This document shows, piece by piece, positions 1 to 64,000 of a stretch of DNA of 64,000 nucleotides. The position numbers and the translations under genes were made by a program. Below the pieces are notes generated by a model that was given only the letters and a program-made list of their open reading frames with translations, ran no database searches and was not told the origin of the DNA. Source of the DNA: Nocardioides sp. BP30 (lineage in GTDB: Bacteria; Actinomycetota; Actinomycetes; Propionibacteriales; Nocardioidaceae). Location: assembly GCF_029873215.1 (NCBI RefSeq), contig NZ_CP123620.1:744001-808000 (forward strand). The letters run 5' to 3'. How positions within the stretch are numbered: position 1 is the stretch's first letter; each line of letters starts with the position of its first letter.

Positions 1-487
1 GGCGGTCTTCGTGGCCATGCACTGGCGCGCGCACAGCAGCACGATGCAGCACTTCACCCAGTACGCCGACGGCGTCGTGGAGACCGTCCGAGCAGAGCTG
101 GCGGACCGTCTGGCCGCCGCGCTGGCCGCCGGCATTCCCGAGGACCGCATCGTCCTCGACCCGGGGCTCGGCTTCTCCAAGACCGCCGACCAGAACTGGG
201 AGCTGCTGCGCGGACTGGGCCGGATCGCCGATCTCGGCCGGCCCGTCCTGGTCGGGGCCAGCCGCAAGGCCTTCCTGGGCACGCTGCTGGCCGATGCCGA
301 CGGTCGTCCCCGACCGGTGGGCGAGCGGGAGAGTGCCCACGCCGTGATCACCGCGCACCTGGCCGCGGCGGGCGTGTGGTGCACCCGGGTGCACGACGTG
401 CGAGCGACCCGCGACGCCCTCGCGGTGGTGCACAGACTGGACGATCCGCACGGACGAGACGATCAGGAGAGGGAGGACCGGCTGTGA
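1..487 (+). CDS. folP: Dihydropteroate synthase, C-terminal part (5' end outside window)
   Basis: Condenses p-aminobenzoate with 6-hydroxymethyl-dihydropterin diphosphate to give dihydropteroate in folate synthesis, in the cytoplasm. The reading frame is open from base 2, so the gene begins before the window. Visible family motifs are VAMHWR near the left edge, DPGLGFSK in the middle and the substrate-binding GASRKAFLG loop, all expected in the C-terminal half of the TIM barrel. About 160 residues are present of a usual 270-290. The stop overlaps the GTG start of folB by four bases, so fol genes are translationally coupled. Assignment is secure; only the N-terminus is unseen. Confidence 0.96.
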   Translation, partial: AVFVAMHWRAHSSTMQHFTQYADGVVETVRAELADRLAAALAAGIPEDRIVLDPGLGFSKTADQNWELLRGLGRIADLGRPVLVGASRKAFLGTLLADADGRPRPVGERESAHAVITAHLAAAGVWCTRVHDVRATRDALAVVHRLDDPHGRDDQEREDRL

Positions 488-849
488 GCGACGAGCTGGC
501 CATCATCGGCATCGAGTGCTTCGGCCATCACGGTGTCTTCGAGTTCGAGAGACGTGAGGGACAGGTCTTCGTCATCGACCTGGTGCTGGGCCTGGACACC
601 GCCCCGGCGGCGGCCTCCGACGACTTGCGCGACACCGTCGACTACGGGAGTCTCGTGGCGCAGGTCAAAGCACAGACCGAGCGTGACCCGGTCGATCTGA
701 TCGAGACCCTCGCCCAGCGGATCGCGGACGTCTGCCTCTTGGATGCCCGTGTTGAATGGGTGCGTGTCACGGTCCACAAGCCGGACGCTCCCATCGACGC
801 GACGTTCTCGGACGTCGCGCTGACGATCACCAGAAGGGCAGATGCGTGA
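484..849 (+). CDS. folB: Dihydroneopterin aldolase
   Basis: Cleaves 7,8-dihydroneopterin to 6-hydroxymethyl-dihydropterin and glycolaldehyde, the step before FolK. The 121-residue product has the family opening IIGIECFGHHGVFEFER and a VDYGSLV segment typical of this tunnel-fold enzyme. The start is GTG at 484, chosen because it overlaps the folP stop as GTGA and gives the normal length; an upstream in-frame start at 376 would lie deep inside folP. The stop overlaps the folK start in the same GTGA way. Confidence 0.95.
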   Translation: MSDELAIIGIECFGHHGVFEFERREGQVFVIDLVLGLDTAPAAASDDLRDTVDYGSLVAQVKAQTERDPVDLIETLAQRIADVCLLDARVEWVRVTVHKPDAPIDATFSDVALTITRRADA

Positions 850-1415
850 CCGAGGTACCCAATCCCCACATCGTCGACGCCGACACCCTGACCGGCGAGA
901 TGCGTCCGATCCGACGGATCGTGCTCTCGATCGGCTCCAACCTCGGCGACCGGCTCGCCAACCTCCAAGGTGCCGTCGCCGCCCTCGTCGACACCCCTGA
1001 CGTGTGGGTCACCGCCGTCTCTCCCGTCTACGAGACCGACCCGGTCGACAGCCCCGAGGACGCGGAGCAGTTCCTGAACGCGGTCGTCCTGGCCGACACC
1101 ACCCTGTCGGCGGTGCGGGTCCTGGACCGCGCCCTGGCGATCGAGGACGCCTATGCCCGGGAGCGTTCGGACGTCACGAATGCGCCGCGCACCCTCGACG
1201 TCGACGTGATCCTCGTCGGCGACCGGATCAGCGAGGACCCGGCCCTGATCCTGCCGCACCCGCGGGCGCACGAACGTGCCTTCGTGCTGCGGCCGTGGGC
1301 CGACATCGAGCCGGGGGCGGAGATCCCGGGTCACGGGCCGATCCTCGCGCTGCTGGAGAAGACCGGCGAGGAAGGCGTCGCACGTCGCGACGACCTGGTC
1401 CTCGAGGTCGAGTGA
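846..1415 (+). CDS. folK: 2-amino-4-hydroxy-6-hydroxymethyldihydropteridine diphosphokinase
   Basis: Transfers pyrophosphate from ATP to 6-hydroxymethyl-dihydropterin to make the FolP substrate. After a roughly 18-residue non-conserved start, the protein shows LSIGSNLGDR, then NAPRTLDVDVIL, the HPPK signature with the metal-binding DVD aspartates, then LPHPRAHERAFVL. GTG at 846 overlaps the folB stop and gives 189 residues, a normal size. The tight folP-folB-folK overlap indicates one operon. The next gene also overlaps, at 1412. Confidence 0.95.
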   Translation: MTEVPNPHIVDADTLTGEMRPIRRIVLSIGSNLGDRLANLQGAVAALVDTPDVWVTAVSPVYETDPVDSPEDAEQFLNAVVLADTTLSAVRVLDRALAIEDAYARERSDVTNAPRTLDVDVILVGDRISEDPALILPHPRAHERAFVLRPWADIEPGAEIPGHGPILALLEKTGEEGVARRDDLVLEVE

Positions 1416-1888
1416 GCGAGCCCCGGGAGCGGCTGCGGCCTATCTCGGGCGGGGCCCTCACCGGCTGGGGGGTCGTCGGACTCGTCGGCGGCTGGCTCCT
1501 GCACCGCGTCGCCGAGTCCTGGCGCGGCACCGCGCCGGTGGTGACCTGGCTGCAGCCGCTCGCGCTGCTGTTGGTCGCGCTCATCGTCGGCGGCACGGCC
1601 TGGGCGACGTGGCGCTCCGTGCAGGGCCGCAGCGAGCGCCTGGAGCCGCACCGGGCGGTCAACCGATTGGTCCTGGGCCGGGCCTGCGCCCTCGTGGGGG
1701 CGCTGATCGCCGGCGGGTACGCCGGGTACGCGGTCAGCTGGCTCGGGATGTCCGGCGATCCGCTCGCGGGCCAGCGGGTGTTGCGCTCGGCGATCGCCGC
1801 GGTGCTGGGGCTGTCGATCTGCGGTGCCGGCGTTCTCCTCGAGCGTGCGTGTCGCGTCCGTGACGACGACTCGGGCGACGTAACGTAA
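1412..1888 (+). CDS. DUF3180 family membrane protein
   Basis: A 158-residue integral membrane protein of unknown function. Four hydrophobic segments are visible at about residues 14-32, 40-64, 85-110 and 120-145, joined by short arginine-rich loops. It starts with GTG overlapping the folK stop, so it is the last gene of the fol operon. Position directly after folK and the four-helix pattern match the DUF3180 family, which occupies this position in other actinobacteria (from memory, Rv3605c in M. tuberculosis). No catalytic motif is visible. Confidence 0.85.
   Translation: MSEPRERLRPISGGALTGWGVVGLVGGWLLHRVAESWRGTAPVVTWLQPLALLLVALIVGGTAWATWRSVQGRSERLEPHRAVNRLVLGRACALVGALIAGGYAGYAVSWLGMSGDPLAGQRVLRSAIAAVLGLSICGAGVLLERACRVRDDDSGDVT
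1881..1886 (+). promoter_or_regulatory. Leaderless-type -10 (TAACGT)
   Basis: TAACGT ends seven bases before ATG 1894 and overlaps the DUF3180 stop codon. The distance predicts transcription starting at or next to the start codon. No Shine-Dalgarno is present. Inferred from spacing only. Confidence 0.4.
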
Positions 1889-1893
1889 CGGCC

Positions 1894-2502
1894 ATGACTT
1901 CCCCAGCAGCAACATCCGCCACACGACGCCGTCAGCGCAGCACCCGCCTGACCGTCGCCGTGGTGCTGCTCGTCGCTGCGGCGGCGCTGGTCGTGGCAGC
2001 GGTGGCGGCGGGCTCGACGGCATTGACGGCCGGCGCCGGCCTCGCCGCTGTCGTCCTCGGTGCGATCGCCACCAAGATCACCCACACCGAGCTGCTGGTC
2101 TCCCGGCGCGAGGCCAACCGCGATCGCGCCGCGCAGGCCAAGGCCTACGTCGCTCTCACCGAGGAGCGGATCGCCGAGAACCGATCCTTCACCGAGGGCA
2201 TCACCGCGACCGTCGCACAGGACCGCGCCGCCCAGGCCAAGACCGTCGCCGAGCTCGAGGCCGCGCTGGCTGCGGCTCACCAGCGTGCGGCCGAGGCCAT
2301 CCGCTCGCGCGCGGAGGAGTCCCGCAAGGCCGCCGAGGCCCAGGTCGAGTCGACCAGCCTGCGCCAGCGCGTGGCCGACGCGGAGACCCGCGCCGCAGAC
2401 GCGATCGTGCGCGTGGCCGAGCTGGAGCAGGAGCTCGACGCCGTACGGGCCGAGCTGACCGCCGCCCAGGCAGCGGCGAAGAAGAACGCCAGCGCCGCCT
2501 GA
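1894..2502 (+). CDS. Membrane-anchored coiled-coil protein
   Basis: A 202-residue protein with two hydrophobic segments (about residues 17-40 and 43-60) followed by a long, highly charged Ala/Glu/Arg helix from about 70 to the end, with heptad-like spacing expected of a coiled coil. It probably sits in the membrane with the coiled coil in the cytoplasm. It lies six bases after the fol operon, where M. tuberculosis has a membrane protein of similar design (Rv3604c, from memory). Function unknown. A strong hairpin follows the gene. Confidence 0.8.
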   Translation: MTSPAATSATRRRQRSTRLTVAVVLLVAAAALVVAAVAAGSTALTAGAGLAAVVLGAIATKITHTELLVSRREANRDRAAQAKAYVALTEERIAENRSFTEGITATVAQDRAAQAKTVAELEAALAAAHQRAAEAIRSRAEESRKAAEAQVESTSLRQRVADAETRAADAIVRVAELEQELDAVRAELTAAQAAAKKNASAA

Positions 2503-2512
2503 GTTCCGCCCC

Positions 2513-2537
2513 GGCCACGGTCAGGCTGACCGTGGCC
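2513..2537 (+). terminator. Hairpin terminator after the fol block
   Basis: Perfect inverted repeat with 11-base arms (GGCCACGGTCA and its complement) and a GGC loop, 10 bases after the stop of the coiled-coil gene. There is no clear T-tract, as is common in actinobacteria. It marks the boundary before the accessory island. Confidence 0.65.
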
Positions 2538-2562
2538 TGTCTCCAACCTGACGAGCCGCAGG

Positions 2563-2568
2563 TATTGT
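2563..2568 (+). promoter_or_regulatory. Leaderless-type -10 (TATTGT)
   Basis: TATTGT lies seven bases before GTG 2576, and no Shine-Dalgarno is visible. The spacing predicts a leaderless mRNA and supports GTG 2576 as the start of the first sulfotransferase-like gene. Confidence 0.5.
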
Positions 2569-2575
2569 CAGGCCG

Positions 2576-3568
2576 GTGACCTCCGCGCCGGACCTGCTCG
2601 ACGCCATCAGTCCTGTGCCCGTGGGCACGTCCGTTCTGCACATCGGGCCACACAAGACGGGCACGTCGGCGTTGCAGCTGGCGATGCGCCGGGCCCGGGA
2701 GGACATGCTGGACCAGGGGGTCCTCCTCGCCGGCCCGGGCGCCGGCGACGGCGATGGCGACGGTGTCCGCTTCGCCCTCGGCATGCGCACCACCCTCGGC
2801 GACGACGTCGGCCGACAGGTGTGGGAGCGGATCAGGGCGGATCTCACCGACACCTCCGTGCCCCGCCGCGTCTTCAGCCGGGAGACCTTCGCCAACGCCA
2901 CCACGAAGCGTGCCCGGGTGCTGGTCGAAGCGCTCGGGCACGGCGCCGTGCCGCTGCACGTCGTGGTCTCCGCCCGCCCGCTCGCCGAGCTGATCCCCAG
3001 CCAGTACAGCCAGTTCGTGCAGCGGGGGACCTGCCTCATGCCGTTCGAACCATGGGTGCGCGAGGTCTTCGCCGACCGTAGTCAGGAGCGGACCGCACGG
3101 ATGTTCTGGAAGCGCCACAGCCACGACGAGCAGGTACGCCGCTGGGGTGACCTCGTCGGGCACGAGAACGTGACAGTGGTGGTCGTGGATCGCAAGGAGC
3201 CGCTGTTCCTCGCGCATGCCTTCGAGCGACTCCTGGCCCTGCGAACGGACACGATCGCGGCGTTGATGGAGCACGATCGCAGCAACCGGTCGCTGACGAT
3301 GGCCGAGATCGACCTGGTGCGTCAGTGGCACGAGATCACCGCCGAGACCGGAGCCGACCACGGCAAGGTCGTGCGGCTCGCCTGGCGGCTCTGCTACCAC
3401 CTCCGCAGCTTCAACCCCGAGCCGACCGATCCGCGGCTCACCCTGCCTCCGTGGGCGGTCGAGCTGGCCAACGAGCGCTCGGCGGCCGGGGCCGCGGCCA
3501 TCGTGGCATCGGGTGCACATGTCGTAGGAGACCTGAGCTCGCTCTCCGCCGTGGGGGTGCCTGCTTGA
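2576..3568 (+). CDS. Sulfotransferase-like protein, tandem copy 1
   Basis: A 330-residue P-loop protein. SVLHIGPHKTGTSALQ near residue 20-35 matches the 5'-phosphosulfate-binding loop of PAPS-dependent sulfotransferases. Near residue 135, RPLAELIPSQYSQF keeps the family 3'-phosphate-binding Arg and Ser eight residues apart. SRETFAN lies between them. The acceptor is unknown. Two paralogues follow directly and a fourth lies at 17476. The setting, next to glycosyl/alditol-phosphate transferases, suggests sulfation of a surface glycan or its precursor (inference). GTG 2576 follows a TATTGT -10 at leaderless spacing. Low-complexity GDGDGDG near residue 59 is shared with copies 2 and 3 in shorter form. 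A non-sulfotransferase P-loop role cannot be excluded. Confidence 0.78.
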   Translation: MTSAPDLLDAISPVPVGTSVLHIGPHKTGTSALQLAMRRAREDMLDQGVLLAGPGAGDGDGDGVRFALGMRTTLGDDVGRQVWERIRADLTDTSVPRRVFSRETFANATTKRARVLVEALGHGAVPLHVVVSARPLAELIPSQYSQFVQRGTCLMPFEPWVREVFADRSQERTARMFWKRHSHDEQVRRWGDLVGHENVTVVVVDRKEPLFLAHAFERLLALRTDTIAALMEHDRSNRSLTMAEIDLVRQWHEITAETGADHGKVVRLAWRLCYHLRSFNPEPTDPRLTLPPWAVELANERSAAGAAAIVASGAHVVGDLSSLSAVGVPA

Positions 3569-3618
3569 CGCACAGATGGTGAACAGGTGGCGGAGAGGCT
3601 GAGCTCATCTGCCCCTCC

Positions 3619-3624
3619 TAGTTT
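3619..3624 (+). promoter_or_regulatory. Leaderless-type -10 (TAGTTT)
   Basis: TAGTTT ends six bases before GTG 3631 with no Shine-Dalgarno, so the second tandem copy probably has its own leaderless promoter. Confidence 0.45.
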
Positions 3625-3630
3625 CGCCAC

Positions 3631-4605
3631 GTGAGCGTTGCCGTCCGTCCCTTCCCCGCGGACACGGCGGTGTTGCACATCGGCCCGCACAAGACCGGGA
3701 CCACGGCGCTCCAGCAGGCGATGCGTCAGGCCCGCGAGGCCATGCTCGCCCAGGGCGTCCGGGTCGCCGGCCGAGGCCCCGGTGACGGGGATGCGGCCCG
3801 TTACGCCATCCGGTTGACGCCGATCCGCGGGGAGGAGTTCGGCCGCGAGGCGTGGGATTCGGTCAAGGCCGATCTCGCCGACCCGTCGGTGCCACGACGC
3901 ATCTTCAGCCGGGAGACCTTCGCCAATGCCGGAGACGCGCGAGCGGGACGGCTGATCGAGGAGCTCGGGCCCGTCCAGGTGGTGCTGAGCGCGCGACCGC
4001 TCGCCGAACTCATCCCCAGCCAGTACAGCCAGTTCGTCCAGAGCGGGATCTGCACCAGGCCCTTCGAGAGCTGGCTCGATCTGCTCTTCGCCGACGATGC
4101 CGCGGATGCCGACGAGCGGAGCGTGCGCCTGTTCTGGAAACGGCACCGCCACGACGTCCAGGTCCGTCGGTGGGGCTCGTTGGTGGGTGCCGAGCGAATC
4201 ACCGTCGTCGTCGTCGACCATCGTGACCGGCTCTTCTTGGCCCGTTCCTTCGAGCAGCTTCTCGACCTGCGTGCCGGCACCCTCGTCGACCCGATCCGGT
4301 CGGTGCGGCAGAACCGGTCGCTCACGCTCGCCGAGCTTGAGCTCGTCAGGCGGTGGCAGGAGCTCGCCGTCCCCAGCGGGGCATCGCGCAGCGAGCTGTT
4401 CAGCCTCGGCTGGCAACTGTGCAGCCACCTGCGTCGCCATGACGCCGAGCCCGCCGACGGCTCGCTCACCCTGCCCTCCTGGGCGGTCGGGGAGGCCAAC
4501 CGGCGGGCTGCGGCGAGCGCCGACGAGATCATTGCATCGGGTGCTCGAGTGGTGGGCGAGCTGGGCAGACTCTCCGCCGCCTCTCCGCCGTCTGTGACGT
4601 CCTAG
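3631..4605 (+). CDS. Sulfotransferase-like protein, tandem copy 2
   Basis: A 324-residue paralogue of the gene at 2576. It keeps the phosphosulfate loop VLHIGPHKTGTTALQ (about residues 13-27), SRETFAN, and the Arg...Ser motif RPLAELIPSQYSQF, so the cofactor-binding residues are intact. Copies differ most in the C-terminal third, where acceptor specificity normally resides. Its first bases are nearly identical in DNA to those of copy 3. A 26-base stretch over the IPSQYSQF codons (4012-4037) is identical in all three copies, pointing to fairly recent duplication or gene conversion. Function is inferred from the family only. Confidence 0.76.
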   Translation: MSVAVRPFPADTAVLHIGPHKTGTTALQQAMRQAREAMLAQGVRVAGRGPGDGDAARYAIRLTPIRGEEFGREAWDSVKADLADPSVPRRIFSRETFANAGDARAGRLIEELGPVQVVLSARPLAELIPSQYSQFVQSGICTRPFESWLDLLFADDAADADERSVRLFWKRHRHDVQVRRWGSLVGAERITVVVVDHRDRLFLARSFEQLLDLRAGTLVDPIRSVRQNRSLTLAELELVRRWQELAVPSGASRSELFSLGWQLCSHLRRHDAEPADGSLTLPSWAVGEANRRAAASADEIIASGARVVGELGRLSAASPPSVTS

Positions 4606-4671
4606 GCCGACTTCACAGCCCCTCAAAGAGCGTTGCCAGGAAAGAATCAGGTCCGTGCAAGAGCGGCTTCC

Positions 4672-4677
4672 TAGCGT
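4672..4677 (+). promoter_or_regulatory. Leaderless-type -10 (TAGCGT)
   Basis: TAGCGT ends eight bases before GTG 4686 with no Shine-Dalgarno. Each of the three tandem copies thus has its own apparent -10 element. Confidence 0.5.
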
Positions 4678-4685
4678 CCGTCGGC

Positions 4686-5657
4686 GTGAGCGTTGCCGTC
4701 CGTCCTGTTCCTGCCGGCTCCGCGGTGCTGCATATCGGCCCGCATAAGACCGGGACGTCGGCGCTCCAGCATGCGATGCGCCTCGGTCGGGCCGACCTGC
4801 TCGAGCAGGGGGTCCGGCTTGCAGGTCGCGGTCCGGGCGACGGCGACGGCGCGCGCTACGGGCTCGGTATGAAGCCGTCGCGACCGGTCGAGTTCGCCCG
4901 AGCAGCGTGGGAGACCATCAGGTCCGACATGGCCGACACCTCGGTCGAGCGGCGGTTCTTCAGCAAGGAGACCTTCGCCAACGCCGGAGACGCCAGGGCC
5001 CGGCGCGTCGTGGAGGAGCTGAGTGGTGGTGGTCGCTTCCCCCTCCATGTCGCGATCACGGTGCGTCCCCTGGCCGAGCTGATCCCCAGCCAGTACAGCC
5101 AGTTCGTGCAACGGGGCACGACGCTGCGGTCCTTCGAGGACTGGTGTCAGGTCGTGCTCGCCGGCGACACCGAGGACCGCAGCGTTCGGGTCTTCTGGAA
5201 GCGGCACAGCCACGACGAGCAGGTGCACCGTTGGGGGCGGCTCGTCGGGTTCGAGAACGTCACGGTGGTCGTGGTCGACCGCAGCGCGCCGCTGTTCCTG
5301 CCACAAGCCTTCGAGCAGATCCTCTGCCTCCGCCCAGGAACCCTCGCCGACCGGATGACGCCTCACCGCGGCAACCGCTCGCTGACCCGACCCGAGATCG
5401 ACCTGGTGCGCGGATGGCACACGATCACCTTGCAGACCGGAGCCGACCAAGGACAGGTCGCCCGTCTGGCCTGGAAACTGTGCCAGCACCTGCGCCGCTT
5501 CGACCCGGACCCGGACGCGCCTCGCGTCTCGATGTCGGCCGCCGCGATCGAGCAGGCCGAGGAGCGCGCCCGGGCGATCGCCGCCGCGATCGCCGGCTCG
5601 GGCGTGCAGGTCGTCGGCGACCTCGGCGCGCTCGCCGCCGACCGTGGGCGGCCCTGA
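4686..5657 (+). CDS. Sulfotransferase-like protein, tandem copy 3
   Basis: A 323-residue third tandem copy with the loop VLHIGPHKTGTSALQ, SKETFAN, and RPLAELIPSQYSQF with Arg and Ser in register. Overall it is closest to copy 1 in the central region (FWKRHSHDEQVHRWG) and to copy 2 at the extreme N-terminus, a mosaic pattern consistent with exchange between copies. The stop lies 28 bases before the start of a large glycosyltransferase fusion. Role as for copy 1: likely sulfate transfer to an unknown surface acceptor. Confidence 0.76.
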   Translation: MSVAVRPVPAGSAVLHIGPHKTGTSALQHAMRLGRADLLEQGVRLAGRGPGDGDGARYGLGMKPSRPVEFARAAWETIRSDMADTSVERRFFSKETFANAGDARARRVVEELSGGGRFPLHVAITVRPLAELIPSQYSQFVQRGTTLRSFEDWCQVVLAGDTEDRSVRVFWKRHSHDEQVHRWGRLVGFENVTVVVVDRSAPLFLPQAFEQILCLRPGTLADRMTPHRGNRSLTRPEIDLVRGWHTITLQTGADQGQVARLAWKLCQHLRRFDPDPDAPRVSMSAAAIEQAEERARAIAAAIAGSGVQVVGDLGALAADRGRP

Positions 5658-5672
5658 ACGACGCCGCACCGA

Positions 5673-5678
5673 TAGCCT
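5673..5678 (+). promoter_or_regulatory. Leaderless-type -10 (TAGCCT)
   Basis: TAGCCT ends seven bases before GTG 5686. It supports the choice of GTG 5686 rather than the in-frame upstream start at 5644, which lies inside the preceding gene. Confidence 0.5.
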
Positions 5679-5685
5679 TCCGCGG

Positions 5686-8244
5686 GTGACCACCTTCTCG
5701 CTCGTCACCGCCGTCTACGGTGTGGAGCGCTACCTCGATGCGTTCATCGAGTCGCTCGAGGAACAGACCTATCCCCACGAGCGGATCCAGATCGTGGCCG
5801 TCGACGACGGCTCGACCGATGGCTCGCTGGACCGGCTGCGGCTCTGGGCGGCCGAGGGCAGCTTCGAGATCGTCGTGCTGACCAAGGAGAACGGCGGCCA
5901 GGCCTCGGCCCGCAACCTCGGCCTGGACCACGCCACCGGCGACTGGATCACCTTCACCGACCCCGACGACCGGCTGGACGCTCGCTACTTCGCCACCATG
6001 GCGGCCTTCCTCGAGCGCCACCCCGGCACCGACGTCGCCGCCGCCGCGTTCTGGATGCTCGACGACGCGACCGGCGAGCTGTCCAACACCCATCCGCTGC
6101 GGGCGCGCTTCAACGACGGCAACATCCTGCGTGACCTCAGTGTCTTCGGCGACTACTTCTTCGGCAGTGCGCACGCCGGCTTCTTCCGCCGCTCCCGTCT
6201 GGAGAAGCTCGGCCTGCGCTTCGACACGCGGATCCGACCGAACTTCGAGGACGGGCACTTCACCTCCCTCTACCTGCTCGACCTGCCGGCCCCGAAGGTC
6301 GGCTTCGTCCGCTCCGCGCACTACCACTACCGCAAGCGTGACGACGGCAGCTCGACGATGCAGAAGAGCCTGCTGGACCCGCGGCGCTACACCGACGCGC
6401 TGCGCTACGGCCACCTCGACCTGCTGCAGCGAGCCGCGGCGAGCGGCGGCGTACCGCGTTGGCTCGCCGGCCTGATCGTCTACGAGTTGTCGTGGTACCT
6501 GTCGCTGCACGACGCCCGCGACGGCCGCACCGCCGCCAAGGGCGAGGTGGCCGCTGAGTTCCACCGCCTGCTCGGCGAGATCGTCGCGCTCCTGCCCCAG
6601 GAGGTGATCGACAGCTTCGCCTGGCGCCAGCTCAAGCCGCACAACCGCGCGCTCCTGCTGCACGGCTACGACGCGCAGCCGTGGCACGCGACCGAGGCGG
6701 TCATCGACAAGGTCGACCGCGCACGGCGACTGATGCGGCTCTCCTACCTCTACACCGGTACGGCGCCGAGCGAGCGGCTCCTGGTCGGCGGGACCGAGGT
6801 GCGGCCCCGGTATGCCAAGATCCGCGACCACGTCTCGCACGACCAAGTCCGGGTCCACGAGCGACTGCTGTGGGTGCCGACGACCGTCTCGGCGCGGCTC
6901 CAGCTCGAGGGCCGCGACGTGCAGATCCTGCCCGAGCCGCGCCGGCGGCCGCACCCGACGGTGCGCCCGCTGCAGCTGCAGCGCCTCCTCGACCCGACCC
7001 CCTCGCCGCTGGTGCCGCAGCCCGAGAGGACGGCGACGCCGGCCGAGGAGCGGCTGCTGGAGACCGCCCGTGGCCGCCGGGCACGCAAGTACGCCGACGC
7101 CTGGGTCCTCATCGACCGGATCCACGACGCCGACGACTCCGCCGAGCACCTCTTCCACCACCTGCGCGCCCACCATCGCGAGGTCAACGCCTGGTTCGTT
7201 CTCGAGCAGGGCACGCCCGACTGGGAGCGGCTGCGGCGTACGGACAAGGACCGGCTGGTCGCCTTCGGCAGCGAGGAGTGGAAGCTCCTGATGCTCAACG
7301 CCGAGCACCTGGTCAGCAGCCACCCCGACACCGCCGTGTCACGGCCGCCGGCGCTGGGCTTCGCCGCGCCGACCTGGCGGACCACCTTCCTGCAGCACGG
7401 CGTGATCAAGGACGATCTCTCCGGCTGGCTCAACCGGCGCCCGCTCGACGTCTTCGTGACGAGCACGCCGGCCGAGCACGCCTCGATCGTCGGCGACCAC
7501 ACCGGCTACACCTACACCGACCTCGAGACGGTGATGACAGGGCTGCCCCGGTTCGACCGGCTGCTGGAGGCCGGACGACAGGTCGGTCGGACGCGGGACC
7601 TGGTGCTGGTGGCGCCGACGTGGCGGTTCTGGCTGATCCCACCGCAGGCCACCGAGCACCAGCGCCGCGAGGGCCTCGAGCCGGGCTTCCTGGCCTCGGA
7701 GTTCGTGCAGCGCTGGACCGCCTTCCTGCGTTCGCCGGAGCTGGCCGAGGCCTGCCGCCGGCACGGCCTCACGCTGGGGTTCCTGCCGCACCCGAACCTC
7801 CAGCAGGCCCTCCCGCTGCTCGACCTGCCCGACCACGTGCAGCCGCTGCGCTTCGAGGGGACCGACGTGCGCCGCCTGGTCGCCCGCTCGGCGCTGCTCG
7901 TGACCGACTACTCCTCGATGGCGTTCAACGCCGCCTACATCGACCGGCCGGTGCTCTACTACCAGTTCGACGCCGATCGGGTGCTGGCCGGCGACCACGT
8001 CGGCGGCCGGGGATACTTCGACTACGAGCGCGACGGCTTCGGGCCCGTCCTCGCCTCCCACGAGGCTGCGGTCGCGGCGGCCGTGGCGCAGCTCGACGCT
8101 GGCCCCGAGCCGCTCGCCCCGTACGCCGCGCGCACCGCAGCGACCTTCCCGTTGCGCGACGGCGGCTGTTGTGAGCGGGTCACCCAGGCGATCCTCGCCT
8201 CGGCGCGACCCGTGACAGATGCGGTGGAGGCGGGCGGTGGCTGA
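5686..8244 (+). CDS. Glycosyltransferase 2 / CDP-glycerol glycerophosphotransferase fusion
   Basis: An 852-residue two-domain protein. Residues 1-230 are a GT-A glycosyltransferase 2 domain: SLVTAVYGVERYL, VAVDDGSTDGS, GGQASARNLG, and the metal-binding FTDPDD. From about residue 480 there is a TagB/TagF-type alditol-phosphate transferase domain with QHGVIKDDL, VLVAPTWR and LVTDYSSMAFN...RPVLYYQFD, the conserved C-terminal set. Such enzymes extend teichoic-acid-like polymers at the inner face of the membrane using CDP-glycerol or CDP-ribitol. The middle 230-480 region is unassigned. It is one of three such fusions here. The next gene overlaps by eight bases, so the two are coupled. Polymer chemistry is inferred, helped by the CDP-ribitol synthase gene at 15944. 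Confidence 0.85.
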   Translation: MTTFSLVTAVYGVERYLDAFIESLEEQTYPHERIQIVAVDDGSTDGSLDRLRLWAAEGSFEIVVLTKENGGQASARNLGLDHATGDWITFTDPDDRLDARYFATMAAFLERHPGTDVAAAAFWMLDDATGELSNTHPLRARFNDGNILRDLSVFGDYFFGSAHAGFFRRSRLEKLGLRFDTRIRPNFEDGHFTSLYLLDLPAPKVGFVRSAHYHYRKRDDGSSTMQKSLLDPRRYTDALRYGHLDLLQRAAASGGVPRWLAGLIVYELSWYLSLHDARDGRTAAKGEVAAEFHRLLGEIVALLPQEVIDSFAWRQLKPHNRALLLHGYDAQPWHATEAVIDKVDRARRLMRLSYLYTGTAPSERLLVGGTEVRPRYAKIRDHVSHDQVRVHERLLWVPTTVSARLQLEGRDVQILPEPRRRPHPTVRPLQLQRLLDPTPSPLVPQPERTATPAEERLLETARGRRARKYADAWVLIDRIHDADDSAEHLFHHLRAHHREVNAWFVLEQGTPDWERLRRTDKDRLVAFGSEEWKLLMLNAEHLVSSHPDTAVSRPPALGFAAPTWRTTFLQHGVIKDDLSGWLNRRPLDVFVTSTPAEHASIVGDHTGYTYTDLETVMTGLPRFDRLLEAGRQVGRTRDLVLVAPTWRFWLIPPQATEHQRREGLEPGFLASEFVQRWTAFLRSPELAEACRRHGLTLGFLPHPNLQQALPLLDLPDHVQPLRFEGTDVRRLVARSALLVTDYSSMAFNAAYIDRPVLYYQFDADRVLAGDHVGGRGYFDYERDGFGPVLASHEAAVAAAVAQLDAGPEPLAPYAARTAATFPLRDGGCCERVTQAILASARPVTDAVEAGGG

Positions 8245-9043
8245 GCCGGCGGTGGTGGCGGTGATGGGCAGCTGCATCACCCGCGACAACTTCAACAGCC
8301 GGTTCAACCCGGGCTACCGCGACCGGTTCACCTGCCCGCTGCACCAGAACCAGACGTCCCTCATCTCGCTGATGTCGACGCCGATCGAGGCGCCATGGCG
8401 GCCGACCAGGGAGATGAACGACTACGACCGGTGGAACGTCGCCACCGAGCTCGACAAGTCCTTCCTCGCCGAGGTCGTCGCACTCCAGCCGGACTACCTG
8501 ATCCTCGACTTCTTCGCCGACGCCTTCTTCGGGGTCGCCCAGCTCGACACCGGCGAGTACGTCACCGACAACCGCTGGAAGCTGCGGCGTACCGATCTCT
8601 ACCGGGACTGGGCCGACCGGGGGCGGCTGACGAGGGTCAAGCTGGTGCGGGACGCGGAGGTCTACCTCCCCCTGTGGGAGGCCGCCTTCGAGGCGTTCGT
8701 GCGCTTCGCCCGCGACCGGCTGCCGGCGACCACGCTGGTGCTGCATCGCGGCCGGTTCACCGACGGCCTGCTGCTGCCGGGTGCGTCCCGGCCGACCAGT
8801 CTGCGTGACCACCTCGGACCGAAGCGGCGCATCCCGGTCAAGCGCGCCAACCGGCGCTGGGCCGAACTCGACGACCACGCCGCCACCCGGGTGGACGCCG
8901 TCATCGACCTGACCGACCGGGACTACCCGAGCTTCCCCGACCACCCGTGGGGACCGTTCTACGTCCACTACGCGATGGAGTACTACCCGCGCTTCCTGGC
9001 CCAGCTGGCCACGATCGACGACCGGCTGCTGCGGCGGCGCTGA
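8237..9043 (+). CDS. DUF6270-type protein
   Basis: A 268-residue protein opening with VVAVMGSCITRDNFNS, a GSCxTRD block like the first SGNH-hydrolase motif and typical of DUF6270 proteins found in surface-polysaccharide loci. No signal peptide or membrane segment is visible, so it is probably cytoplasmic or peripheral. GTG 8237 is chosen because it overlaps the preceding stop and keeps the GSC motif near the N-terminus; GTG 8219 is an alternative. It ends with HYAMEYYPRFL, which could hold a catalytic His. It may act on acyl or other substituents of the polymer; that is inference. Confidence 0.7.
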   Translation: MAEPAVVAVMGSCITRDNFNSRFNPGYRDRFTCPLHQNQTSLISLMSTPIEAPWRPTREMNDYDRWNVATELDKSFLAEVVALQPDYLILDFFADAFFGVAQLDTGEYVTDNRWKLRRTDLYRDWADRGRLTRVKLVRDAEVYLPLWEAAFEAFVRFARDRLPATTLVLHRGRFTDGLLLPGASRPTSLRDHLGPKRRIPVKRANRRWAELDDHAATRVDAVIDLTDRDYPSFPDHPWGPFYVHYAMEYYPRFLAQLATIDDRLLRRR

Positions 9044-9070
9044 GGCAGGCGCCCCCGCGACCCCTGGGCG

Positions 9071-12000
9071 TCACAGCCAGCCGGCGAGGCGGGTCACGAC
9101 CCGCTCGGCACCCCTGCCGTCGGCCTCGGTGAGGTAGCGCTCCGTGACCCGCTCCGCCAGCGGGCCGCAGGACTCGGCCAGCGCAGGCAGGTCACCCAGC
9201 AGTGCCGCCACGTCCTGCGTCGAGTCGGCCGTCGGACCCGGCAGCGTGGCGTCGTAGTCGAGCAGCGGAGCCCGTACGGCGAAGTACGCGTCCCGGTCGC
9301 GGGTCAGCAGGACCGCCGGCTTGCCGGTCAGCGCCCAGTCGATCCGTGCGGGCCCGTAGTCGAACACCGCGGCGTCGGCCGCGAGCAGCAGGTGCTCCAG
9401 CCGCGGGTACAGGCTGACGTCGAGGACGGGCGTACGGCGCACCCGCTTCTCGGCCGCGCGCGCATCGAACCGGTGGGCGCGGACGAGCACCGCATAGCCC
9501 GGTCCGAGCCGCTCCGCGAGAGCGCCGAGGTCGAGGCCGTCGTACATCGGCGCCGCCTCGACCCGGCTCGAGCGCGCGTCGCGGTAGGTCGGTGCGTAGA
9601 GCACCGCCCGCGTCTGCGGCCCGAGGCCCAGCTCCGCCCGGACCCGGGCGCGCAGCTCCGCCGCCGGGCCCAGGAGGGCGTCGGTCTGCGGAGCGGCGAG
9701 CAGCACCTCACCGGCGTAACCGGTCTCGCGACGGTAGATCTCGACGGCCTCCTCGCCCGGCGCGACGAGCAGGTCCCAGGCCTGCACCTGGCGGGCGAGC
9801 AGCGCTGTCAGGCCGGCGGGAAGTCCCCGCTCGACCGCGTGCGCGGCACCGAGGGAGACCACCGGCCACCCGGGCGCGACGTGCACGAGCCGCTGGTGAG
9901 GGCGCTTGAGGAACCACTCCGGCAGCGCCGCGTCGGCGACCAGGACGGGCACCGACCGCAGCGCGTCGTACCAGGCCGCCGAGTCGATCACGAGCGGTAC
10001 GGCGCCGTCCGGGACGACCACGTCGTGGCCCTGGACCGCCCACAGCCGGGCGACGTCGGGCCGGGTCCGCGCGAGCTCGGCGTCGAGCGCGGCCAGGCCG
10101 CCGTCCGCACGGTGACCCTTGTCGGACCAGAACAGCACCGCCGCTGACGGCACCCCCGCAGCGATCCCCTCGGCCGCGCGGTACGCCGCCCGCAGCCGGG
10201 CGCGACCGTAGCGGGTCACCTCCTCGGGCTGCAGCGGACTCCGCGGCACGAGCTGGGCCTGGCCGGTCGGCCGCAGGCGCAGATGCAGCCGCAGGTCGGC
10301 GCCGAGGGCCACCAGCGGGAGGTCGGCGCTCAGCTCGGGCGCTGGTCGCGCCGCGATCGGCGGCCGGCCGTTGCGGGGAACCCACAGCCCGCCGGCGCGT
10401 TGCTCCAACGCGACCGACGGCGCACCGGGCCGGCTGACCCGGGTGGGGAAGCGGAGCACGCCACTGCCGGCCCCGGTGGGCTGGTAGGACGACGCCGGCG
10501 CCACGACCACGTCCCGCGTGCCGAGCTCGGCACCGGCGACCTCGTCGGGCTCGAGCCCGGAGAAGCGCACGCCGACGGCGATCTGTGCGGTCGGCGCGGT
10601 CGGCGCGGCGTCCTCGATGGTGAGCGAGGTGATCCACAACCGGGGCCCCTCCTCGGTCACCGGCGCCTCGCCCCGGTCGAGCGTCACCGCGAAGCCGTGA
10701 TCGCCGAGGGACGGTGTGACGATCCGGCCGGCGGCGCCGAGCGGGGCGAGCCGCGCCGCGCCGGAGTGCTCCACCACCTCGTGCACGGTGCCCTCGCGGA
10801 CCAGCCCGGCCTGGTCGACCTGCAGCCGCAGCACCGACGTCCCCGCGGGCAGCGACCCCAGCGGCACCCGGGCGACGAAGGCGCCGGCCGCGAAGCTGGC
10901 GTTGAGATCCTTGGCCCACAGGTCAGCGTTCTGGTCGCGGTGCAGCTCGACGGTCGACGGCACCTCGCCGAGCCACGCCTGGACCAGGGGTGGGTAGGTC
11001 AGGGAGTCGATCGCGCCGATCCCGGCGTACCCGCGGATCACCAGCTCGGCGCCCTCGACAGCGACGTCGTGCACCGCCGCCCGGAGCGGCGTCTCGTAGG
11101 CGCCGAGCTCCCTCATCGCCGGCGGCACGCGCGGCCACGGCTCCTCATCGCCCGGTTCGGCCAGGACGCGGCCGTCCACCACGCGGGTGGGCGGCACCCG
11201 ACCGTGCACCTGGGCGTACTCCTCGAAGGCGAGCACCCCCGCCCAGTCGGCCTCCTCGCCACCGATCAGCGAGGCGCGGACCTTGGCCGAGACGCTCGCG
11301 TGCGCCAGCGCGCGGGGCGTCGCCTCGGGCAGCACCTCGCGGTAGGCGGCCGTGAGGACGGTGCGGAACTCCTCGTCGGCCGCCAGGGCCGGCTGGACGA
11401 AGCCGTTGAGGTCCACCCCGATCATCCGGCCCACCCACGCGTCGTAGCCGACGGGTGAGGCGTCAGCTCGCATGAGCTCGCGCGCCTCATGCATCACCTC
11501 GACCTGGTCGAGCAGGTTGCGAAGCGTCGTCTTCTGCTGGGTCGTGGAGCTGGCGTCCTCGCGGATGCGCCACAGGTAGGTGACCCGTTCCAGGACGTCG
11601 AATTTCCCGCGAGCGAACGCCGCCAGGCACGGCACCTGGTCCTCGTACTTCACGTCGCTCCGGTACGCCGGCACCCGCTCGCGGTAGAACGCCGTGCGGA
11701 ACAGCCGGTTGCCCGGGATGATGTCCTGGAGCGCCACCGGGAAGTCGTCGAGCCGGACGCCGAGCCGGTCGCGGTCGTGCACGGCGGCGCCGCGGACCAC
11801 CTCCAGCAGCTGCCCGTGGGTGTAGCGCCGGGCGCCGCCGAGGACCCAGTCGGACCCGGTCCGGCGCAGCGTCTCGACCATCGCCTGGTAGGCGTCGGAG
11901 GGCACCTCGTCGTCGCTGTCGGCGAAGGCGAGGAACTCCCCGCGCACGTGCGGCATCGCGGTGTTGCGGGCAGCGCCCTGTCCGGCGTTGGCCTGCTGCA

Positions 12001-12250
12001 GGACGCGTACCCGGGGATCGGCGGCGGCGTACTCCTGCAGGATCCGGTACGAGTCGTCGCTCGACCCGTCGTCGACGCAGATCACCTCGAGCTCGCTGAG
12101 CGTCTGGCCGAGCAGCGAGTCCAGGCACGCCGGCAGGAACGCTGCGACGTTGTAGACGGGGACGACGACCGAGAGCACCGGCGCCGGGGGAGTCCGGCGC
12201 CCGCCGAGCCGAGCTTGGAGCGCGCCGAGTCGGGTCTTCAGGCTGGCCAC
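9071..12250 (-). CDS. Glycosyltransferase 2 / alditol-phosphate transferase fusion
   Basis: A 1059-residue protein. After a basic N-terminus, a GT-A glycosyltransferase 2 domain is complete: VLSVVVPVYNVAAFLPACL, VICVDDGSSDDS, GQGAARNTA and the metal motif FADSDDE. Residues 250-680 are long and beta-rich by composition, without a recognised signature. A TagF-like domain follows from about 700, with VLYAPTYRD and VFDYGPARIDWALTGKPAVLL near the end. In the last motif the usual DYSS is DYGP, so one conserved Ser position is changed. The start is GTG 12250, six bases after a TAGGAT -10. It is transcribed toward the DUF6270 gene and divergently from the next fusion at 12322. Likely a polymer-extending transferase. 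Confidence 0.82.
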   Translation of the reverse strand: MASLKTRLGALQARLGGRRTPPAPVLSVVVPVYNVAAFLPACLDSLLGQTLSELEVICVDDGSSDDSYRILQEYAAADPRVRVLQQANAGQGAARNTAMPHVRGEFLAFADSDDEVPSDAYQAMVETLRRTGSDWVLGGARRYTHGQLLEVVRGAAVHDRDRLGVRLDDFPVALQDIIPGNRLFRTAFYRERVPAYRSDVKYEDQVPCLAAFARGKFDVLERVTYLWRIREDASSTTQQKTTLRNLLDQVEVMHEARELMRADASPVGYDAWVGRMIGVDLNGFVQPALAADEEFRTVLTAAYREVLPEATPRALAHASVSAKVRASLIGGEEADWAGVLAFEEYAQVHGRVPPTRVVDGRVLAEPGDEEPWPRVPPAMRELGAYETPLRAAVHDVAVEGAELVIRGYAGIGAIDSLTYPPLVQAWLGEVPSTVELHRDQNADLWAKDLNASFAAGAFVARVPLGSLPAGTSVLRLQVDQAGLVREGTVHEVVEHSGAARLAPLGAAGRIVTPSLGDHGFAVTLDRGEAPVTEEGPRLWITSLTIEDAAPTAPTAQIAVGVRFSGLEPDEVAGAELGTRDVVVAPASSYQPTGAGSGVLRFPTRVSRPGAPSVALEQRAGGLWVPRNGRPPIAARPAPELSADLPLVALGADLRLHLRLRPTGQAQLVPRSPLQPEEVTRYGRARLRAAYRAAEGIAAGVPSAAVLFWSDKGHRADGGLAALDAELARTRPDVARLWAVQGHDVVVPDGAVPLVIDSAAWYDALRSVPVLVADAALPEWFLKRPHQRLVHVAPGWPVVSLGAAHAVERGLPAGLTALLARQVQAWDLLVAPGEEAVEIYRRETGYAGEVLLAAPQTDALLGPAAELRARVRAELGLGPQTRAVLYAPTYRDARSSRVEAAPMYDGLDLGALAERLGPGYAVLVRAHRFDARAAEKRVRRTPVLDVSLYPRLEHLLLAADAAVFDYGPARIDWALTGKPAVLLTRDRDAYFAVRAPLLDYDATLPGPTADSTQDVAALLGDLPALAESCGPLAERVTERYLTEADGRGAERVVTRLAGWL

Positions 12251-12256
12251 GAGGCG

Positions 12257-12262
12257 ATCCTA
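12257..12262 (-). promoter_or_regulatory. Leaderless-type -10 (TAGGAT)
   Basis: On the minus strand TAGGAT ends six bases before GTG 12250. With the plus-strand -10 at 12278 it forms a compact divergent promoter pair for two surface-polymer transferases. Confidence 0.5.
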
Positions 12263-12277
12263 GAGGTCTCCCGCAGG

Positions 12278-12283
12278 TAGCAT
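12278..12283 (+). promoter_or_regulatory. -10 element (TAGCAT) with short leader
   Basis: TAGCAT predicts a transcript start near 12290 and a leader of about 30 bases. A Shine-Dalgarno (AAGGAG, about 12307) sits nine bases before GTG 12322 but only about three before the in-frame TTG 12316, which decides the start in favour of GTG 12322. Confidence 0.45.
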
Positions 12284-12321
12284 CGGCCACGTTCTCGGTC
12301 CCGACGAAGGAGTCTTTGCAC

Positions 12322-15300
12322 GTGCGTTCGCGGCAGCGAGTGATCCAAGCCCTGCGCAACGCCGGAAAGGCCTCCCCGCGCAGCATCAAGGGGCCGATCG
12401 GCCGCGCCTCACGACGGTTCCGGGGTGGCTTCCGCGGCCCCCTGGTCACCGTCGTGCTCGCGATCAGCGACGAGGACACCACCAAGATCGGGCCGATGCT
12501 GTGGGATCTGCGCAACCAGTCCCACCGCAACCTCGAGGTCCGGCTGATGCCGTGGGGCCGGCACGACGCGGTGCGGGCCGTGGCCGCCGAGCACGCCGAT
12601 GCCGACTGGCGCATCATCCTCTCGCGTGCCGTCTCCTCCGACGCCGCGAGCGCCCGCAACCGCGGTGCAGCGGCCGCCAAGGGCGAGTACCTGATCTTCC
12701 CGCGAGGAGGCGACAACGTCCCGCCGCACGGGCTGGCGCGGCTGGTCCGGTGCCTGGAGGCGAGCGGATCGGGGCTCGCCGTGGGACGGATGCGTACGCC
12801 GCAGACCCCGCTGCCGGTGGTCGACGCGCCCTTCGGTGCGGCCCACCAGGTGCACCGCACCGCCGTGACGCTAGCCGACGCGCCGGTGGCGGCGACCGAC
12901 CTCGGCCTCGGCAACCGGATGTGGCGCCGCGGCTTCTGGGCGGCCAGCGGGATCCGGTTCGCCCCGCGGCGGCCGTCGGGCACCGACGTCGCACTCGCGT
13001 CGTACGCCGCCGGTCCGTTCGACCTGATGGCCGAGGACGTCTACATCCCGACGGACCGCCGTGACGGCGTCGCGGTCGGCAGTGCGCTGGACATCCTCGG
13101 CACCCTCGACGCCTGGCTCGCCGAGCACCGCGCCACCCAGGAGCAGCTGGAGCGCCTCGGACAGCCGGAGGTCACCGACGCCTGGCTGTGGGGTGTGCTC
13201 GACACCGCCATCATCCCGTTCGTCGACGACGCCGAGCGGGCCACCGACGAGCAGTGGTCGAAGCTGCGCGACCAGGTGGGCCGGCTGCTGGAGATCGCCG
13301 GCGACCCGATGTGGCAGACGCTGCAAGCCGAGTCGAAGGTCAAGCTCTGGCTGGTCCGGCACGACAGGCGCGCCGAGCTGGAGCAGATGGTGGTGGACAG
13401 GCTCTTCCAGCGTGGTGAGCGGCGGACCGCCGTGGTCGACGGGATCGTCGTCGCCGAGCTGCCCTACCGCGGCGACCCCGAGGTCGGCGTCCCCGACGAC
13501 TGCTACCTCATGCCGGACACCGAGACCCCGTTGGTCGTCGAGGTCCGGGCCGCGCGCTGGTCGGACCCGACCACCATCGAGATCGACCTGCTGGCCTACC
13601 CCGACTTCGTCGGTCTGCCCGAGCCGCCGCAGGTGAGCGTCGCGCTGACCAGCCCGCGGGGCCGGATCGACCTTCCGGTGCGGCAGTATCGGGACCGCTC
13701 GGTGGACAGTCGGCTGGAGGGGCGCCGCTACCAGGACGTCTCGCTCGGCACGTTCACCGTCAGCATCGACGCCGCCGAGCTCGCCGGTCGCGGAGCCGAT
13801 CCCCAGGGCCTGTCGTGGACGTTGGAGGTCTCGCTGGCGACCCAGGGCCTGACCCGCGTCGGCCCGGTCACCCGCATCGACGACCGCGACATCGCCGACC
13901 TGGTCGGCACCCCGCACCTGCCGCTGCGTCAGGTCGCCGGTGCGCACGGCACCGCCCGGGTCGGGGTCGTCGGCCGGGACGCGAGCCTGTTCGCCGTCGT
14001 GGCCCGGCCCGAGTACGCCGTCCGGCTGGTCGCCGCCCAGGTCTCCGGTCGACGGGTCACCGGCCGGCTCGACGGCCGGGCGGTCAGGAGCGTCAGGGTC
14101 GAGATGGGCGGCATCTCGGGGCACGCGGACGTCGCGTCGGACGGCAGTTTCGCCCTCGACGTACCCGCGCCGTGGGAGGGCAAGGAGCACCTGCGCTGGA
14201 GGCTGGTCGCCGAGACCGCGGCGGGCCAGGTCGGCATCGCCTGGACGACGGAGGAGGAGTGGACGGCGGTCGGGCAGGGTGCCGTGGCCCTGGGCCGCAG
14301 CCACGACGGTGGCGTCAACGTGGTCGAGGCCGCCCGCACGGTCGTGCTCGACGAGCTCGAGCTGGTCGACGGTGCCATCGCCGTCCGGGGCCGCTGGCTC
14401 GGCGCGCGGCCGACCGCCGGCGCTATCACGCTGTCGGGGGACCGGGTCAGTCCCTCAGCCGTCCTCGAGTCGGGTCAGGGCCAGGCCGTCAGCGCCCGGA
14501 TCAGCACGCTGTGGGACGAGTGGCGGCTGGGTGAGCGGGCGATCCCGCAGGGCTACTACGCGTTCGAGGCCACGGTCGACGGGGGCGTGGGCCACGTCGT
14601 CTACGGCGAGCGCCTCGTCGCCGTCTTCGACCAGCAGGGCGTGGCCGGCGGCTTCCGGCACCTCACCAGCGTGCGCTCCGGTGAGCCCGGGATCTGGCTG
14701 ATCCGGCCGCTCGGCGACGACGAGCGCGGTCCGTTCAACCAGGGCCGGCTGCAGGACTGGGTCGCGGCCGAGGACGCCGAGGGCGGCCCCGGTCCGATCG
14801 ACGAGCACGCCGTCTACTTCCAGTCGTACGCCGGGGCCTCGGCCACCGACTCGCAGCTCGCCCTGCACGAGGAGCTGCGTCGTACCCGGCCCGAGCTCAC
14901 GATCTACTGGGGCGTTTTCGACTCCTCGTCCTGGGTGCCCGAGGGCGGCATCCCGGTGGTGCTGTTCTCGCGGGACTACTACCGCGCGATGGCCACCTCG
15001 AAGTACCTGTGCATGAACGTGGACCCCGACCGCTGGTTCGAGGCGCGGCCGGGGCAGCGGATGCTGCAGACCTTCCACGGCTACCCCGCCAAGTCGATGG
15101 GCGTGCGGATGTGGCGGGCGAAGGGCTTCACCGAGCGCCGCATCCAGCTCGAGCTCGGCCGGACCTCGCGGGACTGGACGCTCATCCTCACCCCGGCGCC
15201 GGAGATGGACGTCTACTACCGCACCGAGTACCGCTACGACGGCCCGATCCACTCCGAGGGCTACCCCCGCGACGACGCGATCATCGACGCCGGTGCGCAG

Positions 15301-15885
15301 GCACGCCGCGAGGCGACCCGCGAGCGGCTCGGCATCCGGCCCGGCCAGAAGGTGATCCTGTACGCGCCCACCTGGCGCGACGACCAGGCCACCAACTGGC
15401 GCGAGGCCGAGGCCGTGCACCACCTCGACGTCGCCGAGGCGTCGCGCCGGCTCGGCGACGACTATGTCGTCCTCATGCGCGGACACCGCTTCCACGCGGC
15501 AGTGCTCAAGCGCAGCGAGGGCGCACGGCTGATCGACGTGACGACCTATCCGGAGATCAACGACCTCATCGTCGCCTCGGACGCCGCCGTGCTCGACTAC
15601 AGCTCGCTGCGGTTCGACTTCGCCCTGACCGGGCGGCCGATGGTCTTCCTGGTCCCCGACCTGGCCGACTACACCGGTGGCATCCGCGGCTTCCTCTTCG
15701 ACTACCGCGACACCGCCCCGGGTCCCCTCCTCGACACCGCCGACCAGGTCATCCACGCCCTCGGCGACCTCGACGGGCTGGCGCGGGAGTGGGCGCCCCG
15801 GATCGCCGCGTTCAACGCGAAGTACAACTACAAGGCCGACGGGCGTGCGGCGGCGCGGGTGGTGGAGGCGTTCTTCACCGACTGA
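12322..15885 (+). CDS. Large CDP-alditol phosphotransferase with degenerate GT2 domain
   Basis: An 1187-residue protein. The N-terminal 230 residues align in pattern with a GT-A glycosyltransferase (VTVVLAISDED, SARNRGAAAAKGEYLIF), but the metal-binding DxD position reads FPRGGDNV, so this half is probably inactive. A long unassigned middle follows. From about residue 830 a strong TagF-type domain is present: FHGYPAKSMG, VILYAPTWRDD, VLMRGHRFH and LDYSSLRFDFALTGRPMVFL. The family transfers glycerol-phosphate or ribitol-phosphate from CDP-alditols onto a lipid-linked acceptor at the membrane. Given the CDP-ribitol synthase gene downstream on the other strand, this may be a poly(ribitol phosphate) polymerase (inference). 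Confidence 0.84.
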   Translation: MRSRQRVIQALRNAGKASPRSIKGPIGRASRRFRGGFRGPLVTVVLAISDEDTTKIGPMLWDLRNQSHRNLEVRLMPWGRHDAVRAVAAEHADADWRIILSRAVSSDAASARNRGAAAAKGEYLIFPRGGDNVPPHGLARLVRCLEASGSGLAVGRMRTPQTPLPVVDAPFGAAHQVHRTAVTLADAPVAATDLGLGNRMWRRGFWAASGIRFAPRRPSGTDVALASYAAGPFDLMAEDVYIPTDRRDGVAVGSALDILGTLDAWLAEHRATQEQLERLGQPEVTDAWLWGVLDTAIIPFVDDAERATDEQWSKLRDQVGRLLEIAGDPMWQTLQAESKVKLWLVRHDRRAELEQMVVDRLFQRGERRTAVVDGIVVAELPYRGDPEVGVPDDCYLMPDTETPLVVEVRAARWSDPTTIEIDLLAYPDFVGLPEPPQVSVALTSPRGRIDLPVRQYRDRSVDSRLEGRRYQDVSLGTFTVSIDAAELAGRGADPQGLSWTLEVSLATQGLTRVGPVTRIDDRDIADLVGTPHLPLRQVAGAHGTARVGVVGRDASLFAVVARPEYAVRLVAAQVSGRRVTGRLDGRAVRSVRVEMGGISGHADVASDGSFALDVPAPWEGKEHLRWRLVAETAAGQVGIAWTTEEEWTAVGQGAVALGRSHDGGVNVVEAARTVVLDELELVDGAIAVRGRWLGARPTAGAITLSGDRVSPSAVLESGQGQAVSARISTLWDEWRLGERAIPQGYYAFEATVDGGVGHVVYGERLVAVFDQQGVAGGFRHLTSVRSGEPGIWLIRPLGDDERGPFNQGRLQDWVAAEDAEGGPGPIDEHAVYFQSYAGASATDSQLALHEELRRTRPELTIYWGVFDSSSWVPEGGIPVVLFSRDYYRAMATSKYLCMNVDPDRWFEARPGQRMLQTFHGYPAKSMGVRMWRAKGFTERRIQLELGRTSRDWTLILTPAPEMDVYYRTEYRYDGPIHSEGYPRDDAIIDAGAQARREATRERLGIRPGQKVILYAPTWRDDQATNWREAEAVHHLDVAEASRRLGDDYVVLMRGHRFHAAVLKRSEGARLIDVTTYPEINDLIVASDAAVLDYSSLRFDFALTGRPMVFLVPDLADYTGGIRGFLFDYRDTAPGPLLDTADQVIHALGDLDGLAREWAPRIAAFNAKYNYKADGRAAARVVEAFFTD

Positions 15886-15895
15886 CGTCGAGGCG

Positions 15896-15912
15896 TGACC
15901 CCCGCGGGGTCG
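15896..15912. terminator. Hairpin between convergent genes
   Basis: TGACCCC, CGC loop, GGGGTCG, directly after the stop at 15885 and before the convergent stop at 15944. It could end transcription from both sides. Its core resembles the 28-bp palindrome family at 52.6-61.4 kb, but its outer arms do not match. Confidence 0.45.
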
Positions 15913-15943
15913 AGCCGTGAGTCAGCCGGAGCGGAGCCCGGAG

Positions 15944-17374
15944 CTACTCGAGGCCGCTGGCCAGTGCCGCCGCGATCGGGTCCAGCCTGCGCAGGTCCAC
16001 GACGTGGCCGGTGCCCCTGCCGATCAGGGTGTCCAGCGAGGCGAGCGCGACCGCCTCGGAGGCCAGCAGGGAGTCGGCGGGCTCGTCCCCGAAGGCCTTC
16101 GTCCGCATCGGCGTGCCGGTGCGCTCCGGGTTGACCACGTTGATCCGGATGCCGTCGTCGGCCCACTCGTCGGCCAGGGCCTGGGTCAGGTTGACCGTGC
16201 CGGCCTTCGCCGAGGAGTAGAGGCTGTAGCCCTTGCGGCCGCGGGTGTAGGAGGAGGAGGTGAACAACAGCAGCGAACCCTGGGTGGCCTTGAGGTGCGG
16301 GTGGAACTCCTGGGCGATCAGGATCGGCGCGATGTAGTTGATCTCGGTGGCCGACCAGATCGTCTCCTCGGTGGTGTCCACCAGATCCGAGATCGGCAGG
16401 ACGCCGGCGGTGTTGACCACGAAGTCGATCCGGCCGAAGCGCTCGAGGGCGTCGGCCGCTGCAGCGGCGATGTCGGCCCGCCGGGCGACGTCGGTGCCCG
16501 TGCCGGAGCGGGAGTACGACGCGACGTTCGCGCCGTACCGCTCGGCGAGCCGGGCGATGTCGGCGCCGATCCCGTAAGAGCCGCCGAACACCACGAGCGT
16601 CTTTCCGGTCAGGGCCGCGCGGTAGTCGTCCTCGGTGTTGTCGGGCAGCGGCTGGTGGGCGTTGAGCTGGAAGAGCTTGTCGGCGAGGTAGACGTCGATC
16701 GGCTCGGTGACCTTCATGTTCTGCTCGTCACCCGCGACCACCCAGATCTTGGCGCCGGGCAGGTAGCGCAACACGACCGAGCAGTCGTCGGTGGCCTTGA
16801 AGTCGGGGTCCTTGTTCGCCTCGACGTAGGCCGCCTTGAGCGTCGAGGCCAGGAAGGCCTGCGGCGTCTGCCCGCGACGGAGCCGGGAGCGGTCGGGGAT
16901 GTTGGAGATGGTGTTGTCGTCGGCGAGCTCGATGATCGTGTCGGCGCTCGGGATGGCGACGTCGACGGCCTGGTAGGTCTCCAGCGCCTGGAAGCAGTCG
17001 GTGATGATCCGCTGGGAGAGCAGCGGCCGCACCGCGTCGTGCAGCAGGACGTTGCAGTCCTCGGCCCCCTCGGAGATCGGGCCGAGTGCGGCCAGCGCGG
17101 CCTGGGTGGTGTCGTTGCGCGTGCCCGCCCCCTCGAGGATCTTCGTCACCTTGGGATAGCGGCCGCCGCGCGTCATGGCGTGCACGGCGTCGAGGTGGCC
17201 GGGCGCCATCATGATGATGATCTCGTCGACTTCGGGGTGCGCGTCCAGGATGCCGAGGGTGTGCTCCATGATCGGCATGCCGGCGACCTTGATCAGCTGC
17301 TTGGGCAGGTCGAGACCGACCCGGGTGCCGACACCCCCGGCCAGCAGCACGGCCACGTTCCGCAGCTTCGACAT
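15944..17374 (-). CDS. Bifunctional ribitol-5-phosphate cytidylyltransferase / SDR reductase
   Basis: A 476-residue fusion. The N-terminal half is an IspD/TarI-type cytidylyltransferase: VAVLLAGGVGTRVGLDLPKQ is the CTP-binding loop, followed by LLHDAVRPL and a RRGQTPQAF segment. The C-terminal half (from about residue 238) is a short-chain dehydrogenase with VVFGGSYGIGADIA as nucleotide loop, NTAGVL, the Ser of FTSSSY and catalytic YSSAK. By analogy with Haemophilus Bcs1 and TarI/TarJ, it would reduce ribulose-5-phosphate and activate the product to CDP-ribitol, the substrate for the phosphotransferases nearby. ATG 17374 follows AAGGAG by four bases. The alternative alditol cannot be read from sequence. 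Confidence 0.85.
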   Translation of the reverse strand: MSKLRNVAVLLAGGVGTRVGLDLPKQLIKVAGMPIMEHTLGILDAHPEVDEIIIMMAPGHLDAVHAMTRGGRYPKVTKILEGAGTRNDTTQAALAALGPISEGAEDCNVLLHDAVRPLLSQRIITDCFQALETYQAVDVAIPSADTIIELADDNTISNIPDRSRLRRGQTPQAFLASTLKAAYVEANKDPDFKATDDCSVVLRYLPGAKIWVVAGDEQNMKVTEPIDVYLADKLFQLNAHQPLPDNTEDDYRAALTGKTLVVFGGSYGIGADIARLAERYGANVASYSRSGTGTDVARRADIAAAAADALERFGRIDFVVNTAGVLPISDLVDTTEETIWSATEINYIAPILIAQEFHPHLKATQGSLLLFTSSSYTRGRKGYSLYSSAKAGTVNLTQALADEWADDGIRINVVNPERTGTPMRTKAFGDEPADSLLASEAVALASLDTLIGRGTGHVVDLRRLDPIAAALASGLE

Positions 17375-17461
17375 CTCGCTCCTTCTGCTCGCGACCCCTC
17401 GCCGGGACCGCGGGCCAGTTTTCCACATGGCCTCTCGCGGGCGGTTCACAGGAATCGTGGC

Positions 17462-17467
17462 TAGGGT
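17462..17467 (+). promoter_or_regulatory. Leaderless-type -10 (TAGGGT)
   Basis: TAGGGT ends eight bases before ATG 17476 with no Shine-Dalgarno; it serves the fourth sulfotransferase-like gene, divergent from the CDP-ribitol synthase gene. Confidence 0.5.
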
Positions 17468-17475
17468 CAGCCCCG

Positions 17476-18699
17476 ATGAGCCGCAATCTCTCTGACACCC
17501 TGTTGCTGCCGTCGCGGGCTCGCCTGTTCCATATCGGGCCGCCCAAGACCGCCTCGACGACCCTCCAGGCCGCTGCCGCCGACCATCGCGAGCAGCTGCT
17601 CGAGCATGGCGTGCGCTACCCGGGCCCGCGGCGATCCCACCGGCACGAGATCGCCGCCTTCGTCGGCCGGCCGATCGGCTGGGTGGGGGCCCCGGGGTCG
17701 AACCCACCGCCCGATCGGGCCAAGTGGGACGCGCTGATGGCCGAGGTGGAGGCGGACCACGAGCGCCGGATCCTGATGGGTCACGAGTACGCCGCCGGCT
17801 CCGACGACGCGATGGCACAGCGCTTCGTGGACGCCATCGGGGAGCGGATCCACGTCGTGATCACGCTGCGCGACTACGGGTCGATGCTGCCCTCGATCTG
17901 GCAGGAGTACAACAAGGCCGGCAACGTCGGTGTCTTCGACCAGTGGCTGGAGCGGGTGTTGCAGCGGCCCCGACCGCAGGAGGTCGTCGACCGGGTGCAC
18001 GTGCGGCACGACCAGGGCATGCTGGTGCGGCGCTGGGCAGCCGCCGCGGGCCCGGAGAACGTCACCGTGGTCGTGCTCGACCCCGCCGACCACGGCTTCG
18101 TCTTCGAGGTCTTCGAGCGGATGCTGGGGTTGCCCGTCGGGTTCTTGGAGTCCGGCGGCCTCTCGCGCTCCAACCGCAGCCTCTCGGTGCCCGAGCTGGA
18201 GATGCTCCGCAGGACCAACATGGTGCTGCGCGAGCACGACGTCGCGTGGCGTGACTACCAGCGCTACCTCGCCAACGGCGCCGCCCTGCGGATGCTGCAG
18301 ACCCGCAAGCCGGAGCCCGACGAGCAGCGGCTGGCGCTTCCGGGCTGGGCCGCCGAGAGGGTCATGGACGACATGCAGCGGCACGTCCGCGAGATCGGTG
18401 CGAGCGGGGTGCGCGTCGTGGGCGACCTCGACATGCTCGCCCGTGCGCCGCGGCTGCGCGGGGAGGACGAGCCCGCTCACACCGAGGTGACCAGCGTGCC
18501 GATCGAGGCGGCCGCGCAGGCCATCGCCGGTGCGCTCTCGCAGGCCAGTGGACGGTCCTGGAGCTTCAGCGACCCGCGGCCCACGCCGAGCGGCCCGACG
18601 CGCGAGAGCGTGGTGGGCAGCCTGAGCTGGCGCGAGCTGGCCGATGAGTTGCGGAAGCGGGTTCGTCAGCGCGCGCGCCGTACGTTCGGCAACGGCTGA
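17476..18699 (+). CDS. Sulfotransferase-like protein, divergent copy 4
   Basis: A 407-residue relative of the three tandem proteins. The P-loop reads LFHIGPPKTASTTLQ (about residues 16-30), and a central segment IHVVITLRDYGSMLPSIWQEY keeps Arg and Ser eight residues apart, as needed for 3'-phosphate binding. It has a C-terminal extension of about 80 residues that the tandem copies lack, ending in an arginine-rich tail (RKRVRQRARRTFG). It is much more diverged than copies 1-3 are from each other, so it is an older paralogue. It is the last gene of the island. Likely sulfate transfer; acceptor unknown. Confidence 0.72.
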   Translation: MSRNLSDTLLLPSRARLFHIGPPKTASTTLQAAAADHREQLLEHGVRYPGPRRSHRHEIAAFVGRPIGWVGAPGSNPPPDRAKWDALMAEVEADHERRILMGHEYAAGSDDAMAQRFVDAIGERIHVVITLRDYGSMLPSIWQEYNKAGNVGVFDQWLERVLQRPRPQEVVDRVHVRHDQGMLVRRWAAAAGPENVTVVVLDPADHGFVFEVFERMLGLPVGFLESGGLSRSNRSLSVPELEMLRRTNMVLREHDVAWRDYQRYLANGAALRMLQTRKPEPDEQRLALPGWAAERVMDDMQRHVREIGASGVRVVGDLDMLARAPRLRGEDEPAHTEVTSVPIEAAAQAIAGALSQASGRSWSFSDPRPTPSGPTRESVVGSLSWRELADELRKRVRQRARRTFGNG

Positions 18700-18799
18700 C
18701 GACTCTCGCCCAGGCAGATGGAGACTGCTCGGACGGCGCGCGTGCGACCATGTGACGGAGGCCATAGCGCTGCCCGTTCCGTGCCCTGGGTACCGGGCG

Positions 18800-18805
18800 T
18801 AGCGT
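18800..18805 (+). promoter_or_regulatory. -10 element (TAGCGT) with 90-base leader
   Basis: TAGCGT would start a transcript near 18812, giving a leader of nearly 90 bases before ATG 18899. The leader contains a hairpin, CCTCCC-GATCA-GGGAGG (18850-18866), and a GAAAGG ribosome site eight bases before the start. Confidence 0.4.
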
Positions 18806-18898
18806 AGGCACGCTTCCGTTGTGAACACACCGTCTGGTACCCGTTCCGGCCTCCCGATCAGGGAGGTGGTCGGCGGGACTGGAACGAAAGGTCACCCC

Positions 18899-19837
18899 AT
18901 GTTCCACCCCCTCCGGGTGGGCGTCGTCGGCGCAGGTCGCGTCGGTGCCGTCCTGGCCGCCGCGTTGCAGGCGGCCGGCCACGAGATCGTCGCCGTCGCC
19001 GGCGAGTCGGATGCCTCCCGCGGCCGGATCGCCGCGCTGCTCCCCGACGTACCCGTGCTCAAGCCGACCGCCGTCGCCCGCTCCTGCGACGTCCTGCTGC
19101 TGACGGTGCCCGACGACATGCTCGGCAACGTCGTGCGGACCCTGGCCGACGCGGGTGCCCTCCACGAGGGCCAGTACGTCGTCCACACCTCGGGCCGGCA
19201 CGGCCTCGCGATCCTCGAGCCCGCTCGTGCGGTCGGGGCGCGCCCGATCGCGCTGCACCCGGCGATGACGTTCACCGGGACGGCCGTGGACCTGAGCCGG
19301 CTCGGCGGCTGCGTGTTCGGCCTGACGGCGACCGGCCCCGATCGTGCCGTCGCCGAGGCGCTCACCGTCGATCTCGGCGCTCACCCGATGTGGGTGCCGG
19401 AGGAGATGCGCACGCTCTACCACGCCGGCCTCGCCCACGGTGCCAACCACCTGGTCACCCTGGTCGCCGAGGCGATGGAGATCCTCGCGGCCGCCGGTGC
19501 CGCCGACCCCGCCGGCACGCTGCGACCGCTGCTGACGGCCGCGCTCGACAATGCGCTGGAGCATGGCGATGCGGCGCTGACCGGCCCCATCGTGCGCGGC
19601 GACGTCGGAACCGTCGCAGCTCACCTCGCCGACATCGACGCCAACGCCCCGCAGACGGTGGGCTCCTACGTCGCGCTGGCCCGCGCCACCCTCGACCGGG
19701 CGCTCGCCGACGGGCGGCTGGTGCCGCTGCGGGCGCAGAAGATCTCGCGGCTGCTGGACCGATACGCCACCGCGACACCCGACGCTCCCCACCACCACAC
19801 GCCGAGCTGGCGTGCGGAGGGTCGGGTGCGCCGGTGA
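18899..19837 (+). CDS. Rossmann-like / DUF2520 domain protein
   Basis: A 312-residue NAD(P)-binding protein. [17 protein letters not shown] is a clear GxGxxG Rossmann loop at residues 7-23. HPAMTFTG near residue 120 and [17 protein letters not shown] near 180 are typical of the DUF2520 C-terminal helical domain, which resembles 6-phosphogluconate and ketopantoate-type reductases. It heads an operon with panC and panD by GTGA overlap, so a role in pantothenate synthesis, such as ketopantoate reduction, is plausible but unproven. ATG 18899 follows GAAAGG by eight bases; GTG 18821 is in frame but poorly placed. Confidence 0.82.
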
Positions 19838-20727
19838 CAGCACCGGTCGTCGCCTCGACTCGCTCCGAGCTCGCGGCCCTGCTCGGCGACGCGCGCCGCG
19901 ACGGCAGGCGGATCGGCCTGGTCCCGACGATGGGTGCCCTGCACGAGGGCCACGCATCGCTGATGCGGGTCGCTCGCGAGCAGGTGGGGCCGGACGGCGA
20001 GGTGGTGGTCTCTGTCTTCGTCAACCCGCTGCAGTTCGGTGCCGGGGAGGACCTCGACCGCTATCCCCGCACGCTGGCGGCCGACGTCGACCTCGCCGCG
20101 AGGGAGGGCGTGGACATCGTCTTCGCACCCTCGGTCGAGGAGGTCTACCCGGGGGGTGGTCCGCAGGTCACCCTGGACCCGGGCCCGTTGGGCACGATCC
20201 TGGAGGGCAGGACGCGACCCGGGCACTTCGCCGGCATGCTGATCGTGGTGGCCAAGCTGTTCGGCCTGGTCCGGCCCGACGTCGCTGTCTTCGGCCAGAA
20301 GGACTACCAGCAGCTCGCCCTCATCCGACGGATGGCCGAGGACCTCTGCCTGGGCATCGAGGTGGTCGGTGCCCCCACCCAGCGCGAGCAGGACGGACTG
20401 GCGCTGTCCAGCCGCAACCGCTACCTCGACCCGGAGGAGCGGCGCGAGGCGGTGCACCTGTCCCGAGCGCTGTTCGCCGCGCGGGCCGATGCGGCGTACG
20501 GCGCGCAGGCCGCCCTCGACGCCGCTCGCGCGGAGCTGCGTCGGGCCGCGTCCGTGGACGTCGACTACCTGGTCGTCACGGCCGCCGACCTCGGCGAGCT
20601 GCCCGAGCCGGTCCCCGCCGGGACGGAGGCGCGGATCCTGGTAGCCGCTCGGGTCGGCAGCACCCGGCTGATCGACAACATGAGCCTGACCATCGGCTCC
20701 CCGACCAACCCAGGGACGACCTCGTGA
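19834..20727 (+). CDS. panC: Pantothenate synthetase
   Basis: Joins pantoate and beta-alanine using ATP through a pantoyl-adenylate. The 297-residue protein carries the HIGH-like [47 protein letters not shown] and the KMSKS-like [10 protein letters not shown], all expected. GTG 19834 overlaps the preceding stop as GTGA, and its own stop overlaps panD in the same way, so both enzymes that converge on pantothenate are co-translated. No anomalies. Confidence 0.97.
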
Positions 20728-21143
20728 TGCGCACGATGATGACCGGCAAGATCCACCGCGCCACCGTCACCCAGGCCGACCTGCACTACGTCGGCTCGGT
20801 GACCGTCGACGCCGACCTGCTCGACGCGGCCGACATCCTGCCGGGCGAGCTCGTCGCGATCGTCGACATCACCAACGGAGCCCGGCTGGAGACCTACACG
20901 ATCGCCGGCGAGCGCGGTTCCGGCGTGCTGGGGATCAACGGCGCGGCCGCCCACCTGGTCCACCCGGGCGACCTGGTGATCCTGATCGCCTACCAGCAGA
21001 TGACCACCGCGGAGGCCCGGGCCCTGCGGCCGCGCGTGGTCCACGTCGATGCCTCGAACCGCATCCTCGCGCTCGGCGACGACGCGGCCGAGCCGGTCCC
21101 GGGCAGCGACCAGAGCCGCGGCGACCTGACCGCCGCCCGCTGA
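20724..21143 (+). CDS. panD: Aspartate 1-decarboxylase proenzyme
   Basis: Makes beta-alanine from aspartate with a pyruvoyl cofactor generated by self-cleavage. The protein (139 residues) has [14 protein letters not shown] at the start, the cleavage site YVGS, then [35 protein letters not shown]. Starting at GTG 20724 places the cleavage at Gly24-Ser25, the standard position, so it is preferred over ATG 20727. It overlaps panC by four bases and completes the pan operon. Confidence 0.97.
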
Positions 21144-21164
21144 CGGCACCGGAGGAGGCCGGTA

Positions 21165-21170
21165 TAGCGT
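21165..21170 (+). promoter_or_regulatory. Leaderless-type -10 (TAGCGT)
   Basis: TAGCGT ends seven bases before ATG 21178. The competing in-frame GTG 21169 falls inside the hexamer, so it is unlikely to be the start. Confidence 0.5.
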
Positions 21171-21177
21171 GCCGCCC

Positions 21178-22842
21178 ATGCATGCGCTCCCGGGCCGGCT
21201 CAGCGCCGGCGAGCCCGGATGGTCAGAGACGGTCGACGTCGTCATCGTCGGCTCGGGCATCGCCGGCCTGACCGCGGCGCTGCGGTTGCGCGGCGCCGAC
21301 AACGGCGTGGGGCGCATCCTGGTGGTCACCAAGGACCTCCTCGGCAACGGGTCCACCCAGTGGGCCCAGGGGGGCATCGCCGCGGCGCTGGGTCCGGGCG
21401 ACACCCCCGAGCAGCACGAGCACGACACCCTGGTGGCGGGGGCGGGCGTCTGCGACCTCGACGCCGTACGGGTGCTCGTGCAGGAGGGACCCGAGGCGGT
21501 CCGCGAGCTGATCGCCTGGGGTACCGAGTTCGACCGCGACCCGGACGGCAACCTGTCGCTGACCCGCGAGGGCGGCCACCACCGGGACCGGATCGCGCAC
21601 GCCCACGGCGATGCGACAGGGGCGGAGATCCAGCGGGCCCTCAACGAGGCCGTACGGCGAGCGCCCGACATCGTGGTCTACGAGCACACGATGGTGCTCG
21701 ACCTGCTGCTCGGCGAGGACGGCGGCGTCGCGGGGCTCACGGTGCACGTGGTGGGGGAGGGTGAGCGCGACGGCGTCGGGCTGGTGCACGCCCGCGCGGT
21801 GATCCTGGCCAGCGGCGGCCTGGGGCAGGTGTTCTCCCAGACCACCAACCCCGCCGTCTCGACGGCGGACGGGATGGCGCTGGCGCTGCGCGCCGGGGCG
21901 AGAGTGCGGGACCTGGAGTTCGTCCAGTTCCATCCCACGGTGATGTACCTCGGGCCCGACTCGCGCGGGCAGCAGCCGCTGATCTCCGAGGCGGTCCGGG
22001 GCGAGGGTGCCTTCCTGGTCGACGCGGACGGCGAGCGGTTCATGCAGGGCGTGCACGAGCTGGCCGACCTCGCCCCTCGAGACGTGGTCTCCAAGGCCAT
22101 CATGAAGCGGATGCTGGAGACCGGTCGGCCGAACGTGTGGCTCGACGCCCGGCAGCTGCGGCCCGACAACAGGGCCTTCTGGGAGCGCCGTTTCCCCACC
22201 ATCCTGGCCTCGTGCGAGCGGCACGGCATCGACCCGGCGACCGAGCTGATCCCGGTCGCGCCGGCCTGCCACTACGCCTCCGGAGGAGTGCGCACCGACC
22301 TGTGGGGCCGCTCGTCGATCCCGGGCCTCTACGCCACCGGCGAGGTCGCCTGCAGCGGCGTGCACGGCGCCAACCGGCTGGCGTCGAACTCGCTGCTGGA
22401 GGGCCTGGTCTTCTCGCGCCGGATCGCCGAGGTGCTCCCCGCGGAGCTGCGGCCGCTGACGGCGCCGGCTCCGGACGGCCGCGAGGCCGGTGCGGTCTCG
22501 GCCGGCGTGCGCAGGGAGCTGCAGGAGGCGATGAGCTCCCGCGTCGGGGTGCTGCGCTCGGCGAGTGGCCTCGCCGAGACCCGCGAGCTCGTGGACAAGC
22601 TCGCCCAGATCACCACCGAGCAGGTCGGTCCCGACGCCTGGGAGGTCACCAACCTGGTCACCGTCGCCGCGGCCCTGACCGGCTCGGCGCTCCTGCGCCA
22701 GGAGACCCGCGGGTCGCACTGGCGCGAGGACTTCCCCGACCGCGACGACGCGCGCTGGGCCGGCCACTGCGACGTGGCGGTCCGCAACGGCGCGGTCGAC
22801 CTCTCCTTCCTCCCCTCACCCGCCACGGACGGACAGCGATGA
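21178..22842 (+). CDS. nadB: L-aspartate oxidase
   Basis: Flavoprotein that oxidises aspartate to iminoaspartate, the first step of de novo NAD synthesis. The 554-residue protein shows the FAD loop VVIVGSGIAGLTAAL, GNGSTQWAQGGIAAAL, EGGHHRDRIAHAHGDATG, LEFVQFHPT and GVHGANRLASNSLLE, matching the succinate dehydrogenase/NadB family with the NadB-type arrangement. It overlaps nadC by ATGA. No nadA is in the window; quinolinate synthase must be encoded elsewhere. Confidence 0.95.
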   Translation: MHALPGRLSAGEPGWSETVDVVIVGSGIAGLTAALRLRGADNGVGRILVVTKDLLGNGSTQWAQGGIAAALGPGDTPEQHEHDTLVAGAGVCDLDAVRVLVQEGPEAVRELIAWGTEFDRDPDGNLSLTREGGHHRDRIAHAHGDATGAEIQRALNEAVRRAPDIVVYEHTMVLDLLLGEDGGVAGLTVHVVGEGERDGVGLVHARAVILASGGLGQVFSQTTNPAVSTADGMALALRAGARVRDLEFVQFHPTVMYLGPDSRGQQPLISEAVRGEGAFLVDADGERFMQGVHELADLAPRDVVSKAIMKRMLETGRPNVWLDARQLRPDNRAFWERRFPTILASCERHGIDPATELIPVAPACHYASGGVRTDLWGRSSIPGLYATGEVACSGVHGANRLASNSLLEGLVFSRRIAEVLPAELRPLTAPAPDGREAGAVSAGVRRELQEAMSSRVGVLRSASGLAETRELVDKLAQITTEQVGPDAWEVTNLVTVAAALTGSALLRQETRGSHWREDFPDRDDARWAGHCDVAVRNGAVDLSFLPSPATDGQR

Positions 22843-23762
22843 CCCCCTACGACGACCTCCCCGCCGGGCTCCTGCAGGAGCTGCGCTCCAGCGGCCTCGA
22901 CCCCTGGCACCTCTACGGCGAGGTGCTCCGTGCGCTGCACGAGGACCTGCCCGAGGGCCACGAGGTGGATGTCACCTCGGCGGCCACCATCGCCCCCGAC
23001 GCTCACGGGGTCGGCGTCTTCGCCGCCCGAGAGGAGGGCGTCATGGCGGGCCTCGGCGTCGCCGAGCTGGTCTTCCGAGCGGTGCTCGGCGACGACGTGA
23101 CGATCCGCGACCGCTGCCACGACGGCACCCACGTGCGACCCGGTGACGTGGTCATGACCGTCACCGGCCCCACCCGGGGTCTGCTCACCGCGGAGCGGAC
23201 AGCGCTGAACTACGTCACCCACCTCTCCGGCATCGCCACTGCCACCGCGCAGTGGGTCGCCGCGCTGGAGGGCACCGGTGCGAAGGTCCTGGACACCCGC
23301 AAGACGCTGCCGACGTACCGCGCCCTGCAGAAGTACGCCGTCCGCTGCGGTGGCGGCCACAACCACCGGTTCTCGCTGGCCGACATGGCGCTGGTCAAGG
23401 ACAACCACGTGGTGGCCGCGGGCGGCGTCGTGCCCGCCTACCGGGCGGTGCGCTCGGCGTACCCCGACCTGCCTGTCGAGGTCGAGGTCGACTCCCTCGA
23501 CCAGTTGCGCGAGCTCCTGGAGGCCGGTTGCGACCGGATCCTGCTCGACAACATGGCGCCCGACACGCTGCGCGAGGCGGTCGAGCTGACGGCCGGCCGG
23601 GCCGTCCTGGAGGCGTCCGGGGGCCTGACGCTGGAGCGGGCCCGCGCCGTCGCCGAGACAGGGGTCGACTGGATCTCGGTGGGTGCGCTCACCCACTCGG
23701 TGAAGGTCTTCGACATCGGCCTGGACCTGCACGACTCGCACGCCGATCCGGTCGTGGGGTGA
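22839..23762 (+). CDS. nadC: Nicotinate-nucleotide pyrophosphorylase (carboxylating)
   Basis: Converts quinolinate and PRPP to nicotinate mononucleotide with loss of CO2. The 307-residue protein has TAERTALNYVTHLSGIAT, the active-site block KVLDTRKTLPTYRALQKYAV, GGGHNHRFSL, KDNHV, and EVEVDSL...LLDNM near the end, a complete set. The ATG overlaps the nadB stop. The product joins the shared NAD route downstream. Confidence 0.96.
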   Translation: MTPYDDLPAGLLQELRSSGLDPWHLYGEVLRALHEDLPEGHEVDVTSAATIAPDAHGVGVFAAREEGVMAGLGVAELVFRAVLGDDVTIRDRCHDGTHVRPGDVVMTVTGPTRGLLTAERTALNYVTHLSGIATATAQWVAALEGTGAKVLDTRKTLPTYRALQKYAVRCGGGHNHRFSLADMALVKDNHVVAAGGVVPAYRAVRSAYPDLPVEVEVDSLDQLRELLEAGCDRILLDNMAPDTLREAVELTAGRAVLEASGGLTLERARAVAETGVDWISVGALTHSVKVFDIGLDLHDSHADPVVG

Positions 23763-23764
23763 CC

Positions 23765-24544
23765 ATGGCCGGCCTGCTGCTGTGCACCCGCATCGGCAAT
23801 CTGCACACCACCCTGGGGTTGGTCGCGGACGGTGAGGTGCACCAGGTCTGGCGGGTCGCGACCGACGAGCGCCGTACGGCGGACGAGTGGCACGTGCTCC
23901 TGCGCGGCCTGGTCGGCGACCGCCTGCAGGAGGTCGACGGGATCGCCGTGTGCGCGACAGTGCCCGCAGTGCTGCACACCTGGCGGGACATGCTCACCAG
24001 CCGCTTCGGTGCGGTGAGGTCCGTCGTGGTCGAGCCGGGGGTGCGCACCGGCGTACCGATCCTGATGGACAACCCCCGCGAGGTCGGCACCGACCGGATC
24101 GCCAACGCGCTGGCGGCCGTGACCCTCTACGGTGGTCCGGCGATCATCGTCGACTTCGGCGGCACCGCCACCACCTTCGAGGTCGTCTCGCCGCAGGGCC
24201 AGTACGTCGGCGGCGCGATCGCTCCGGGCCTGCAGATCTCGCTGGAGGCGTTGGGACGGCGTGGTGCGCAGCTGCGCCGGGTCGAGCTGGCGCGACCCCG
24301 GTCGGTCATCGCGAAGAACACCGTGGAGGCCGTTCAGTCCGGAATGGTCTTCGGAATGGCGGCCCAGGTCGAGGGCATCGTCGCCCGCATGATCGGCGCT
24401 CTCGACGTCGCCGAGAGCGAGGTGCGCGTCATCTCCACCGGTTATCTGGCCGATATCGTCACCGGAGAATGTGACTGTTTCACCGACCACTCGCCATGGT
24501 TGACGCTACTGGGACTCGAGCTGATTTTCCTTCGCAATTCCTGA
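23765..24544 (+). CDS. Type III pantothenate kinase homologue with altered active site
   Basis: A 259-residue member of the CoaX family, two bases after nadC. The body is recognisable: VEPGVRTGVPILMDNP, EVGTDRIANAL, GGAIAPGLQISLEAL, RPRSVIAKNTVEAVQSG and HSPWLTLLGLELIF. However, the N-terminal phosphate loop, normally DxGNTHT, reads TRIGNLHT: the aspartate that binds the metal and phosphate is replaced by Arg. The second loop, normally DFGTATT, carries an extra Gly (DFGGTATT), and the third, normally TGG, reads STGYLA. The fold is kept but catalysis is doubtful. It may be an inactive or re-purposed paralogue, with a type I CoaA elsewhere doing the kinase step. Confidence 0.85.
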   Translation: MAGLLLCTRIGNLHTTLGLVADGEVHQVWRVATDERRTADEWHVLLRGLVGDRLQEVDGIAVCATVPAVLHTWRDMLTSRFGAVRSVVVEPGVRTGVPILMDNPREVGTDRIANALAAVTLYGGPAIIVDFGGTATTFEVVSPQGQYVGGAIAPGLQISLEALGRRGAQLRRVELARPRSVIAKNTVEAVQSGMVFGMAAQVEGIVARMIGALDVAESEVRVISTGYLADIVTGECDCFTDHSPWLTLLGLELIFLRNS

Positions 24545-24638
24545 TCGCGGCGGGGCCGGTTGTGGCTTCTTCCATACCCGCGTGGTTTGATGGTCTCGCC
24601 GTTTCAGGTGAGTCTGGATTTCACGAAAGGGAATTCGC

Positions 24639-24971
24639 ATGGCGCAGAAGGTGCAGATCGTTCTCGAGGACGACATCGACGGCGGTGACGCCACGCAGAC
24701 GGTCACGTTCGCGCTCGATGGCACGAGCTACGAGATCGATCTGAACGACGCCAACGCCGAGAAGCTGCGCGACGCGTTCGCGCCGTTCCTCGGCCACGCT
24801 CGCAAGGTGAGCGGTGGCGGGCAGCGTCGGGGTCGCCGTCCCGCGGCCGCGAACACCGGCGGGGTGAGTGCCAAGGAGGTGCGCGAGTGGGCGCGCTCCA
24901 ATGGTTACTCCGTGCCGGAGCGGGGCCGTATTCCGGCCGAAGTCCGCAATGCATTCGACGCGGCGCGCTGA
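24639..24971 (+). CDS. lsr2: Nucleoid-associated protein Lsr2
   Basis: A 110-residue H-NS-like protein that bridges DNA and silences AT-rich, often acquired, genes. MAQKVQIVLEDDIDGGDA and the dimerisation strand TVTFALDGTSYEIDLN form the N-terminal half. A basic linker follows (GQRRGRRP). The C-terminal AT-hook-like DNA-binding domain has VREWARSNGYSV and the minor-groove RGR of PERGRIP. ATG 24639 has AAAGGGA six to seven bases upstream. A strong terminator follows, so it is transcribed independently of clpC. Confidence 0.97.
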   Translation: MAQKVQIVLEDDIDGGDATQTVTFALDGTSYEIDLNDANAEKLRDAFAPFLGHARKVSGGGQRRGRRPAAANTGGVSAKEVREWARSNGYSVPERGRIPAEVRNAFDAAR

Positions 24972-24995
24972 GGAGAAACATTCTCTCGTCGCACG

Positions 24996-25033
24996 ACGGC
25001 GGGTGTGTCACGACGTGACGCACCCGCCGTTTT
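24996..25033 (+). terminator. Rho-independent terminator of lsr2
   Basis: Fifteen-base arms (24996-25010 and 25016-25030, one G-T wobble) around a CGACG loop, followed by a run of T. It is 25 bases after the lsr2 stop. Confidence 0.85.
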
Positions 25034-25156
25034 CGCATTTCATGCCGATCGGTATGTAGGTGGCGCCCTCGCCGCGCGCCTTGTCCTCGGTGCCACTCGG
25101 GGTTGCCGATGACGGACGCCCTCACCTTCGCCCCACCCCGGTACCTTGACCGGTGG

Positions 25157-25204
25157 CAGATCGGGCCGCAGATCGGGTGGCAGATCGTGCCGCAGAACGA
25201 GCGT
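25157..25204 (+). repeat. 12-bp tandem repeat upstream of clpC
   Basis: Three copies of a 12-base unit (CAGATCGGGCCG with small changes) plus a degenerate fourth, inside the 362-base gap between lsr2 and clpC. It is not coding. It sits just upstream of the putative ClgR box and promoter. The rest of the gap holds the lsr2 terminator and no other clear feature. Confidence 0.6.
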
Positions 25205-25207
25205 GTT

Positions 25208-25218
25208 CGCTCTCAGCG
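25208..25218 (+). promoter_or_regulatory. Putative ClgR operator
   Basis: CGCTCTCAGCG has the CGC-n5-GCG form reported for ClgR, the activator of clp genes in actinobacteria, with one mismatch to the consensus as I remember it. It lies about 120 bases before clpC and 30 bases upstream of a likely promoter. Confidence 0.4.
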
Positions 25219-25240
25219 CACGGGAAACCTGCCTCAGGCT

Positions 25241-25266
25241 GGAACGCGTAGGCTGTCAGCGAGGTT
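25241..25266 (+). promoter_or_regulatory. Putative SigR/SigH-type promoter for clpC
   Basis: GGAAC, 18-base spacer, GTT, matches the thiol/heat-stress ECF sigma consensus known for SigR/SigH, whose regulons include clp genes. A housekeeping-type TAGGCT (25249-25254) overlaps it, so dual promoters are possible. Confidence 0.4.
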
Positions 25267-25333
25267 GTAGACCTCGACGGACCTTTCCGCTCCGGCGGCC
25301 CGGGTCCATAGCCAAGCAAGAGGAGCGATGCGC

Positions 25334-27895
<2,562 letters not shown>

Positions 27896-27909
27896 TCCGC
27901 TGAAGCACT

Positions 27910-27958
27910 GAGCCAGTGCCCCGGTCCACGTGAGTGGGCCGGGGCACTGGCTCATTTT
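27910..27958. terminator. Bidirectional terminator between clpC and mutY
   Basis: Twenty-base arms (27910-27929 and 27934-27953, one wobble) with a GTGA loop and ATTTT after it. It lies between convergent stops at 27895 and 27968 and can serve both strands. Confidence 0.85.
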
Positions 27959-27967
27959 CGAGCTCGC

Positions 27968-28876
27968 TCAGGACGATCCGGGCAGCGCGAACGTGTCCGG
28001 GCCCACCTGAGCGGCCAGCCCGTCGGCGAGCAGTCCCGCCAGCGACCGCTCGCGTTGGGCGACGTCGGACCAGACCGCCTCGAGCGCTGTGCGGTGGACG
28101 GGGGCGTCGGCGTCGCGGAGTACGGCGAGAAGCCGTCCGCGGCACTGTCGGTCGGTGCCGGCCCAGGTCTGCACCTTGCGCGGCGGACCGGCGTACGCGG
28201 GCCGTCCCGCGGCCGCCCACGCGCAGGCGGTGACGATGGGACAGCGCTCGCAGGCGGGTGTGGCGGCGGTGCACACCAGCGCACCGAGCTCCATCACCGC
28301 CACCGACCAGGTGGCCGCCGTCGGCTCGTCGTCGGGCAGCAGGGTGGCACCGAGGTCGCGCTCGGCCCGGCTGACCGACGTACCGGGGAACTCCACGCCC
28401 GTCACAGCGCGCGCGAAGACCCGCCGCACATTCGTGTCGAGCACGACCTGACGCTGACCGAAGGCGAAGGCAGCGACGGCGGCGGCGGTGTAGTCACCCA
28501 CGCCCGGCAGCGCCAGCAGATCCTCGTGGCGCGACGGCACCTCGCCGTGGTGCTGGTCCACGATCGCGGCGGCGGCTGCGTGGAGACGCAGTGCGCGGCG
28601 GGGATAGCCGAGCCGACCCCAGGCGCGGACCGCCTCACCGGGCGGCTCGGCGGCCAGCGCAGCGGGGGTCGGCCAGCGTCGCAGCCAGGCCTCGTGCACC
28701 GGCAGCACCCTGGAGACGGGCGTCTGCTGCAGCATGAACTCACTGACCAGCACCGACCACGGGGTCGCCGAGGCCGCACGCCAGGGCAGCTCGCGGGCAT
28801 GCGTGTCGTACCAGCGCAGGAGGGGCTCGTGCAGCCGGTGCGCCGGGCTCGTCGGGCCGGTGGGAGTCTCGCTCAT
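27968..28876 (-). CDS. mutY: A/G-specific adenine glycosylase
   Basis: Removes adenine mispaired with 8-oxoguanine. The 302-residue protein has the catalytic Glu in SEFMLQQTPVSRV, the helix-hairpin-helix LPGVGDYTAAAV with DTNVRRVFARA carrying the catalytic Asp, and four cysteines in C-x6-C-x2-C-x5-C (near residues 200-220) for a 4Fe-4S cluster. It is shorter than the 350 residues of E. coli MutY, so the NUDIX-like 8-oxoG recognition domain is reduced. ATG 28876 gives the standard N-terminus; longer in-frame upstream starts have no family similarity. Confidence 0.93.
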   Translation of the reverse strand: MSETPTGPTSPAHRLHEPLLRWYDTHARELPWRAASATPWSVLVSEFMLQQTPVSRVLPVHEAWLRRWPTPAALAAEPPGEAVRAWGRLGYPRRALRLHAAAAAIVDQHHGEVPSRHEDLLALPGVGDYTAAAVAAFAFGQRQVVLDTNVRRVFARAVTGVEFPGTSVSRAERDLGATLLPDDEPTAATWSVAVMELGALVCTAATPACERCPIVTACAWAAAGRPAYAGPPRKVQTWAGTDRQCRGRLLAVLRDADAPVHRTALEAVWSDVAQRERSLAGLLADGLAAQVGPDTFALPGSS

Positions 28877-28944
28877 CGCCCCGATTGTCCCTGAGCGGTT
28901 CCTGAGCCGCGGAGTGGCACCCAGATCCGGCGACGCCGACTGAT

Positions 28945-28950
28945 TACGGT
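28945..28950 (+). promoter_or_regulatory. Leaderless-type -10 (TACGGT)
   Basis: TACGGT ends six bases before ATG 28957 and favours that codon over GTG 28951, which abuts the hexamer. Confidence 0.45.
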
Positions 28951-28956
28951 GTGCGC

Positions 28957-29856
28957 ATGCCAGCGTTGACTCGGGGCCCGCTCCCGCCGTCGGTCTACTG
29001 GCGTCGGCGCCTGCTGGTGCTGACGGCGGCACTGATCCTGCTGTGGGCGGTGCTCCACGTCCTGGGCGGTGGTGGCGGGAGGAAGCCCGCGGCCGCCGCG
29101 GACCTGACGGGCGCCTCGACGTCCCCGAGTGCCCCGGCCGGCTCGACGTCGATGCCCACGGCGTCGGCCAGCGCCGGTCCGACGTCGGGCGCCTCCCTGA
29201 CGCCGAGCTCCTCGCCGACACCCAGCCTGAGCGTGACGTCGTCGCCGACCCCGACCGTCCTGCCCACACCCACGGGGGCATGCCCGCCCAGCGACCTCTC
29301 CGTGACGCCCTCGGTGACCGGAGCCGCTGCCGGTGGCAACGTCGCCATCGTGCTGAGCCTGCGGACCTTCTCCACGCCCGCGTGCACCTGGCACGTCGGT
29401 CATAAGACGATGCAGGTCAAGGTCACGACCAGCGGCGGCGCCGACGTGTGGTCGACGGTGCAGTGCCCTGCCGCGCTGCCGAGCAGCGACGTGGTCGTCT
29501 ACAAGGACACCCCGACGCCTGTCACCCTCACCTGGTCGGGACACCACTCCGACGCCGAGTGCTCCACCCATACGCCGTGGGCGGCCATCGGCACCTACAG
29601 CGTGACGGGCGTGGCGCTCGGAGGCGTTCCGGACCAGGCGACCTTCAGCCTTGCAGCCGCGACGGCGACGCCGCCGGCCAGCACACCTGGCACGAGCGGC
29701 AGCGCGAGTCCGAACGCGGGTACCGGGCCGCGGTCGAGCGCTTCGCCGAGCGCTTCGGCGACCGGGAAGGCCACCGGGAAGGCCACCGGGAAGGCGACGG
29801 CCAGCAGCAGCCCGACGCCCACCACGAAGGTGAAGCACTCGAAGAAGAGCGACTGA
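28957..29856 (+). CDS. Membrane-anchored Ser/Thr/Pro-rich surface protein
   Basis: A 299-residue protein with one N-terminal membrane segment (LLVLTAALILLWAVLHVLG, about residues 19-37), so the rest is probably outside the cell. Residues 45-110 are a Ser/Thr/Pro/Ala-rich stalk that could be O-mannosylated. A compact domain from about 110 to 230 holds four cysteines (ACPPSDL, PACTW, VQCPAAL, AECSTH) suited to two disulfides. A second low-complexity stretch and a basic tail follow. Codons near the end contain a 12-bp repeat encoding TGKA three times. Function unknown. Confidence 0.75.
   Translation: MPALTRGPLPPSVYWRRRLLVLTAALILLWAVLHVLGGGGGRKPAAAADLTGASTSPSAPAGSTSMPTASASAGPTSGASLTPSSSPTPSLSVTSSPTPTVLPTPTGACPPSDLSVTPSVTGAAAGGNVAIVLSLRTFSTPACTWHVGHKTMQVKVTTSGGADVWSTVQCPAALPSSDVVVYKDTPTPVTLTWSGHHSDAECSTHTPWAAIGTYSVTGVALGGVPDQATFSLAAATATPPASTPGTSGSASPNAGTGPRSSASPSASATGKATGKATGKATASSSPTPTTKVKHSKKSD
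29761..29796 (+). repeat. 12-bp in-frame tandem repeat (TGKA x3)
   Basis: Three copies of a 12-base unit (ACCGGGAAGGCC, last base changed in the third) within the C-terminal low-complexity region of the surface protein. A length-variable site is likely. Confidence 0.8.
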
Positions 29857-29882
29857 GCCCGACACCCGGCCGGGCGGGACGC

Positions 29883-30965
29883 TCAGACGTAGCGCTCGAG
29901 GATGGTCGACTCGGCCAGTCGGGAGAGGCCTTCGCGTACGGAGCGCGCCCGCAGCTCGCCCACACCCTCGACGGCCTGGAGGTCGTCGATCGAGGCGGAG
30001 AGCAGCTTCTGCAGCGTGCCGAAGTGATCCACGAGCCGGTCGACGACGGCGCCCGGGAGCCGAGGCACCTTGGCCAGCAGCCGGTAGCCGCGAGGAGTGA
30101 CAGCGCCGTCCAGCGCGTCGCCGCTGGACAGACCCAGGACGCGGGCAGCCGCGGCCGGGTCGACCAGCTCGGTGGAGGAGAGGGCCTCGAGCTGGGCGAG
30201 CAGCTCCTCGGGACTGCGCGCACGCCGGCCACGGGGGAGGTAGTCGCGGATGACCAGCTCCCGCTCGGCGTCGACACCGGTGACGAGCTCCTCGAGCTGG
30301 AGGGCGAGGAGGCGACCGTCGGTGCCGAGCTCGACGATGTAGTCCTCGATCTCGCGCGCGATCCGGGTGACCATCTCCAGACGCTGGGCGACCACGGCGA
30401 CGTCGCGGACGGTCACGAGGTCCTCGATCTCCAGCGCGGACAGCGTGGAGGCCACCTCGTCGAGCCGCATCTTGTAGCGCTCCAGCGTGGCCAGGGCCTG
30501 GTTGGCGCGCGACAGGATCTGGCCCGAGTCCTCCAGCACGTGCCGGGTCGCGCCGACGTAGGCGGCGATGATCTGCATCGACTGCGACACCGAGACGACC
30601 GGGAAACCGGTCTGCTTGGCCACCCGGTCGGCGGTGCGGTGACGGGTCCCGGTCTCGGTCGAGGGGATCGTGTGGTCGGGCATCAGGTGGACCGCCGCCT
30701 TCATGATCCGGCTGATGCCACCGTCGATGATGATGGCGCCGTCCATCTTGGCCAGCTCGCGAAGACCGGTGGAGGTGAAGGGCACCCCGAGCTCGAAGCC
30801 GCCCGTGGAGATCTCCTCGACCGTCTTGTCGTAGCCGAGCACGATGAGCGCGCCGGTGCGGCCGCGCAGGATCCGCTCGAGGCCATCACGCAGCGGAGTG
30901 CCGGGTGCGATCAGGGCCAGGGTCTCGCGCAGGCGCAGCGACTCCTCGGGGCGCTCGTTGGCCAC
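29883..30965 (-). CDS. disA: DNA integrity scanning protein, diadenylate cyclase
   Basis: Makes c-di-AMP from two ATP and senses branched DNA. The 360-residue protein has the DAC domain with the catalytic KMDGAIIIDGG (DGA) and TGTRHRTADR (RHR) motifs at about residues 70-112, a central helical spine, and a C-terminal helix-hairpin-helix domain (VEGVGELRARSVREGL). GTG 30965 has GAAAGGA seven bases upstream. It is downstream of and close to radA on the same strand, as in many bacteria; RadA is reported to restrain DisA in B. subtilis. A separate promoter is visible at 30994. Confidence 0.96.
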   Translation of the reverse strand: MANERPEESLRLRETLALIAPGTPLRDGLERILRGRTGALIVLGYDKTVEEISTGGFELGVPFTSTGLRELAKMDGAIIIDGGISRIMKAAVHLMPDHTIPSTETGTRHRTADRVAKQTGFPVVSVSQSMQIIAAYVGATRHVLEDSGQILSRANQALATLERYKMRLDEVASTLSALEIEDLVTVRDVAVVAQRLEMVTRIAREIEDYIVELGTDGRLLALQLEELVTGVDAERELVIRDYLPRGRRARSPEELLAQLEALSSTELVDPAAAARVLGLSSGDALDGAVTPRGYRLLAKVPRLPGAVVDRLVDHFGTLQKLLSASIDDLQAVEGVGELRARSVREGLSRLAESTILERYV

Positions 30966-30993
30966 GGCGATCCTTTCGTCGGCGATCAGCCGA

Positions 30994-30999
30994 AGTCTA
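30994..30999 (-). promoter_or_regulatory. -10 element for disA (TAGACT)
   Basis: On the minus strand TAGACT predicts a start near 30987 and a leader of about 22 bases containing the GAAAGGA ribosome site. It lies in the 50-base radA-disA gap, so disA may be transcribed apart from radA. No convincing -35. Confidence 0.4.
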
Positions 31000-31015
31000 T
31001 CGGCCGGGCGGCCCC

Positions 31016-32425
31016 TCAGGTCTCCGAACCGGTGAGACGCAGCATGGTGAGTGTGGTGGCCAGGTCATGGACCTCGTAGACCTTCATCCCGTCCACGACC
31101 CGTTCGGTCGGGCGCACCCATCCCCCGGGCTGCGCCCGCGCGGCCGGCGGGACCACCGCGACGGCGAAGCCGAGCCGGGCGGCCTCGGCCAGCCGGGCTT
31201 CCAGGCCCCTGACGCGACGCAGCTCGCCGGCCAGCCCGATCTCGCCCATGGCGACCGCGCCGCGCGGGCTCGGGCGCCCGCAGGCGGCCGAGGCGACGGC
31301 GACGGCGATCGCCAGGTCGCTGGCCGGATCGACGAGGCGGGCGCCGCCGACCGTCGAGACGAAGACGTCGCGCTGGTGGAACCCGATCCGCACGTGTTGC
31401 TGCAGGACCGCCAGGATCATCGCCAGTCGTGACCCGTCCACGCCCGAGGTCGTCCGGCGCGGGCGCTCGGCGGTCGTCGGCGCCACCAGTGACTGCACCT
31501 CGGCGAGCAGTGGCCGTCGCCCTTCGAGGGTCACCGCCACGCAGGTGCCGGGGACCGAGACGTGCTGGGTCTCGACGAACAGCCCGGTCGGGTCGGTGAC
31601 CGCCACGATGCCCTCGGCCGACAGGTCGAAGCAGCCGACCTCGTCGATGGGGCCGTAGCGGTTCTTCATCGCGCGGACCATCCGGAAGCGGGAGTCGCGC
31701 TCACCCTCGAAGTGCAGCACCACGTCGACCAGGTGCTCGAGCACCCGCGGCCCGGCGATCGAGCCGTCCTTGGTCACGTGTCCCACCAGCACGGTGGTGA
31801 TGTTGCGCGTCTTGGCCATCCGCACCAGCGCGGCCGCGACCTCCTTGACCTGGGTGACCCCGCCGGGCACGCCGTCGGTGTCGGCGGCGCCGATGGTCTG
31901 CACCGAGTCGACGACCAGCAGCGCCGGCTTGACCGCTTCGATGTGGCTGAGCACGGCGCCCAGGTCGGTCTCCGCGGCCAGGTAGAGCTCGTCCTGGATC
32001 GCGCCGGTGCGATCGGCCCGCAACCGGACCTGGGAGGCGGACTCCTCGCCGGTGATGTAGAGCGTGCGGCGCCGGCCCTTGGCCGTCTGGGCCGCGACCT
32101 CGAGCAGGAGGGTCGACTTGCCGACCCCGGGCTCACCCGCGAGCAGGATCACCGCGCCGGGGACCAGGCCGCCGCCGAGCACGCGGTCGAGCTCGGGCAC
32201 GCCGCTGGGGCGGAAGCCGGACTCGGTGGTCGAGACCTCTCCGATCGGCACGGCTGCGGCCGTCACGGGAGCCGCCGCCGTACGGCCCGAGGGGGCCGCC
32301 GCCTCCGAGACCGATCCCCAGGCCTGGCACTCGCCGCACCTGCCGACCCACTTGGGCGCCTCCCACCCGCACTCGCTGCAACGATAGGCCGGTCGAGGCG
32401 TCTTGGTGGCGGTGCGGGCAGGCAT
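31016..32425 (-). CDS. radA: DNA repair protein RadA
   Basis: A RecA-related helicase that processes branched recombination intermediates. The 469-residue protein has an N-terminal four-cysteine zinc finger (CSECG...CGECQ, residues 16-33), Walker A GEPGVGKSTLLL near 105, the Sms motif reading KNRYGPIDEVG instead of the usual KNRFG, and a C-terminal Lon-like domain (VGGARLVDPASDLAIA). The Tyr-for-Phe change is conservative. ATG 32425 lies seven bases after a TACCGT hexamer. It is paired with disA downstream. Confidence 0.96.
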   Translation of the reverse strand: MPARTATKTPRPAYRCSECGWEAPKWVGRCGECQAWGSVSEAAAPSGRTAAAPVTAAAVPIGEVSTTESGFRPSGVPELDRVLGGGLVPGAVILLAGEPGVGKSTLLLEVAAQTAKGRRRTLYITGEESASQVRLRADRTGAIQDELYLAAETDLGAVLSHIEAVKPALLVVDSVQTIGAADTDGVPGGVTQVKEVAAALVRMAKTRNITTVLVGHVTKDGSIAGPRVLEHLVDVVLHFEGERDSRFRMVRAMKNRYGPIDEVGCFDLSAEGIVAVTDPTGLFVETQHVSVPGTCVAVTLEGRRPLLAEVQSLVAPTTAERPRRTTSGVDGSRLAMILAVLQQHVRIGFHQRDVFVSTVGGARLVDPASDLAIAVAVASAACGRPSPRGAVAMGEIGLAGELRRVRGLEARLAEAARLGFAVAVVPPAARAQPGGWVRPTERVVDGMKVYEVHDLATTLTMLRLTGSET

Positions 32426-32432
32426 GCGGGAA

Positions 32433-32438
32433 ACGGTA
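32433..32438 (-). promoter_or_regulatory. Leaderless-type -10 for radA (TACCGT)
   Basis: On the minus strand TACCGT ends seven bases before ATG 32425, with no Shine-Dalgarno in between. Confidence 0.45.
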
Positions 32439-32498
32439 GGGGAGGGGTCCGACAGTTCTGAGCGGACACTCTCGCGTACGCCGCTACGTGCGCGCCGA

Positions 32499-32528
32499 TA
32501 TGCTGTCCGGGTTCGATCCTTGGATCGA
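32499..32528 (+). promoter_or_regulatory. Promoter -10 and palindromic operator before the LacI gene
   Basis: TATGCT (32499-32504) is followed by a perfect palindrome with seven-base arms, TCGATCC-TT-GGATCGA (32513-32528), placed exactly where transcription would begin. A bound regulator would block initiation. It is the only such palindrome near the gene, which suggests autoregulation by the LacI-family product. Confidence 0.6.
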
Positions 32529-32553
32529 TCCAGAGCTGGAGGAGGCGCAGCGC

Positions 32554-33585
32554 GTGAACCGTGTCATCGGACGACTGTCGGCGCCACCGACCCTCGCCGA
32601 CGTCGCGGAGCTGGCCGGCGTCTCCCGACAGACCGTGTCCAATGCGGTCAACAACCCCGACCTGCTCCGTGAGGACACGCTGGCGCGGGTGCAGGCGGCG
32701 ATCGAGGAGCTGGGGTACCAGCCCAATCGGGCGGCGCGCAGCCTGCGCACCCGTTCCTCGCGCCTCATCGGACTGCGGATCGCGCCCGCCCAGGAGGGCA
32801 ACGCCAACGCGTTGATGGACCGATTCGTGCACGCGCTGGTCGACACCTCGCGCGAGGCGGGCTACCACATCCTGCTGTTCACCGGCGACGTCGAGGACCC
32901 GATCGCGGGCTACGACGACCTGTTGCGTTCGACAGCGGTCGATGCCTTCATCGTGACCGACACGTTCATGGGGAATCCGGCAGCGGCCTGGCTGCGTTCG
33001 CGCCGCGCGCCCTTCGTCGCCTTCGGCCGGCCGTGGGACGACGAGCACGACTCGGTCCATCCCTGGGTGGAGATCGACTCCGCCGCCGGAGCGGCGATGG
33101 CCACCGAGCACCTCATCCAGCGCGGTCACCACCGGATCGCCTGGATCGGCTGGAGGAAGGACTCCGTCCTCGGCGAGGAGCGGCGCTCCGGCTGGACGCG
33201 CACGATGCGCGAGCACGGGCTGGCCACCACCGGCCTGGCCTCGCGGGTGGAGGACACCATCGCCTCCGGCCGTGCGGCGACGGTGGCGCTGCTCGACGAG
33301 GCCAGCCCGACGGCGTTCGTGTGTGCCTCGGACACCCTGGCGATGGGTGTCCTGCACGAGCTCTACGCGCGGGGCCTGCGCCCGGGCGAGGACATCGCCG
33401 TCACCGGCTTCGACGACTCGCAGGTCGCCCAGACGGTGCCGCCGGGCCTGACGTCGGTACGCCAGCCGCTGGAGGACGCGGCCGTGGCGCTGGTCAAGGC
33501 GCTCGAGGGGTTGCTGGGCAACCCGCCGTACTTCTCCGACGGCGTCATGCTGCAGCCGCGGCTGGTGGTGCGCGGCACGTCCTGA
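32554..33585 (+). CDS. LacI-family transcriptional regulator
   Basis: A 343-residue repressor-type protein. Residues 11-60 form the LacI helix-turn-helix and hinge: PTLADVAELAGVSRQTVSNAVNN, with the YQPNRAARSLR hinge. The rest is a periplasmic-binding-like sensor domain (FVCASDTLAMGVLHEL, AVTGFDDSQVAQ). The ligand is not predictable. GTG 32554 has GGAGGAGG nine to ten bases upstream; the longer frame from 32488 would start within the promoter and operator. No sugar catabolism or uptake genes adjoin, so targets besides itself must be elsewhere. Confidence 0.9.
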   Translation: MNRVIGRLSAPPTLADVAELAGVSRQTVSNAVNNPDLLREDTLARVQAAIEELGYQPNRAARSLRTRSSRLIGLRIAPAQEGNANALMDRFVHALVDTSREAGYHILLFTGDVEDPIAGYDDLLRSTAVDAFIVTDTFMGNPAAAWLRSRRAPFVAFGRPWDDEHDSVHPWVEIDSAAGAAMATEHLIQRGHHRIAWIGWRKDSVLGEERRSGWTRTMREHGLATTGLASRVEDTIASGRAATVALLDEASPTAFVCASDTLAMGVLHELYARGLRPGEDIAVTGFDDSQVAQTVPPGLTSVRQPLEDAAVALVKALEGLLGNPPYFSDGVMLQPRLVVRGTS

Positions 33586-33744
33586 GCGCAGGGCCGGCGG
33601 CCGCGACGAGGTCGACGGTGGTCGATCGCTTCCCACAGCCGTGCCGCCCGGACGCTCTCTCCACAGGGTGTCGGCGGCCCCGAGCGGATCCCCGATGCGC
33701 TGGGTAGCGTGCTGGTCACTTCGTCGCAACGCCCTCATACTGGG

Positions 33745-34143
33745 ATGGTGATCACCGTGTCGCTCGACAACTGGGTCTCGCTCATCGTCATGGTCACGGC
33801 CCTGGCAGGCGCGTACGCCGCCCTCCACCGCGACCTCAAGCGAGAGACGGGCTTCCTGCGGACGGAGCTCAAGCAGGACATGACCGAGCTCAAGCGGGAC
33901 ATGGTCGAGGTGCGGACGGAGCTCAAGCAGGACATGACCGAGCTGCGGACGGAGCTCAAGCAGGACATGACCGAGCTGCGGACGGAGCTCAAGCAGGACT
34001 TGACCGAGGTGCGAGCGGAGCTCAGATCTGACCTCGCAGGCGTCCGGGTGGACCTGAAGGCGGACATCGCCCGGCTCGACGACAGGATCTACGGTCTGGC
34101 CGCGGGCATGCGACCTCCGTGGGAGCAGAGGCACGCCGACTGA
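33745..34143 (+). CDS. Membrane-anchored hendecad-repeat coiled-coil protein
   Basis: A 132-residue protein with one N-terminal hydrophobic helix (WVSLIVMVTALAGAYAAL, about residues 9-26) followed by a helix built from 11-residue repeats of the form TELKQDMTELR. Eleven-residue periodicity predicts a right-handed or straight coiled coil that may trimerise. Similar repeats occur in DUF1640-like and phage/organelle coiled-coil proteins. Start ATG 33745 or GTG 33748; CATACT ends at 33741, so a leaderless start at either is possible, and GTG 33709 is less likely. The repeat DNA is highly conserved between units, so it expanded recently. Function unknown. Confidence 0.7.
   Translation: MVITVSLDNWVSLIVMVTALAGAYAALHRDLKRETGFLRTELKQDMTELKRDMVEVRTELKQDMTELRTELKQDMTELRTELKQDLTEVRAELRSDLAGVRVDLKADIARLDDRIYGLAAGMRPPWEQRHAD
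33856..34041 (+). repeat. 33-bp coding tandem repeat
   Basis: Four nearly identical 33-base units (33856-33888, 33910-33942, 33943-33975, 33976-34008), one 21-base partial unit between the first two, and a diverged last unit (34009-34041). Each full unit encodes 11 residues. Copy number is likely to vary between strains. Confidence 0.85.
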
Positions 34144-34149
34144 TCGATC

Positions 34150-34848
34150 TCAGAAGCGCTTCGACCACACGTTGACCGCATAGTCGACATCGAGCCCCTG
34201 ATGCTCGGCGAGGATCGCCTCGGCCGCCGACGGAGCGAACTCGATGCGGACCACCGCCTCCAGGTCCGCTCGGTCAAGGAAGCGCCAGCCCATGTCGACG
34301 CTGTCCCGCTCCCAGCCGTGCATCGACCAGAAGCGTTCCACCGCTCCGGGGTCGAGATCCGGGTAGCCCCGCCGGAACCACCGGCCGAACGTGGATCGGG
34401 TCGCGTCGTTGTCGATCACCAGCGCGGTGCCACCGCGACGTACGACACGGTCGAGCTCGGCCAGGCCGGGCTCGCTCCCGGGACCGAAGAAGTACGCCCA
34501 CCGGACGTGCACGACGTCGACGCAGGCATCGGGCAGGGGGATCGCCTGGGCGGTCCCCCATCTCACCTCGACGTGCCCGAGCCGTCGGGTACGGCGCCGC
34601 GCCAGGGCGACCAGATCCGGATGCGGCTCGACCCCTACGACCGATCGGGCCGTCTCGGCGAAGGCCGGCAGGTGGAAGCCGGTGCCGCAGCCGAGGTCGA
34701 GAACGTCGCGGCCGTCCCAGGCGGCGATCGACCGGATCCGCGACCAGAGCCGTCCGTCGGGATCGGCCGCCCGGTTCTCCGCCTCGTAGGTGGAGGTGTG
34801 GTGCCAGATGTTCGGGCTCGGCACCGCTCCGGGAGCCGGCCCGGTCAC
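34150..34848 (-). CDS. Class I SAM-dependent methyltransferase
   Basis: A 232-residue enzyme with motif I VLDLGCGTGFHLP (about residues 49-61), the acidic VVGVEPHPD, and a post-motif DVVHVRWAYFF. The substrate is unknown. GTG 34848 sits 10 bases after the VOC-protein stop, so both minus-strand genes are likely one transcript. The stop lies six bases from the convergent stop of the coiled-coil gene; no hairpin is visible there. Confidence 0.85.
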   Translation of the reverse strand: MTGPAPGAVPSPNIWHHTSTYEAENRAADPDGRLWSRIRSIAAWDGRDVLDLGCGTGFHLPAFAETARSVVGVEPHPDLVALARRRTRRLGHVEVRWGTAQAIPLPDACVDVVHVRWAYFFGPGSEPGLAELDRVVRRGGTALVIDNDATRSTFGRWFRRGYPDLDPGAVERFWSMHGWERDSVDMGWRFLDRADLEAVVRIEFAPSAAEAILAEHQGLDVDYAVNVWSKRF

Positions 34849-34858
34849 CGGCGCGTCC

Positions 34859-35515
34859 TCAGATCCGGACGTCGCCGTTCGGAGTGGTGAACTGTGCGGC
34901 CAGCAGGCCCGGGGTGCCGTGCTCGGCGACCCAGCGCATCGCGACGTCCTCGGCCGGACGGCCGGTGTAGGGGTCGGTGCGCTCCTTGAACTCGTCCGCC
35001 AGGTAGTCCTTGACCCGCTGCTTCTCGCCGGAGATCTCGATGCAGGTCAAGGTGACGTCCGAGCCCGCGTTGCCCGGGTGGAGCTCGGGGGTGAGCCAGT
35101 GGATGAAGTAGGGCAGCTGGGGGTCGGCGATGAGGCCGTTGATGCCGATCTGCTTCCACAGCAGCTCGGTGCCGTCGGGCAGGTGCCGGTTGCCGTCGAC
35201 CCACGGACGACCGAGGCGCTCCTCGACCGGCGCCATGTCCTCGACCGAGACCACCCAGCCCATCCAGCCGCCACCGAGGGCGGAGCGCGTCTTCACGGCC
35301 TGGCCGAAGGGCGCCTTGTCGGAGGCGGGGTGGTCGAGTGCCTCGACGACCTCGAGGTAGATGCCGCCGCGCAGCGGGAGCGTCATGTTGCGGGTCCCGA
35401 AGCGGGGGTGGACACCCCCGTCGACGAAGTCCTGGCCCAGCAGGTCGCCGAGCCGCTTCGCGGTGCTGATCAGACCGTCGGGGCCGGCGGCGTAGGAAAG
35501 GTGGTCCAGGCGCAT
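34859..35515 (-). CDS. VOC / glyoxalase-like domain protein
   Basis: A 218-residue protein of the glyoxalase-like (Glyoxalase_3 type) group: LDHLSYAAG at the start, VDGGVHPRFGTRNMTLPL near residue 30, YLEVVEAL, and a second module with YFIHWLTPELHPG. His and Glu residues at metal-ligand-like positions are present (LDHL, YLEV, IHWL), but activity cannot be assigned. ATG 35515 is the first codon matching the family start. It is cotranscribed with the downstream methyltransferase. Confidence 0.82.
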   Translation of the reverse strand: MRLDHLSYAAGPDGLISTAKRLGDLLGQDFVDGGVHPRFGTRNMTLPLRGGIYLEVVEALDHPASDKAPFGQAVKTRSALGGGWMGWVVSVEDMAPVEERLGRPWVDGNRHLPDGTELLWKQIGINGLIADPQLPYFIHWLTPELHPGNAGSDVTLTCIEISGEKQRVKDYLADEFKERTDPYTGRPAEDVAMRWVAEHGTPGLLAAQFTTPNGDVRI

Positions 35516-35594
35516 GCTCTGATTCTGAACACACCCTGGCCCTACACCAACACGGGGGTCCTGGTGTCTTGACGTCGAGACAGTGGGACGCGGG

Positions 35595-36359
35595 TCAGTG
35601 CGGGTCGGCAGGGTGGATCGCGAGCAGCGAGCGCGAACGCAGGTGGGCCTCGCAGTGCTGGGCCAACTCGGCGTAGGCCGCCTCACCCATCAGCGCTGTC
35701 AGCTCGGCGCGGCTGGTCACATAGAGCGGCTCCGCTGCCACGTGCGCGGCCGGGTTCCCGGTGCAGTACCAGTCGAGGTCATGGCCTCCCGGTCCCCAGC
35801 CGCGGCGGTCGTACTCCCCGATGCTGACCTCGGTGTAGGTCGATCCGTCGGGCCGCTCCACGTCACGGAACGTCCGCCGCAACGGCAGCTGCCAGCACAC
35901 GTCGGGCTTGGTCTCGAGGGGATGGCGACCCTGCCGCATCGCGAGGAGGTGCAGGGCGCACCCGGCGCCCTGCTCGAACCCCGGCCGGTTGTGGAAGACG
36001 CAGGCCTGCTGGCCGTCGACCTCGACGGCGAGGGTCTTGCGCTCGCCCTCGTCGTCGGTCTCGATCCAGTCGCTGCGCTCGACCGGGCGGCCTGGCGGTC
36101 GCAGCTGCCACAGCTCGCCGCTCAGCTCCTCGACGAACGCCGCGACACGGTCCTCGTCCTCCTGGTCGGCGAAGTGGGCGCCGAGCGTGCAGCAACCGAC
36201 GTCGGGGGCCGACGAGTAGATGCCGGCGCAGCCCTGCCCGAAGATGCACGTGTAGCTCGAGGTCAGCCAGGTGAGGTCGCAGCGCAGCACCTCCTCGGCG
36301 TCGTCGGGGTTGATGAACTCGACCCAGGCGCGAGGGAAGTCGAGCGGCACTTCGGGCAT
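35595..36359 (-). CDS. Cysteine-rich protein, possible metal-binding (DUF3109-like)
   Basis: A 254-residue protein with clustered cysteines: [30 protein letters not shown] (residues 25-60), then [10 protein letters not shown] and [14 protein letters not shown] (residues 130-165), and DWYCTGNP. The CxLH...KPxxCW pattern resembles DUF3109/YkgJ-type proteins thought to bind zinc or iron. No membrane segment. ATG 36359 lies seven bases after a TACGCT -10 and is divergent from ppx. Function unknown. Confidence 0.72.
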
Positions 36360-36366
36360 GCGGCGA

Positions 36367-36372
36367 AGCGTA
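36367..36372 (-). promoter_or_regulatory. Leaderless-type -10 (TACGCT)
   Basis: On the minus strand TACGCT ends seven bases before ATG 36359. It forms a divergent pair with the -10 at 36423 in a 75-base gap. Confidence 0.45.
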
Positions 36373-36422
36373 CGACGCATTGACGTCCGCCGCGCTGACG
36401 CGGCGCCGCCTCGATCGCCCGG

Positions 36423-36428
36423 TAGCGT
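36423..36428 (+). promoter_or_regulatory. Leaderless-type -10 for ppx (TAGCGT)
   Basis: TAGCGT ends six bases before ATG 36435. A GGAG lies between but too close to act as a ribosome site. Confidence 0.5.
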
Positions 36429-36434
36429 GGAGGC

Positions 36435-37379
36435 ATGCGGCTGGGCGTGCTCGACATCGGCTCCAACACCGGTCACCTGCTGGTGGTGGACGCGCACGGC
36501 GGTGCCGCCCCGCTGCCGGCGTACTCCTACAAGCAGCCGCTGCGGCTGGCCGAGCATCTCGACGAGCACGGCGCCGTCACCCGGCGCGGGATTGACGCGC
36601 TGACGGACTTCACCGCCGCGGCGCTGGGGGTCGCCGAGGACAAGGGCTGCGCCGAGATGCTCTCCTTCGCCACCTCGGCGGTGCGCGACGCTGTCAACTC
36701 CGACGCCGTGCTCGACCACGTCCGCGAGCAGACCGGGGTGACGATCGAGGTCCTCGCCGGCGAGGACGAGGCCCGACTCACCTTCCTGGCGGTGCGCCGC
36801 TGGTTCGGCTGGTCGGCCGGGCGGCTGGCGGTCTTCGACATCGGCGGCGGCTCGCTGGAGCTGGCCGGCGGAAGCGACGAGGCACCCGACGTCGCGTGGT
36901 CCTTGCCGCTGGGTGCGGCCCGGCTGGCGAGCACCTTCTTCGCGGACGTCACCCATGCGGCCGCCGAGGATGTGATCCGTGACCTGCGCCGGCAGATCCG
37001 GGCCTCGATCGCCCACGATGCGGGGCACCTCATCCGGGCGGGCGCCTGCGACAAGGCGGTCGCCACCTCCAAGACGTTCCGCAGCCTGGCCCGGATCTGT
37101 GGCGCCGCTCCCAGCGGCGACGGCCCGCTCGTGCGCCGGGTCCTGCCGCTGGAGGAGCTGCGCCGCTGGGTGCCCAAGCTGGTCTCGATGTCGCGCCGGG
37201 AGCTCGCCGAGCTGCCCGGCGTCAGCGCCGATCGTGCCCACCAGATCGTGCCCGGCGCCTTCGTCGCGGAGGCCTGCATGGACATCTTCGATCTGCCCGA
37301 GCTGGAGATCTGCCCCTGGGCATTGCGTGAGGGCGTGATCCTGGAGCGGCTCGACCAGATGAGCGTCCGCCTCCGATGA
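36435..37379 (+). CDS. Ppx/GppA-family phosphatase
   Basis: A 314-residue ASKHA-fold enzyme that hydrolyses polyphosphate and/or pppGpp. [18 protein letters not shown] is the phosphate-1 loop, [10 protein letters not shown] and [12 protein letters not shown] are typical, and [10 protein letters not shown] is the second phosphate loop. It lacks the C-terminal HD domain of E. coli Ppx, as is usual for the short actinobacterial form, so substrate preference is open. The stop overlaps the next ATG, forming an operon with the TIM-barrel gene. Confidence 0.9.
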
Positions 37380-38152
37380 CCCGCATCGGTCTCTCGACGG
37401 TCTCGGTCTACCCCGAGTCGACAGCGCACGCGTTCGGCTACGCCAAGTCCGTCGGCTACGACGCCATCGAGGTGATGGTCGGGGTCGACGCGCTCTCCCA
37501 GCAGACCTCCGCCGTCCTGCAGCTGAGCGAGCACCACGACGTACCCGTCTCCGCGGTGCACGCGCCCTGCCTGCTGTTCACCCAGCGGGTGTGGGGCACC
37601 GATCCCTGGGGCAAGCTCGAGCGCTCCGCGGAGATGGCGCATGCGGTGGGAGCCGGCACCGTCGTGGTACACCCGCCGTTCCGTTGGCAGCGCGACTACG
37701 CCGCCGCCTTCGTGGAGGGGATAGCGAAGATGGAGGCCAACACCGGGCTGTTCTTCGCCGTGGAGAACATGTATCCCTGGCGTGCGTCGAAGCGCTCCAT
37801 GCAGATGTACCTGCCGCACTGGGACCCCTCGACCGAGGACTACGCGAACACCACCATCGACCTCTCCCACGCCGCGATCGCGCAGGACGACGTGATAGCG
37901 ATGGCGGACCGGCTCGGCAGCAGGCTCCGGCACATCCATCTCACCGACGGCACCGACGGAGCCAAGGACCAGCATCTCGTGCCCGGCCGCGGCGACATGA
38001 ACGCCGCCGCCTTCCTGCGTCACCTCGCCACGACCGGTTTCGAGGGCGAGATCGTGCTGGAGATCAATACGCGCAAGGCCGCCTCGAAGGCCGACCGCGA
38101 GGCGGACCTGCGCGAGTCGCTGGAGTTCGCCCGCGAGCACTTCCGGGCGTGA
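37376..38152 (+). CDS. Sugar phosphate isomerase/epimerase-like TIM-barrel protein
   Basis: A 258-residue xylose-isomerase-like barrel. Likely metal ligands are Glu in FAVENMYPW, Asp/His in [10 protein letters not shown], His in RHIHLTDG and Glu in [10 protein letters not shown] near the C-terminus, matching the family pattern. The substrate is unknown. ATG overlaps the ppx stop by four bases. From memory a gene of this family adjoins ppx in M. tuberculosis as well, so the link is old but unexplained. Confidence 0.85.
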
Positions 38153-38175
38153 GGGTGGCCGGCCGGCCGCGCCGC

Positions 38176-38181
38176 TAGCCT
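38176..38181 (+). promoter_or_regulatory. Leaderless-type -10 for proC (TAGCCT)
   Basis: TAGCCT ends six bases before ATG 38188; the bases between are pyrimidine-rich, so no ribosome site exists. Confidence 0.5.
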
Positions 38182-38187
38182 TCCCCC

Positions 38188-38997
38188 ATGAGCACCGCAG
38201 GGACCATCGCGATCATCGGCGTCGGCAACATGGGCGGGGCCGTGCTGGCCGGTCTGCTCGAGGCGGGTCACGCGCCCGAGACGGTGATCGCCGGCGTACG
38301 CCGTCGCGAGCAGGCGACCGAGCTCGCCAAGGCCCACGGTGTGGCGGCGCTCGGCCCCGCCGAGGCGGCCGAGAGGGCCGACGTGCTCGTCCTCGGGGTG
38401 AAGCCGTACCAGGTCGTCGACCTCCTCCGCGACCTTCCGCTGCGCGCAGGCCACCTGGTGGTGTCCCTGGCGGCCGGCCTGACCACCGCGTCGATCGAGG
38501 CGGCCGTCCCGGCCGGCGTCGGCGTCGTGCGCGTCATGCCGAACACCCCATCGGCGATCGGCGAGGGCATGTCGGTGATCTCCGCCGGCGCAACGGCCAC
38601 CCCCGAGCAGGTGGCGGTGACAGAGGAGCTGCTCGGCGCGATCGGTGCGGTGGCGGTGGTGCCGGAGTCGCAGATCGACGCCGCGGCCGCCATCAGCGGC
38701 TCGGGACCGGCCTACGTCTTCTACATCGCCGAGGCGCTGATCGAGGCCGGCGTGCACCTCGGGCTCAGCCGTGCGGTCTCGGCGCAGCTGGTCAACCAGA
38801 CCCTCGTCGGCTCCTCGTTGATGCTGCGGGAGTCGGGCACGCACCCGGCCCTGCTCCGGGAGAACGTCACCTCGCCGGGCGGGACCACCGCGGCGGCCCT
38901 GCGGGTCTTCGAGAGTGCCGGGCTTCGCGGCACCCTGCTCGAGGCCACCCGGGCCAACCGCGACCGGTCGCGTGAGATCGCCCGCGGCGAGGGATGA
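38188..38997 (+). CDS. proC: Pyrroline-5-carboxylate reductase
   Basis: Last step of proline synthesis, NAD(P)H-dependent. The 269-residue protein has the Rossmann loop IAIIGVGNMGGAVLAGLL, GVKPYQV, VRVMPNTPSAIGEGM and the signature SGSGPAYVFYIAEALIEAG through to ENVTSPGGTTAAAL near the C-terminus. Complete and standard. It starts a block (proC, HTH, bS22, epimerase, acyltransferase) that I recall in the same order in mycobacteria, here interrupted by the acuC-like gene. Confidence 0.96.
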   Translation: MSTAGTIAIIGVGNMGGAVLAGLLEAGHAPETVIAGVRRREQATELAKAHGVAALGPAEAAERADVLVLGVKPYQVVDLLRDLPLRAGHLVVSLAAGLTTASIEAAVPAGVGVVRVMPNTPSAIGEGMSVISAGATATPEQVAVTEELLGAIGAVAVVPESQIDAAAAISGSGPAYVFYIAEALIEAGVHLGLSRAVSAQLVNQTLVGSSLMLRESGTHPALLRENVTSPGGTTAAALRVFESAGLRGTLLEATRANRDRSREIARGEG

Positions 38998-39007
38998 CGG
39001 CGCCCGG

Positions 39008-39013
39008 TACCGT
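39008..39013 (+). promoter_or_regulatory. Leaderless-type -10 (TACCGT)
   Basis: TACCGT ends seven bases before ATG 39021 and supports that start over the in-frame GTG 38994, which lies inside proC. Confidence 0.45.
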
Positions 39014-39020
39014 CGGGTCC

Positions 39021-40202
39021 ATGGATGCGTGCTCCGGCCGGTCGGCAGTCGTCTACGACGCCGGCCTGGGGGAGTACGACTTCGGGCCGCGGCACCCGAT
39101 GGCGCCGCTGCGGGTCGCGCTGACGATGCGGTTGGCCGGTGACCTCGGCGTACTCGACCGGTTGGAGGTCGTCCCCGCCCCGATGGCCTCGCTCGACCGC
39201 CTGGCCACCGTGCACGACCCGGCCTTCATCGAGGCCGTGGAGAAGGCCGGTGCCTCGATGCGGCCCGACCTCGAACACGGACTCGGCACCGATGACAATC
39301 CGCTCTTCCCGCAGATCCACCACGCCAGCGCGCACATCGTCGGCGCGAGCGTGGAGGCCTGCCGTCGGGTGTGGGAGGGCGAGAACATCCATGCCGCCAA
39401 CCCCATGGGCGGCCTGCACCACGCCATGCCCGACCGGGCCAGCGGCTTCTGCATCTACAACGACGTGGCGGTCGGGATCCGGTGGCTGCTGGACCATGGC
39501 GCCCAGCGGATCGCGTACGTCGACCTCGACGTGCACCATGGCGACGGGGTGGAGCGGGTGTTCTACGACGACCCGCGCGTGCTCACGATCAGCCTGCACG
39601 AGACCGGGCAGATGCTCTTCCCCGGCACCGGCTTCGCCTCCGACGTCGGCGGCCGCGACGCGCAGGGCAGCGCCGCCAACGTCGCGCTGCCACCCGGGAC
39701 CGCCGATCACGGCTGGCTGCGGGCGTTCCACGCGGTGGTGCCGGACCTGGTGCGGGAGTTCCAGCCGGACATCCTGGTGACCCAGCAGGGCTGCGACTCG
39801 CACGCCGAGGACCCGCTCGCCGACCTGATGCTCAGCGTGGACGGCCAGCGCGCCGCGTACCTGGCCCTGCACGAGCTCGCCCACGAGGTGGCCGGGGGGA
39901 GGTGGGTGGCCTTCGGCGGCGGAGGGTACGCCGTGGTCGACGTGGTGCCGCGCGCGTGGACCCACCTGCTGGCGGTGGTCAGCGGGACACCGGTGGAGCC
40001 GTGGGTCGAGGTGCCGGGCGGTTGGCGCGAGCACGTCCGCGAGCTGGTGGGGGTGGAGGCGCCCCGACTGATGACCGACGGCAAGGTCGCGGCGTACCGT
40101 GACTGGAGGCAGGGGTATGACCCCGGCACCTGGCTGGACCGCCAGATCAACGCCACGCGCATGGCGGTCTTCCCGTTGCACGGACTCGACCCGCTGCCCT
40201 GA
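39021..40202 (+). CDS. AcuC-type histone deacetylase family protein
   Basis: A 393-residue zinc deacetylase. The charge-relay His pair is in GGLHHAMPDRASGFC, zinc ligands are Asp and His in VDLDVHHGDG and Asp in TQQGCDSHAEDPL, and the transition-state Tyr is in GGGGYAVVD. In Bacillus AcuC removes acetyl groups from acetyl-CoA synthetase; that partner is not in this window. All catalytic residues are present. A monocistronic gene with its own -10. Confidence 0.9.
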   Translation: MDACSGRSAVVYDAGLGEYDFGPRHPMAPLRVALTMRLAGDLGVLDRLEVVPAPMASLDRLATVHDPAFIEAVEKAGASMRPDLEHGLGTDDNPLFPQIHHASAHIVGASVEACRRVWEGENIHAANPMGGLHHAMPDRASGFCIYNDVAVGIRWLLDHGAQRIAYVDLDVHHGDGVERVFYDDPRVLTISLHETGQMLFPGTGFASDVGGRDAQGSAANVALPPGTADHGWLRAFHAVVPDLVREFQPDILVTQQGCDSHAEDPLADLMLSVDGQRAAYLALHELAHEVAGGRWVAFGGGGYAVVDVVPRAWTHLLAVVSGTPVEPWVEVPGGWREHVRELVGVEAPRLMTDGKVAAYRDWRQGYDPGTWLDRQINATRMAVFPLHGLDPLP

Positions 40203-40306
40203 GGTACGGCCCGATCCGGAGGGTCTGATGGCTTGCTTGCAAGGCGACACGCCGTACGTTTGAAATTCCCACAGGTTTCCTCTTCCCCATCAGTCACAGC
40301 GGGCAC

Positions 40307-40312
40307 TAATCT
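40307..40312 (+). promoter_or_regulatory. Possible -10 for the small HTH gene (TAATCT)
   Basis: TAATCT would start a transcript near 40319 with a 65-base leader. GTCACAGCG (40293-40301) and GCACAGCG (40321-40328) flank it as imperfect direct repeats resembling MtrA sites as I remember them. Confidence 0.3.
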
Positions 40313-40383
40313 CACGGACAGCACAGCGCGTGTGAGCATCGGTGGGGAAGCCGATGGCGCGTTGAGAAGAAAGCGTGGACACG

Positions 40384-40590
40384 ATGGCTGCCAACAAGCC
40401 CGGTGACATCTCTGACAGCACCTTCCTGACCGTCGCCGAGGTGGCCGCCATGATGCGGGTCTCCAAGATGACCGTCTACCGGCTCGTCCACAGTGGCGAG
40501 CTCCCAGCCGTTCGGGTCGGCCGTTCGTTCCGTGTCCGCGAGGAGGACGCGAACGACTATCTGAAGAACTCGTTCTACAACGCCGGCTGA
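40384..40590 (+). CDS. Excisionase-like helix-turn-helix protein
   Basis: A 68-residue MerR/excisionase-type DNA-binding protein: FLTVAEVAAMMRVSKMTVYRLVHSGELPAVRVGRSFRV covers the winged helix, with the wing at GRSFRVREED. It is a free-standing domain, not a phage excisionase by context, since it sits between proC/acuC and bS22 as in other actinobacteria (Rv0500A region, from memory). ATG 40384 has an AGAAGAAAG ribosome site about ten bases upstream; GTG 40375 is too close to it. Target unknown. Confidence 0.88.
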   Translation: MAANKPGDISDSTFLTVAEVAAMMRVSKMTVYRLVHSGELPAVRVGRSFRVREEDANDYLKNSFYNAG

Positions 40591-40678
40591 CCGGCCGGCC
40601 GCACGGCCGCCGGCGCATCGGTCGCGAGTCGGCGGTCTCGCTCCTCGCACCGATTCCGCTCCGCTTCACCGCGACCGT

Positions 40679-40713
40679 TAGGCTGGCCCGACCGGCGGAT
40701 GTCCTCCGCCGGT
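40679..40713 (+). promoter_or_regulatory. Promoter -10 and 5' hairpin for bS22
   Basis: TAGGCT (40679-40684) predicts a start at about 40691, exactly where a hairpin with nine-base arms begins (ACCGGCGGA, 40691-40699, pairing with 40705-40713). A transcript would thus start with a stem-loop, then 40 bases to the ribosome site GAAAGG at 40741. Confidence 0.45.
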
Positions 40714-40754
40714 TCGCCGGCGAAGGTCGTCGGTTGAGGTGAAAGGTTGCATCA

Positions 40755-40856
40755 GTGGGTTCTGTCATCAAGAAGCGTCGCAAGCGGATGGCGAAGAAGA
40801 AGCACCGCAAGCTGCTGAAGAAGACGCGCGTCGCCCGTCGCAAGCTCGGCAAGTGA
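40755..40856 (+). CDS. Small ribosomal subunit protein bS22 (AURKAIP1/COX24 domain)
   Basis: A 33-residue, extremely basic protein, [18 protein letters not shown] followed by KLGK at the end. It is nearly identical to the bS22 protein found in mycobacterial 30S structures. GTG 40755 has GAAAGG eight bases upstream. It is too short for most ORF callers. Its position after the small HTH gene and before an SDR-like gene matches the mycobacterial order. Lysine and arginine make up more than half of its residues. Confidence 0.93.
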
Positions 40857-40889
40857 CGCTCCGATCACGCTGATCTCGCGTTAGAGCCG

Positions 40890-41948
40890 GTGGCCAGCGC
40901 AGGGCGGGTCGTTCTCGTCACCGGGGTCTCTCGAGACCTCGGGCGCAGGTTCGCGCGCGCTGCCGCGGCTCATCCCAACGTCGAGCGGGTGATCGGCGTC
41001 GACGTGGTCCCGCCTCGAGGCGACATCGGCGGGATGTCGTTCGTCCGGGCCGACATCCGCAATCCGGTGATCGCCAAGGTGATCGCCAAGGAGGACGTCG
41101 ACACCGTCGTCCACCTGAGCATCATCTCGACCCCTGGCAGCAGCGGCGGCCGGTCGATGATGAAGGAGCTCAACGTCATCGGCACGATGCAGCTGCTCGC
41201 CGCATGCCAGAAGTCGGCGACGGTGCGGCACCTCGTGGTCAAGTCCACGGCCCACGTCTACGGCGCGAGCAATCGCGACCCCGCGATGTTCACCGAGACC
41301 TCCGAGACCCGGCGCGCCGGTGGCGGATACGCCAAGGACGTCGCCGAGATCGAGGGCTACGTCCGTGGCTTCGCCCGGCGCCGTCCCGACGTCTGCGTCA
41401 CGACGCTGCGCTGCGCCAACGTGATCGGCCCGAAGGTCGACAGCCCGATCACCAGCTACCTGCGGCTGCCGGTCATCCCCCGCCGGATCGGATTCGACCC
41501 GCGCCTGCAGTTCCTGCACGAGTCGGATCTCTACGCCGCCCTCGGCCATGCCGTGCGCGCCGAGACGTCCGGCACCTTCAACGTCGCCGGGAACGGCGTG
41601 ATGCCGCTCTCGCAGGTCGTCCGGCGCCTGCGCCGCCCGACGATGCCGGTGCCGTCCTTCGGCCTCGGCCTGCTGCGCCCGGCCCACGTCGCCCCGGTCT
41701 CGCCGGAGTTGCGCGCGCTGCTGACCTACGGCAGGGGCATCGACACCACTCGCACCCGTGAGGTCCTGGGCTTCGAGCCCACCTACTCCACCGCGGCGGC
41801 CCTCGACGACTTCGCCAGCGACCTCGTGCCCACCGGCGGCCGGATCGACGAGATGCTGGCCGCTGTCGAGGAGCGACTGCCCGGCCGCACGCCGGTGCCC
41901 GACATCGCCTCGATCGGCCGCTCAACGGAGGAGCTCGGTCATGGGTGA
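40890..41948 (+). CDS. NAD-dependent epimerase/dehydratase-like protein, altered active site
   Basis: A 352-residue extended SDR. The nucleotide loop reads VVLVTGVSRDLGRRFA, with Ser at one usual Gly. VRADIRNPVIAKVI, ELNVIGTMQLLAAC, KSTAHVYGAS (holding the catalytic-position Ser) and LRCANVIGP fit the family. The catalytic YxxxK is replaced: the aligned block is YAKDVAEIE, with no Lys four residues after Tyr. The mycobacterial neighbour Rv0501 also deviates here as I recall, so this clade may be non-enzymatic or use another mechanism. It overlaps the acyltransferase start by eight bases, which suggests a joint role at the membrane. Confidence 0.82.
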   Translation: MASAGRVVLVTGVSRDLGRRFARAAAAHPNVERVIGVDVVPPRGDIGGMSFVRADIRNPVIAKVIAKEDVDTVVHLSIISTPGSSGGRSMMKELNVIGTMQLLAACQKSATVRHLVVKSTAHVYGASNRDPAMFTETSETRRAGGGYAKDVAEIEGYVRGFARRRPDVCVTTLRCANVIGPKVDSPITSYLRLPVIPRRIGFDPRLQFLHESDLYAALGHAVRAETSGTFNVAGNGVMPLSQVVRRLRRPTMPVPSFGLGLLRPAHVAPVSPELRALLTYGRGIDTTRTREVLGFEPTYSTAAALDDFASDLVPTGGRIDEMLAAVEERLPGRTPVPDIASIGRSTEELGHG

Positions 41949-43110
41949 CGCCGAGATCATCCCGATCGGCACGCGCGGTCGTCCCGGCCGTGGGACCGGC
42001 CGCGCCCCCTCCGCCGCGGCGCGGGCGCTCGCGAAGCCCAACAAGGCCGCCGAGACGTCAGTTTCGGCGGACCGAGAGGTCCCGTCCGGTGAGTCGAGTG
42101 GCGCCGAGATCGAGGTCGTCCCGGCCGAGGCCGCCGCTCCCGACGAGGCGGTCGCCGTCGAGAGCACCGTCACCACGCAGGGCGCGGCGTACAGCGAGGA
42201 CCGCGGGCCGTTGCGCGGCATCCCCACCGCCGACTGGCAGGCGGCCCTCGACGTGGCCGCGCGTGAAGTCTTCGGTGAGGATTGGGAGCGGCAGCTCGCC
42301 GGCTTCCTGGCGTTCCTGCGCCGACGCGTGCGGGGCGAGTACGTCGTCGACGACTTCGGCTTCGACGCCGAGCTGACCCGGCGGTTCTTCATCAGCCTGC
42401 TGCGTCCGATCGCGCAGAAGTGGTTCCGCATCGAGGTCCGCGGGCTGGAGAACGTCCCGGCCGAGGGCGGCGCCCTGGTGGTCTCCAACCACTCCGGCAC
42501 GCTGCCCATCGACGGGCTCATGACGATGGTGACGCTGCACGACCACGCCGCTCGCTCGCTGCGGCCGCTCGGCGCGGACCTGGTCTTCCGGTTTCCGTTC
42601 GTCGGCTCCCTGGCCCGCAAGGGCGGGGTGACGCTCGCCTGCACCGAGGACGCCGAGCGGCTCCTGCGCGCCGGTGAGCTGGTCGGCGTGTGGCCGGAGG
42701 GGTTCAAGGGCGTGGGCAAGCCCTACAGCGAGCGCTACAAGCTGCAGCGCTTCGGTCGCGGCGGATTCGTCTCGGCCGCGCTGCGCACCGGGGTGCCGAT
42801 CGTGCCGCTCTCGGTGGTGGGCGCAGAGGAGATCTACCCGCTGGTGGGCAACATCCCGGCGCTGGCCAAGGTGCTGGGGGTTCCCTACCTGCCGATCACG
42901 CCGTTCTTCCCCTGGCTCGGACCGCTGGGGCTGATCCCGCTGCCGTCGAAGTGGCTGATGGAGTTCGGCGAGCCGGTCCGCACCGACGAGTACGACGCGA
43001 GTGCGGCCGACGATCCGATGCTGGTCTTCAACGTCACCGACCAGGTGCGCGAGACGATCCAGCAGACGCTGTACTCGCTGCTCATGCAGCGGCAGTCGGT
43101 CTTCCACTGA
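41941..43110 (+). CDS. Lysophospholipid acyltransferase family protein (PlsC-like)
   Basis: A 389-residue protein. Residues 1-90 are a disordered, Ala/Glu-rich extension. From about 150 the PlsC-type domain has SNHSGTLPIDG (His and Asp six residues apart rather than four), VFRFPFVGSLARKGGV, WPEGFKGVGKPYS in place of PEGTR, and VPIVPLSVVGAEE. This matches the family next to the epimerase-like gene in actinobacteria (Rv0502, from memory). It probably acylates a glycerophospholipid or related lipid at the inner membrane. ATG 41941 has GGAGGAG eight bases upstream. Confidence 0.85.
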   Translation: MGDAEIIPIGTRGRPGRGTGRAPSAAARALAKPNKAAETSVSADREVPSGESSGAEIEVVPAEAAAPDEAVAVESTVTTQGAAYSEDRGPLRGIPTADWQAALDVAAREVFGEDWERQLAGFLAFLRRRVRGEYVVDDFGFDAELTRRFFISLLRPIAQKWFRIEVRGLENVPAEGGALVVSNHSGTLPIDGLMTMVTLHDHAARSLRPLGADLVFRFPFVGSLARKGGVTLACTEDAERLLRAGELVGVWPEGFKGVGKPYSERYKLQRFGRGGFVSAALRTGVPIVPLSVVGAEEIYPLVGNIPALAKVLGVPYLPITPFFPWLGPLGLIPLPSKWLMEFGEPVRTDEYDASAADDPMLVFNVTDQVRETIQQTLYSLLMQRQSVFH

Positions 43111-43260
43111 TCAACGGCGCTTGGCGCAGTGCTCCTGGTCCGCTGGGGCGCGGGGCTCGGCTGGTCATGCGGGCGCCTGGGGGCAGGCCTACGGCCGCGC
43201 GACGGCTCGTTCCTCGCCGGCGCGTCCTCCGGCAGCGCCCCTGGCGGCGCCCATGACCAG

Positions 43261-43360
43261 CCGGGCCCCGCGCCTCGCTCTATCGGCGGCGCCGATGACC
43301 TGCCGGGCCCCGCGCCTCGCTTCATCGGCGGCGCTCCTGACGTGCCGAGCGCCGCGCCTT
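43261..43360 (+). repeat. 42-bp imperfect tandem repeat between convergent genes
   Basis: Unit 1 at 43261-43302, unit 2 at 43303-43344, a third partial at 43345-43360 and a degenerate half before 43261. The unit is a multiple of three and stays open as a 14-residue Pro/Gly-rich repeat in one frame (43129-43362), but that frame has no ribosome site. It lies in the 262-base gap between convergent stops at 43110 and 43373, which holds nothing else recognisable. Confidence 0.7.
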
Positions 43361-43372
43361 GAAAGGCGAGGA

Positions 43373-44548
43373 TCAGGGAGCGGGGGTCTTGTTCGTGCCG
43401 AGGACGCCGCCGACCAGGCCGTTGACGGTGCCGAGGAGGGTGTCGACGGTGCCGCTGAGGCCGCCGGTGACGTCCTTGACCGTGTCGCCGAGGCTGGTGG
43501 GCGTCGAGGTCGGGTTGGCCGGCAGCACCTTGGTGATCGGGTCCGACTTCTTGGACGGGTCGGACTTCGACGAGGTCTGGGTCGAGGGCTGGGCGGACGG
43601 GTCGACGTTGGCCGGGCCGATGCTCGGGGGGACGGTGGGCAGCTTGATCGGCTTGCCGCTCTTGGTCGTCGAGCTGCTGGAATGCTGGGACTGCAGCGTC
43701 TTGTTCAGCGACTCCAAGGACGTGGAGACCGGGGTCAGCAGCGACTCGGGGAGCTGGGTGATCGGGCTGCCGCCGCAGGCCGGGCAGGCGTTGTGGGCGG
43801 CGGTGTCGATCGTGAGGACCGTCTGGGCCGCCTCGGTCAGGGCCTGCTTGGTCGCGTCCGGGACGAGCGGCTCGAGTGCCGTCAGCTGGTCGATGCTCTG
43901 CGCGGTGAACTTCTGCAGCTTGGTGATCGAGCCGGTGTCCTGATGATCCGCGTAGTTGCTCAGCAGCAGGTCCGAGGCTCTCTTCGCCTGATCGCTGAAG
44001 GCGTTCAGCGTGCTCGTGATCTCGCTGCTGTCGTCGGAGGAGCGAGCGAGGTCGCCGACCTCGTCCAGACGGGTGCGGGCGTCGCTGAGCAGCGCCGAGC
44101 CCTTGCCGTTGTCGCTGGGGGTGATGCCGGTCCGCACGTTCTCGATGGCGCGCTTGACCGGGTAGAGCGGCTCGCCGGGGAGGGCGCCCTGCGAGGCCAG
44201 CGCCGTGCCTGCGCTGGCTCCGACGATCGCGAGCGAGGCGATGCCGACGGTGAGGCGGCGCTCGTGACGACGGCGGGTGACAGGGTTGGTCCGGACCGTC
44301 AGGCGGTCGTCGACGTCGCTGGCCGACCTCAGCTCGGTGGCGGCGGCGGCCATGAGCCGCTCCCGCAGATCGGCGGAGAAGGACGGGCGGGGCGCGACCG
44401 GGGGCAGGTCGCTCAGGCTCGCGGCGAAGGCCGCCAGCTCGGCCGTCTCGGGGCTGGCGGACCCGGAGGCGGGCTTGCCCTGCCGAGCGGCCTCGACCAG
44501 TCGGTCGAACTCCTCGGCACGGCGGCGCGTGCTGAACGCCGGGCTCAT
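43373..44548 (-). CDS. DUF5667-type membrane protein, likely anti-sigma factor (RsbN-like)
   Basis: A 391-residue single-pass membrane protein downstream of the BldN-type sigma gene. Residues 1-105 are cytoplasmic, with a helical EEFDRLVEAARQGKPA start and Arg-rich stretch before the membrane helix (LTVGIASLAIVGASAGTALA, about 110-130). The extracellular part has the DUF5667 helices (LPGEPLYPVKRAIENVRTG), a CPACGG motif, and a long Ser/Thr/Pro/Lys tail. In Streptomyces, rsbN beside bldN encodes a membrane anti-sigma factor; the same arrangement supports that role here. ATG 44548 is the first family-like start. Confidence 0.78.
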   Translation of the reverse strand: MSPAFSTRRRAEEFDRLVEAARQGKPASGSASPETAELAAFAASLSDLPPVAPRPSFSADLRERLMAAAATELRSASDVDDRLTVRTNPVTRRRHERRLTVGIASLAIVGASAGTALASQGALPGEPLYPVKRAIENVRTGITPSDNGKGSALLSDARTRLDEVGDLARSSDDSSEITSTLNAFSDQAKRASDLLLSNYADHQDTGSITKLQKFTAQSIDQLTALEPLVPDATKQALTEAAQTVLTIDTAAHNACPACGGSPITQLPESLLTPVSTSLESLNKTLQSQHSSSSTTKSGKPIKLPTVPPSIGPANVDPSAQPSTQTSSKSDPSKKSDPITKVLPANPTSTPTSLGDTVKDVTGGLSGTVDTLLGTVNGLVGGVLGTNKTPAP

Positions 44549-44684
44549 CGCAGTGGTCCTACTCGGTCGGTGTGGGCGAGTGCAACAGGGATCGGAGCGT
44601 GCAGGGTGGTGTCGCTCCGCACCCCAAACGAGCCGCGGGCACCGAAGGTTACGGCCGTGGAAGACGTGATCATGGTGGCGCCCA

Positions 44685-45494
44685 TCACCCACGCAGCCCT
44701 TCCGGCATCAGCTTCGCCAGGTTCCGTACGCCGCGCAATTGGAGCTGCTTGACAGCGCCGTCGCTGCGGCCGAGCACCGCCGCAGTCTCGGCGATGGAGA
44801 GACCCTGCAGGAACCGCATGACCACGCAGTCGCGTTGCTCGTCGGGCAGCTTGGCGAGCGCCTTGAGGAGGACCTCGTTCGTCAGGCTGGCGAGGACCGC
44901 CGACTCCGGCCCCTCGGTCGCGTCGTCGTGCTGGCCCATGTCCTCGGTCGCCATCTCCAGCCGGGTGCGACCCGCCTTGAAGTGGTCGGTGGCGAGGTTG
45001 CGGGCGATCGTCATGAGCCAGGCGCCGAAGTCCTTGCCCTGCCAGCGGAATCCCGTCATCGAGCGCAGGGCCCGGAAGAACGTCTCCGAGGTCAGGTCCT
45101 CGGCCAGGGTGGCGGAGCGGGTCCGGTAGTAGAGGAAGCGGTAGACGGCGGTGTGGTAGTGGTCGTAGAGCATGCCGAACGCGTCGGTGTCGCCCTTGCG
45201 GGCGAGCTCGACCAGGGCGATCAGGCGAGCGCGCTCGTCCGCCGAGACCTCCGAGGAGACGGCCAGCGCCTCGTCGTCGGGACCGTCGCCGTTGCTGCGG
45301 GCCGGATCGCCGCTCGCGTCACCACCGGATGTGCCCCCGGAGTCCCCGCCGCGGTCGGTGGCAGCGGGGGAGGATGCCTCGGAGTAGAGCACCTGCGCCG
45401 GGACGCCCGCGAGCGCCGGCTCGCCGAGGAGCGCAGCGACGGCTGCGCGGAGCGCATCGAGCCCCCGCGCGAAGTCCTCGCCGTACCGTGGCAT
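44685..45494 (-). CDS. ECF RNA polymerase sigma factor, BldN family
   Basis: A 269-residue sigma factor. Residues 1-88 are a non-conserved, Gly/Ser/Asp-rich extension like the pro-sequence of Streptomyces BldN, which is removed by proteolysis. Region 2 is at about 90-160 (AFGMLYDHYHTAVYRFLYYR, LAEDLTSETFFRALR, GAWLMTIARNLATDHFK) and region 4 at 205-265 (LPDEQRDCVVMRFLQGLSIAETAAVLG). Sequence identity in these blocks to BldN is clear. The downstream gene is its likely anti-sigma factor. A good housekeeping-type promoter precedes it. Confidence 0.9.
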   Translation of the reverse strand: MPRYGEDFARGLDALRAAVAALLGEPALAGVPAQVLYSEASSPAATDRGGDSGGTSGGDASGDPARSNGDGPDDEALAVSSEVSADERARLIALVELARKGDTDAFGMLYDHYHTAVYRFLYYRTRSATLAEDLTSETFFRALRSMTGFRWQGKDFGAWLMTIARNLATDHFKAGRTRLEMATEDMGQHDDATEGPESAVLASLTNEVLLKALAKLPDEQRDCVVMRFLQGLSIAETAAVLGRSDGAVKQLQLRGVRNLAKLMPEGLRG

Positions 45495-45530
45495 GCCCCT
45501 GTCCCTCCCCCCGGCCCTGAGACGAACGCC

Positions 45531-45559
45531 ACTCTACGGGCCGGCCCCATGCTTGTCAG
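45531..45559 (-). promoter_or_regulatory. Housekeeping promoter of the bldN-like gene
   Basis: Minus strand: CTGACA (45554-45559), 17-base spacer, TAGAGT (45531-45536). Transcription would start near 45524, giving a 30-base leader with a purine-rich ribosome site. The best-formed -35/-10 pair in the window. Confidence 0.6.
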
Positions 45560-45615
45560 TCGCCCAGTACCCAACTGGCCCGTTCGGGCTAGCGTGCTGT
45601 GACCGATCGGTAGGT

Positions 45616-46518
45616 CTAGCGGCGCTTCTCGCGCAGCGTCGAGGCGGCGGCGAGCGCCCCTGCGGCGGCGCCGCCCACCAGCCCGGCGGCGAACCCGACC
45701 CGGGCCGCCTTGCGTCCGGTGCGGTAGTCGCGGATGGGCCATCCGTGGGTCTTGGCATGACGACGCAACCGGACGTCGGGGTTGACGGCGCACGGTCGAC
45801 CGACGAGCTGCAGCAACGGGAGGTCGTTGGCGGAGTCGGAGTAGGCGGCGCACTGGCTCAGGTCCAGCCCCTCCCGCGCCGCCAGTGCCTTGACCGCCTC
45901 GGCCTTGGCCGGACCGTGCAGCATGTCGCCGACGAGTTGCCCGGTGTAGACGCCGTCGACGTGCTCGGCGACCGTGCCCATCGCGCCGGTCAGACCGAGC
46001 TTGCGGGCGATGATCTGGGCGATCTCGACCGGAGCGGCGGTGACGAGCCAGACGCGCTCGCCCTGGTCGAGGTGGAGCTGGGCGAGCGCGCGGGTGCCGG
46101 GCCAGATCCGGTCCGCCATCGCCTCGTCGAAGATCTCCTCGCCCACCTCCTGCAGCTCGCCGACGGTGTGGCCGGCGATGAAGCTGAGCGCGGAGGTGCG
46201 AGCGGCCTCGACGTGCTCGGGGTTCTCCACGCCCACGAAACGGAAGTAGGCCTGCTTCCAGGCCGCGCCGGCGATGTCGCGCGTAGTGAAGAACTTGCGG
46301 CGGTACAGGCCGCGGGCCAGGTGGAAGATGGAGGCGCCCTGCATCACCGTGTTGTCGACGTCGAAGAAGGCGGCACTCACCGACTCGTTCGGCGTCGTCA
46401 GCGCCGATTCGACCTCGGCCGTCGCGGCGGAGGCCTCGCCGGCCAGCACCGAGCGGCGCTGCAGGTCCTTGCGGCGCAGCTCGTCGCGGCGACGCTGACG
46501 GTCACGAGCGGTGCTCAT
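45616..46518 (-). CDS. HAD-IB family hydrolase (SerB-like)
   Basis: A 300-residue phosphatase. After a basic 45-residue start, AAFFDVDNTVMQGAS holds the nucleophile and acid Asp pair, VWLVTAAPVEIAQII the second motif, and AYSDSANDLPLLQLVG the metal-binding third motif. The C-terminal 35 residues include a hydrophobic glycine/alanine stretch (VGFAAGLVGGAAAGALAAAS) that may anchor it to the membrane. Related genes adjoin hemA in mycobacteria (serB1) and streptomycetes. The substrate could be phosphoserine or a lipid phosphate; sequence alone does not decide. Confidence 0.85.
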   Translation of the reverse strand: MSTARDRQRRRDELRRKDLQRRSVLAGEASAATAEVESALTTPNESVSAAFFDVDNTVMQGASIFHLARGLYRRKFFTTRDIAGAAWKQAYFRFVGVENPEHVEAARTSALSFIAGHTVGELQEVGEEIFDEAMADRIWPGTRALAQLHLDQGERVWLVTAAPVEIAQIIARKLGLTGAMGTVAEHVDGVYTGQLVGDMLHGPAKAEAVKALAAREGLDLSQCAAYSDSANDLPLLQLVGRPCAVNPDVRLRRHAKTHGWPIRDYRTGRKAARVGFAAGLVGGAAAGALAAASTLREKRR

Positions 46519-46525
46519 GCCCGCC

Positions 46526-46531
46526 ACCCTA
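46526..46531 (-). promoter_or_regulatory. Leaderless-type -10 (TAGGGT)
   Basis: On the minus strand TAGGGT ends seven bases before ATG 46518, the HAD-hydrolase start. Confidence 0.5.
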
Positions 46532-46563
46532 GGGGGTGTACGGCGATGGGCGACACTGGTTCC

Positions 46564-46812
46564 GTGGCTGCACGCATCACCCTGTACTCCCGTCCCGGCT
46601 GTCATCTGTGCGACGCGGCTCGCTCGGTCATCGAGCGGGTCTGCGCCACGCTCGGGGAGAGCTACGTCGAGTACTCGATCGACGACGACCCGGCGCTGCG
46701 CGAGCGGTACGGCGAGGAGATCCCGGTGACGCTGGTCGACGGTCGCCAGCACGACTTCTGGCGGGTCGACGAGGCGCGCCTGCGGGCGGCGCTGACCGCC
46801 CCGGCTGTCTGA
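46564..46812 (+). CDS. Glutaredoxin-like protein
   Basis: An 82-residue thioredoxin-fold protein with the redox motif RPGCHLCDAA at residues 10-19, EIPVTLVDG with the cis-proline, and no other cysteines. Such small proteins precede hemA in several actinobacteria. GTG 46564 puts the CxxC at the usual distance from the N-terminus; ATG 46546 would add six residues. Neither has a ribosome site. It probably acts in cytoplasmic thiol exchange with mycothiol or thioredoxin; partner unknown. Confidence 0.83.
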   Translation: MAARITLYSRPGCHLCDAARSVIERVCATLGESYVEYSIDDDPALRERYGEEIPVTLVDGRQHDFWRVDEARLRAALTAPAV

Positions 46813-46847
46813 TCGATCACAGCTTGTGCTAGCCGATCCCGCTGGTT

Positions 46848-46876
46848 TTGTTCTCCAGTTCACAAACTCCTAGAGT
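46848..46876 (+). promoter_or_regulatory. rex promoter with Rex operator
   Basis: TAGAGT (46871-46876) lies 17 bases after TTGTTC (46848-46853). An 18-base Rex-like site occupies 46848-46865: left half TTGTTCT (four of seven to TTGTGAA), CCAG spacer, right half TTCACAA (perfect). Binding would cover the -35 and spacer, so Rex probably represses its own operon, including hemA and hemC. Confidence 0.6.
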
Positions 46877-46945
46877 GAGGAGGCCGCTGGGCGACCCCGG
46901 GTTGTGACAGGCCCCCACCCTCGGCGTGGCATGAGAGAGCACACA

Positions 46946-47605
46946 GTGACGGCACGAAGCAACGACAGTGCCCGGGACATCCCCGAGGCGACCGTCGCCC
47001 GGCTTCCCGTCTACCTCCGTGCCCTCGTCGCCCTCGCCGAGCGGCAGATCAGCACCTGCTCCAGCGAGGAGCTCGCCACCGCGGCCGGGGTCAACTCCGC
47101 GAAGCTGCGCAAGGACCTGTCCTACCTGGGCTCCTACGGCACCCGCGGCGTCGGCTACGACGTGGACTACCTGCGCTACCAGATCGCCCGCGAGATCGGC
47201 GTCACCCAGGACTGGCCCGTGGTCATCGTTGGCATCGGCAACCTCGGTCACGCGCTGGCCAACTTCTCCGGATTCCGCAGCCGCGGCTTCCGGGTGGTCG
47301 GTCTGCTCGACGCCGACCCCCACATGAGGGACCAGACCGTCGCGGGCCTGCCGGTCCGGCCCTTCGACGACCTGCGCGAGATCGCCACCGAGAACGGGGT
47401 CGCCATCGGGGTCATCGCCGTCCCGGCGGTCGCCGCCCAGGCCGTGGCCGACGCGCTGGTCGACGCCGGCATCACCAGCATCTTGAACTTCGCGCCGACC
47501 GTGCTGGCGGTGCCCGACCGCGTCGACGTACGCAAGGTCGACCTCTCCATCGAGCTCCAGATCCTCGCCTACCACGAGCAGCGGAAGGCGGTGCAGACAC
47601 TGTGA
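46946..47605 (+). CDS. rex: Redox-sensing transcriptional repressor Rex
   Basis: A 219-residue repressor that leaves DNA when NADH rises. The N-terminal winged helix has RLPVYLRAL, TCSSEELATAAGVNSAKLRKDLSYLGSYGTRGVGYDV, nearly identical to the family; the C-terminal Rossmann domain has VVIVGIGNLGHAL, VVGLLDADP and VPAVAAQAVADALVDAGI. GTG 46946 has GAGAGAG about six bases upstream; ATG 46931 would add five residues. It heads rex-hemA-hemC, linking respiratory redox state to heme supply as in Streptomyces. Confidence 0.96.
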   Translation: MTARSNDSARDIPEATVARLPVYLRALVALAERQISTCSSEELATAAGVNSAKLRKDLSYLGSYGTRGVGYDVDYLRYQIAREIGVTQDWPVVIVGIGNLGHALANFSGFRSRGFRVVGLLDADPHMRDQTVAGLPVRPFDDLREIATENGVAIGVIAVPAVAAQAVADALVDAGITSILNFAPTVLAVPDRVDVRKVDLSIELQILAYHEQRKAVQTL

Positions 47606-48888
47606 GTGTCCTCGTCGTCGGAATCAGCCACAACTCGGCACCTGTCCAGCTTCTCGAGCAGCTCGCCATCGATCACGATGGTCTGCACAAGCTGCTCCAG
47701 GACGTGGCCCACAGCGAGCACGTCACCGAGGCGACGGTCATCGCCACCTGCAACCGCCTCGAGGTCTACTCCGAGGTCGACCGCTTCCACGGCTCGGTCG
47801 AGCAGCTCTCCCGTCTACTGGTCGAGCGGGCCGGCGTCCGGGTCGAGGACGTCCTGCCGCACCTGTACGTGCACTACGACGACGGTGCCGTCTCCCACCT
47901 GTTCAAGGTGGCCGCCGGCCTGGACTCGATGGCCGTCGGCGAGGGCCAGATCCTCGGTCAGACCCGGGCCGCCCTCCAGCTCGGCCAGGAGCTGGGCACG
48001 GTCGGACCGGCACTGAACACGCTCTTCCAGCAGGCGCTGCGCGTCGGGAAGCGCAGCCACGCCGAGACCGACATCGACAAGGCGGCGCCCTCCCTGGTCA
48101 GCGCCGCCCTCGAGCGCGCCCGGGCCACCGTGGGCGACGTCAGTGGCCTGCGCGTGGTGGTCATCGGCGCCGGTGCGATGGCAGGGCTGGCCACCGCGAC
48201 GGCCTCCCGGCTCGGCGCGCGCGAGATCGTGGTGGTCAACCGGACGCCCGAACGGGCACAGCGGCTCGCCGCAGAGTACGGCGGCCGCGCCGCGGCGCTG
48301 GCCGACATCGCGACCGAGGTGTCCCGGGCCGACATCGTGATCGCCTGCGCCGGCGCCAGGAGCGTGCTGGTGACGCCCTCGATGGTCGGCACCAGGCCGG
48401 TGGCGCTGATCGACCTCGCGCTGCCGCACGACGTCGACCCCGCCTGCGCCCAAGTACCGGGGGTGAGCCTGATCGACCTGGCCACGCTCGCCGAGGAGCT
48501 GCAGGCGTCCGAGGCCGGTCAGGAGGTCGTCGCCGTCCGCGGCATCGTCTCCCAGGAGGTCACCGCCTTCCTCGCCGCCCGCCGACAGGCGCAGGTCACG
48601 CCGACCGTGGTGGCACTGCGCACGATGGCGACGAACGTCGTCGAGGCCGAGATGGCCCGGCTGGACGGCCGCCTGCCCGATCTCGAGCCGAGCACCCGCG
48701 ACGAGCTGCTCCGCACCGTACGCCGCGTCGCCGACAAGCTGCTGCACGAGCCGACGGTGCGGGTCAAGGAGCTGGCCAACGACACCGGCGCCATCTCCTA
48801 CGAGCGAGCGCTCGCGGAGCTGTTCGCGCTGGACCCCGAGGCCGTCAGCGCCGTCACCCGGCCCGGACTCGGGGAGGTGGACTCGTGA
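47602..48888 (+). CDS. hemA: Glutamyl-tRNA reductase
   Basis: First committed step of heme synthesis: NADPH reduces glutamyl-tRNA to glutamate-1-semialdehyde. The 428-residue protein has VVGISHNSAPVQLLE, the nucleophilic Cys50 in IATCNRLEVY, LDSMAVGEGQILGQ, and the NADPH loop VVVIGAGAMAGLAT near 190. GTG 47602 overlaps the rex stop, so the two are co-translated. The C-terminal dimerisation helix is present. Its partner HemL is at 54211. Confidence 0.97.
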   Translation: MSVLVVGISHNSAPVQLLEQLAIDHDGLHKLLQDVAHSEHVTEATVIATCNRLEVYSEVDRFHGSVEQLSRLLVERAGVRVEDVLPHLYVHYDDGAVSHLFKVAAGLDSMAVGEGQILGQTRAALQLGQELGTVGPALNTLFQQALRVGKRSHAETDIDKAAPSLVSAALERARATVGDVSGLRVVVIGAGAMAGLATATASRLGAREIVVVNRTPERAQRLAAEYGGRAAALADIATEVSRADIVIACAGARSVLVTPSMVGTRPVALIDLALPHDVDPACAQVPGVSLIDLATLAEELQASEAGQEVVAVRGIVSQEVTAFLAARRQAQVTPTVVALRTMATNVVEAEMARLDGRLPDLEPSTRDELLRTVRRVADKLLHEPTVRVKELANDTGAISYERALAELFALDPEAVSAVTRPGLGEVDS

Positions 48889-49793
48889 TGCGGCTCGGCA
48901 CGCGTCGCTCGGCGCTCGCGATGACCCAGTCCGGCCACGTGGCGGACGCGATCCGCGCGCTCGATCACGACGTGGAGCTGGTCGAGGTCGTCTCCGCCGG
49001 GGATCGCACCCAGGCCGCCGGTACGCCGATCACCGGCACCTCCTCGACCGGTGTGTTCGTCAGCGCGCTGCGCGTCGCCCTGCTCGCCGGCGAGATCGAT
49101 TTGGCCGTGCATTCGCTCAAGGATCTGCCGACCTATCCGCACGAAGGCGTGACGCTGGTCGCGATCCCACCCCGCGAGGATCCGCGCGATGTCGTGGTGG
49201 CCCGCGACGGGCTGACGCTCGGTGAGCTCCCGCAGGGCGCCCGGGTCGGCACCGGCTCGCCGCGGCGCGCGGCCCAGCTGCACGCCCTCGGCCTCGGTGT
49301 GGAGGTCAGCGGCGTGCGTGGCAACGTCGACACCCGCGTCGGCAAGGTCCGCAGCGGCGAGTACGACGCCGTCGTGCTCGCCCGGGCCGGCCTGGCCCGC
49401 ATCGACCGGCTCGACGAGGTCACCGAGGTGCTCGATCCGCTGCAGATGCTGCCGGCCCCCGGCCAGGGCGCGCTGGCGGTCGAGTGTCGCAGTGACGACA
49501 CCGAGCTCATCGCCGTGCTGAGCCGGCTCGACGACGCGCGCACCCGTGCGGCCGTCACCGCCGAACGGACCGTGCTGGCCACCCTCGAGGGTGGCTGCAC
49601 CGCTCCGATCGGGACGCTCGCCGAGGTCGTCGAGGGAGACGACGGCGACGAGCTGTGGCTGCGGGCGGTCGTGCTCTCGACCGATGGCGCGGTGGCGATC
49701 CGGCGCTCGGCGTCCGGTGCCGTCTCCGACGCCGCCGGCGTGGGGGAGCGGCTCGCGAAGGACATGCTCGCCGAAGGGGCGGCCGAGCTGTGA
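48888..49793 (+). CDS. hemC: Porphobilinogen deaminase
   Basis: Polymerises four porphobilinogens into hydroxymethylbilane. The 301-residue protein has RLGTRRSALAMTQS, VHSLKDLPT, GTGSPRRAAQL, VRGNVDTRVGKV and the cofactor Cys in EGGCTAPIG near residue 230. ATG 48888 has GGAGGTGG eight bases upstream and overlaps the hemA stop by one base; GTG 48885 is the alternative. Downstream is a 35-codon open frame bridging to hemD. Confidence 0.96.
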   Translation: MRLGTRRSALAMTQSGHVADAIRALDHDVELVEVVSAGDRTQAAGTPITGTSSTGVFVSALRVALLAGEIDLAVHSLKDLPTYPHEGVTLVAIPPREDPRDVVVARDGLTLGELPQGARVGTGSPRRAAQLHALGLGVEVSGVRGNVDTRVGKVRSGEYDAVVLARAGLARIDRLDEVTEVLDPLQMLPAPGQGALAVECRSDDTELIAVLSRLDDARTRAAVTAERTVLATLEGGCTAPIGTLAEVVEGDDGDELWLRAVVLSTDGAVAIRRSASGAVSDAAGVGERLAKDMLAEGAAEL

Positions 49794-49897
49794 CACAGGT
49801 AGGCAAGCGGGCCCGGCAGTGGGCGCGGACGAGTGACATGGGCAGCGGCGCATCCGGCGTCGATGCTCTCGAGCAGGGAATGGTGCACAGGGCATGA
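49790..49897 (+). CDS. Possible 35-residue coupling ORF between hemC and hemD
   Basis: GTG 49790 overlaps the hemC stop as GTGA, and the stop at 49895-49897 overlaps the hemD ATG as ATGA. The frame encodes 35 residues, basic at first (VTQVGKRARQW) and without a known domain. If real it would carry ribosomes across the 100-base hemC-hemD gap. It could equally be chance in GC-rich DNA. Confidence 0.35.
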   Translation: MTQVGKRARQWARTSDMGSGASGVDALEQGMVHRA

Positions 49898-51528
49898 CCA
49901 ACAAGACCCTCAACAAGGGGCTCCACGAGCTGGGCTGGGTGTCGTTCGTGGGCAGTGGCCCGGGTGATCCGGACCTGTTGACGGTGCGAGCCGTCGAGCT
50001 GCTCAAGCAGGCCGACATCGTCGTCACCGAGGTGCCCGACCACGCCGCGATGGTGCGCACGGTGCTGGGCCTCGCCGAGGACGGCGACGGTGGACCGGAG
50101 CTGGTCGACGGCGGCTTCGGCGAGGACGGCCAGCCGATGACGCACGCCGCCCGCGCCAAGGTCGTGGTCAAACAGGCCAAGCGCGGCGGCCACGTGGTGC
50201 GGCTGATGAACGGCGACCCGTTCCTCTACGCCTCCGGTCCGGAGGAGGCGCAGGCCTGCGCCAAGGCCGGGATCGGCTTCGAGATCGTCCCCGGCGTCTC
50301 GAGCGTGAGCGCTGTGCCGGCGTACGCGGGCATCCCGCTGACCACCAAGGACCACCGCGAGATCGCCGTGGTGACCTGCGGCGAGAAGGTCGACTGGAGT
50401 CGGTACGGCGACGACCGCACCCTCGTGCTGCTCTCCGGAGTCGGCCTGATCGGCGAGGTGGCGGCGGAGCTCGTCGCCGCGGGCCGCAAGCCGGAGACGC
50501 CCGTCTCGATCACCCGGGTCGGCACCACCACCGAGCAGTCGACGCTGACCTCGACGCTGGCCGACGTCGCCGCCGACGTACGGGCGGCTCGGATCGCCCC
50601 GCCGGCGATCATCGTCGTCGGCAAGGTCGTCGACCTGCGCCAGACCCTGTCCTGGTTCGAGACCAAGCCGCTGTTCGGCTGGCGGGTGCTCGTGCCGCGG
50701 ACCAAGGAGCAGGCGCCCGCGCTCTCGCAGCGACTGCGCTCCTTCGGCGCCGTGCCCGAGGAGGTCCCCACGATCTCGGTGGAGCCGCCGCGCAACCCGC
50801 AGCAGATGGACAAGGCCATCCGCGGACTGGTGGAGGGCCGCTACGAGTGGGTCGCGTTCACCTCGGTCAACGCGGTCAAGGCGGTGCGGGAGAAGTTCGA
50901 CGAGTACGGCCTGGACGCGCGCGCGTTCTCCGGCCTGAAGATCGCCGCCGTCGGGGACAAGACCTCGGCAGCGCTGCTCGACTGGGGCCTGCGCCCCGAC
51001 CTCATGCCGGAGGCGGAGAACCAGTCGGCCGCGGGCCTGCTGGAGGTCTGGCCCGAGTTCGACGAGTTGATGGACCCGATCAACCGGGTCTTCCTGCCGC
51101 GCGCCGACATCGCCACCGAGAACCTGATCGCGGGCCTGGTCGACCTCGGCTGGGAGTGCGACGACGTCACCGCCTACCGCACCGTGCGAGCGGCGCCGCC
51201 GCCGGCCCCGACCCGGGACGCGATCAAGACCGGCAAGTTCGACGCCGTCGTCTTCACCTCGTCCTCGACCGTGCGCAACCTGGTCGGCATCGCCGGCAAG
51301 CCGCACACCTCGACGATCATCGCGGCGATCGGACCTGCCACCGCGAAGACCGCCGAGGAGCACGGTCTGCGCGTCGACGTACTGGCCGCCTCACCGTCGG
51401 TGGAGGCGCTGACCGAGGCGCTGGCCAGCTTCGGCGCCGCGCGTCGGGCGGCGCTGCTGGAGGCCGGTCAGCCGGTCACCAGGCCCAGCGAGCGCAAGCC
51501 GGCTGGCCGCAGGGCCCGGGCCAAGTAG
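49894..51528 (+). CDS. hemD: Uroporphyrinogen-III C-methyltransferase / uroporphyrinogen-III synthase fusion
   Basis: A 544-residue two-domain enzyme. Residues 15-250 are a SUMT (CobA-type) methylase: VSFVGSGPGDPDLLTVRA, LMNGDPFLY, VPGVSSVSAVPAYAGIPL, which makes precorrin-2 for siroheme and cobalamin. Residues 265-520 are HemD, which cyclises hydroxymethylbilane: VLVPRTKEQA, FTSVNAVKAV, GDKTSAALLDWG, FTSSSTVRNLVG. The fusion is common in actinobacteria. ATG 49894 is the only in-frame start. It lies at the branch between heme and corrinoids. Confidence 0.95.
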   Translation: MTNKTLNKGLHELGWVSFVGSGPGDPDLLTVRAVELLKQADIVVTEVPDHAAMVRTVLGLAEDGDGGPELVDGGFGEDGQPMTHAARAKVVVKQAKRGGHVVRLMNGDPFLYASGPEEAQACAKAGIGFEIVPGVSSVSAVPAYAGIPLTTKDHREIAVVTCGEKVDWSRYGDDRTLVLLSGVGLIGEVAAELVAAGRKPETPVSITRVGTTTEQSTLTSTLADVAADVRAARIAPPAIIVVGKVVDLRQTLSWFETKPLFGWRVLVPRTKEQAPALSQRLRSFGAVPEEVPTISVEPPRNPQQMDKAIRGLVEGRYEWVAFTSVNAVKAVREKFDEYGLDARAFSGLKIAAVGDKTSAALLDWGLRPDLMPEAENQSAAGLLEVWPEFDELMDPINRVFLPRADIATENLIAGLVDLGWECDDVTAYRTVRAAPPPAPTRDAIKTGKFDAVVFTSSSTVRNLVGIAGKPHTSTIIAAIGPATAKTAEEHGLRVDVLAASPSVEALTEALASFGAARRAALLEAGQPVTRPSERKPAGRRARAK

Positions 51529-51639
51529 CGTCGGTTCGTCGAGGGAGGCAGCCGGACCGACACTCCCGATGGTGATCTCCGCGCGGGAAGCGCGGGTTGA
51601 CCTGCATACCTTGACCGACCAGCACCGAGGAGAGTGCCC

Positions 51640-52623
51640 ATGACCGACTTCGAGCGTCCCAGGATCCGCCCCCGTCGCCTCCGCGCGACCCCGGCCCTGC
51701 GGCGGCTCGTCGCGGAGACCTCGGTCGAGGCGCGGCAGCTGATCCTGCCCGCCTTCGTCCGCGAGGGCATCGCCGAGCCGGTACCGATCAGCTCGATGCC
51801 GGGCGTCGTCCAGCACAGCCGCGACAGTCTCAAGCGCGCCGCAGCCCAGGCCGCCGAGCTCGGTATCGGCGGGATCATGCTCTTCGGCGTGCCCGAGCAC
51901 AAGGACGCCACCGGCACCGGTGCCTGCGATCCCGCGGGGATCCTCAACCTCGCCATCGCCGACTGCGTCGCCGAGGTCGGCGACGCGCTGCCGGTGATGG
52001 CGGATCTGTGCCTCGACGAGTTCACCGACCACGGTCACTGCGGGGTCCTCGACGATCGCGGCCGGATCGACAACGACGCCACCCTGGAGGTGTACGCCGA
52101 GATGGCGCGCGCCCAGGCGGCCGCCGGCGCCCGGGTGGTCGGACCGTCGGGGATGATGGACGGCCAGGTCGGCGTGATCCGCGATGCCCTGGACGGGGCG
52201 TCACACGAGGACGTCGTGATCATGGCCTACTCGGCGAAGTACTCCTCGGCCTTCTACGGCCCGTTCCGCGAGGCCGTCGACTCCTCGCTGGTCGGCGACC
52301 GGCGGACCTACCAGCAAGACCCGGCCAACGCGCTGGAGGGCGTGCGCGAGGCGCTGCTCGACGTCGAGCAGGGGGCCGACATCGTGATGGTGAAGCCGGG
52401 CCTGCCCTACCTCGACGTGCTGCGCGCGGTGCGCGAGGCGGTCGACGTTCCGGTGGCGGCCTACAACATCTCCGGCGAGTACGCGATGGTCGAGGCCGCC
52501 GCGGAGCGTGGCTGGATCGACCGGGACGCGGCCATCCTGGAGTCGCTGATCGCGTTCCGCCGCGCCGGCGCGGACATGATCCTGACCTACTGGGCAGCGG
52601 AGGCGGCCGCGCGGCTGCTCTGA
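51640..52623 (+). CDS. hemB: Delta-aminolevulinic acid dehydratase (porphobilinogen synthase)
   Basis: Condenses two 5-aminolevulinates to porphobilinogen. The 327-residue protein has the Schiff-base lysines in [16 protein letters not shown] and [10 protein letters not shown]. The metal loop is [14 protein letters not shown]: it keeps two of the three zinc-site cysteines, with Asp at the third, an intermediate type seen in actinobacteria. ATG 51640 is preferred over GTG 51634 because GAGGAG lies about seven bases upstream. It is separated from hemD by 111 bases, so it may have its own promoter (TACCTT at 51607). Two 28-bp palindromes follow its stop. Confidence 0.96.
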
Positions 52624-52624
52624 G

Positions 52625-52677
52625 CGGTCTTGACCCCTGGGGGTCAGAACCGTTTTGACCCCTGGGGGTCAGAACCG
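52625..52677. repeat. Two tandem 28-bp palindromes (copies A and B)
   Basis: Copy A 52625-52652 and copy B 52650-52677 overlap by three bases and share orientation. Each has the core TGACCCC-TG-GGGGTCA (cores start at 52631 and 52656) with outer arms of the type CGGTTT...GAACCG. They begin two bases after the hemB stop and precede the convergent transglycosylase gene. The 34-bp middle part found in the full elements at 60185 and 61301 is absent. They may act as terminators. Confidence 0.85.
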
Positions 52678-52747
52678 TCGCGCAACGGCGCCGAGAACAC
52701 CTCGACCCCGGTCGCTGGGCGGCCGGGGTCGAGAGGTGGTGGGGGCG

Positions 52748-54004
52748 CTACTTACCGCCGAGCACGGTGTCCAGCAGGCCACCGAGCAGGTTGCCCAGGC
52801 CGGCGATGATGCCGGTGACAGCCTTCTGGGCCTCCGGCAGCGTCTTGCCGGTGAGCTGGTTGACGCAGGCGGTCAGGGCCTTCGGCACGGAGGTGGCCGG
52901 GTCGGCGATGCCGTCCTTGACCAGCGCCTGGGTGCAGACCTGCGTCAACTGCGTGGCCGAGGCGAGAGCGTCCTGGACCGGCTTGGTCACCGCTGTCACC
53001 TGCGGCACCGGCACCGACGGCTTGCTGGTCGGCTTGGGGGAGGTCGACGGATCGCTCTTGGGCGTGGCGCTCGCCGTCGCCGTTGGCGCCGGTGTGCTGG
53101 TGGCGGTGCTCGTCGGGTGGGACCGGGTGCCGGTCGCCTTGTGGTGCTTCTTCGTGGCCGAGGAGGTGCCGAGGTAGGTGGAGGGCGTCAGGTACGCCGC
53201 CGGAACGGTGTAGTTCGGCACCGAGGAGTAGTCACCTGCCGTGTACGCCGAGGCGACGCCGAGGACCGTGTCGACGTACGACTGGCTGTGGTTGTAGCGG
53301 AAGACGGCCGTCCGCTGACCGGCCGTCGTGCCGAGGTCCTCCTCGCCGGAGCACAGGTACACCGCGGCGGCGAGCGCGGCGTCGTTGATGTCCTGCGGGT
53401 CGCGCTTGCCGTCGCCGTCGGCGTCCACGCCCACCACCGACCAGGTCGAGGGGATGAACTGCATCGGGCCGACCGCCCGGTCGTAGCTGGTGTCGCCGTC
53501 GAACTGGCCGCCGTCGGTGTCGGCGATCGCCGTCGTGCCACCGGCGCCGTCGAGCACGGGGCCGAAGATCCCCGGGGTGGCGATGCCCTGGGCGTTGAGG
53601 GTGTTGCCACCGGAGCGGCCGTGGTTGGACTCGACCCGGCCGATCGCGGCGACCAGCTGCCAGCTCAGGTTGCAGGTCGGGTCGGCCTTGTCGATGACGG
53701 TGGCGGCGCGCTGGTAGGCGGCGAGGGCAGCGGCGGGGATGCCCGAGCTGTCGGCGGTGGAGACGATCTGGGCGCCTCGGCCGGCGGAGAGATCGGCGCC
53801 GGTGGTGGGATCGCTCACCGTCGCCGGTGCGTCGATCGCCTTGGTCGGCACGACGGTCCCGTCCGGAAGCGTCGACGGCCTCGTGCCGGTCGCCTCCGCG
53901 GATCCGGCGCCGAGGCCGGTCAGGCTGATGGTCCATGCGGCCGACAGCGCGGCCAACGGCACGAGTGCGGCGGCCTTCTGGGCCTTGCCGAAACGAGCGG
54001 TCAT
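52748..54004 (-). CDS. Secreted lytic transglycosylase
   Basis: A 418-residue exported protein. A signal peptide is clear (basic start, hydrophobic [20 protein letters not shown] cleavage near 38). The SLT-type catalytic domain (about 105-270) has [14 protein letters not shown] with the catalytic Glu, [24 protein letters not shown] and a [15 protein letters not shown] segment. The C-terminal 140 residues are a Thr/Ser/Pro linker and a small helical tail with two cysteines. It cleaves peptidoglycan outside the membrane. ATG 54004 has GGGGAG seven bases upstream. The upstream region carries two GTAAC boxes 15 bases apart. Confidence 0.88.
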
Positions 54005-54185
54005 CCTTCTTCTCCCCTGGTCCATCGCACAGCATCGTGCGACTGCGTGCTCCCTCACGTGACCTGACAACGAGGTTACCCGCGAGGAAGTTACGCTCGT
54101 CACGTTTCCCAGCAACGCCCCGGCTCAACCATCGCGCCGCCGCCGTTCGCTGCCTGAATGCCGCCGGGGCCGGTTGGGATCCTCT

Positions 54186-54191
54186 TAGGGT
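54186..54191 (+). promoter_or_regulatory. -10 element for hemL (TAGGGT)
   Basis: TAGGGT predicts a start near 54198. GTG 54190 lies in the hexamer and cannot be the start; GTG 54211 is the next in-frame candidate, about 13 bases into the transcript and without a ribosome site. Confidence 0.45.
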
Positions 54192-54210
54192 GCTGAGCGA
54201 CAATGACGCG

Positions 54211-55545
54211 GTGCCCTATGATCCGCCCGGCTCCGTGCCCGCTTCGGAGGCTCTCTTCGCGCGTGCGAAGGCCGTGACGCCCGGCGGGGTCAACTCGCCG
54301 GTGCGCGCCTTCAACGCCGTCGGCGGCACCCCCCGCTTCATCCGCTCGGCCGAGGGCGCGTGGCTCACCGACGTCGACGGCCGCTCCTACGTCGATCTCA
54401 TCTGCAGCTGGGGGCCGATGCTGCTCGGGCACGCCCACCCCGAGGTCCTCGCCGCGGTGAGCGCAGCCGTCGCCCGCGGCACCTCCTACGGCACCCCGAC
54501 CGAACCCGAGGTCGAGCTGGCCGAGATGCTGGTCGACCGCGCGCCGGTGGAGGAGGTCCGGTTCGTCTCCTCGGGCACCGAGGCCACCATGTCGGCCATC
54601 CGCCTGGCCCGCGGCTTCACCGGCCGCGACGTGGTGATCAAGTTCGCCGGGTGCTACCACGGCCACGTCGACGCGCTGCTCGCCAGCGCCGGCAGCGGCC
54701 TGGCGACCTTCGCCGTACCGGGGACGCCGGGCGTGCCCGCGAGCAGCACCGAACTGACGGTGGTGCTGCCCTACAACGACCGCGCGGCGGTGACCGAGGC
54801 GTTCGCCGAGTACGGCGGCCGGATCGCCTGTCTGATCACCGAGGCGAGCCCGGGCAACATGGGCGTCGTCCCGCCGCTGCCGGGCTTCAACGCCTTCCTG
54901 TCGCAGATCTGCGCCGCGCACGGCGCGCTGTTCATCAGCGACGAGGTGATGACCGGCTTCCGCGCCTCGCGGGAGGGCCACTGGGGCCTGGACGGGAAGG
55001 TGGAGGGCTGGACGCCCGACCTGGTCACCTTCGGCAAGGTCATGGGTGGCGGCTTCCCGGCGGCTGCCTTCGGCGGTCGGGCCGAGATCATGCGGCGGCT
55101 CAGCCCGGAGGGGCCCGTCTACCAGGCGGGCACGCTCGCCGGGAACCCGGTGGCCACCACCGCCGGCCTGGCCACGCTGCGACTGGCCACCGACGAGGTC
55201 TACGCCCACATCGCCGCCGCTGCCGAGACGGTCAAGGGAGCCGTCGCCGACGCCTTCGACGCCGCGGGCCTGCCCCACGTCGTGCAGAGCGCCGGCACGA
55301 TGTTCTCGGTCTTCCTGACCGGGGAGCCGGTGACCGACTTCGAGAGCGCCAAGCGCACCGACGAGCGGGCGTACGCAGCGCTGTTCCACAGCATGCTCGA
55401 GCAGGGCGTCTACCTGCCGCCGAGCGCGTACGAGGCGTGGTTCCTCTCCTCGGCGCACGACGAGCGGGCGATCCAGCAGATCATCGACGCGCTGCCGGCG
55501 GCCGCCCGGGCCGCTGTCGCGGCGTCCGAGGGGGAGAAGAAGTGA
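54211..55545 (+). CDS. hemL: Glutamate-1-semialdehyde 2,1-aminomutase
   Basis: PLP enzyme that converts the HemA product to 5-aminolevulinate. The 444-residue protein has [60 protein letters not shown] and the PLP lysine in [16 protein letters not shown]. Complete. Start GTG 54211 is chosen from the promoter position and family length. The stop overlaps the next gene. It begins the cytochrome c maturation operon, so heme supply and heme use are co-transcribed. Confidence 0.95.
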
Positions 55546-56213
55546 CCGAGACGATCGTCCACCTGCTGCGTCACGGCGAGGTGCACAACCCCGAGGGCGT
55601 CCTCTACGGCCGGCGCGACGGCTTCCACCTCTCCGACCGCGGCGCCAAGATGGCCGACCGGGTCGCCGAGGTCATCGGCGGGCGCGACATCACCCACATC
55701 GTCTCCAGTCCGCTGGAGCGCGCCCAGGAGACCGCCCGGCCGCTGGCGAAGGCCCGCGGCGTCGAGGTCACCCTCGACAGCCGGGTGATCGAGAGCGCGA
55801 ACTGGTTCGAGGGCAAGACCTTCGCCGTCGGGGACAACGCACTGCGGCACCCCTCGTCCTGGGTCAAGCTGTGGAACCCGTGGAAGCCGTCGTGGGGCGA
55901 GCCCTACAAGGAGATCGTCGCGCGGATGATGGCGGCCGTCCACGACGCCCGGGTGGCCGCGGTCGGTCACGAGGCAGTGGTGGTCTCCCACCAGCTGCCG
56001 ATCTGGACCACCCGCCTGGCCGCCGAGAAGCGCAGCTTCCTGCACGATCCGCGCAAGCGGCAGTGCACCCTGTGCTCCCTGACCTCGTTCCACTTCGTCG
56101 ATGACCGGCTGGACCGCATCTCCTACAGCGAGCCGGCCGGCGACATGATCCCGGAGAAGGACCGACGAGCGCCGTTCTCGGCCGGTGATGCTCCGGAGGA
56201 GCTGCGGCCCTGA
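55542..56213 (+). CDS. Histidine phosphatase family protein
   Basis: A 223-residue branched-mutase-fold protein. [13 protein letters not shown] holds the catalytic [14 protein letters not shown] the second Arg, and [10 protein letters not shown] the second His. The usual acid Glu may lie in [10 protein letters not shown]. The substrate is unknown; it is annotated as a phosphoglycerate mutase-like protein in mycobacteria at this position. GTG 55542 overlaps the hemL stop and has a GGGGAGAAG ribosome site. Conserved place between hemL and the thioredoxin suggests a link to cytochrome c assembly, untested. Confidence 0.88.
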
Positions 56214-56215
56214 TC

Positions 56216-56824
56216 ATGTCCCGTCTCGTGCGCCGCGCGCCTCGCGTCCTCGCCCTCGCCGTCCTGGCCGTCCTCGTCCCGCTCCTGGCGGCATGCGGCA
56301 TGTCCGGCACCAGCACCGGTGGCTACCTGGTCGGCGACGGCCAGGTGCAGGCGGTGCACACGGCCGACCGGGGCAAGCCGGTCGACCTCTCCGGTACGAC
56401 GCTGGACGGCAAGCCGCTCGACTTCGCCACCGACCGCGGCAAGGTGGTGGTGGTGAACACCTGGTGGTCCGGTTGCGGGCCGTGCAGCACCGAGATGCCG
56501 ATGCTGCAACAGGCATCCCAGGATCTCGGCACGAGCGCGACGTTCGTCGGCATCAACATCCGGGACAGCTCGGCCGCCAACGGGCTGGCCTTCCAGCGTG
56601 CCCACGGCGTGACCTACCCCTCGCTCTACTCGCCCGACGGCAAGGCGGTGCTGGCCTTCTCCTCGAAGTTCTCCCCGCGCACCATCCCCTCGACGGCAGT
56701 GCTGGACACCGAGGGCCGGGTGGCGGCCATCATCCGCGGCCAGATCCCCTCCAAGCTCACCCTGACCGAGACCGTGCAGTGCGTGAGCGATCCGGGTGGT
56801 CAGGGGTGCAAGGGCTTTGAGTAG
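56216..56824 (+). CDS. TlpA/ResA-like thiol-disulfide lipoprotein
   Basis: A 202-residue exported thioredoxin. The signal peptide ends in a lipobox, LLAACGM, so Cys27 should be lipidated. The fold has VVVVNTWWSGCGPCSTEMPML with the CGPC redox pair and IPSTAVLDTEG with the cis-proline. Two extra cysteines near the C-terminus (QCVSD, GCKGF) may form a structural disulfide. It keeps apocytochrome c cysteines reduced outside the membrane, receiving electrons from CcdA encoded next. Confidence 0.93.
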   Translation: MSRLVRRAPRVLALAVLAVLVPLLAACGMSGTSTGGYLVGDGQVQAVHTADRGKPVDLSGTTLDGKPLDFATDRGKVVVVNTWWSGCGPCSTEMPMLQQASQDLGTSATFVGINIRDSSAANGLAFQRAHGVTYPSLYSPDGKAVLAFSSKFSPRTIPSTAVLDTEGRVAAIIRGQIPSKLTLTETVQCVSDPGGQGCKGFE

Positions 56825-57575
56825 CTGGTTCTCCCAGACCGCCGGCTCCGGATCCCTGGTGCTGGCGATCCCGGTCGCGATCCTGGCCGGGCTGGCCTCG
56901 TTCCTCTCGCCGTGCGTCCTGCCGATGCTGCCCGGCTACCTCTCCTACGCCACCGGCCTGTCCGGGTCCGAGCTCGCCGAGGGCGACGTACGCCGCAGCC
57001 GGATGCTGCTGGGCTCGGTGCTGTTCGTGCTCGGCTTCTCCATCATCTTCGTCGCGCTGGGTGTGGCCGCCGGCAGCATCGGGTTCTGGTACGCCGAGCA
57101 CCGGGTCCTGGTCAACCGCGTCCTGGGGGTCTTCACCATCGCGATGGGGCTCGCCTTCCTCGGCGTGGTGCCGTGGTTGCAGCGCGACCTGCGGGTGCAC
57201 AAGGTGCCGGCCGTCGGCCTCCTCGCGGCGCCGCTCCTCGGCTTCCTCTTCGGCCTGGGCTGGGCGCCCTGCGTGGGTCCGACGCTCGGTGTCATCTACG
57301 GGCTCGCCGCCACGTCCGGTACGGCGACGCGCGGCGGCGTGCTGCTGGCGTTCTACTCGCTGGGCCTCGGGGTTCCGTTCGTCGCCTTCGCGGTGCTGTG
57401 GCGGCGCGCGCTCGGGACGCTCAAGGTCATCCGCCGCCACCAGCGCTGGGTCACCCGGATCGGCGGCGTGATGCTCATCGTGGTCGGGCTCGCGCTGCTG
57501 ACCGGCTGGTGGCAGTACTCGCTGGACTGGCTGCAGATCCATCTCGTCGACCACTGGGCCGGGGTGACCCTGTGA
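56817..57575 (+). CDS. ccdA: Cytochrome c biogenesis protein CcdA
   Basis: A 252-residue membrane protein with six hydrophobic segments that moves electrons from cytoplasmic thioredoxin to the TlpA-like protein. Its two membrane cysteines are in LSPCVLPMLPGYLSY and GWAPCVGPTLG. The preferred start TTG 56817 gives SSWFSQTAG as in relatives and overlaps the preceding stop by eight bases; GTG 56796 is the alternative. The stop overlaps resB. It belongs to System II cytochrome c maturation. Confidence 0.93.
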   Translation: MSSWFSQTAGSGSLVLAIPVAILAGLASFLSPCVLPMLPGYLSYATGLSGSELAEGDVRRSRMLLGSVLFVLGFSIIFVALGVAAGSIGFWYAEHRVLVNRVLGVFTIAMGLAFLGVVPWLQRDLRVHKVPAVGLLAAPLLGFLFGLGWAPCVGPTLGVIYGLAATSGTATRGGVLLAFYSLGLGVPFVAFAVLWRRALGTLKVIRRHQRWVTRIGGVMLIVVGLALLTGWWQYSLDWLQIHLVDHWAGVTL

Positions 57576-59179
57576 GTGACCTGAAGGAGCCGACCGAGAG
57601 CAGGGCGGCCAGGGCCGAGCGCGAGCGGCAGCACCCCTCGCCGATCCGCGAGCTGACCGCCCGCGAGCTGGCCCGCTGGTCCTGGCGCCAGCTGACCTCG
57701 ATGCGCACCGCGCTCATCCTGCTGCTGCTGCTGGCGCTGGCGGCCGTCCCGGGCTCGCTGATCCCGCAGGAGAACCTGGACTCGGTCAAGACCACCAACT
57801 GGCAGGCCGCGCACACCTCGCTGACGCCGATCTACCGCCGGCTCGGCCTCTTCGACGTCTACGGCACGCCGTGGTTCGCCGCGATCTACATCCTGCTGAT
57901 GCTCTCGCTGATCGGCTGCATCGTGCCGCGGTTGGGCGTCTACTGGCGTGGGCTGCGCGCCCAGCCTCCGGCCGCGCCGCGCAACCTCGGCCGGATGCCG
58001 GACTCAGCGTCGTACACCACCAGCGAGAGCGCCGAGGAGGTGACCGCCCGTGCCCGGCAGGTGCTGCGCCGCAAGCGCTACCGGATCCGGCGCGAGCCGT
58101 CGGCCGACGGCGCCGTCTCGGCCGAGCGCGGCTACCTGCGCGAGGCGGGCAACCTGCTCTTCCACGTGTCGGTGATCGTGGTGCTCGTCGGGTTCGCGGT
58201 CGGGTCGCTGTTCGGGTACAAGGGCGGCGTCAACGTCCTGGTGGGCGACCAGTACGGCTTCTCCAACGAGCTGACCCAGTACGACGACTTCGCGCCGGGC
58301 AGCCTGTTCCGCCCCTCGATGCTGAACTACTTCGACCTGCACATCCACGACTTCGACGTCAGCTGGCTCAAGTCGGGGCCGCGCCAGGGGATGGCGAAGG
58401 GCTTCAAGTCCGACATCGAGTACCAGACCTCGGCCGACGGTGCGACCAAGAGCTACCGGCTCGAGGTCAACCACCCGCTCGACATCGGCGGCACCGAGGT
58501 CTTCCTCATCGGGCACGGCTACGCACCGGTCATCACCATCCGCGACGCGAAGGGCAACATCACCTACTCGGGGCCGCAGATCTTCCTGCCGGAGAACCAG
58601 AGCTTCCTCTCCTTCGGCGCGGTCAAGCCCCCGTCGGGCAACGTCGCGCTGGAGGGCCTGTTCTACCCTTCGGCGCTCTCCCTCTCCGACGGGTCGGTCA
58701 CCAACATCACCGGCGACATCGGCGACAAGTCGGCGGCGGTGCTCTCCTTCCAGGTCTTCACCGGTGACGTCGCCGCCGCGAACGCCGGCCAGTCGGTCTA
58801 CACGCTCAACACCACCGGGCTCAAGCAGGTGACGGCCGAGGGCGGCAAGGCCTTCAACCTGCACATCGGCCAGACGGCGAAGCTGCCCGACGGGCTGGGA
58901 TCGGTGACGTTCGACGACGTCACCCGGTGGAACAAGCTCCAGATCAGTCAGACCCCGTTCAAGCACGTCGCCCTGGGCGGTGTCACGCTGGCCCTGATCG
59001 GCCTGCTGGGGTCGCTGTTCATCCGCCCCCGTCGGGTCTGGGTTCGCGCCCGGGAGACCGAGGGTGGCACTCTGGTCGAGGTGGCGGTCCTGGACCGCTC
59101 GGGCAACGACGAGGTCGGTGTCGTGGTCTCCGGTCTGGTGGCACAGCTGCAGGGCCGCGTTGAGGAGGAACAATCGTGA
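57572..59179 (+). CDS. resB: Cytochrome c biogenesis protein ResB
   Basis: A 535-residue membrane protein, half of the System II heme-delivery synthetase. Three N-terminal membrane segments (TALILLLLLALAAVPGSLI, FAAIYILLMLSLIGCIV, LLFHVSVIVVLVGFAVGSLFGY) precede a large extracellular domain (about 220-470). A last helix (VALGGVTLALIGLLGSLFI) follows. GTG 57572 overlaps the ccdA stop and its own stop overlaps ccsB. It works with CcsB to attach heme to c-type cytochromes outside the membrane. Confidence 0.94.
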   Translation: MSDLKEPTESRAARAERERQHPSPIRELTARELARWSWRQLTSMRTALILLLLLALAAVPGSLIPQENLDSVKTTNWQAAHTSLTPIYRRLGLFDVYGTPWFAAIYILLMLSLIGCIVPRLGVYWRGLRAQPPAAPRNLGRMPDSASYTTSESAEEVTARARQVLRRKRYRIRREPSADGAVSAERGYLREAGNLLFHVSVIVVLVGFAVGSLFGYKGGVNVLVGDQYGFSNELTQYDDFAPGSLFRPSMLNYFDLHIHDFDVSWLKSGPRQGMAKGFKSDIEYQTSADGATKSYRLEVNHPLDIGGTEVFLIGHGYAPVITIRDAKGNITYSGPQIFLPENQSFLSFGAVKPPSGNVALEGLFYPSALSLSDGSVTNITGDIGDKSAAVLSFQVFTGDVAAANAGQSVYTLNTTGLKQVTAEGGKAFNLHIGQTAKLPDGLGSVTFDDVTRWNKLQISQTPFKHVALGGVTLALIGLLGSLFIRPRRVWVRARETEGGTLVEVAVLDRSGNDEVGVVVSGLVAQLQGRVEEEQS

Positions 59180-60255
59180 GTACGCACGCGTGGGAGCTGC
59201 TGAGCAACCGCGCCGTCGCCACGGCGGCGGTCGTCTACTTCCTGGCGTTGCTGAGCCACCTGGTCGAGTGGTCGGCGCTGGTCGGCCGGCGGCGTACGGC
59301 CGTCGAGGCGCCCGCGCTGGTCGGGGCGGGTGTCGGCGACGGCGGGTCGGAAGGCGGTCCCTCGGGTGGTGTCGCGGACGCAGGTACGCCGATGTCCGGC
59401 GCCGACCGCTCCGCGGACGAGGACCGCGAGGACCGGGTCGCCATGTTCGGCCGGCTGGGCTATCTGCTGACCTGCATCGCCGCAGCCGCGCACCTGACCG
59501 CCGTGATCAGTCGTGGCATGGCCGCACACCGGGTGCCGTGGGGCAACATGTACGAGTTCACCGTGGCCGGCACGTGCATCGTCGCCGTCGCCTACGTGCT
59601 GCTCTACGCCCGGCTCAAGCTGGCCTGGATGGCGCCGGTCGTGGTCGCCTTCGTGCTGGTGATCCTCATGGTCGGCGTGCTGGTGCTCTACACCCCGGTC
59701 GAGCCGCTGACCGAGGCGCTCAACTCCTACTGGCTGGTCATCCACGTCATCTCGGCCGCGCTGGCCACCGGCGCCTTCACCCTCGGCGGCATCGCATCGG
59801 GGATCTACCTGCTCAAGCGCCGCCGTCCCGAAGCCGAGAGCGGCTGGATGTCGCGGGTGCCCTCGCTGGCCTCGCTGGACCGGGTGGCCTACCGCATCCA
59901 CGCCTTCGGGTTCGTGCTGTGGACCTTCGCCGTCCTGATCACCGGTCCGATCTGGGCCCACCAGGCCTGGGGCTCCTACTGGAACTGGGACCCCAAGGAG
60001 GTCTGGGCCTTCATCACCTGGGTCGTCTACGCCGGCTACCTGCACGCTCGCGCGACCGCGGGCTGGCGGGGTCGCAACGCCGCGATCCTCGCGCTGGTCG
60101 GCGTGGCGACGCTGTGGTTCAACTTCATCGGGATCAACTACTTCTCGACGACCTCGGAGCACTCGTATGCGTCGGCTCCGGCGACGGTTTTGACCCCTGG
60201 GGGTCAGAACCACACGCTGGGGGGCAATGCTTCGGGGCACAACGTGCGGCTCTGA
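59176..60255 (+). CDS. ccsB: Cytochrome c synthetase subunit CcsB with repeat-derived tail
   Basis: A 359-residue membrane protein that exports and presents heme. The heme-binding WWD motif WGSYWNWDPKEVW is intact, with external His residues in the surrounding segments. About eight membrane segments are visible. Residues 36-90 form a Gly/Asp-rich cytoplasmic insert. The family normally ends just after INYFSTTSEHSYA; here about 25 further residues (from TVLTPGG to NVRL) are encoded by the 90-bp palindromic element at 60185-60274, and the TGA stop is part of that element's last palindrome. Function is probably unaffected, since the core is complete. Confidence 0.94.
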   Translation: MSTHAWELLSNRAVATAAVVYFLALLSHLVEWSALVGRRRTAVEAPALVGAGVGDGGSEGGPSGGVADAGTPMSGADRSADEDREDRVAMFGRLGYLLTCIAAAAHLTAVISRGMAAHRVPWGNMYEFTVAGTCIVAVAYVLLYARLKLAWMAPVVVAFVLVILMVGVLVLYTPVEPLTEALNSYWLVIHVISAALATGAFTLGGIASGIYLLKRRRPEAESGWMSRVPSLASLDRVAYRIHAFGFVLWTFAVLITGPIWAHQAWGSYWNWDPKEVWAFITWVVYAGYLHARATAGWRGRNAAILALVGVATLWFNFIGINYFSTTSEHSYASAPATVLTPGGQNHTLGGNASGHNVRL

Positions 60256-60274
60256 CCCCCAGGGGTCAGTTCCG
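60185..60274. repeat. 90-bp three-hairpin palindromic element, copy 1 (C-D)
   Basis: Two 28-bp palindromes (C 60185-60212, D 60247-60274; cores TGACCCC-TG-GGGGTCA and TGACCCC-CA-GGGGTCA) around a 34-bp middle. It is the reverse complement of the element at 61301-61390; the middles match at 30 of 34 positions and total length is identical. It overlaps the ccsB 3' end and ends three bases before the stop of the convergent DUF559 gene. Confidence 0.88.
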
Positions 60275-60276
60275 TC

Positions 60277-61230
60277 TCAGGCCGCAAGCCCGGCCAGTAC
60301 GGCGCGGATCCGCGCGGCCGTGCGCTCCGCCGTGGCCAGGTCCGCCCAGGTGAGCCGGAGGCAACGCCACCCGGTGGCGGCTCGGATCCGGTCCTCCCGC
60401 CGCTTCTCCCGCACCACGGCGTCGGCCGCTGACTCGCCCTCGCGCAGATGCTTGACGTACTTCTCCCGCCCGTCGATCTCCACGAACACACCGAACTGTC
60501 GCCAGGCGAAGTCGACCCGACCGAGGAACCGGCCGTTGTGGTCGCGGACCTCCACCTGAGGTTCGGGCAGCGGCACCCCGGTGCGCCAGCACAGGTGCAC
60601 GAAGCGCGCTTCCGCCGGCGACTCGATCCGCCGGTCGGCGAGACGCAGGATGCGCCGCGTGCTGAGGGTGTCGGGCCACAGGGTGATGGATTGGTCGAGT
60701 CTCGCAAGCAACGCGTCGGCCGTCGTACGCCCCGAATGCAGCAGGAAGCAGATCGCCACCAGGGCGGCCTCGGGCTGGTCGAGCGTGGTGAGCTCGAGGG
60801 CAGTCCTGGTGGCTGACATGACGCGAAGTCCGTGCACGTCCATGACATCCTCGGGCAGGACGATGCCCCGGTGCTGCTGGACGCCTGACTCGTGCCGCCC
60901 GGCTTTGTGATCCTCGCGGGTCAGATGGGCTTCGGCGAGGTCGAAACCCCACACCGGCGCCTCGTGGAAGGGCAGCGCGGAGACGTGCGAGATGACGCTC
61001 CGCGTGCGAGCGCTGCCGAGGGCGGCTCTCGCGAGGAGCGCGTGCTTGGCTGCCTGGTCCAGGCTGAGCCACACGTGACCGTCGACGTACGCGCCATGGC
61101 GGATGCGGTGGAGGACGCCTGCCTTGACCGCCATCCGGAGGGTGCTGTCGGTGTACCCGTCGGCCAGGAGATCGCGGCGACGCCGGATCGTGGTGAAGCA
61201 AGGGTGCTCAGGGGAGAGATTCATGGTCAT
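60277..61230 (-). CDS. DUF559 endonuclease-like protein with AbiEi-type N-terminal domain
   Basis: A 317-residue protein. The N-terminal 100 residues look like the winged-helix domain of AbiEi-type antitoxins (RRRDLLADGYTDSTLRMAVKAGVLHRIRHGAYV). The C-terminal part is a DUF559/Vsr-like PD-(D/E)XK nuclease fold: GRVDFAWRQFGVFVEIDGREKY supplies Asp, Glu and Lys, and RCLRLTWADL follows. It would be cytoplasmic. The gene lies alone between two inverted 90-bp elements (60185-60274 and 61301-61390), so it may travel with them. ATG 61230; ATG 61224 is also possible. The activity is inferred from family only. Confidence 0.85.
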   Translation of the reverse strand: MTMNLSPEHPCFTTIRRRRDLLADGYTDSTLRMAVKAGVLHRIRHGAYVDGHVWLSLDQAAKHALLARAALGSARTRSVISHVSALPFHEAPVWGFDLAEAHLTREDHKAGRHESGVQQHRGIVLPEDVMDVHGLRVMSATRTALELTTLDQPEAALVAICFLLHSGRTTADALLARLDQSITLWPDTLSTRRILRLADRRIESPAEARFVHLCWRTGVPLPEPQVEVRDHNGRFLGRVDFAWRQFGVFVEIDGREKYVKHLREGESAADAVVREKRREDRIRAATGWRCLRLTWADLATAERTAARIRAVLAGLAA

Positions 61231-61300
61231 GCCGGCGGCATGCCCCGCAGCTCGTGGTCTGGAACCAGGAGAGTTTGCCCTGTGGATAAGTCCGCGTGAT

Positions 61301-61390
61301 CGGTTGTGACCCCCAGGGGTCAGAACCGCACGTTGTGCCCCGAAGCTTTGCCCGACAACGTGCGGTTTTGACCCTCAGGGGTCAAAACCG
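61301..61390. repeat. 90-bp three-hairpin palindromic element, copy 2 (E-F)
   Basis: Palindromes E 61301-61328 (core TGACCCC-CA-GGGGTCA) and F 61363-61390 (one core mismatch, outer arms CGGTTTT/AAAACCG perfect) around a 34-bp middle whose ends, CACGTTGT and ACAACGTG, pair over eight bases. The RNA or single strand could fold as three hairpins. It lies between the DUF559 gene start and the 3' end of the small minus-strand gene at 61412. Confidence 0.88.
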
Positions 61391-61411
61391 ACCCCCGAAG
61401 GCCCGCGAGGA

Positions 61412-61603
61412 TCAGTCGTCCCCGTGCAGCCGCCGTCGGTCCAGCTCCTGCAGGAACTCCTCGTCGTCGTCCGGTGCGAAGGGCCGGCTCTCGCGCTGCA
61501 GCCGCCGGGCGGCCGCGCGCAGCCGACCGGTCGGGCTCGCGTACCTCCATACGAGGTAGGACGGGCCCGCGGCTAGCAGGACTACCAGCCAAAACCAGAG
61601 CAC
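61412..61603 (-). CDS. Small single-pass membrane protein
   Basis: A 63-residue protein: N-terminal membrane helix (LWFWLVVLLAAGPSYLVW), an Arg-rich stretch (GRLRAAARRLQRES), then an acidic tail (DDDEEFLQELDRRR). The likely topology has the charged part in the cytoplasm. GTG 61603 lies six bases after a TAAACT -10, which supports it as a real gene. Similar small proteins occur next to the DUF4229 and menA genes in related genomes as I recall. Function unknown. Confidence 0.75.
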   Translation of the reverse strand: MLWFWLVVLLAAGPSYLVWRYASPTGRLRAAARRLQRESRPFAPDDDEEFLQELDRRRLHGDD

Positions 61604-61609
61604 GGTTCG

Positions 61610-61615
61610 AGTTTA
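61610..61615 (-). promoter_or_regulatory. Leaderless-type -10 (TAAACT)
   Basis: Minus-strand TAAACT ends six bases before GTG 61603. Confidence 0.5.
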
Positions 61616-61636
61616 GGTCGCCGGTGCGCTCCTCCG

Positions 61637-61642
61637 TACCCT
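61637..61642 (+). promoter_or_regulatory. Leaderless-type -10 (TACCCT)
   Basis: TACCCT ends six bases before GTG 61649; together with the -10 at 61610 it makes a divergent leaderless pair in a 45-base gap. It favours GTG 61649 over GTG 61646. Confidence 0.45.
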
Positions 61643-61648
61643 TGAGTG

Positions 61649-61915
61649 GTGAAGGAGTTCGTCGTCTACACCGTCTTGCGTCTCGTCGTGCTGGTGGCCA
61701 CGTTCGCCATCGTCGCCGGCATCTGGATCCTCGCCGCGGGCAACCTCGACTGGTTCTGGTGCCTCGTGATCGCGTTCCTGGCCAGCGGGGTGGCGTCGTA
61801 CACCGTTCTCAACCGCCAGCGGATGGCCTTCGCGGCCCGCGTCGACGCGCGTGCCCACAAGGCAGCGGCGGCGTTCGAGGCGATGAAGGCCAAGGAGGAC
61901 GCGAAGGGCGAGTGA
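61649..61915 (+). CDS. DUF4229 domain membrane protein
   Basis: An 88-residue protein with two membrane helices (VLRLVVLVATFAIVAGIWILA, about 10-30, and WFWCLVIAFLASGVASYTVL, about 35-54) and a charged C-terminal helix ending in KAKEDAKGE. This matches DUF4229, a small actinobacterial family often encoded near menaquinone genes. The stop faces the menA stop across a hairpin. Function unknown. Confidence 0.85.
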   Translation: MKEFVVYTVLRLVVLVATFAIVAGIWILAAGNLDWFWCLVIAFLASGVASYTVLNRQRMAFAARVDARAHKAAAAFEAMKAKEDAKGE

Positions 61916-61931
61916 GCCGCCGCCCCGCACG

Positions 61932-61949
61932 TCCCGGGCAGGCCCGGGA
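61932..61949. terminator. Hairpin between DUF4229 gene and menA
   Basis: TCCCGGG-CAGG-CCCGGGA, seven-base arms, in the 44-base gap between convergent stops. No T-tract. Confidence 0.5.
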
Positions 61950-61959
61950 GGGCTCCCGC

Positions 61960-62832
61960 TCAGGCCAGGATCAGCGGTACGGCGACGAGCAGCGCCCAGA
62001 CCAGCTCGGCGCGACCCGTCTGCTGCAGCGCCGGGATGAGCGCCGGCCCCACCGCCCCGCTGCGCACGATGCGCACGCCCGGCAGCGCGACGGCCAGGAA
62101 GCCGAGCCCGATCAGCGCCCACCAGGTCGTCGCAGCGGCGACGGCCACCGCGGCGGCGGCCGCGACAGCGACCAGCGCGACGTAGAGGACGCGGGTGCGG
62201 GCATCGCCCAGGCGCACCGCGAGGGTCAGCTTGCGGGCGATCCGGTCGGTGGGGATGTCGCGCAGGTTGTTGGCGACCAGGAGCGCGCACGCCAGCCCGC
62301 CCACGCCGATGGCCGCCCAGAGCGCTGCCCACTCCCAGGTCCGGCTCTGCACGTAGACAGTGCCGATCACCGCTACCAGGCCGAAGAAGACGAAGACCAT
62401 CACCTCGCCGAGACCCGCGTAGCCGTAGGGCCGCTTGCCGCCGGTGTAGTACCACGCGGCCACCACGCACAGCACGCCGACGAGGAGCAGCCACCAGGCG
62501 GTGGCGGCCGCGAGGCCCAGGCCGGCGAGACCGGCGACGCCGAAGCAGGCGAAGGCGGCGAGCTTGACCGCCCGGGGCGAGGCCGCGCCCGAGCCGACCA
62601 GCCGCAGCGGTCCGACCCGCTCGTCGTCGGTGCCGCGGATGCCGTCGGAGTAGTCGTTGGCGTAGTTGACCCCGATCTGCAGCGCCAGGCTCACCACCAG
62701 CGCGAGCAGGGCGCGCCACCAGGAGAACGCGTCGACGTACGCCGCCACGCCGGTGCCGGCGAGCACCGGGCTGATCGCCGCGGGCAGGGTGCGGGGTCGG
62801 GCTCCTTCGAGCCACTGCGAAGGAGTCGCCAC
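61960..62832 (-). CDS. menA: 1,4-dihydroxy-2-naphthoate polyprenyltransferase
   Basis: Attaches the prenyl chain in menaquinone synthesis, in the membrane. The 290-residue protein has the first Asp-rich motif NYANDYSDGIRGTDDERVGP and the second, NNLRDIPTDRIARKLTLAVRLG, both needed for Mg-diphosphate binding, and about eight membrane helices. GTG 62832 lies eight bases after TAGAGT. The upstream MFS gene ends 11 bases before, on the same strand, and its stop codon is inside the menA -10. Confidence 0.94.
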   Translation of the reverse strand: MATPSQWLEGARPRTLPAAISPVLAGTGVAAYVDAFSWWRALLALVVSLALQIGVNYANDYSDGIRGTDDERVGPLRLVGSGAASPRAVKLAAFACFGVAGLAGLGLAAATAWWLLLVGVLCVVAAWYYTGGKRPYGYAGLGEVMVFVFFGLVAVIGTVYVQSRTWEWAALWAAIGVGGLACALLVANNLRDIPTDRIARKLTLAVRLGDARTRVLYVALVAVAAAAAVAVAAATTWWALIGLGFLAVALPGVRIVRSGAVGPALIPALQQTGRAELVWALLVAVPLILA

Positions 62833-62840
62833 GAGCGCTC

Positions 62841-62846
62841 ACTCTA
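62841..62846 (-). promoter_or_regulatory. Leaderless-type -10 for menA (TAGAGT)
   Basis: Minus-strand TAGAGT ends eight bases before GTG 62832. Its first three bases are the TAG stop codon of the upstream MFS gene. Confidence 0.45.
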
Positions 62847-64000
62847 GGTGGTGACGGTCGCCGGGGCCTGATCGAGGTAGCGCTCGGCCGCACGCGCCGC
62901 CGGCGCGATGAGCACCGCCGCCACGCCGATGATCGCCGCGATCACCAGCCAGCCGCTCGCGCCCCAGGTCATCGCCAGGTAGGTGTAGGCGGCCGGCGCC
63001 CAGACCGTGCCGACGGTGTTGCCGAGGTTCGCGACACCTTGGTACTCCCCGCGCTGGCGTGGGTCGGACAGCTCGGCCTGGATGCCCCACTGGCCCGCGG
63101 ACTGGAACAGCTCGGCGCCGGTCACGGTGACGTGTCCCAGCCACACCAGCCCGATCGTCAGCCAGCCGGTGGTGTCGTGGGTGACCAGCACGATCACGCA
63201 CGAGAGCACGAAGCAGAGCGCACCGCGGCGCTCGGCACGCACCGAGGTCCGTACGTCGGAGACGCCGCGGGCGGCGGCCACCTGCAGCAGCACCGCGAGC
63301 ACGGTGTTGGTGCCGAACAGCCAGGCCAGCAGCACCCGCGGGGCGTCGGTCTCCTCGACCAGCCACAGCGGGATCACCACGTTGAGCAGCACCTGGTGGG
63401 TCGCCAGGACGCCGTCGAGGACGCAGGCGACCAGGAAGCCGCGGTTGCGCAGCGCGCCGCCGCCGACGAGCTCCTCGATGGCCGACTCGCCGCCGTGGTC
63501 GGCACGCTCCCGCACCCGTGGCAGCCGGGTCACCCACGCCGTGTTGGCGAGCAGGACCACAGCCGTGACGATCGGCACCGCCTCGATCAGGCGGTCGCTG
63601 TGCGCTGCCAGGGCCAGGCCGCCGGCGGCCGCGCCCAAGGTGTAGCCGACGTTGCGTGCGGCCCGCATGTAGGCCATCGATCGGATCCGCGTCTCGCGGG
63701 GGAAGACGGCGAAGCGGTAGGCGTTGCGGCCGGCGCGCATCCAGGTCTCGGCGAGCTCGAGCGCGGTGGTGACCACGACGTACGCCGCGAAGTCCCGCGC
63801 GGCCAGCCAGCAGGCGAAGAGCAGCGCCTCCAGCAGCGACCCGACGATCCAGGTCCGCCGGGTGCCGAAGGCGTCGGCGGCTCGCCCCAGCGGCACGGAG
63901 GCGAAGAAGGTGGCGATGCCGGCGATGGTCATGCCGAGCCCGACCTGGGCAGCCGAGAGTCCGACGATCTGGGTGAAGTAGACGGCGCTGCCGGCCAGGA
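62844..64000 (-). CDS. Major facilitator superfamily transporter, 5' end outside window
   Basis: At least 385 residues of a multi-pass transporter; the frame stays open to the right edge (FTQIVGLSAAQVGLGMTIAG precedes the internal Met at 63932). The conserved loop between helices 2 and 3 reads GRAADAFGTRRTW, and ten or more hydrophobic segments follow. Glycine/alanine-rich helices and AYMRAARNVGYTLGAAAGG fit the drug-efflux type of MFS, but the substrate is unknown. It ends in a TAG that overlaps the menA promoter. The start lies beyond base 64000. Confidence 0.88.
   Translation of the reverse strand, partial: LAGSAVYFTQIVGLSAAQVGLGMTIAGIATFFASVPLGRAADAFGTRRTWIVGSLLEALLFACWLAARDFAAYVVVTTALELAETWMRAGRNAYRFAVFPRETRIRSMAYMRAARNVGYTLGAAAGGLALAAHSDRLIEAVPIVTAVVLLANTAWVTRLPRVRERADHGGESAIEELVGGGALRNRGFLVACVLDGVLATHQVLLNVVIPLWLVEETDAPRVLLAWLFGTNTVLAVLLQVAAARGVSDVRTSVRAERRGALCFVLSCVIVLVTHDTTGWLTIGLVWLGHVTVTGAELFQSAGQWGIQAELSDPRQRGEYQGVANLGNTVGTVWAPAAYTYLAMTWGASGWLVIAAIIGVAAVLIAPAARAAERYLDQAPATVTT

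Follow-up and report, generated by a model that had tools for sequence, protein, structure and literature searches.

Short palindromes dispersed through the genome of Nocardioides sp. BP30 are probably the nonautonomous repeats of a system built like REP/RAYT, in which a protein of AbiEi-PD-(D/E)XK type takes the place of the Y1 transposase and spreads the copies. One "home" pair of copies brackets the gene for this protein, which appears to join a PD-(D/E)XK-type (DUF559/Vsr-like) part to an AbiEi-like, putatively DNA-binding part. Most likely the palindrome of its own family is what the protein recognizes and cuts or nicks, and new copies of the repeat could then arise elsewhere, with a preference for the 3' ends of genes. 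The spread of short palindromes through bacterial genomes is modeled on REP/RAYT. A second system of this type, run by an unrelated enzyme, would account for the palindromic repeats of a large GC-rich group of bacteria and would suggest a function for an abundant protein family now annotated as antitoxins.

Dispersed palindromes at gene ends

The window, meaning the whole stretch of DNA that was analyzed, covers 64 kb of a genome assembled as a single contig of 4.28 Mb. As the original prediction had it, six cores of the form TGACCCC-nn-GGGGTCA occur there, at 52631, 52656, 60191, 60253, 61307, and 61369, five of them exact and one with a single mismatch. Two pairs of the palindrome (P), each enclosing a 34-bp middle (M), make elements of exactly 90 bp that flank the gene described below. 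The downstream element (60185..60274) consists of P (60185-60212), M (60213-60246), and P (60247-60274); the upstream element (61301..61390), in opposite orientation, consists of P (61301-61328), M (61329-61362), and P (61363-61390). Aligned in opposite orientation, their middles match at 30 of 34 positions; with both read the same way, the figure drops to 22. The third pair (52625..52677) is a tandem without the middle, with P at 52625-52652 and 52650-52677, directly 3' of the hemB stop codon; all these elements are listed without strand. The 90-bp form had also been described as three hairpins, a fold that prediction does not favor: both elements, on both strands, are predicted as one long hairpin, and the 90-bp consensus approximates one single palindrome. 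No sign of selection on RNA structure emerged from pair counts, which did not exceed those of shuffles for either the one-hairpin or the three-hairpin fold.

Carrying the search to the whole genome, as had been proposed, extended this family, F1, to 22 loci, far beyond the copies in the window. The genome holds 46 cores at no more than one mismatch and a reversed-pattern control gave none, so the cores are not a product of chance. They fall into 23 clusters, one of which (3663827, a single core without arms) was dropped. Nineteen of the loci retained carry the full 90-bp P-M-P form, and the others are a single P, a tandem pair, and a pair with 33-bp spacing. The alignment of full elements (A1) has 20 rows from these 19 loci because one locus reads P-M-P-M-P, and the 62-bp unit is therefore repeatable.

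The expectation that most copies lie at gene 3' ends was borne out. With genes called by a simple codon-usage gene finder, which is rough, 16 of the 22 loci lie between convergent genes, against 60 of 316 junctions generally (p=6.6e-8); five are co-directional and one, the bracket at 61301-61390, is divergent. Among the co-directional loci, L021 overlaps a called ORF, a call that may be wrong. A predicted stop codon falls inside the element or within 20 bp of it at 19 of the 22 loci, the exceptions being L017 (37 bp), L021, and the copy at 61301, and at four loci of this genome the TGA at element positions 7-9 is the stop codon of the neighboring gene. The downstream element in the window illustrates the arrangement: the frame of a ccsB-like ORF (59176-60255 in the ORF list, with a Cytochrom_C_asm match) passes through the first P and M and ends at the TGA within the second P core (60253..60255, plus strand). 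We propose that copies at 3' ends are tolerated because the element supplies a strong hairpin as well as a stop codon for frames entering in either direction; termination or insulation may account for this tolerance, although the elements of the window lack a canonical T-run.

The same location is what would be expected if the palindromes served convergent genes as bidirectional terminators or insulators, with accessory genes carrying pairs of them and ordinary recombination spreading the copies while the protein stays uninvolved. We regard this explanation as unlikely, though it fares best among the alternatives. It draws on the convergent enrichment, which recurs in two further families described below (14 of 23 copies in F3, p=1.1e-5; 6 of 14 in F2, p=0.035), on the strong hairpins predicted in the elements, and on the unrelated hairpins that occupy two orthologous sites where the element is missing. 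The terminator search speaks against it: a GC hairpin followed by a T-run was called at one site in 52000-62000, and not at any element. Further evidence against it comes from the bracketing, the co-divergence, and the strain comparison below.

Other traits of insertion were sought around these elements. Among 34 F1 elements, 63 length/shift tests yielded no convincing target-site duplication (best p 0.008), and inspection by eye of the ends and flanks of 48 elements found no common GTAG/CGTC tetranucleotide tag. Nesting of elements within inverted repeats of the host sequence is striking at L017, L018, L021, and L029 but is not general (p 0.016-0.10 in this genome and 0.55-0.93 in the sister strain Iso805N).

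A gene bracketed by matching repeats

The gene at 60277-61230 (minus strand) lies between the two inverted 90-bp elements of the window, the whole unit spanning 1206 bp (60185..61390, without strand). Its 317-amino-acid product has an AbiEi-like N-terminal part (PADLOC AbiEi, 3.5e-12; Pfam AbiEi_4, 0.0019, below its cutoff) and a C-terminal DUF559/Vsr-like motif, E..VDFAW..ExDG..K..EKxRE. All 23 family members match the PADLOC model; in Pfam, AbiEi_4 matches 20 of the 23 at E<=1, and DUF559 and the MTES_1575 REase match two each. A profile of the family has a single, weak match in the PDB, to AbaSI (E=0.11), and residues E207, D240, E251, D253, and R278 are invariant across 57 homologs. From these motifs and weak profile matches we infer a nuclease part of PD-(D/E)XK type. 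No transposase family was found in Pfam, where AbiEi_4, DUF559, MTES_1575, and marginal matches appeared instead; the window protein had no match in NCBIfam, nor in plasmid and phage records at E 1e-5. NCBI names the homologs "type IV toxin-antitoxin system AbiEi family antitoxin domain-containing protein," and no AbiEii toxin partner was found among the scanned neighbors in the window (a Cytochrom_C_asm protein and a DUF4229 protein). A dN/dS of 0.11 against Iso805N shows purifying selection in this one strain pair, and the gene is thus being kept. As the mobilizing enzyme, this linked protein is the evident candidate, and in that role it would bind and cut DNA.

The original prediction had proposed looking for a linked RAYT or other transposase. 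No RAYT was found: PF01797 (RAYT/IS200, Y1) is absent from all 118 Nocardioides genomes searched, this one included, with 5 of 14 control genomes positive, and RAYT/IS200 was rejected as the linked enzyme. A linked gene of another kind is nonetheless present, between the 90-bp elements.

Bracketing was measured by local alignment of each upstream flank with the reverse-complemented downstream flank. Close homologs were represented by 35 loci, best-scoring rather than random and with this genome's and Iso805N orthologs included, of which 34 were testable, one flank being too short. Matching inverted flanks were found at 33 of the 34 (scores of 57 to 129), L161 failing, at a cutoff of 57 that was picked post hoc, with the scores already seen. 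Mismatched flank pairs averaged 29.8, with a 95th percentile of 53, a 99th of 75, and a maximum of 129; 27 of the 33 passing homologs score above 75. The flanks usually carry sequences particular to their own genome. As a control we took 276 genes of at least 150 amino acids from the window and 16 other stretches; with the window gene left out, none of the 275 reached 57 (99th percentile, 38). Palindromes that were simply terminators carried by accessory genes would not readily account for brackets missing from all 275 other genes.

Within the window genome, profile A2 finds seven family members at E<=0.001, of which one matches over part of its length; six of the seven have matching flanks, every pair different, and L211 fails. 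Among 15 distant homologs (26 to 36% identity), four of which are members from this genome counted again in the preceding figure, eight pass and seven fail. A search of six genomes gave bracketed homologs at 44 to 51% identity in G032, G007 (two genes), G024, and G029 (one of two). Their bracketing palindromes are of the kind dispersed in the same genome, except at the second G007 gene, which has another repeat.

Matching families across strains and species

The window genome holds two families besides F1, and each of the three brackets a different member of the gene family. F2, a 70-bp palindrome, brackets the member at 151271-152146 of the genome; its arm has 30 matches and none for the reversed-pattern control, resolving into 14 two-armed copies that include the two brackets. 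F3, a 67-bp palindrome, brackets a weak member (E 1.1e-8) at 919558-920208, with 44 arm matches against one control match and 23 copies, again including the two brackets. Near its ends each family carries a stop codon for frames entering from either side (TGA in F1, TAA in F2, TAG in F3), and some neighboring genes end at a stop borne by the element.

The association extends to other species. In a search of 58 genomes, this genome and six other Nocardioides matched the element at E<=0.001. The others share the P-M-P plan, several loci being exactly 90 bp, with palindromes that differ from those of the window and, in part, among themselves: the arm in G029 is peculiar to it, TTTCCCCGG is the arm common to G032, G024, and G010, and GATCCCCGG is common to G007 and G030. 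REP/RAYT pairs vary among genomes in the same manner. When dispersed copies from five other Nocardioides were compared with 11 gene flanks, 23 of 27 best matched a flank of their own genome; the four exceptions were one copy each in G029 and G024 and two in G010, a genome represented among the 11 by the flank of only one of its three homologs. Protein identity correlates with flank similarity over 33 loci (Mantel r=0.40, p=0.0005). The repeat follows its gene and diverges in step with the protein, which argues against terminators spread by ordinary recombination. A system of this kind, with a different repeat for each protein, would offer many natural replicates for testing how such an enzyme chooses its DNA.

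A scan of named genomes with a 26-bp P pattern, which may exclude the window's own genome, returned 16 stretches, 15 from Nocardioides sp. Iso805N and one from an actinobacterial metagenome-assembled genome. The latter match (L086) proved to be a different palindrome family of about 40 bp. Iso805N is 85 to 90% identical to the window genome over most aligned stretches, and a model search finds 21 full elements in it. Here the question of strain-to-strain presence raised by the original prediction has an answer: F1 is common to both strains, yet polymorphic. Many of the compared sites are shared, both 90-bp elements of the window among them, and at the site of the window's tandem pair (52625..52677) Iso805N has a diverged P pair (L126). 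The differences are absences, and changes in length between P-M-P and P-M-P-M-P, a single P, or a P pair; recombination alone could be the source of the changes between P and P-M-P. In the window genome, one of the sites lacking the element has an unrelated hairpin there instead.

The complete F2 unit (151061-152448 in the window genome) is absent from Iso805N, where the flanking aligned blocks lie 9 bases apart. For two dispersed F2 copies the orthologous Iso805N site was located, and it lacks the copy in both cases, with an unrelated hairpin at one; for the ten other copies examined, the two flanks could not both be anchored. No F2 arm at up to two mismatches was found in 650 kb of Iso805N, in partly overlapping stretches, a count that is weak alone since the density in the window genome predicts only about two copies in that length. 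The joint absence of the F2 unit and both placeable copies speaks against the terminator explanation. The F3 unit, in turn, is common to both strains at 80% identity, and three dispersed F3 sites are also shared. Recent movement is accordingly shown only in part, because both strains carry F3 and many of the F1 sites that were compared.

These comparisons also bear on the possibility that the gene is a homing-type parasite inserting into preexisting palindromes, which would then be its targets and not its products, with something else spreading them. Vsr-like nucleases include homing enzymes, and in Iso805N a family gene sits at the site of a 90-bp element of the window genome (L022 in the latter, L142/L166 in Iso805N). 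That gene (L166), however, did not pass the flank comparison, and the sequences beside it are not the F1 palindrome. Insertion into existing targets would further require the gene to track a repeat that differs from member to member, and it does not account for the F2 unit and its placeable copies being missing together; we consider it improbable. Spreading of cognate palindromes by the linked protein is the better reading of the same observations.

Known systems and occurrence outside the genus

The original prediction likened the elements to REP/BIME or MITE repeats while matching them to no known family, and this description stands: they are genome-wide and strain-polymorphic, and Rfam has no family at gathering score in 52000-62000 of the window, where three subthreshold matches (two miRNA families and one snoRNA family) were returned. 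The closest parallel is REP/REPIN/BIME with RAYT. According to Nunvar et al. 2010 (PMC2817692), the RAYT gene lies there between two inverted palindromes, cognate palindromes are dispersed, and gene and palindrome co-diverge, as here. REP sequences likewise occupy gene 3' ends (PMC3733652); they lie in intergenic spaces between convergent or unidirectional genes. The enzyme, in contrast, is a Y1/HUH transposase in REP/RAYT and an AbiEi plus DUF559/Vsr-like protein here; no GTAG/CGTC tag was seen by eye, and the copies number in the tens (14 to 23), compared with REP copy numbers above 100 in PMC2817692. The present system also occurs in actinomycetes, whereas for Actinobacteridae a survey (PMC6006769) records only TnpA of subclass 1.1 (IS200-type). 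Since the search did not find a Y1 transposase, which defines the REP/RAYT family, the system is placed outside that family.

Other known systems share single features. Copies of F1 to F3 share the whole bracket of the gene-bearing unit, as in insertion sequences and their MITEs, but each bracket is a complete closed palindrome, no target-site duplication was found for F1, and no known transposase family is present. Type IV toxin-antitoxin AbiEi antitoxins resemble the N-terminal region of the linked protein, which differs in its additional nuclease-like C-terminal part and in window neighbors that are not an AbiEii toxin. The Vsr, DUF559, and MTES_1575 nucleases and AbaSI share the C-terminal motif, through weak profile matches; here that part is fused to an AbiEi-like one and tied to cognate dispersed palindromes. 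Among the matches listed in a literature search, in which subscription papers are sparsely covered so that absence from print is unproven, there was no description of the element or of the link between gene and repeat.

Homologs at E<=1e-30 occur in 98 of 118 Nocardioides genomes, and among sampled Actinomycetes 90 of 118 genomes, representing 60 of 72 genera, contain members matching the profile at E<=1e-15. Outside the genus, 21 of 26 best-scoring loci have an inverted or direct flank match of at least 57, mismatched pairs being the control there (99th percentiles, 64 for inverted and 38 for direct matches); L224, L227, L230, L237, and L241 fail, and tandem or coding repeats may explain a few of the direct matches. 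Such arrangements of gene and matching repeat in other actinomycetes suggest an overlooked kind of small mobile DNA. We propose, tentatively, that AbiEi-PD-(D/E)XK-type proteins spread cognate palindromes to gene 3' ends and that the two together form a class of prokaryotic mobile DNA, previously undescribed and widespread among Actinomycetes. If so, the mobilizing enzymes of that class would include many proteins that now bear the name "type IV toxin-antitoxin system AbiEi family antitoxin."

A prediction was set for one genome from another family of the class, G198, which has seven members of the gene family, and it was borne out: the 16-bp end of one gene unit is dispersed at 34 places, with none for the controls. 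The gene-bearing unit is 1,242 bp long. Twelve other loci were read; four have no partner end at up to two mismatches, and eight are gene-less inverted pairs of 168 to 210 bp whose termini are the same as those of the unit. The combination of 67- to 90-bp multipalindrome elements with a conserved nuclease-like motif exceeds what an operator would need; together with these gene-less copies and the mostly gene-end rather than promoter location of the sites, it makes it very unlikely that the protein is an AbiEi-type regulator with a dispersed regulon of operators whose 3'-end location is incidental, as its AbiEi-like part and palindromic sites of the kind expected for a DNA-binding dimer might otherwise indicate. 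With a 1,242-bp gene unit and 168- to 210-bp gene-less copies sharing terminal inverted repeats, the G198 family resembles an insertion sequence accompanied by its MITEs.

Intergenic sites compared between the two strains

At one of its F1 loci (L022), the Nocardioides sp. BP30 chromosome carries an element of the 90-bp family, whereas the corresponding stretch of the sister strain Iso805N (L142, G139:C1:641018-641758) carries L166, a member of the gene family linked to these repeats; L166 failed the bracket test, in which upstream and downstream flanks are matched. At a second F1 locus (L021), the intergenic slot is shared with Iso805N (L112:3067) but is occupied by unrelated hairpins in the two strains, and the same was observed around position 13500 of L302. 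These unrelated hairpins in common slots look as if palindrome families replace one another at 3'-end sites.

Sequences adjoining the repeats

A strong, ordinary hairpin (window 52700-52740, -33 kcal/mol) adjoins the tandem 28-bp palindromes that follow the hemB stop codon (52625-52677), and Iso805N has a similar hairpin at the corresponding site. Immediately beside the F1 element of L023 lies an array of GCAACC-type hexanucleotides (L023:3068-3110), which is shorter in Iso805N.

Distribution and distant relatives

Across the whole chromosome record, the three families F1, F2, and F3 are apparently spread unevenly (Rayleigh P values of 0.005, 0.03, and 0.04 among the three). Outside the genus, a terminal motif resembling TGATCACGTT or TTGACCACGT is common to many flanks of family-gene homologs (L217-L242) and may be an ancestral recognition sequence. 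Another dispersed palindrome family, of about 40 bp (GGATCGGTTGTGACCC..GGGTCACAACCGATCC), occurs in an actinobacterial metagenome-assembled genome (G140), at L086 and several of L089-L107.
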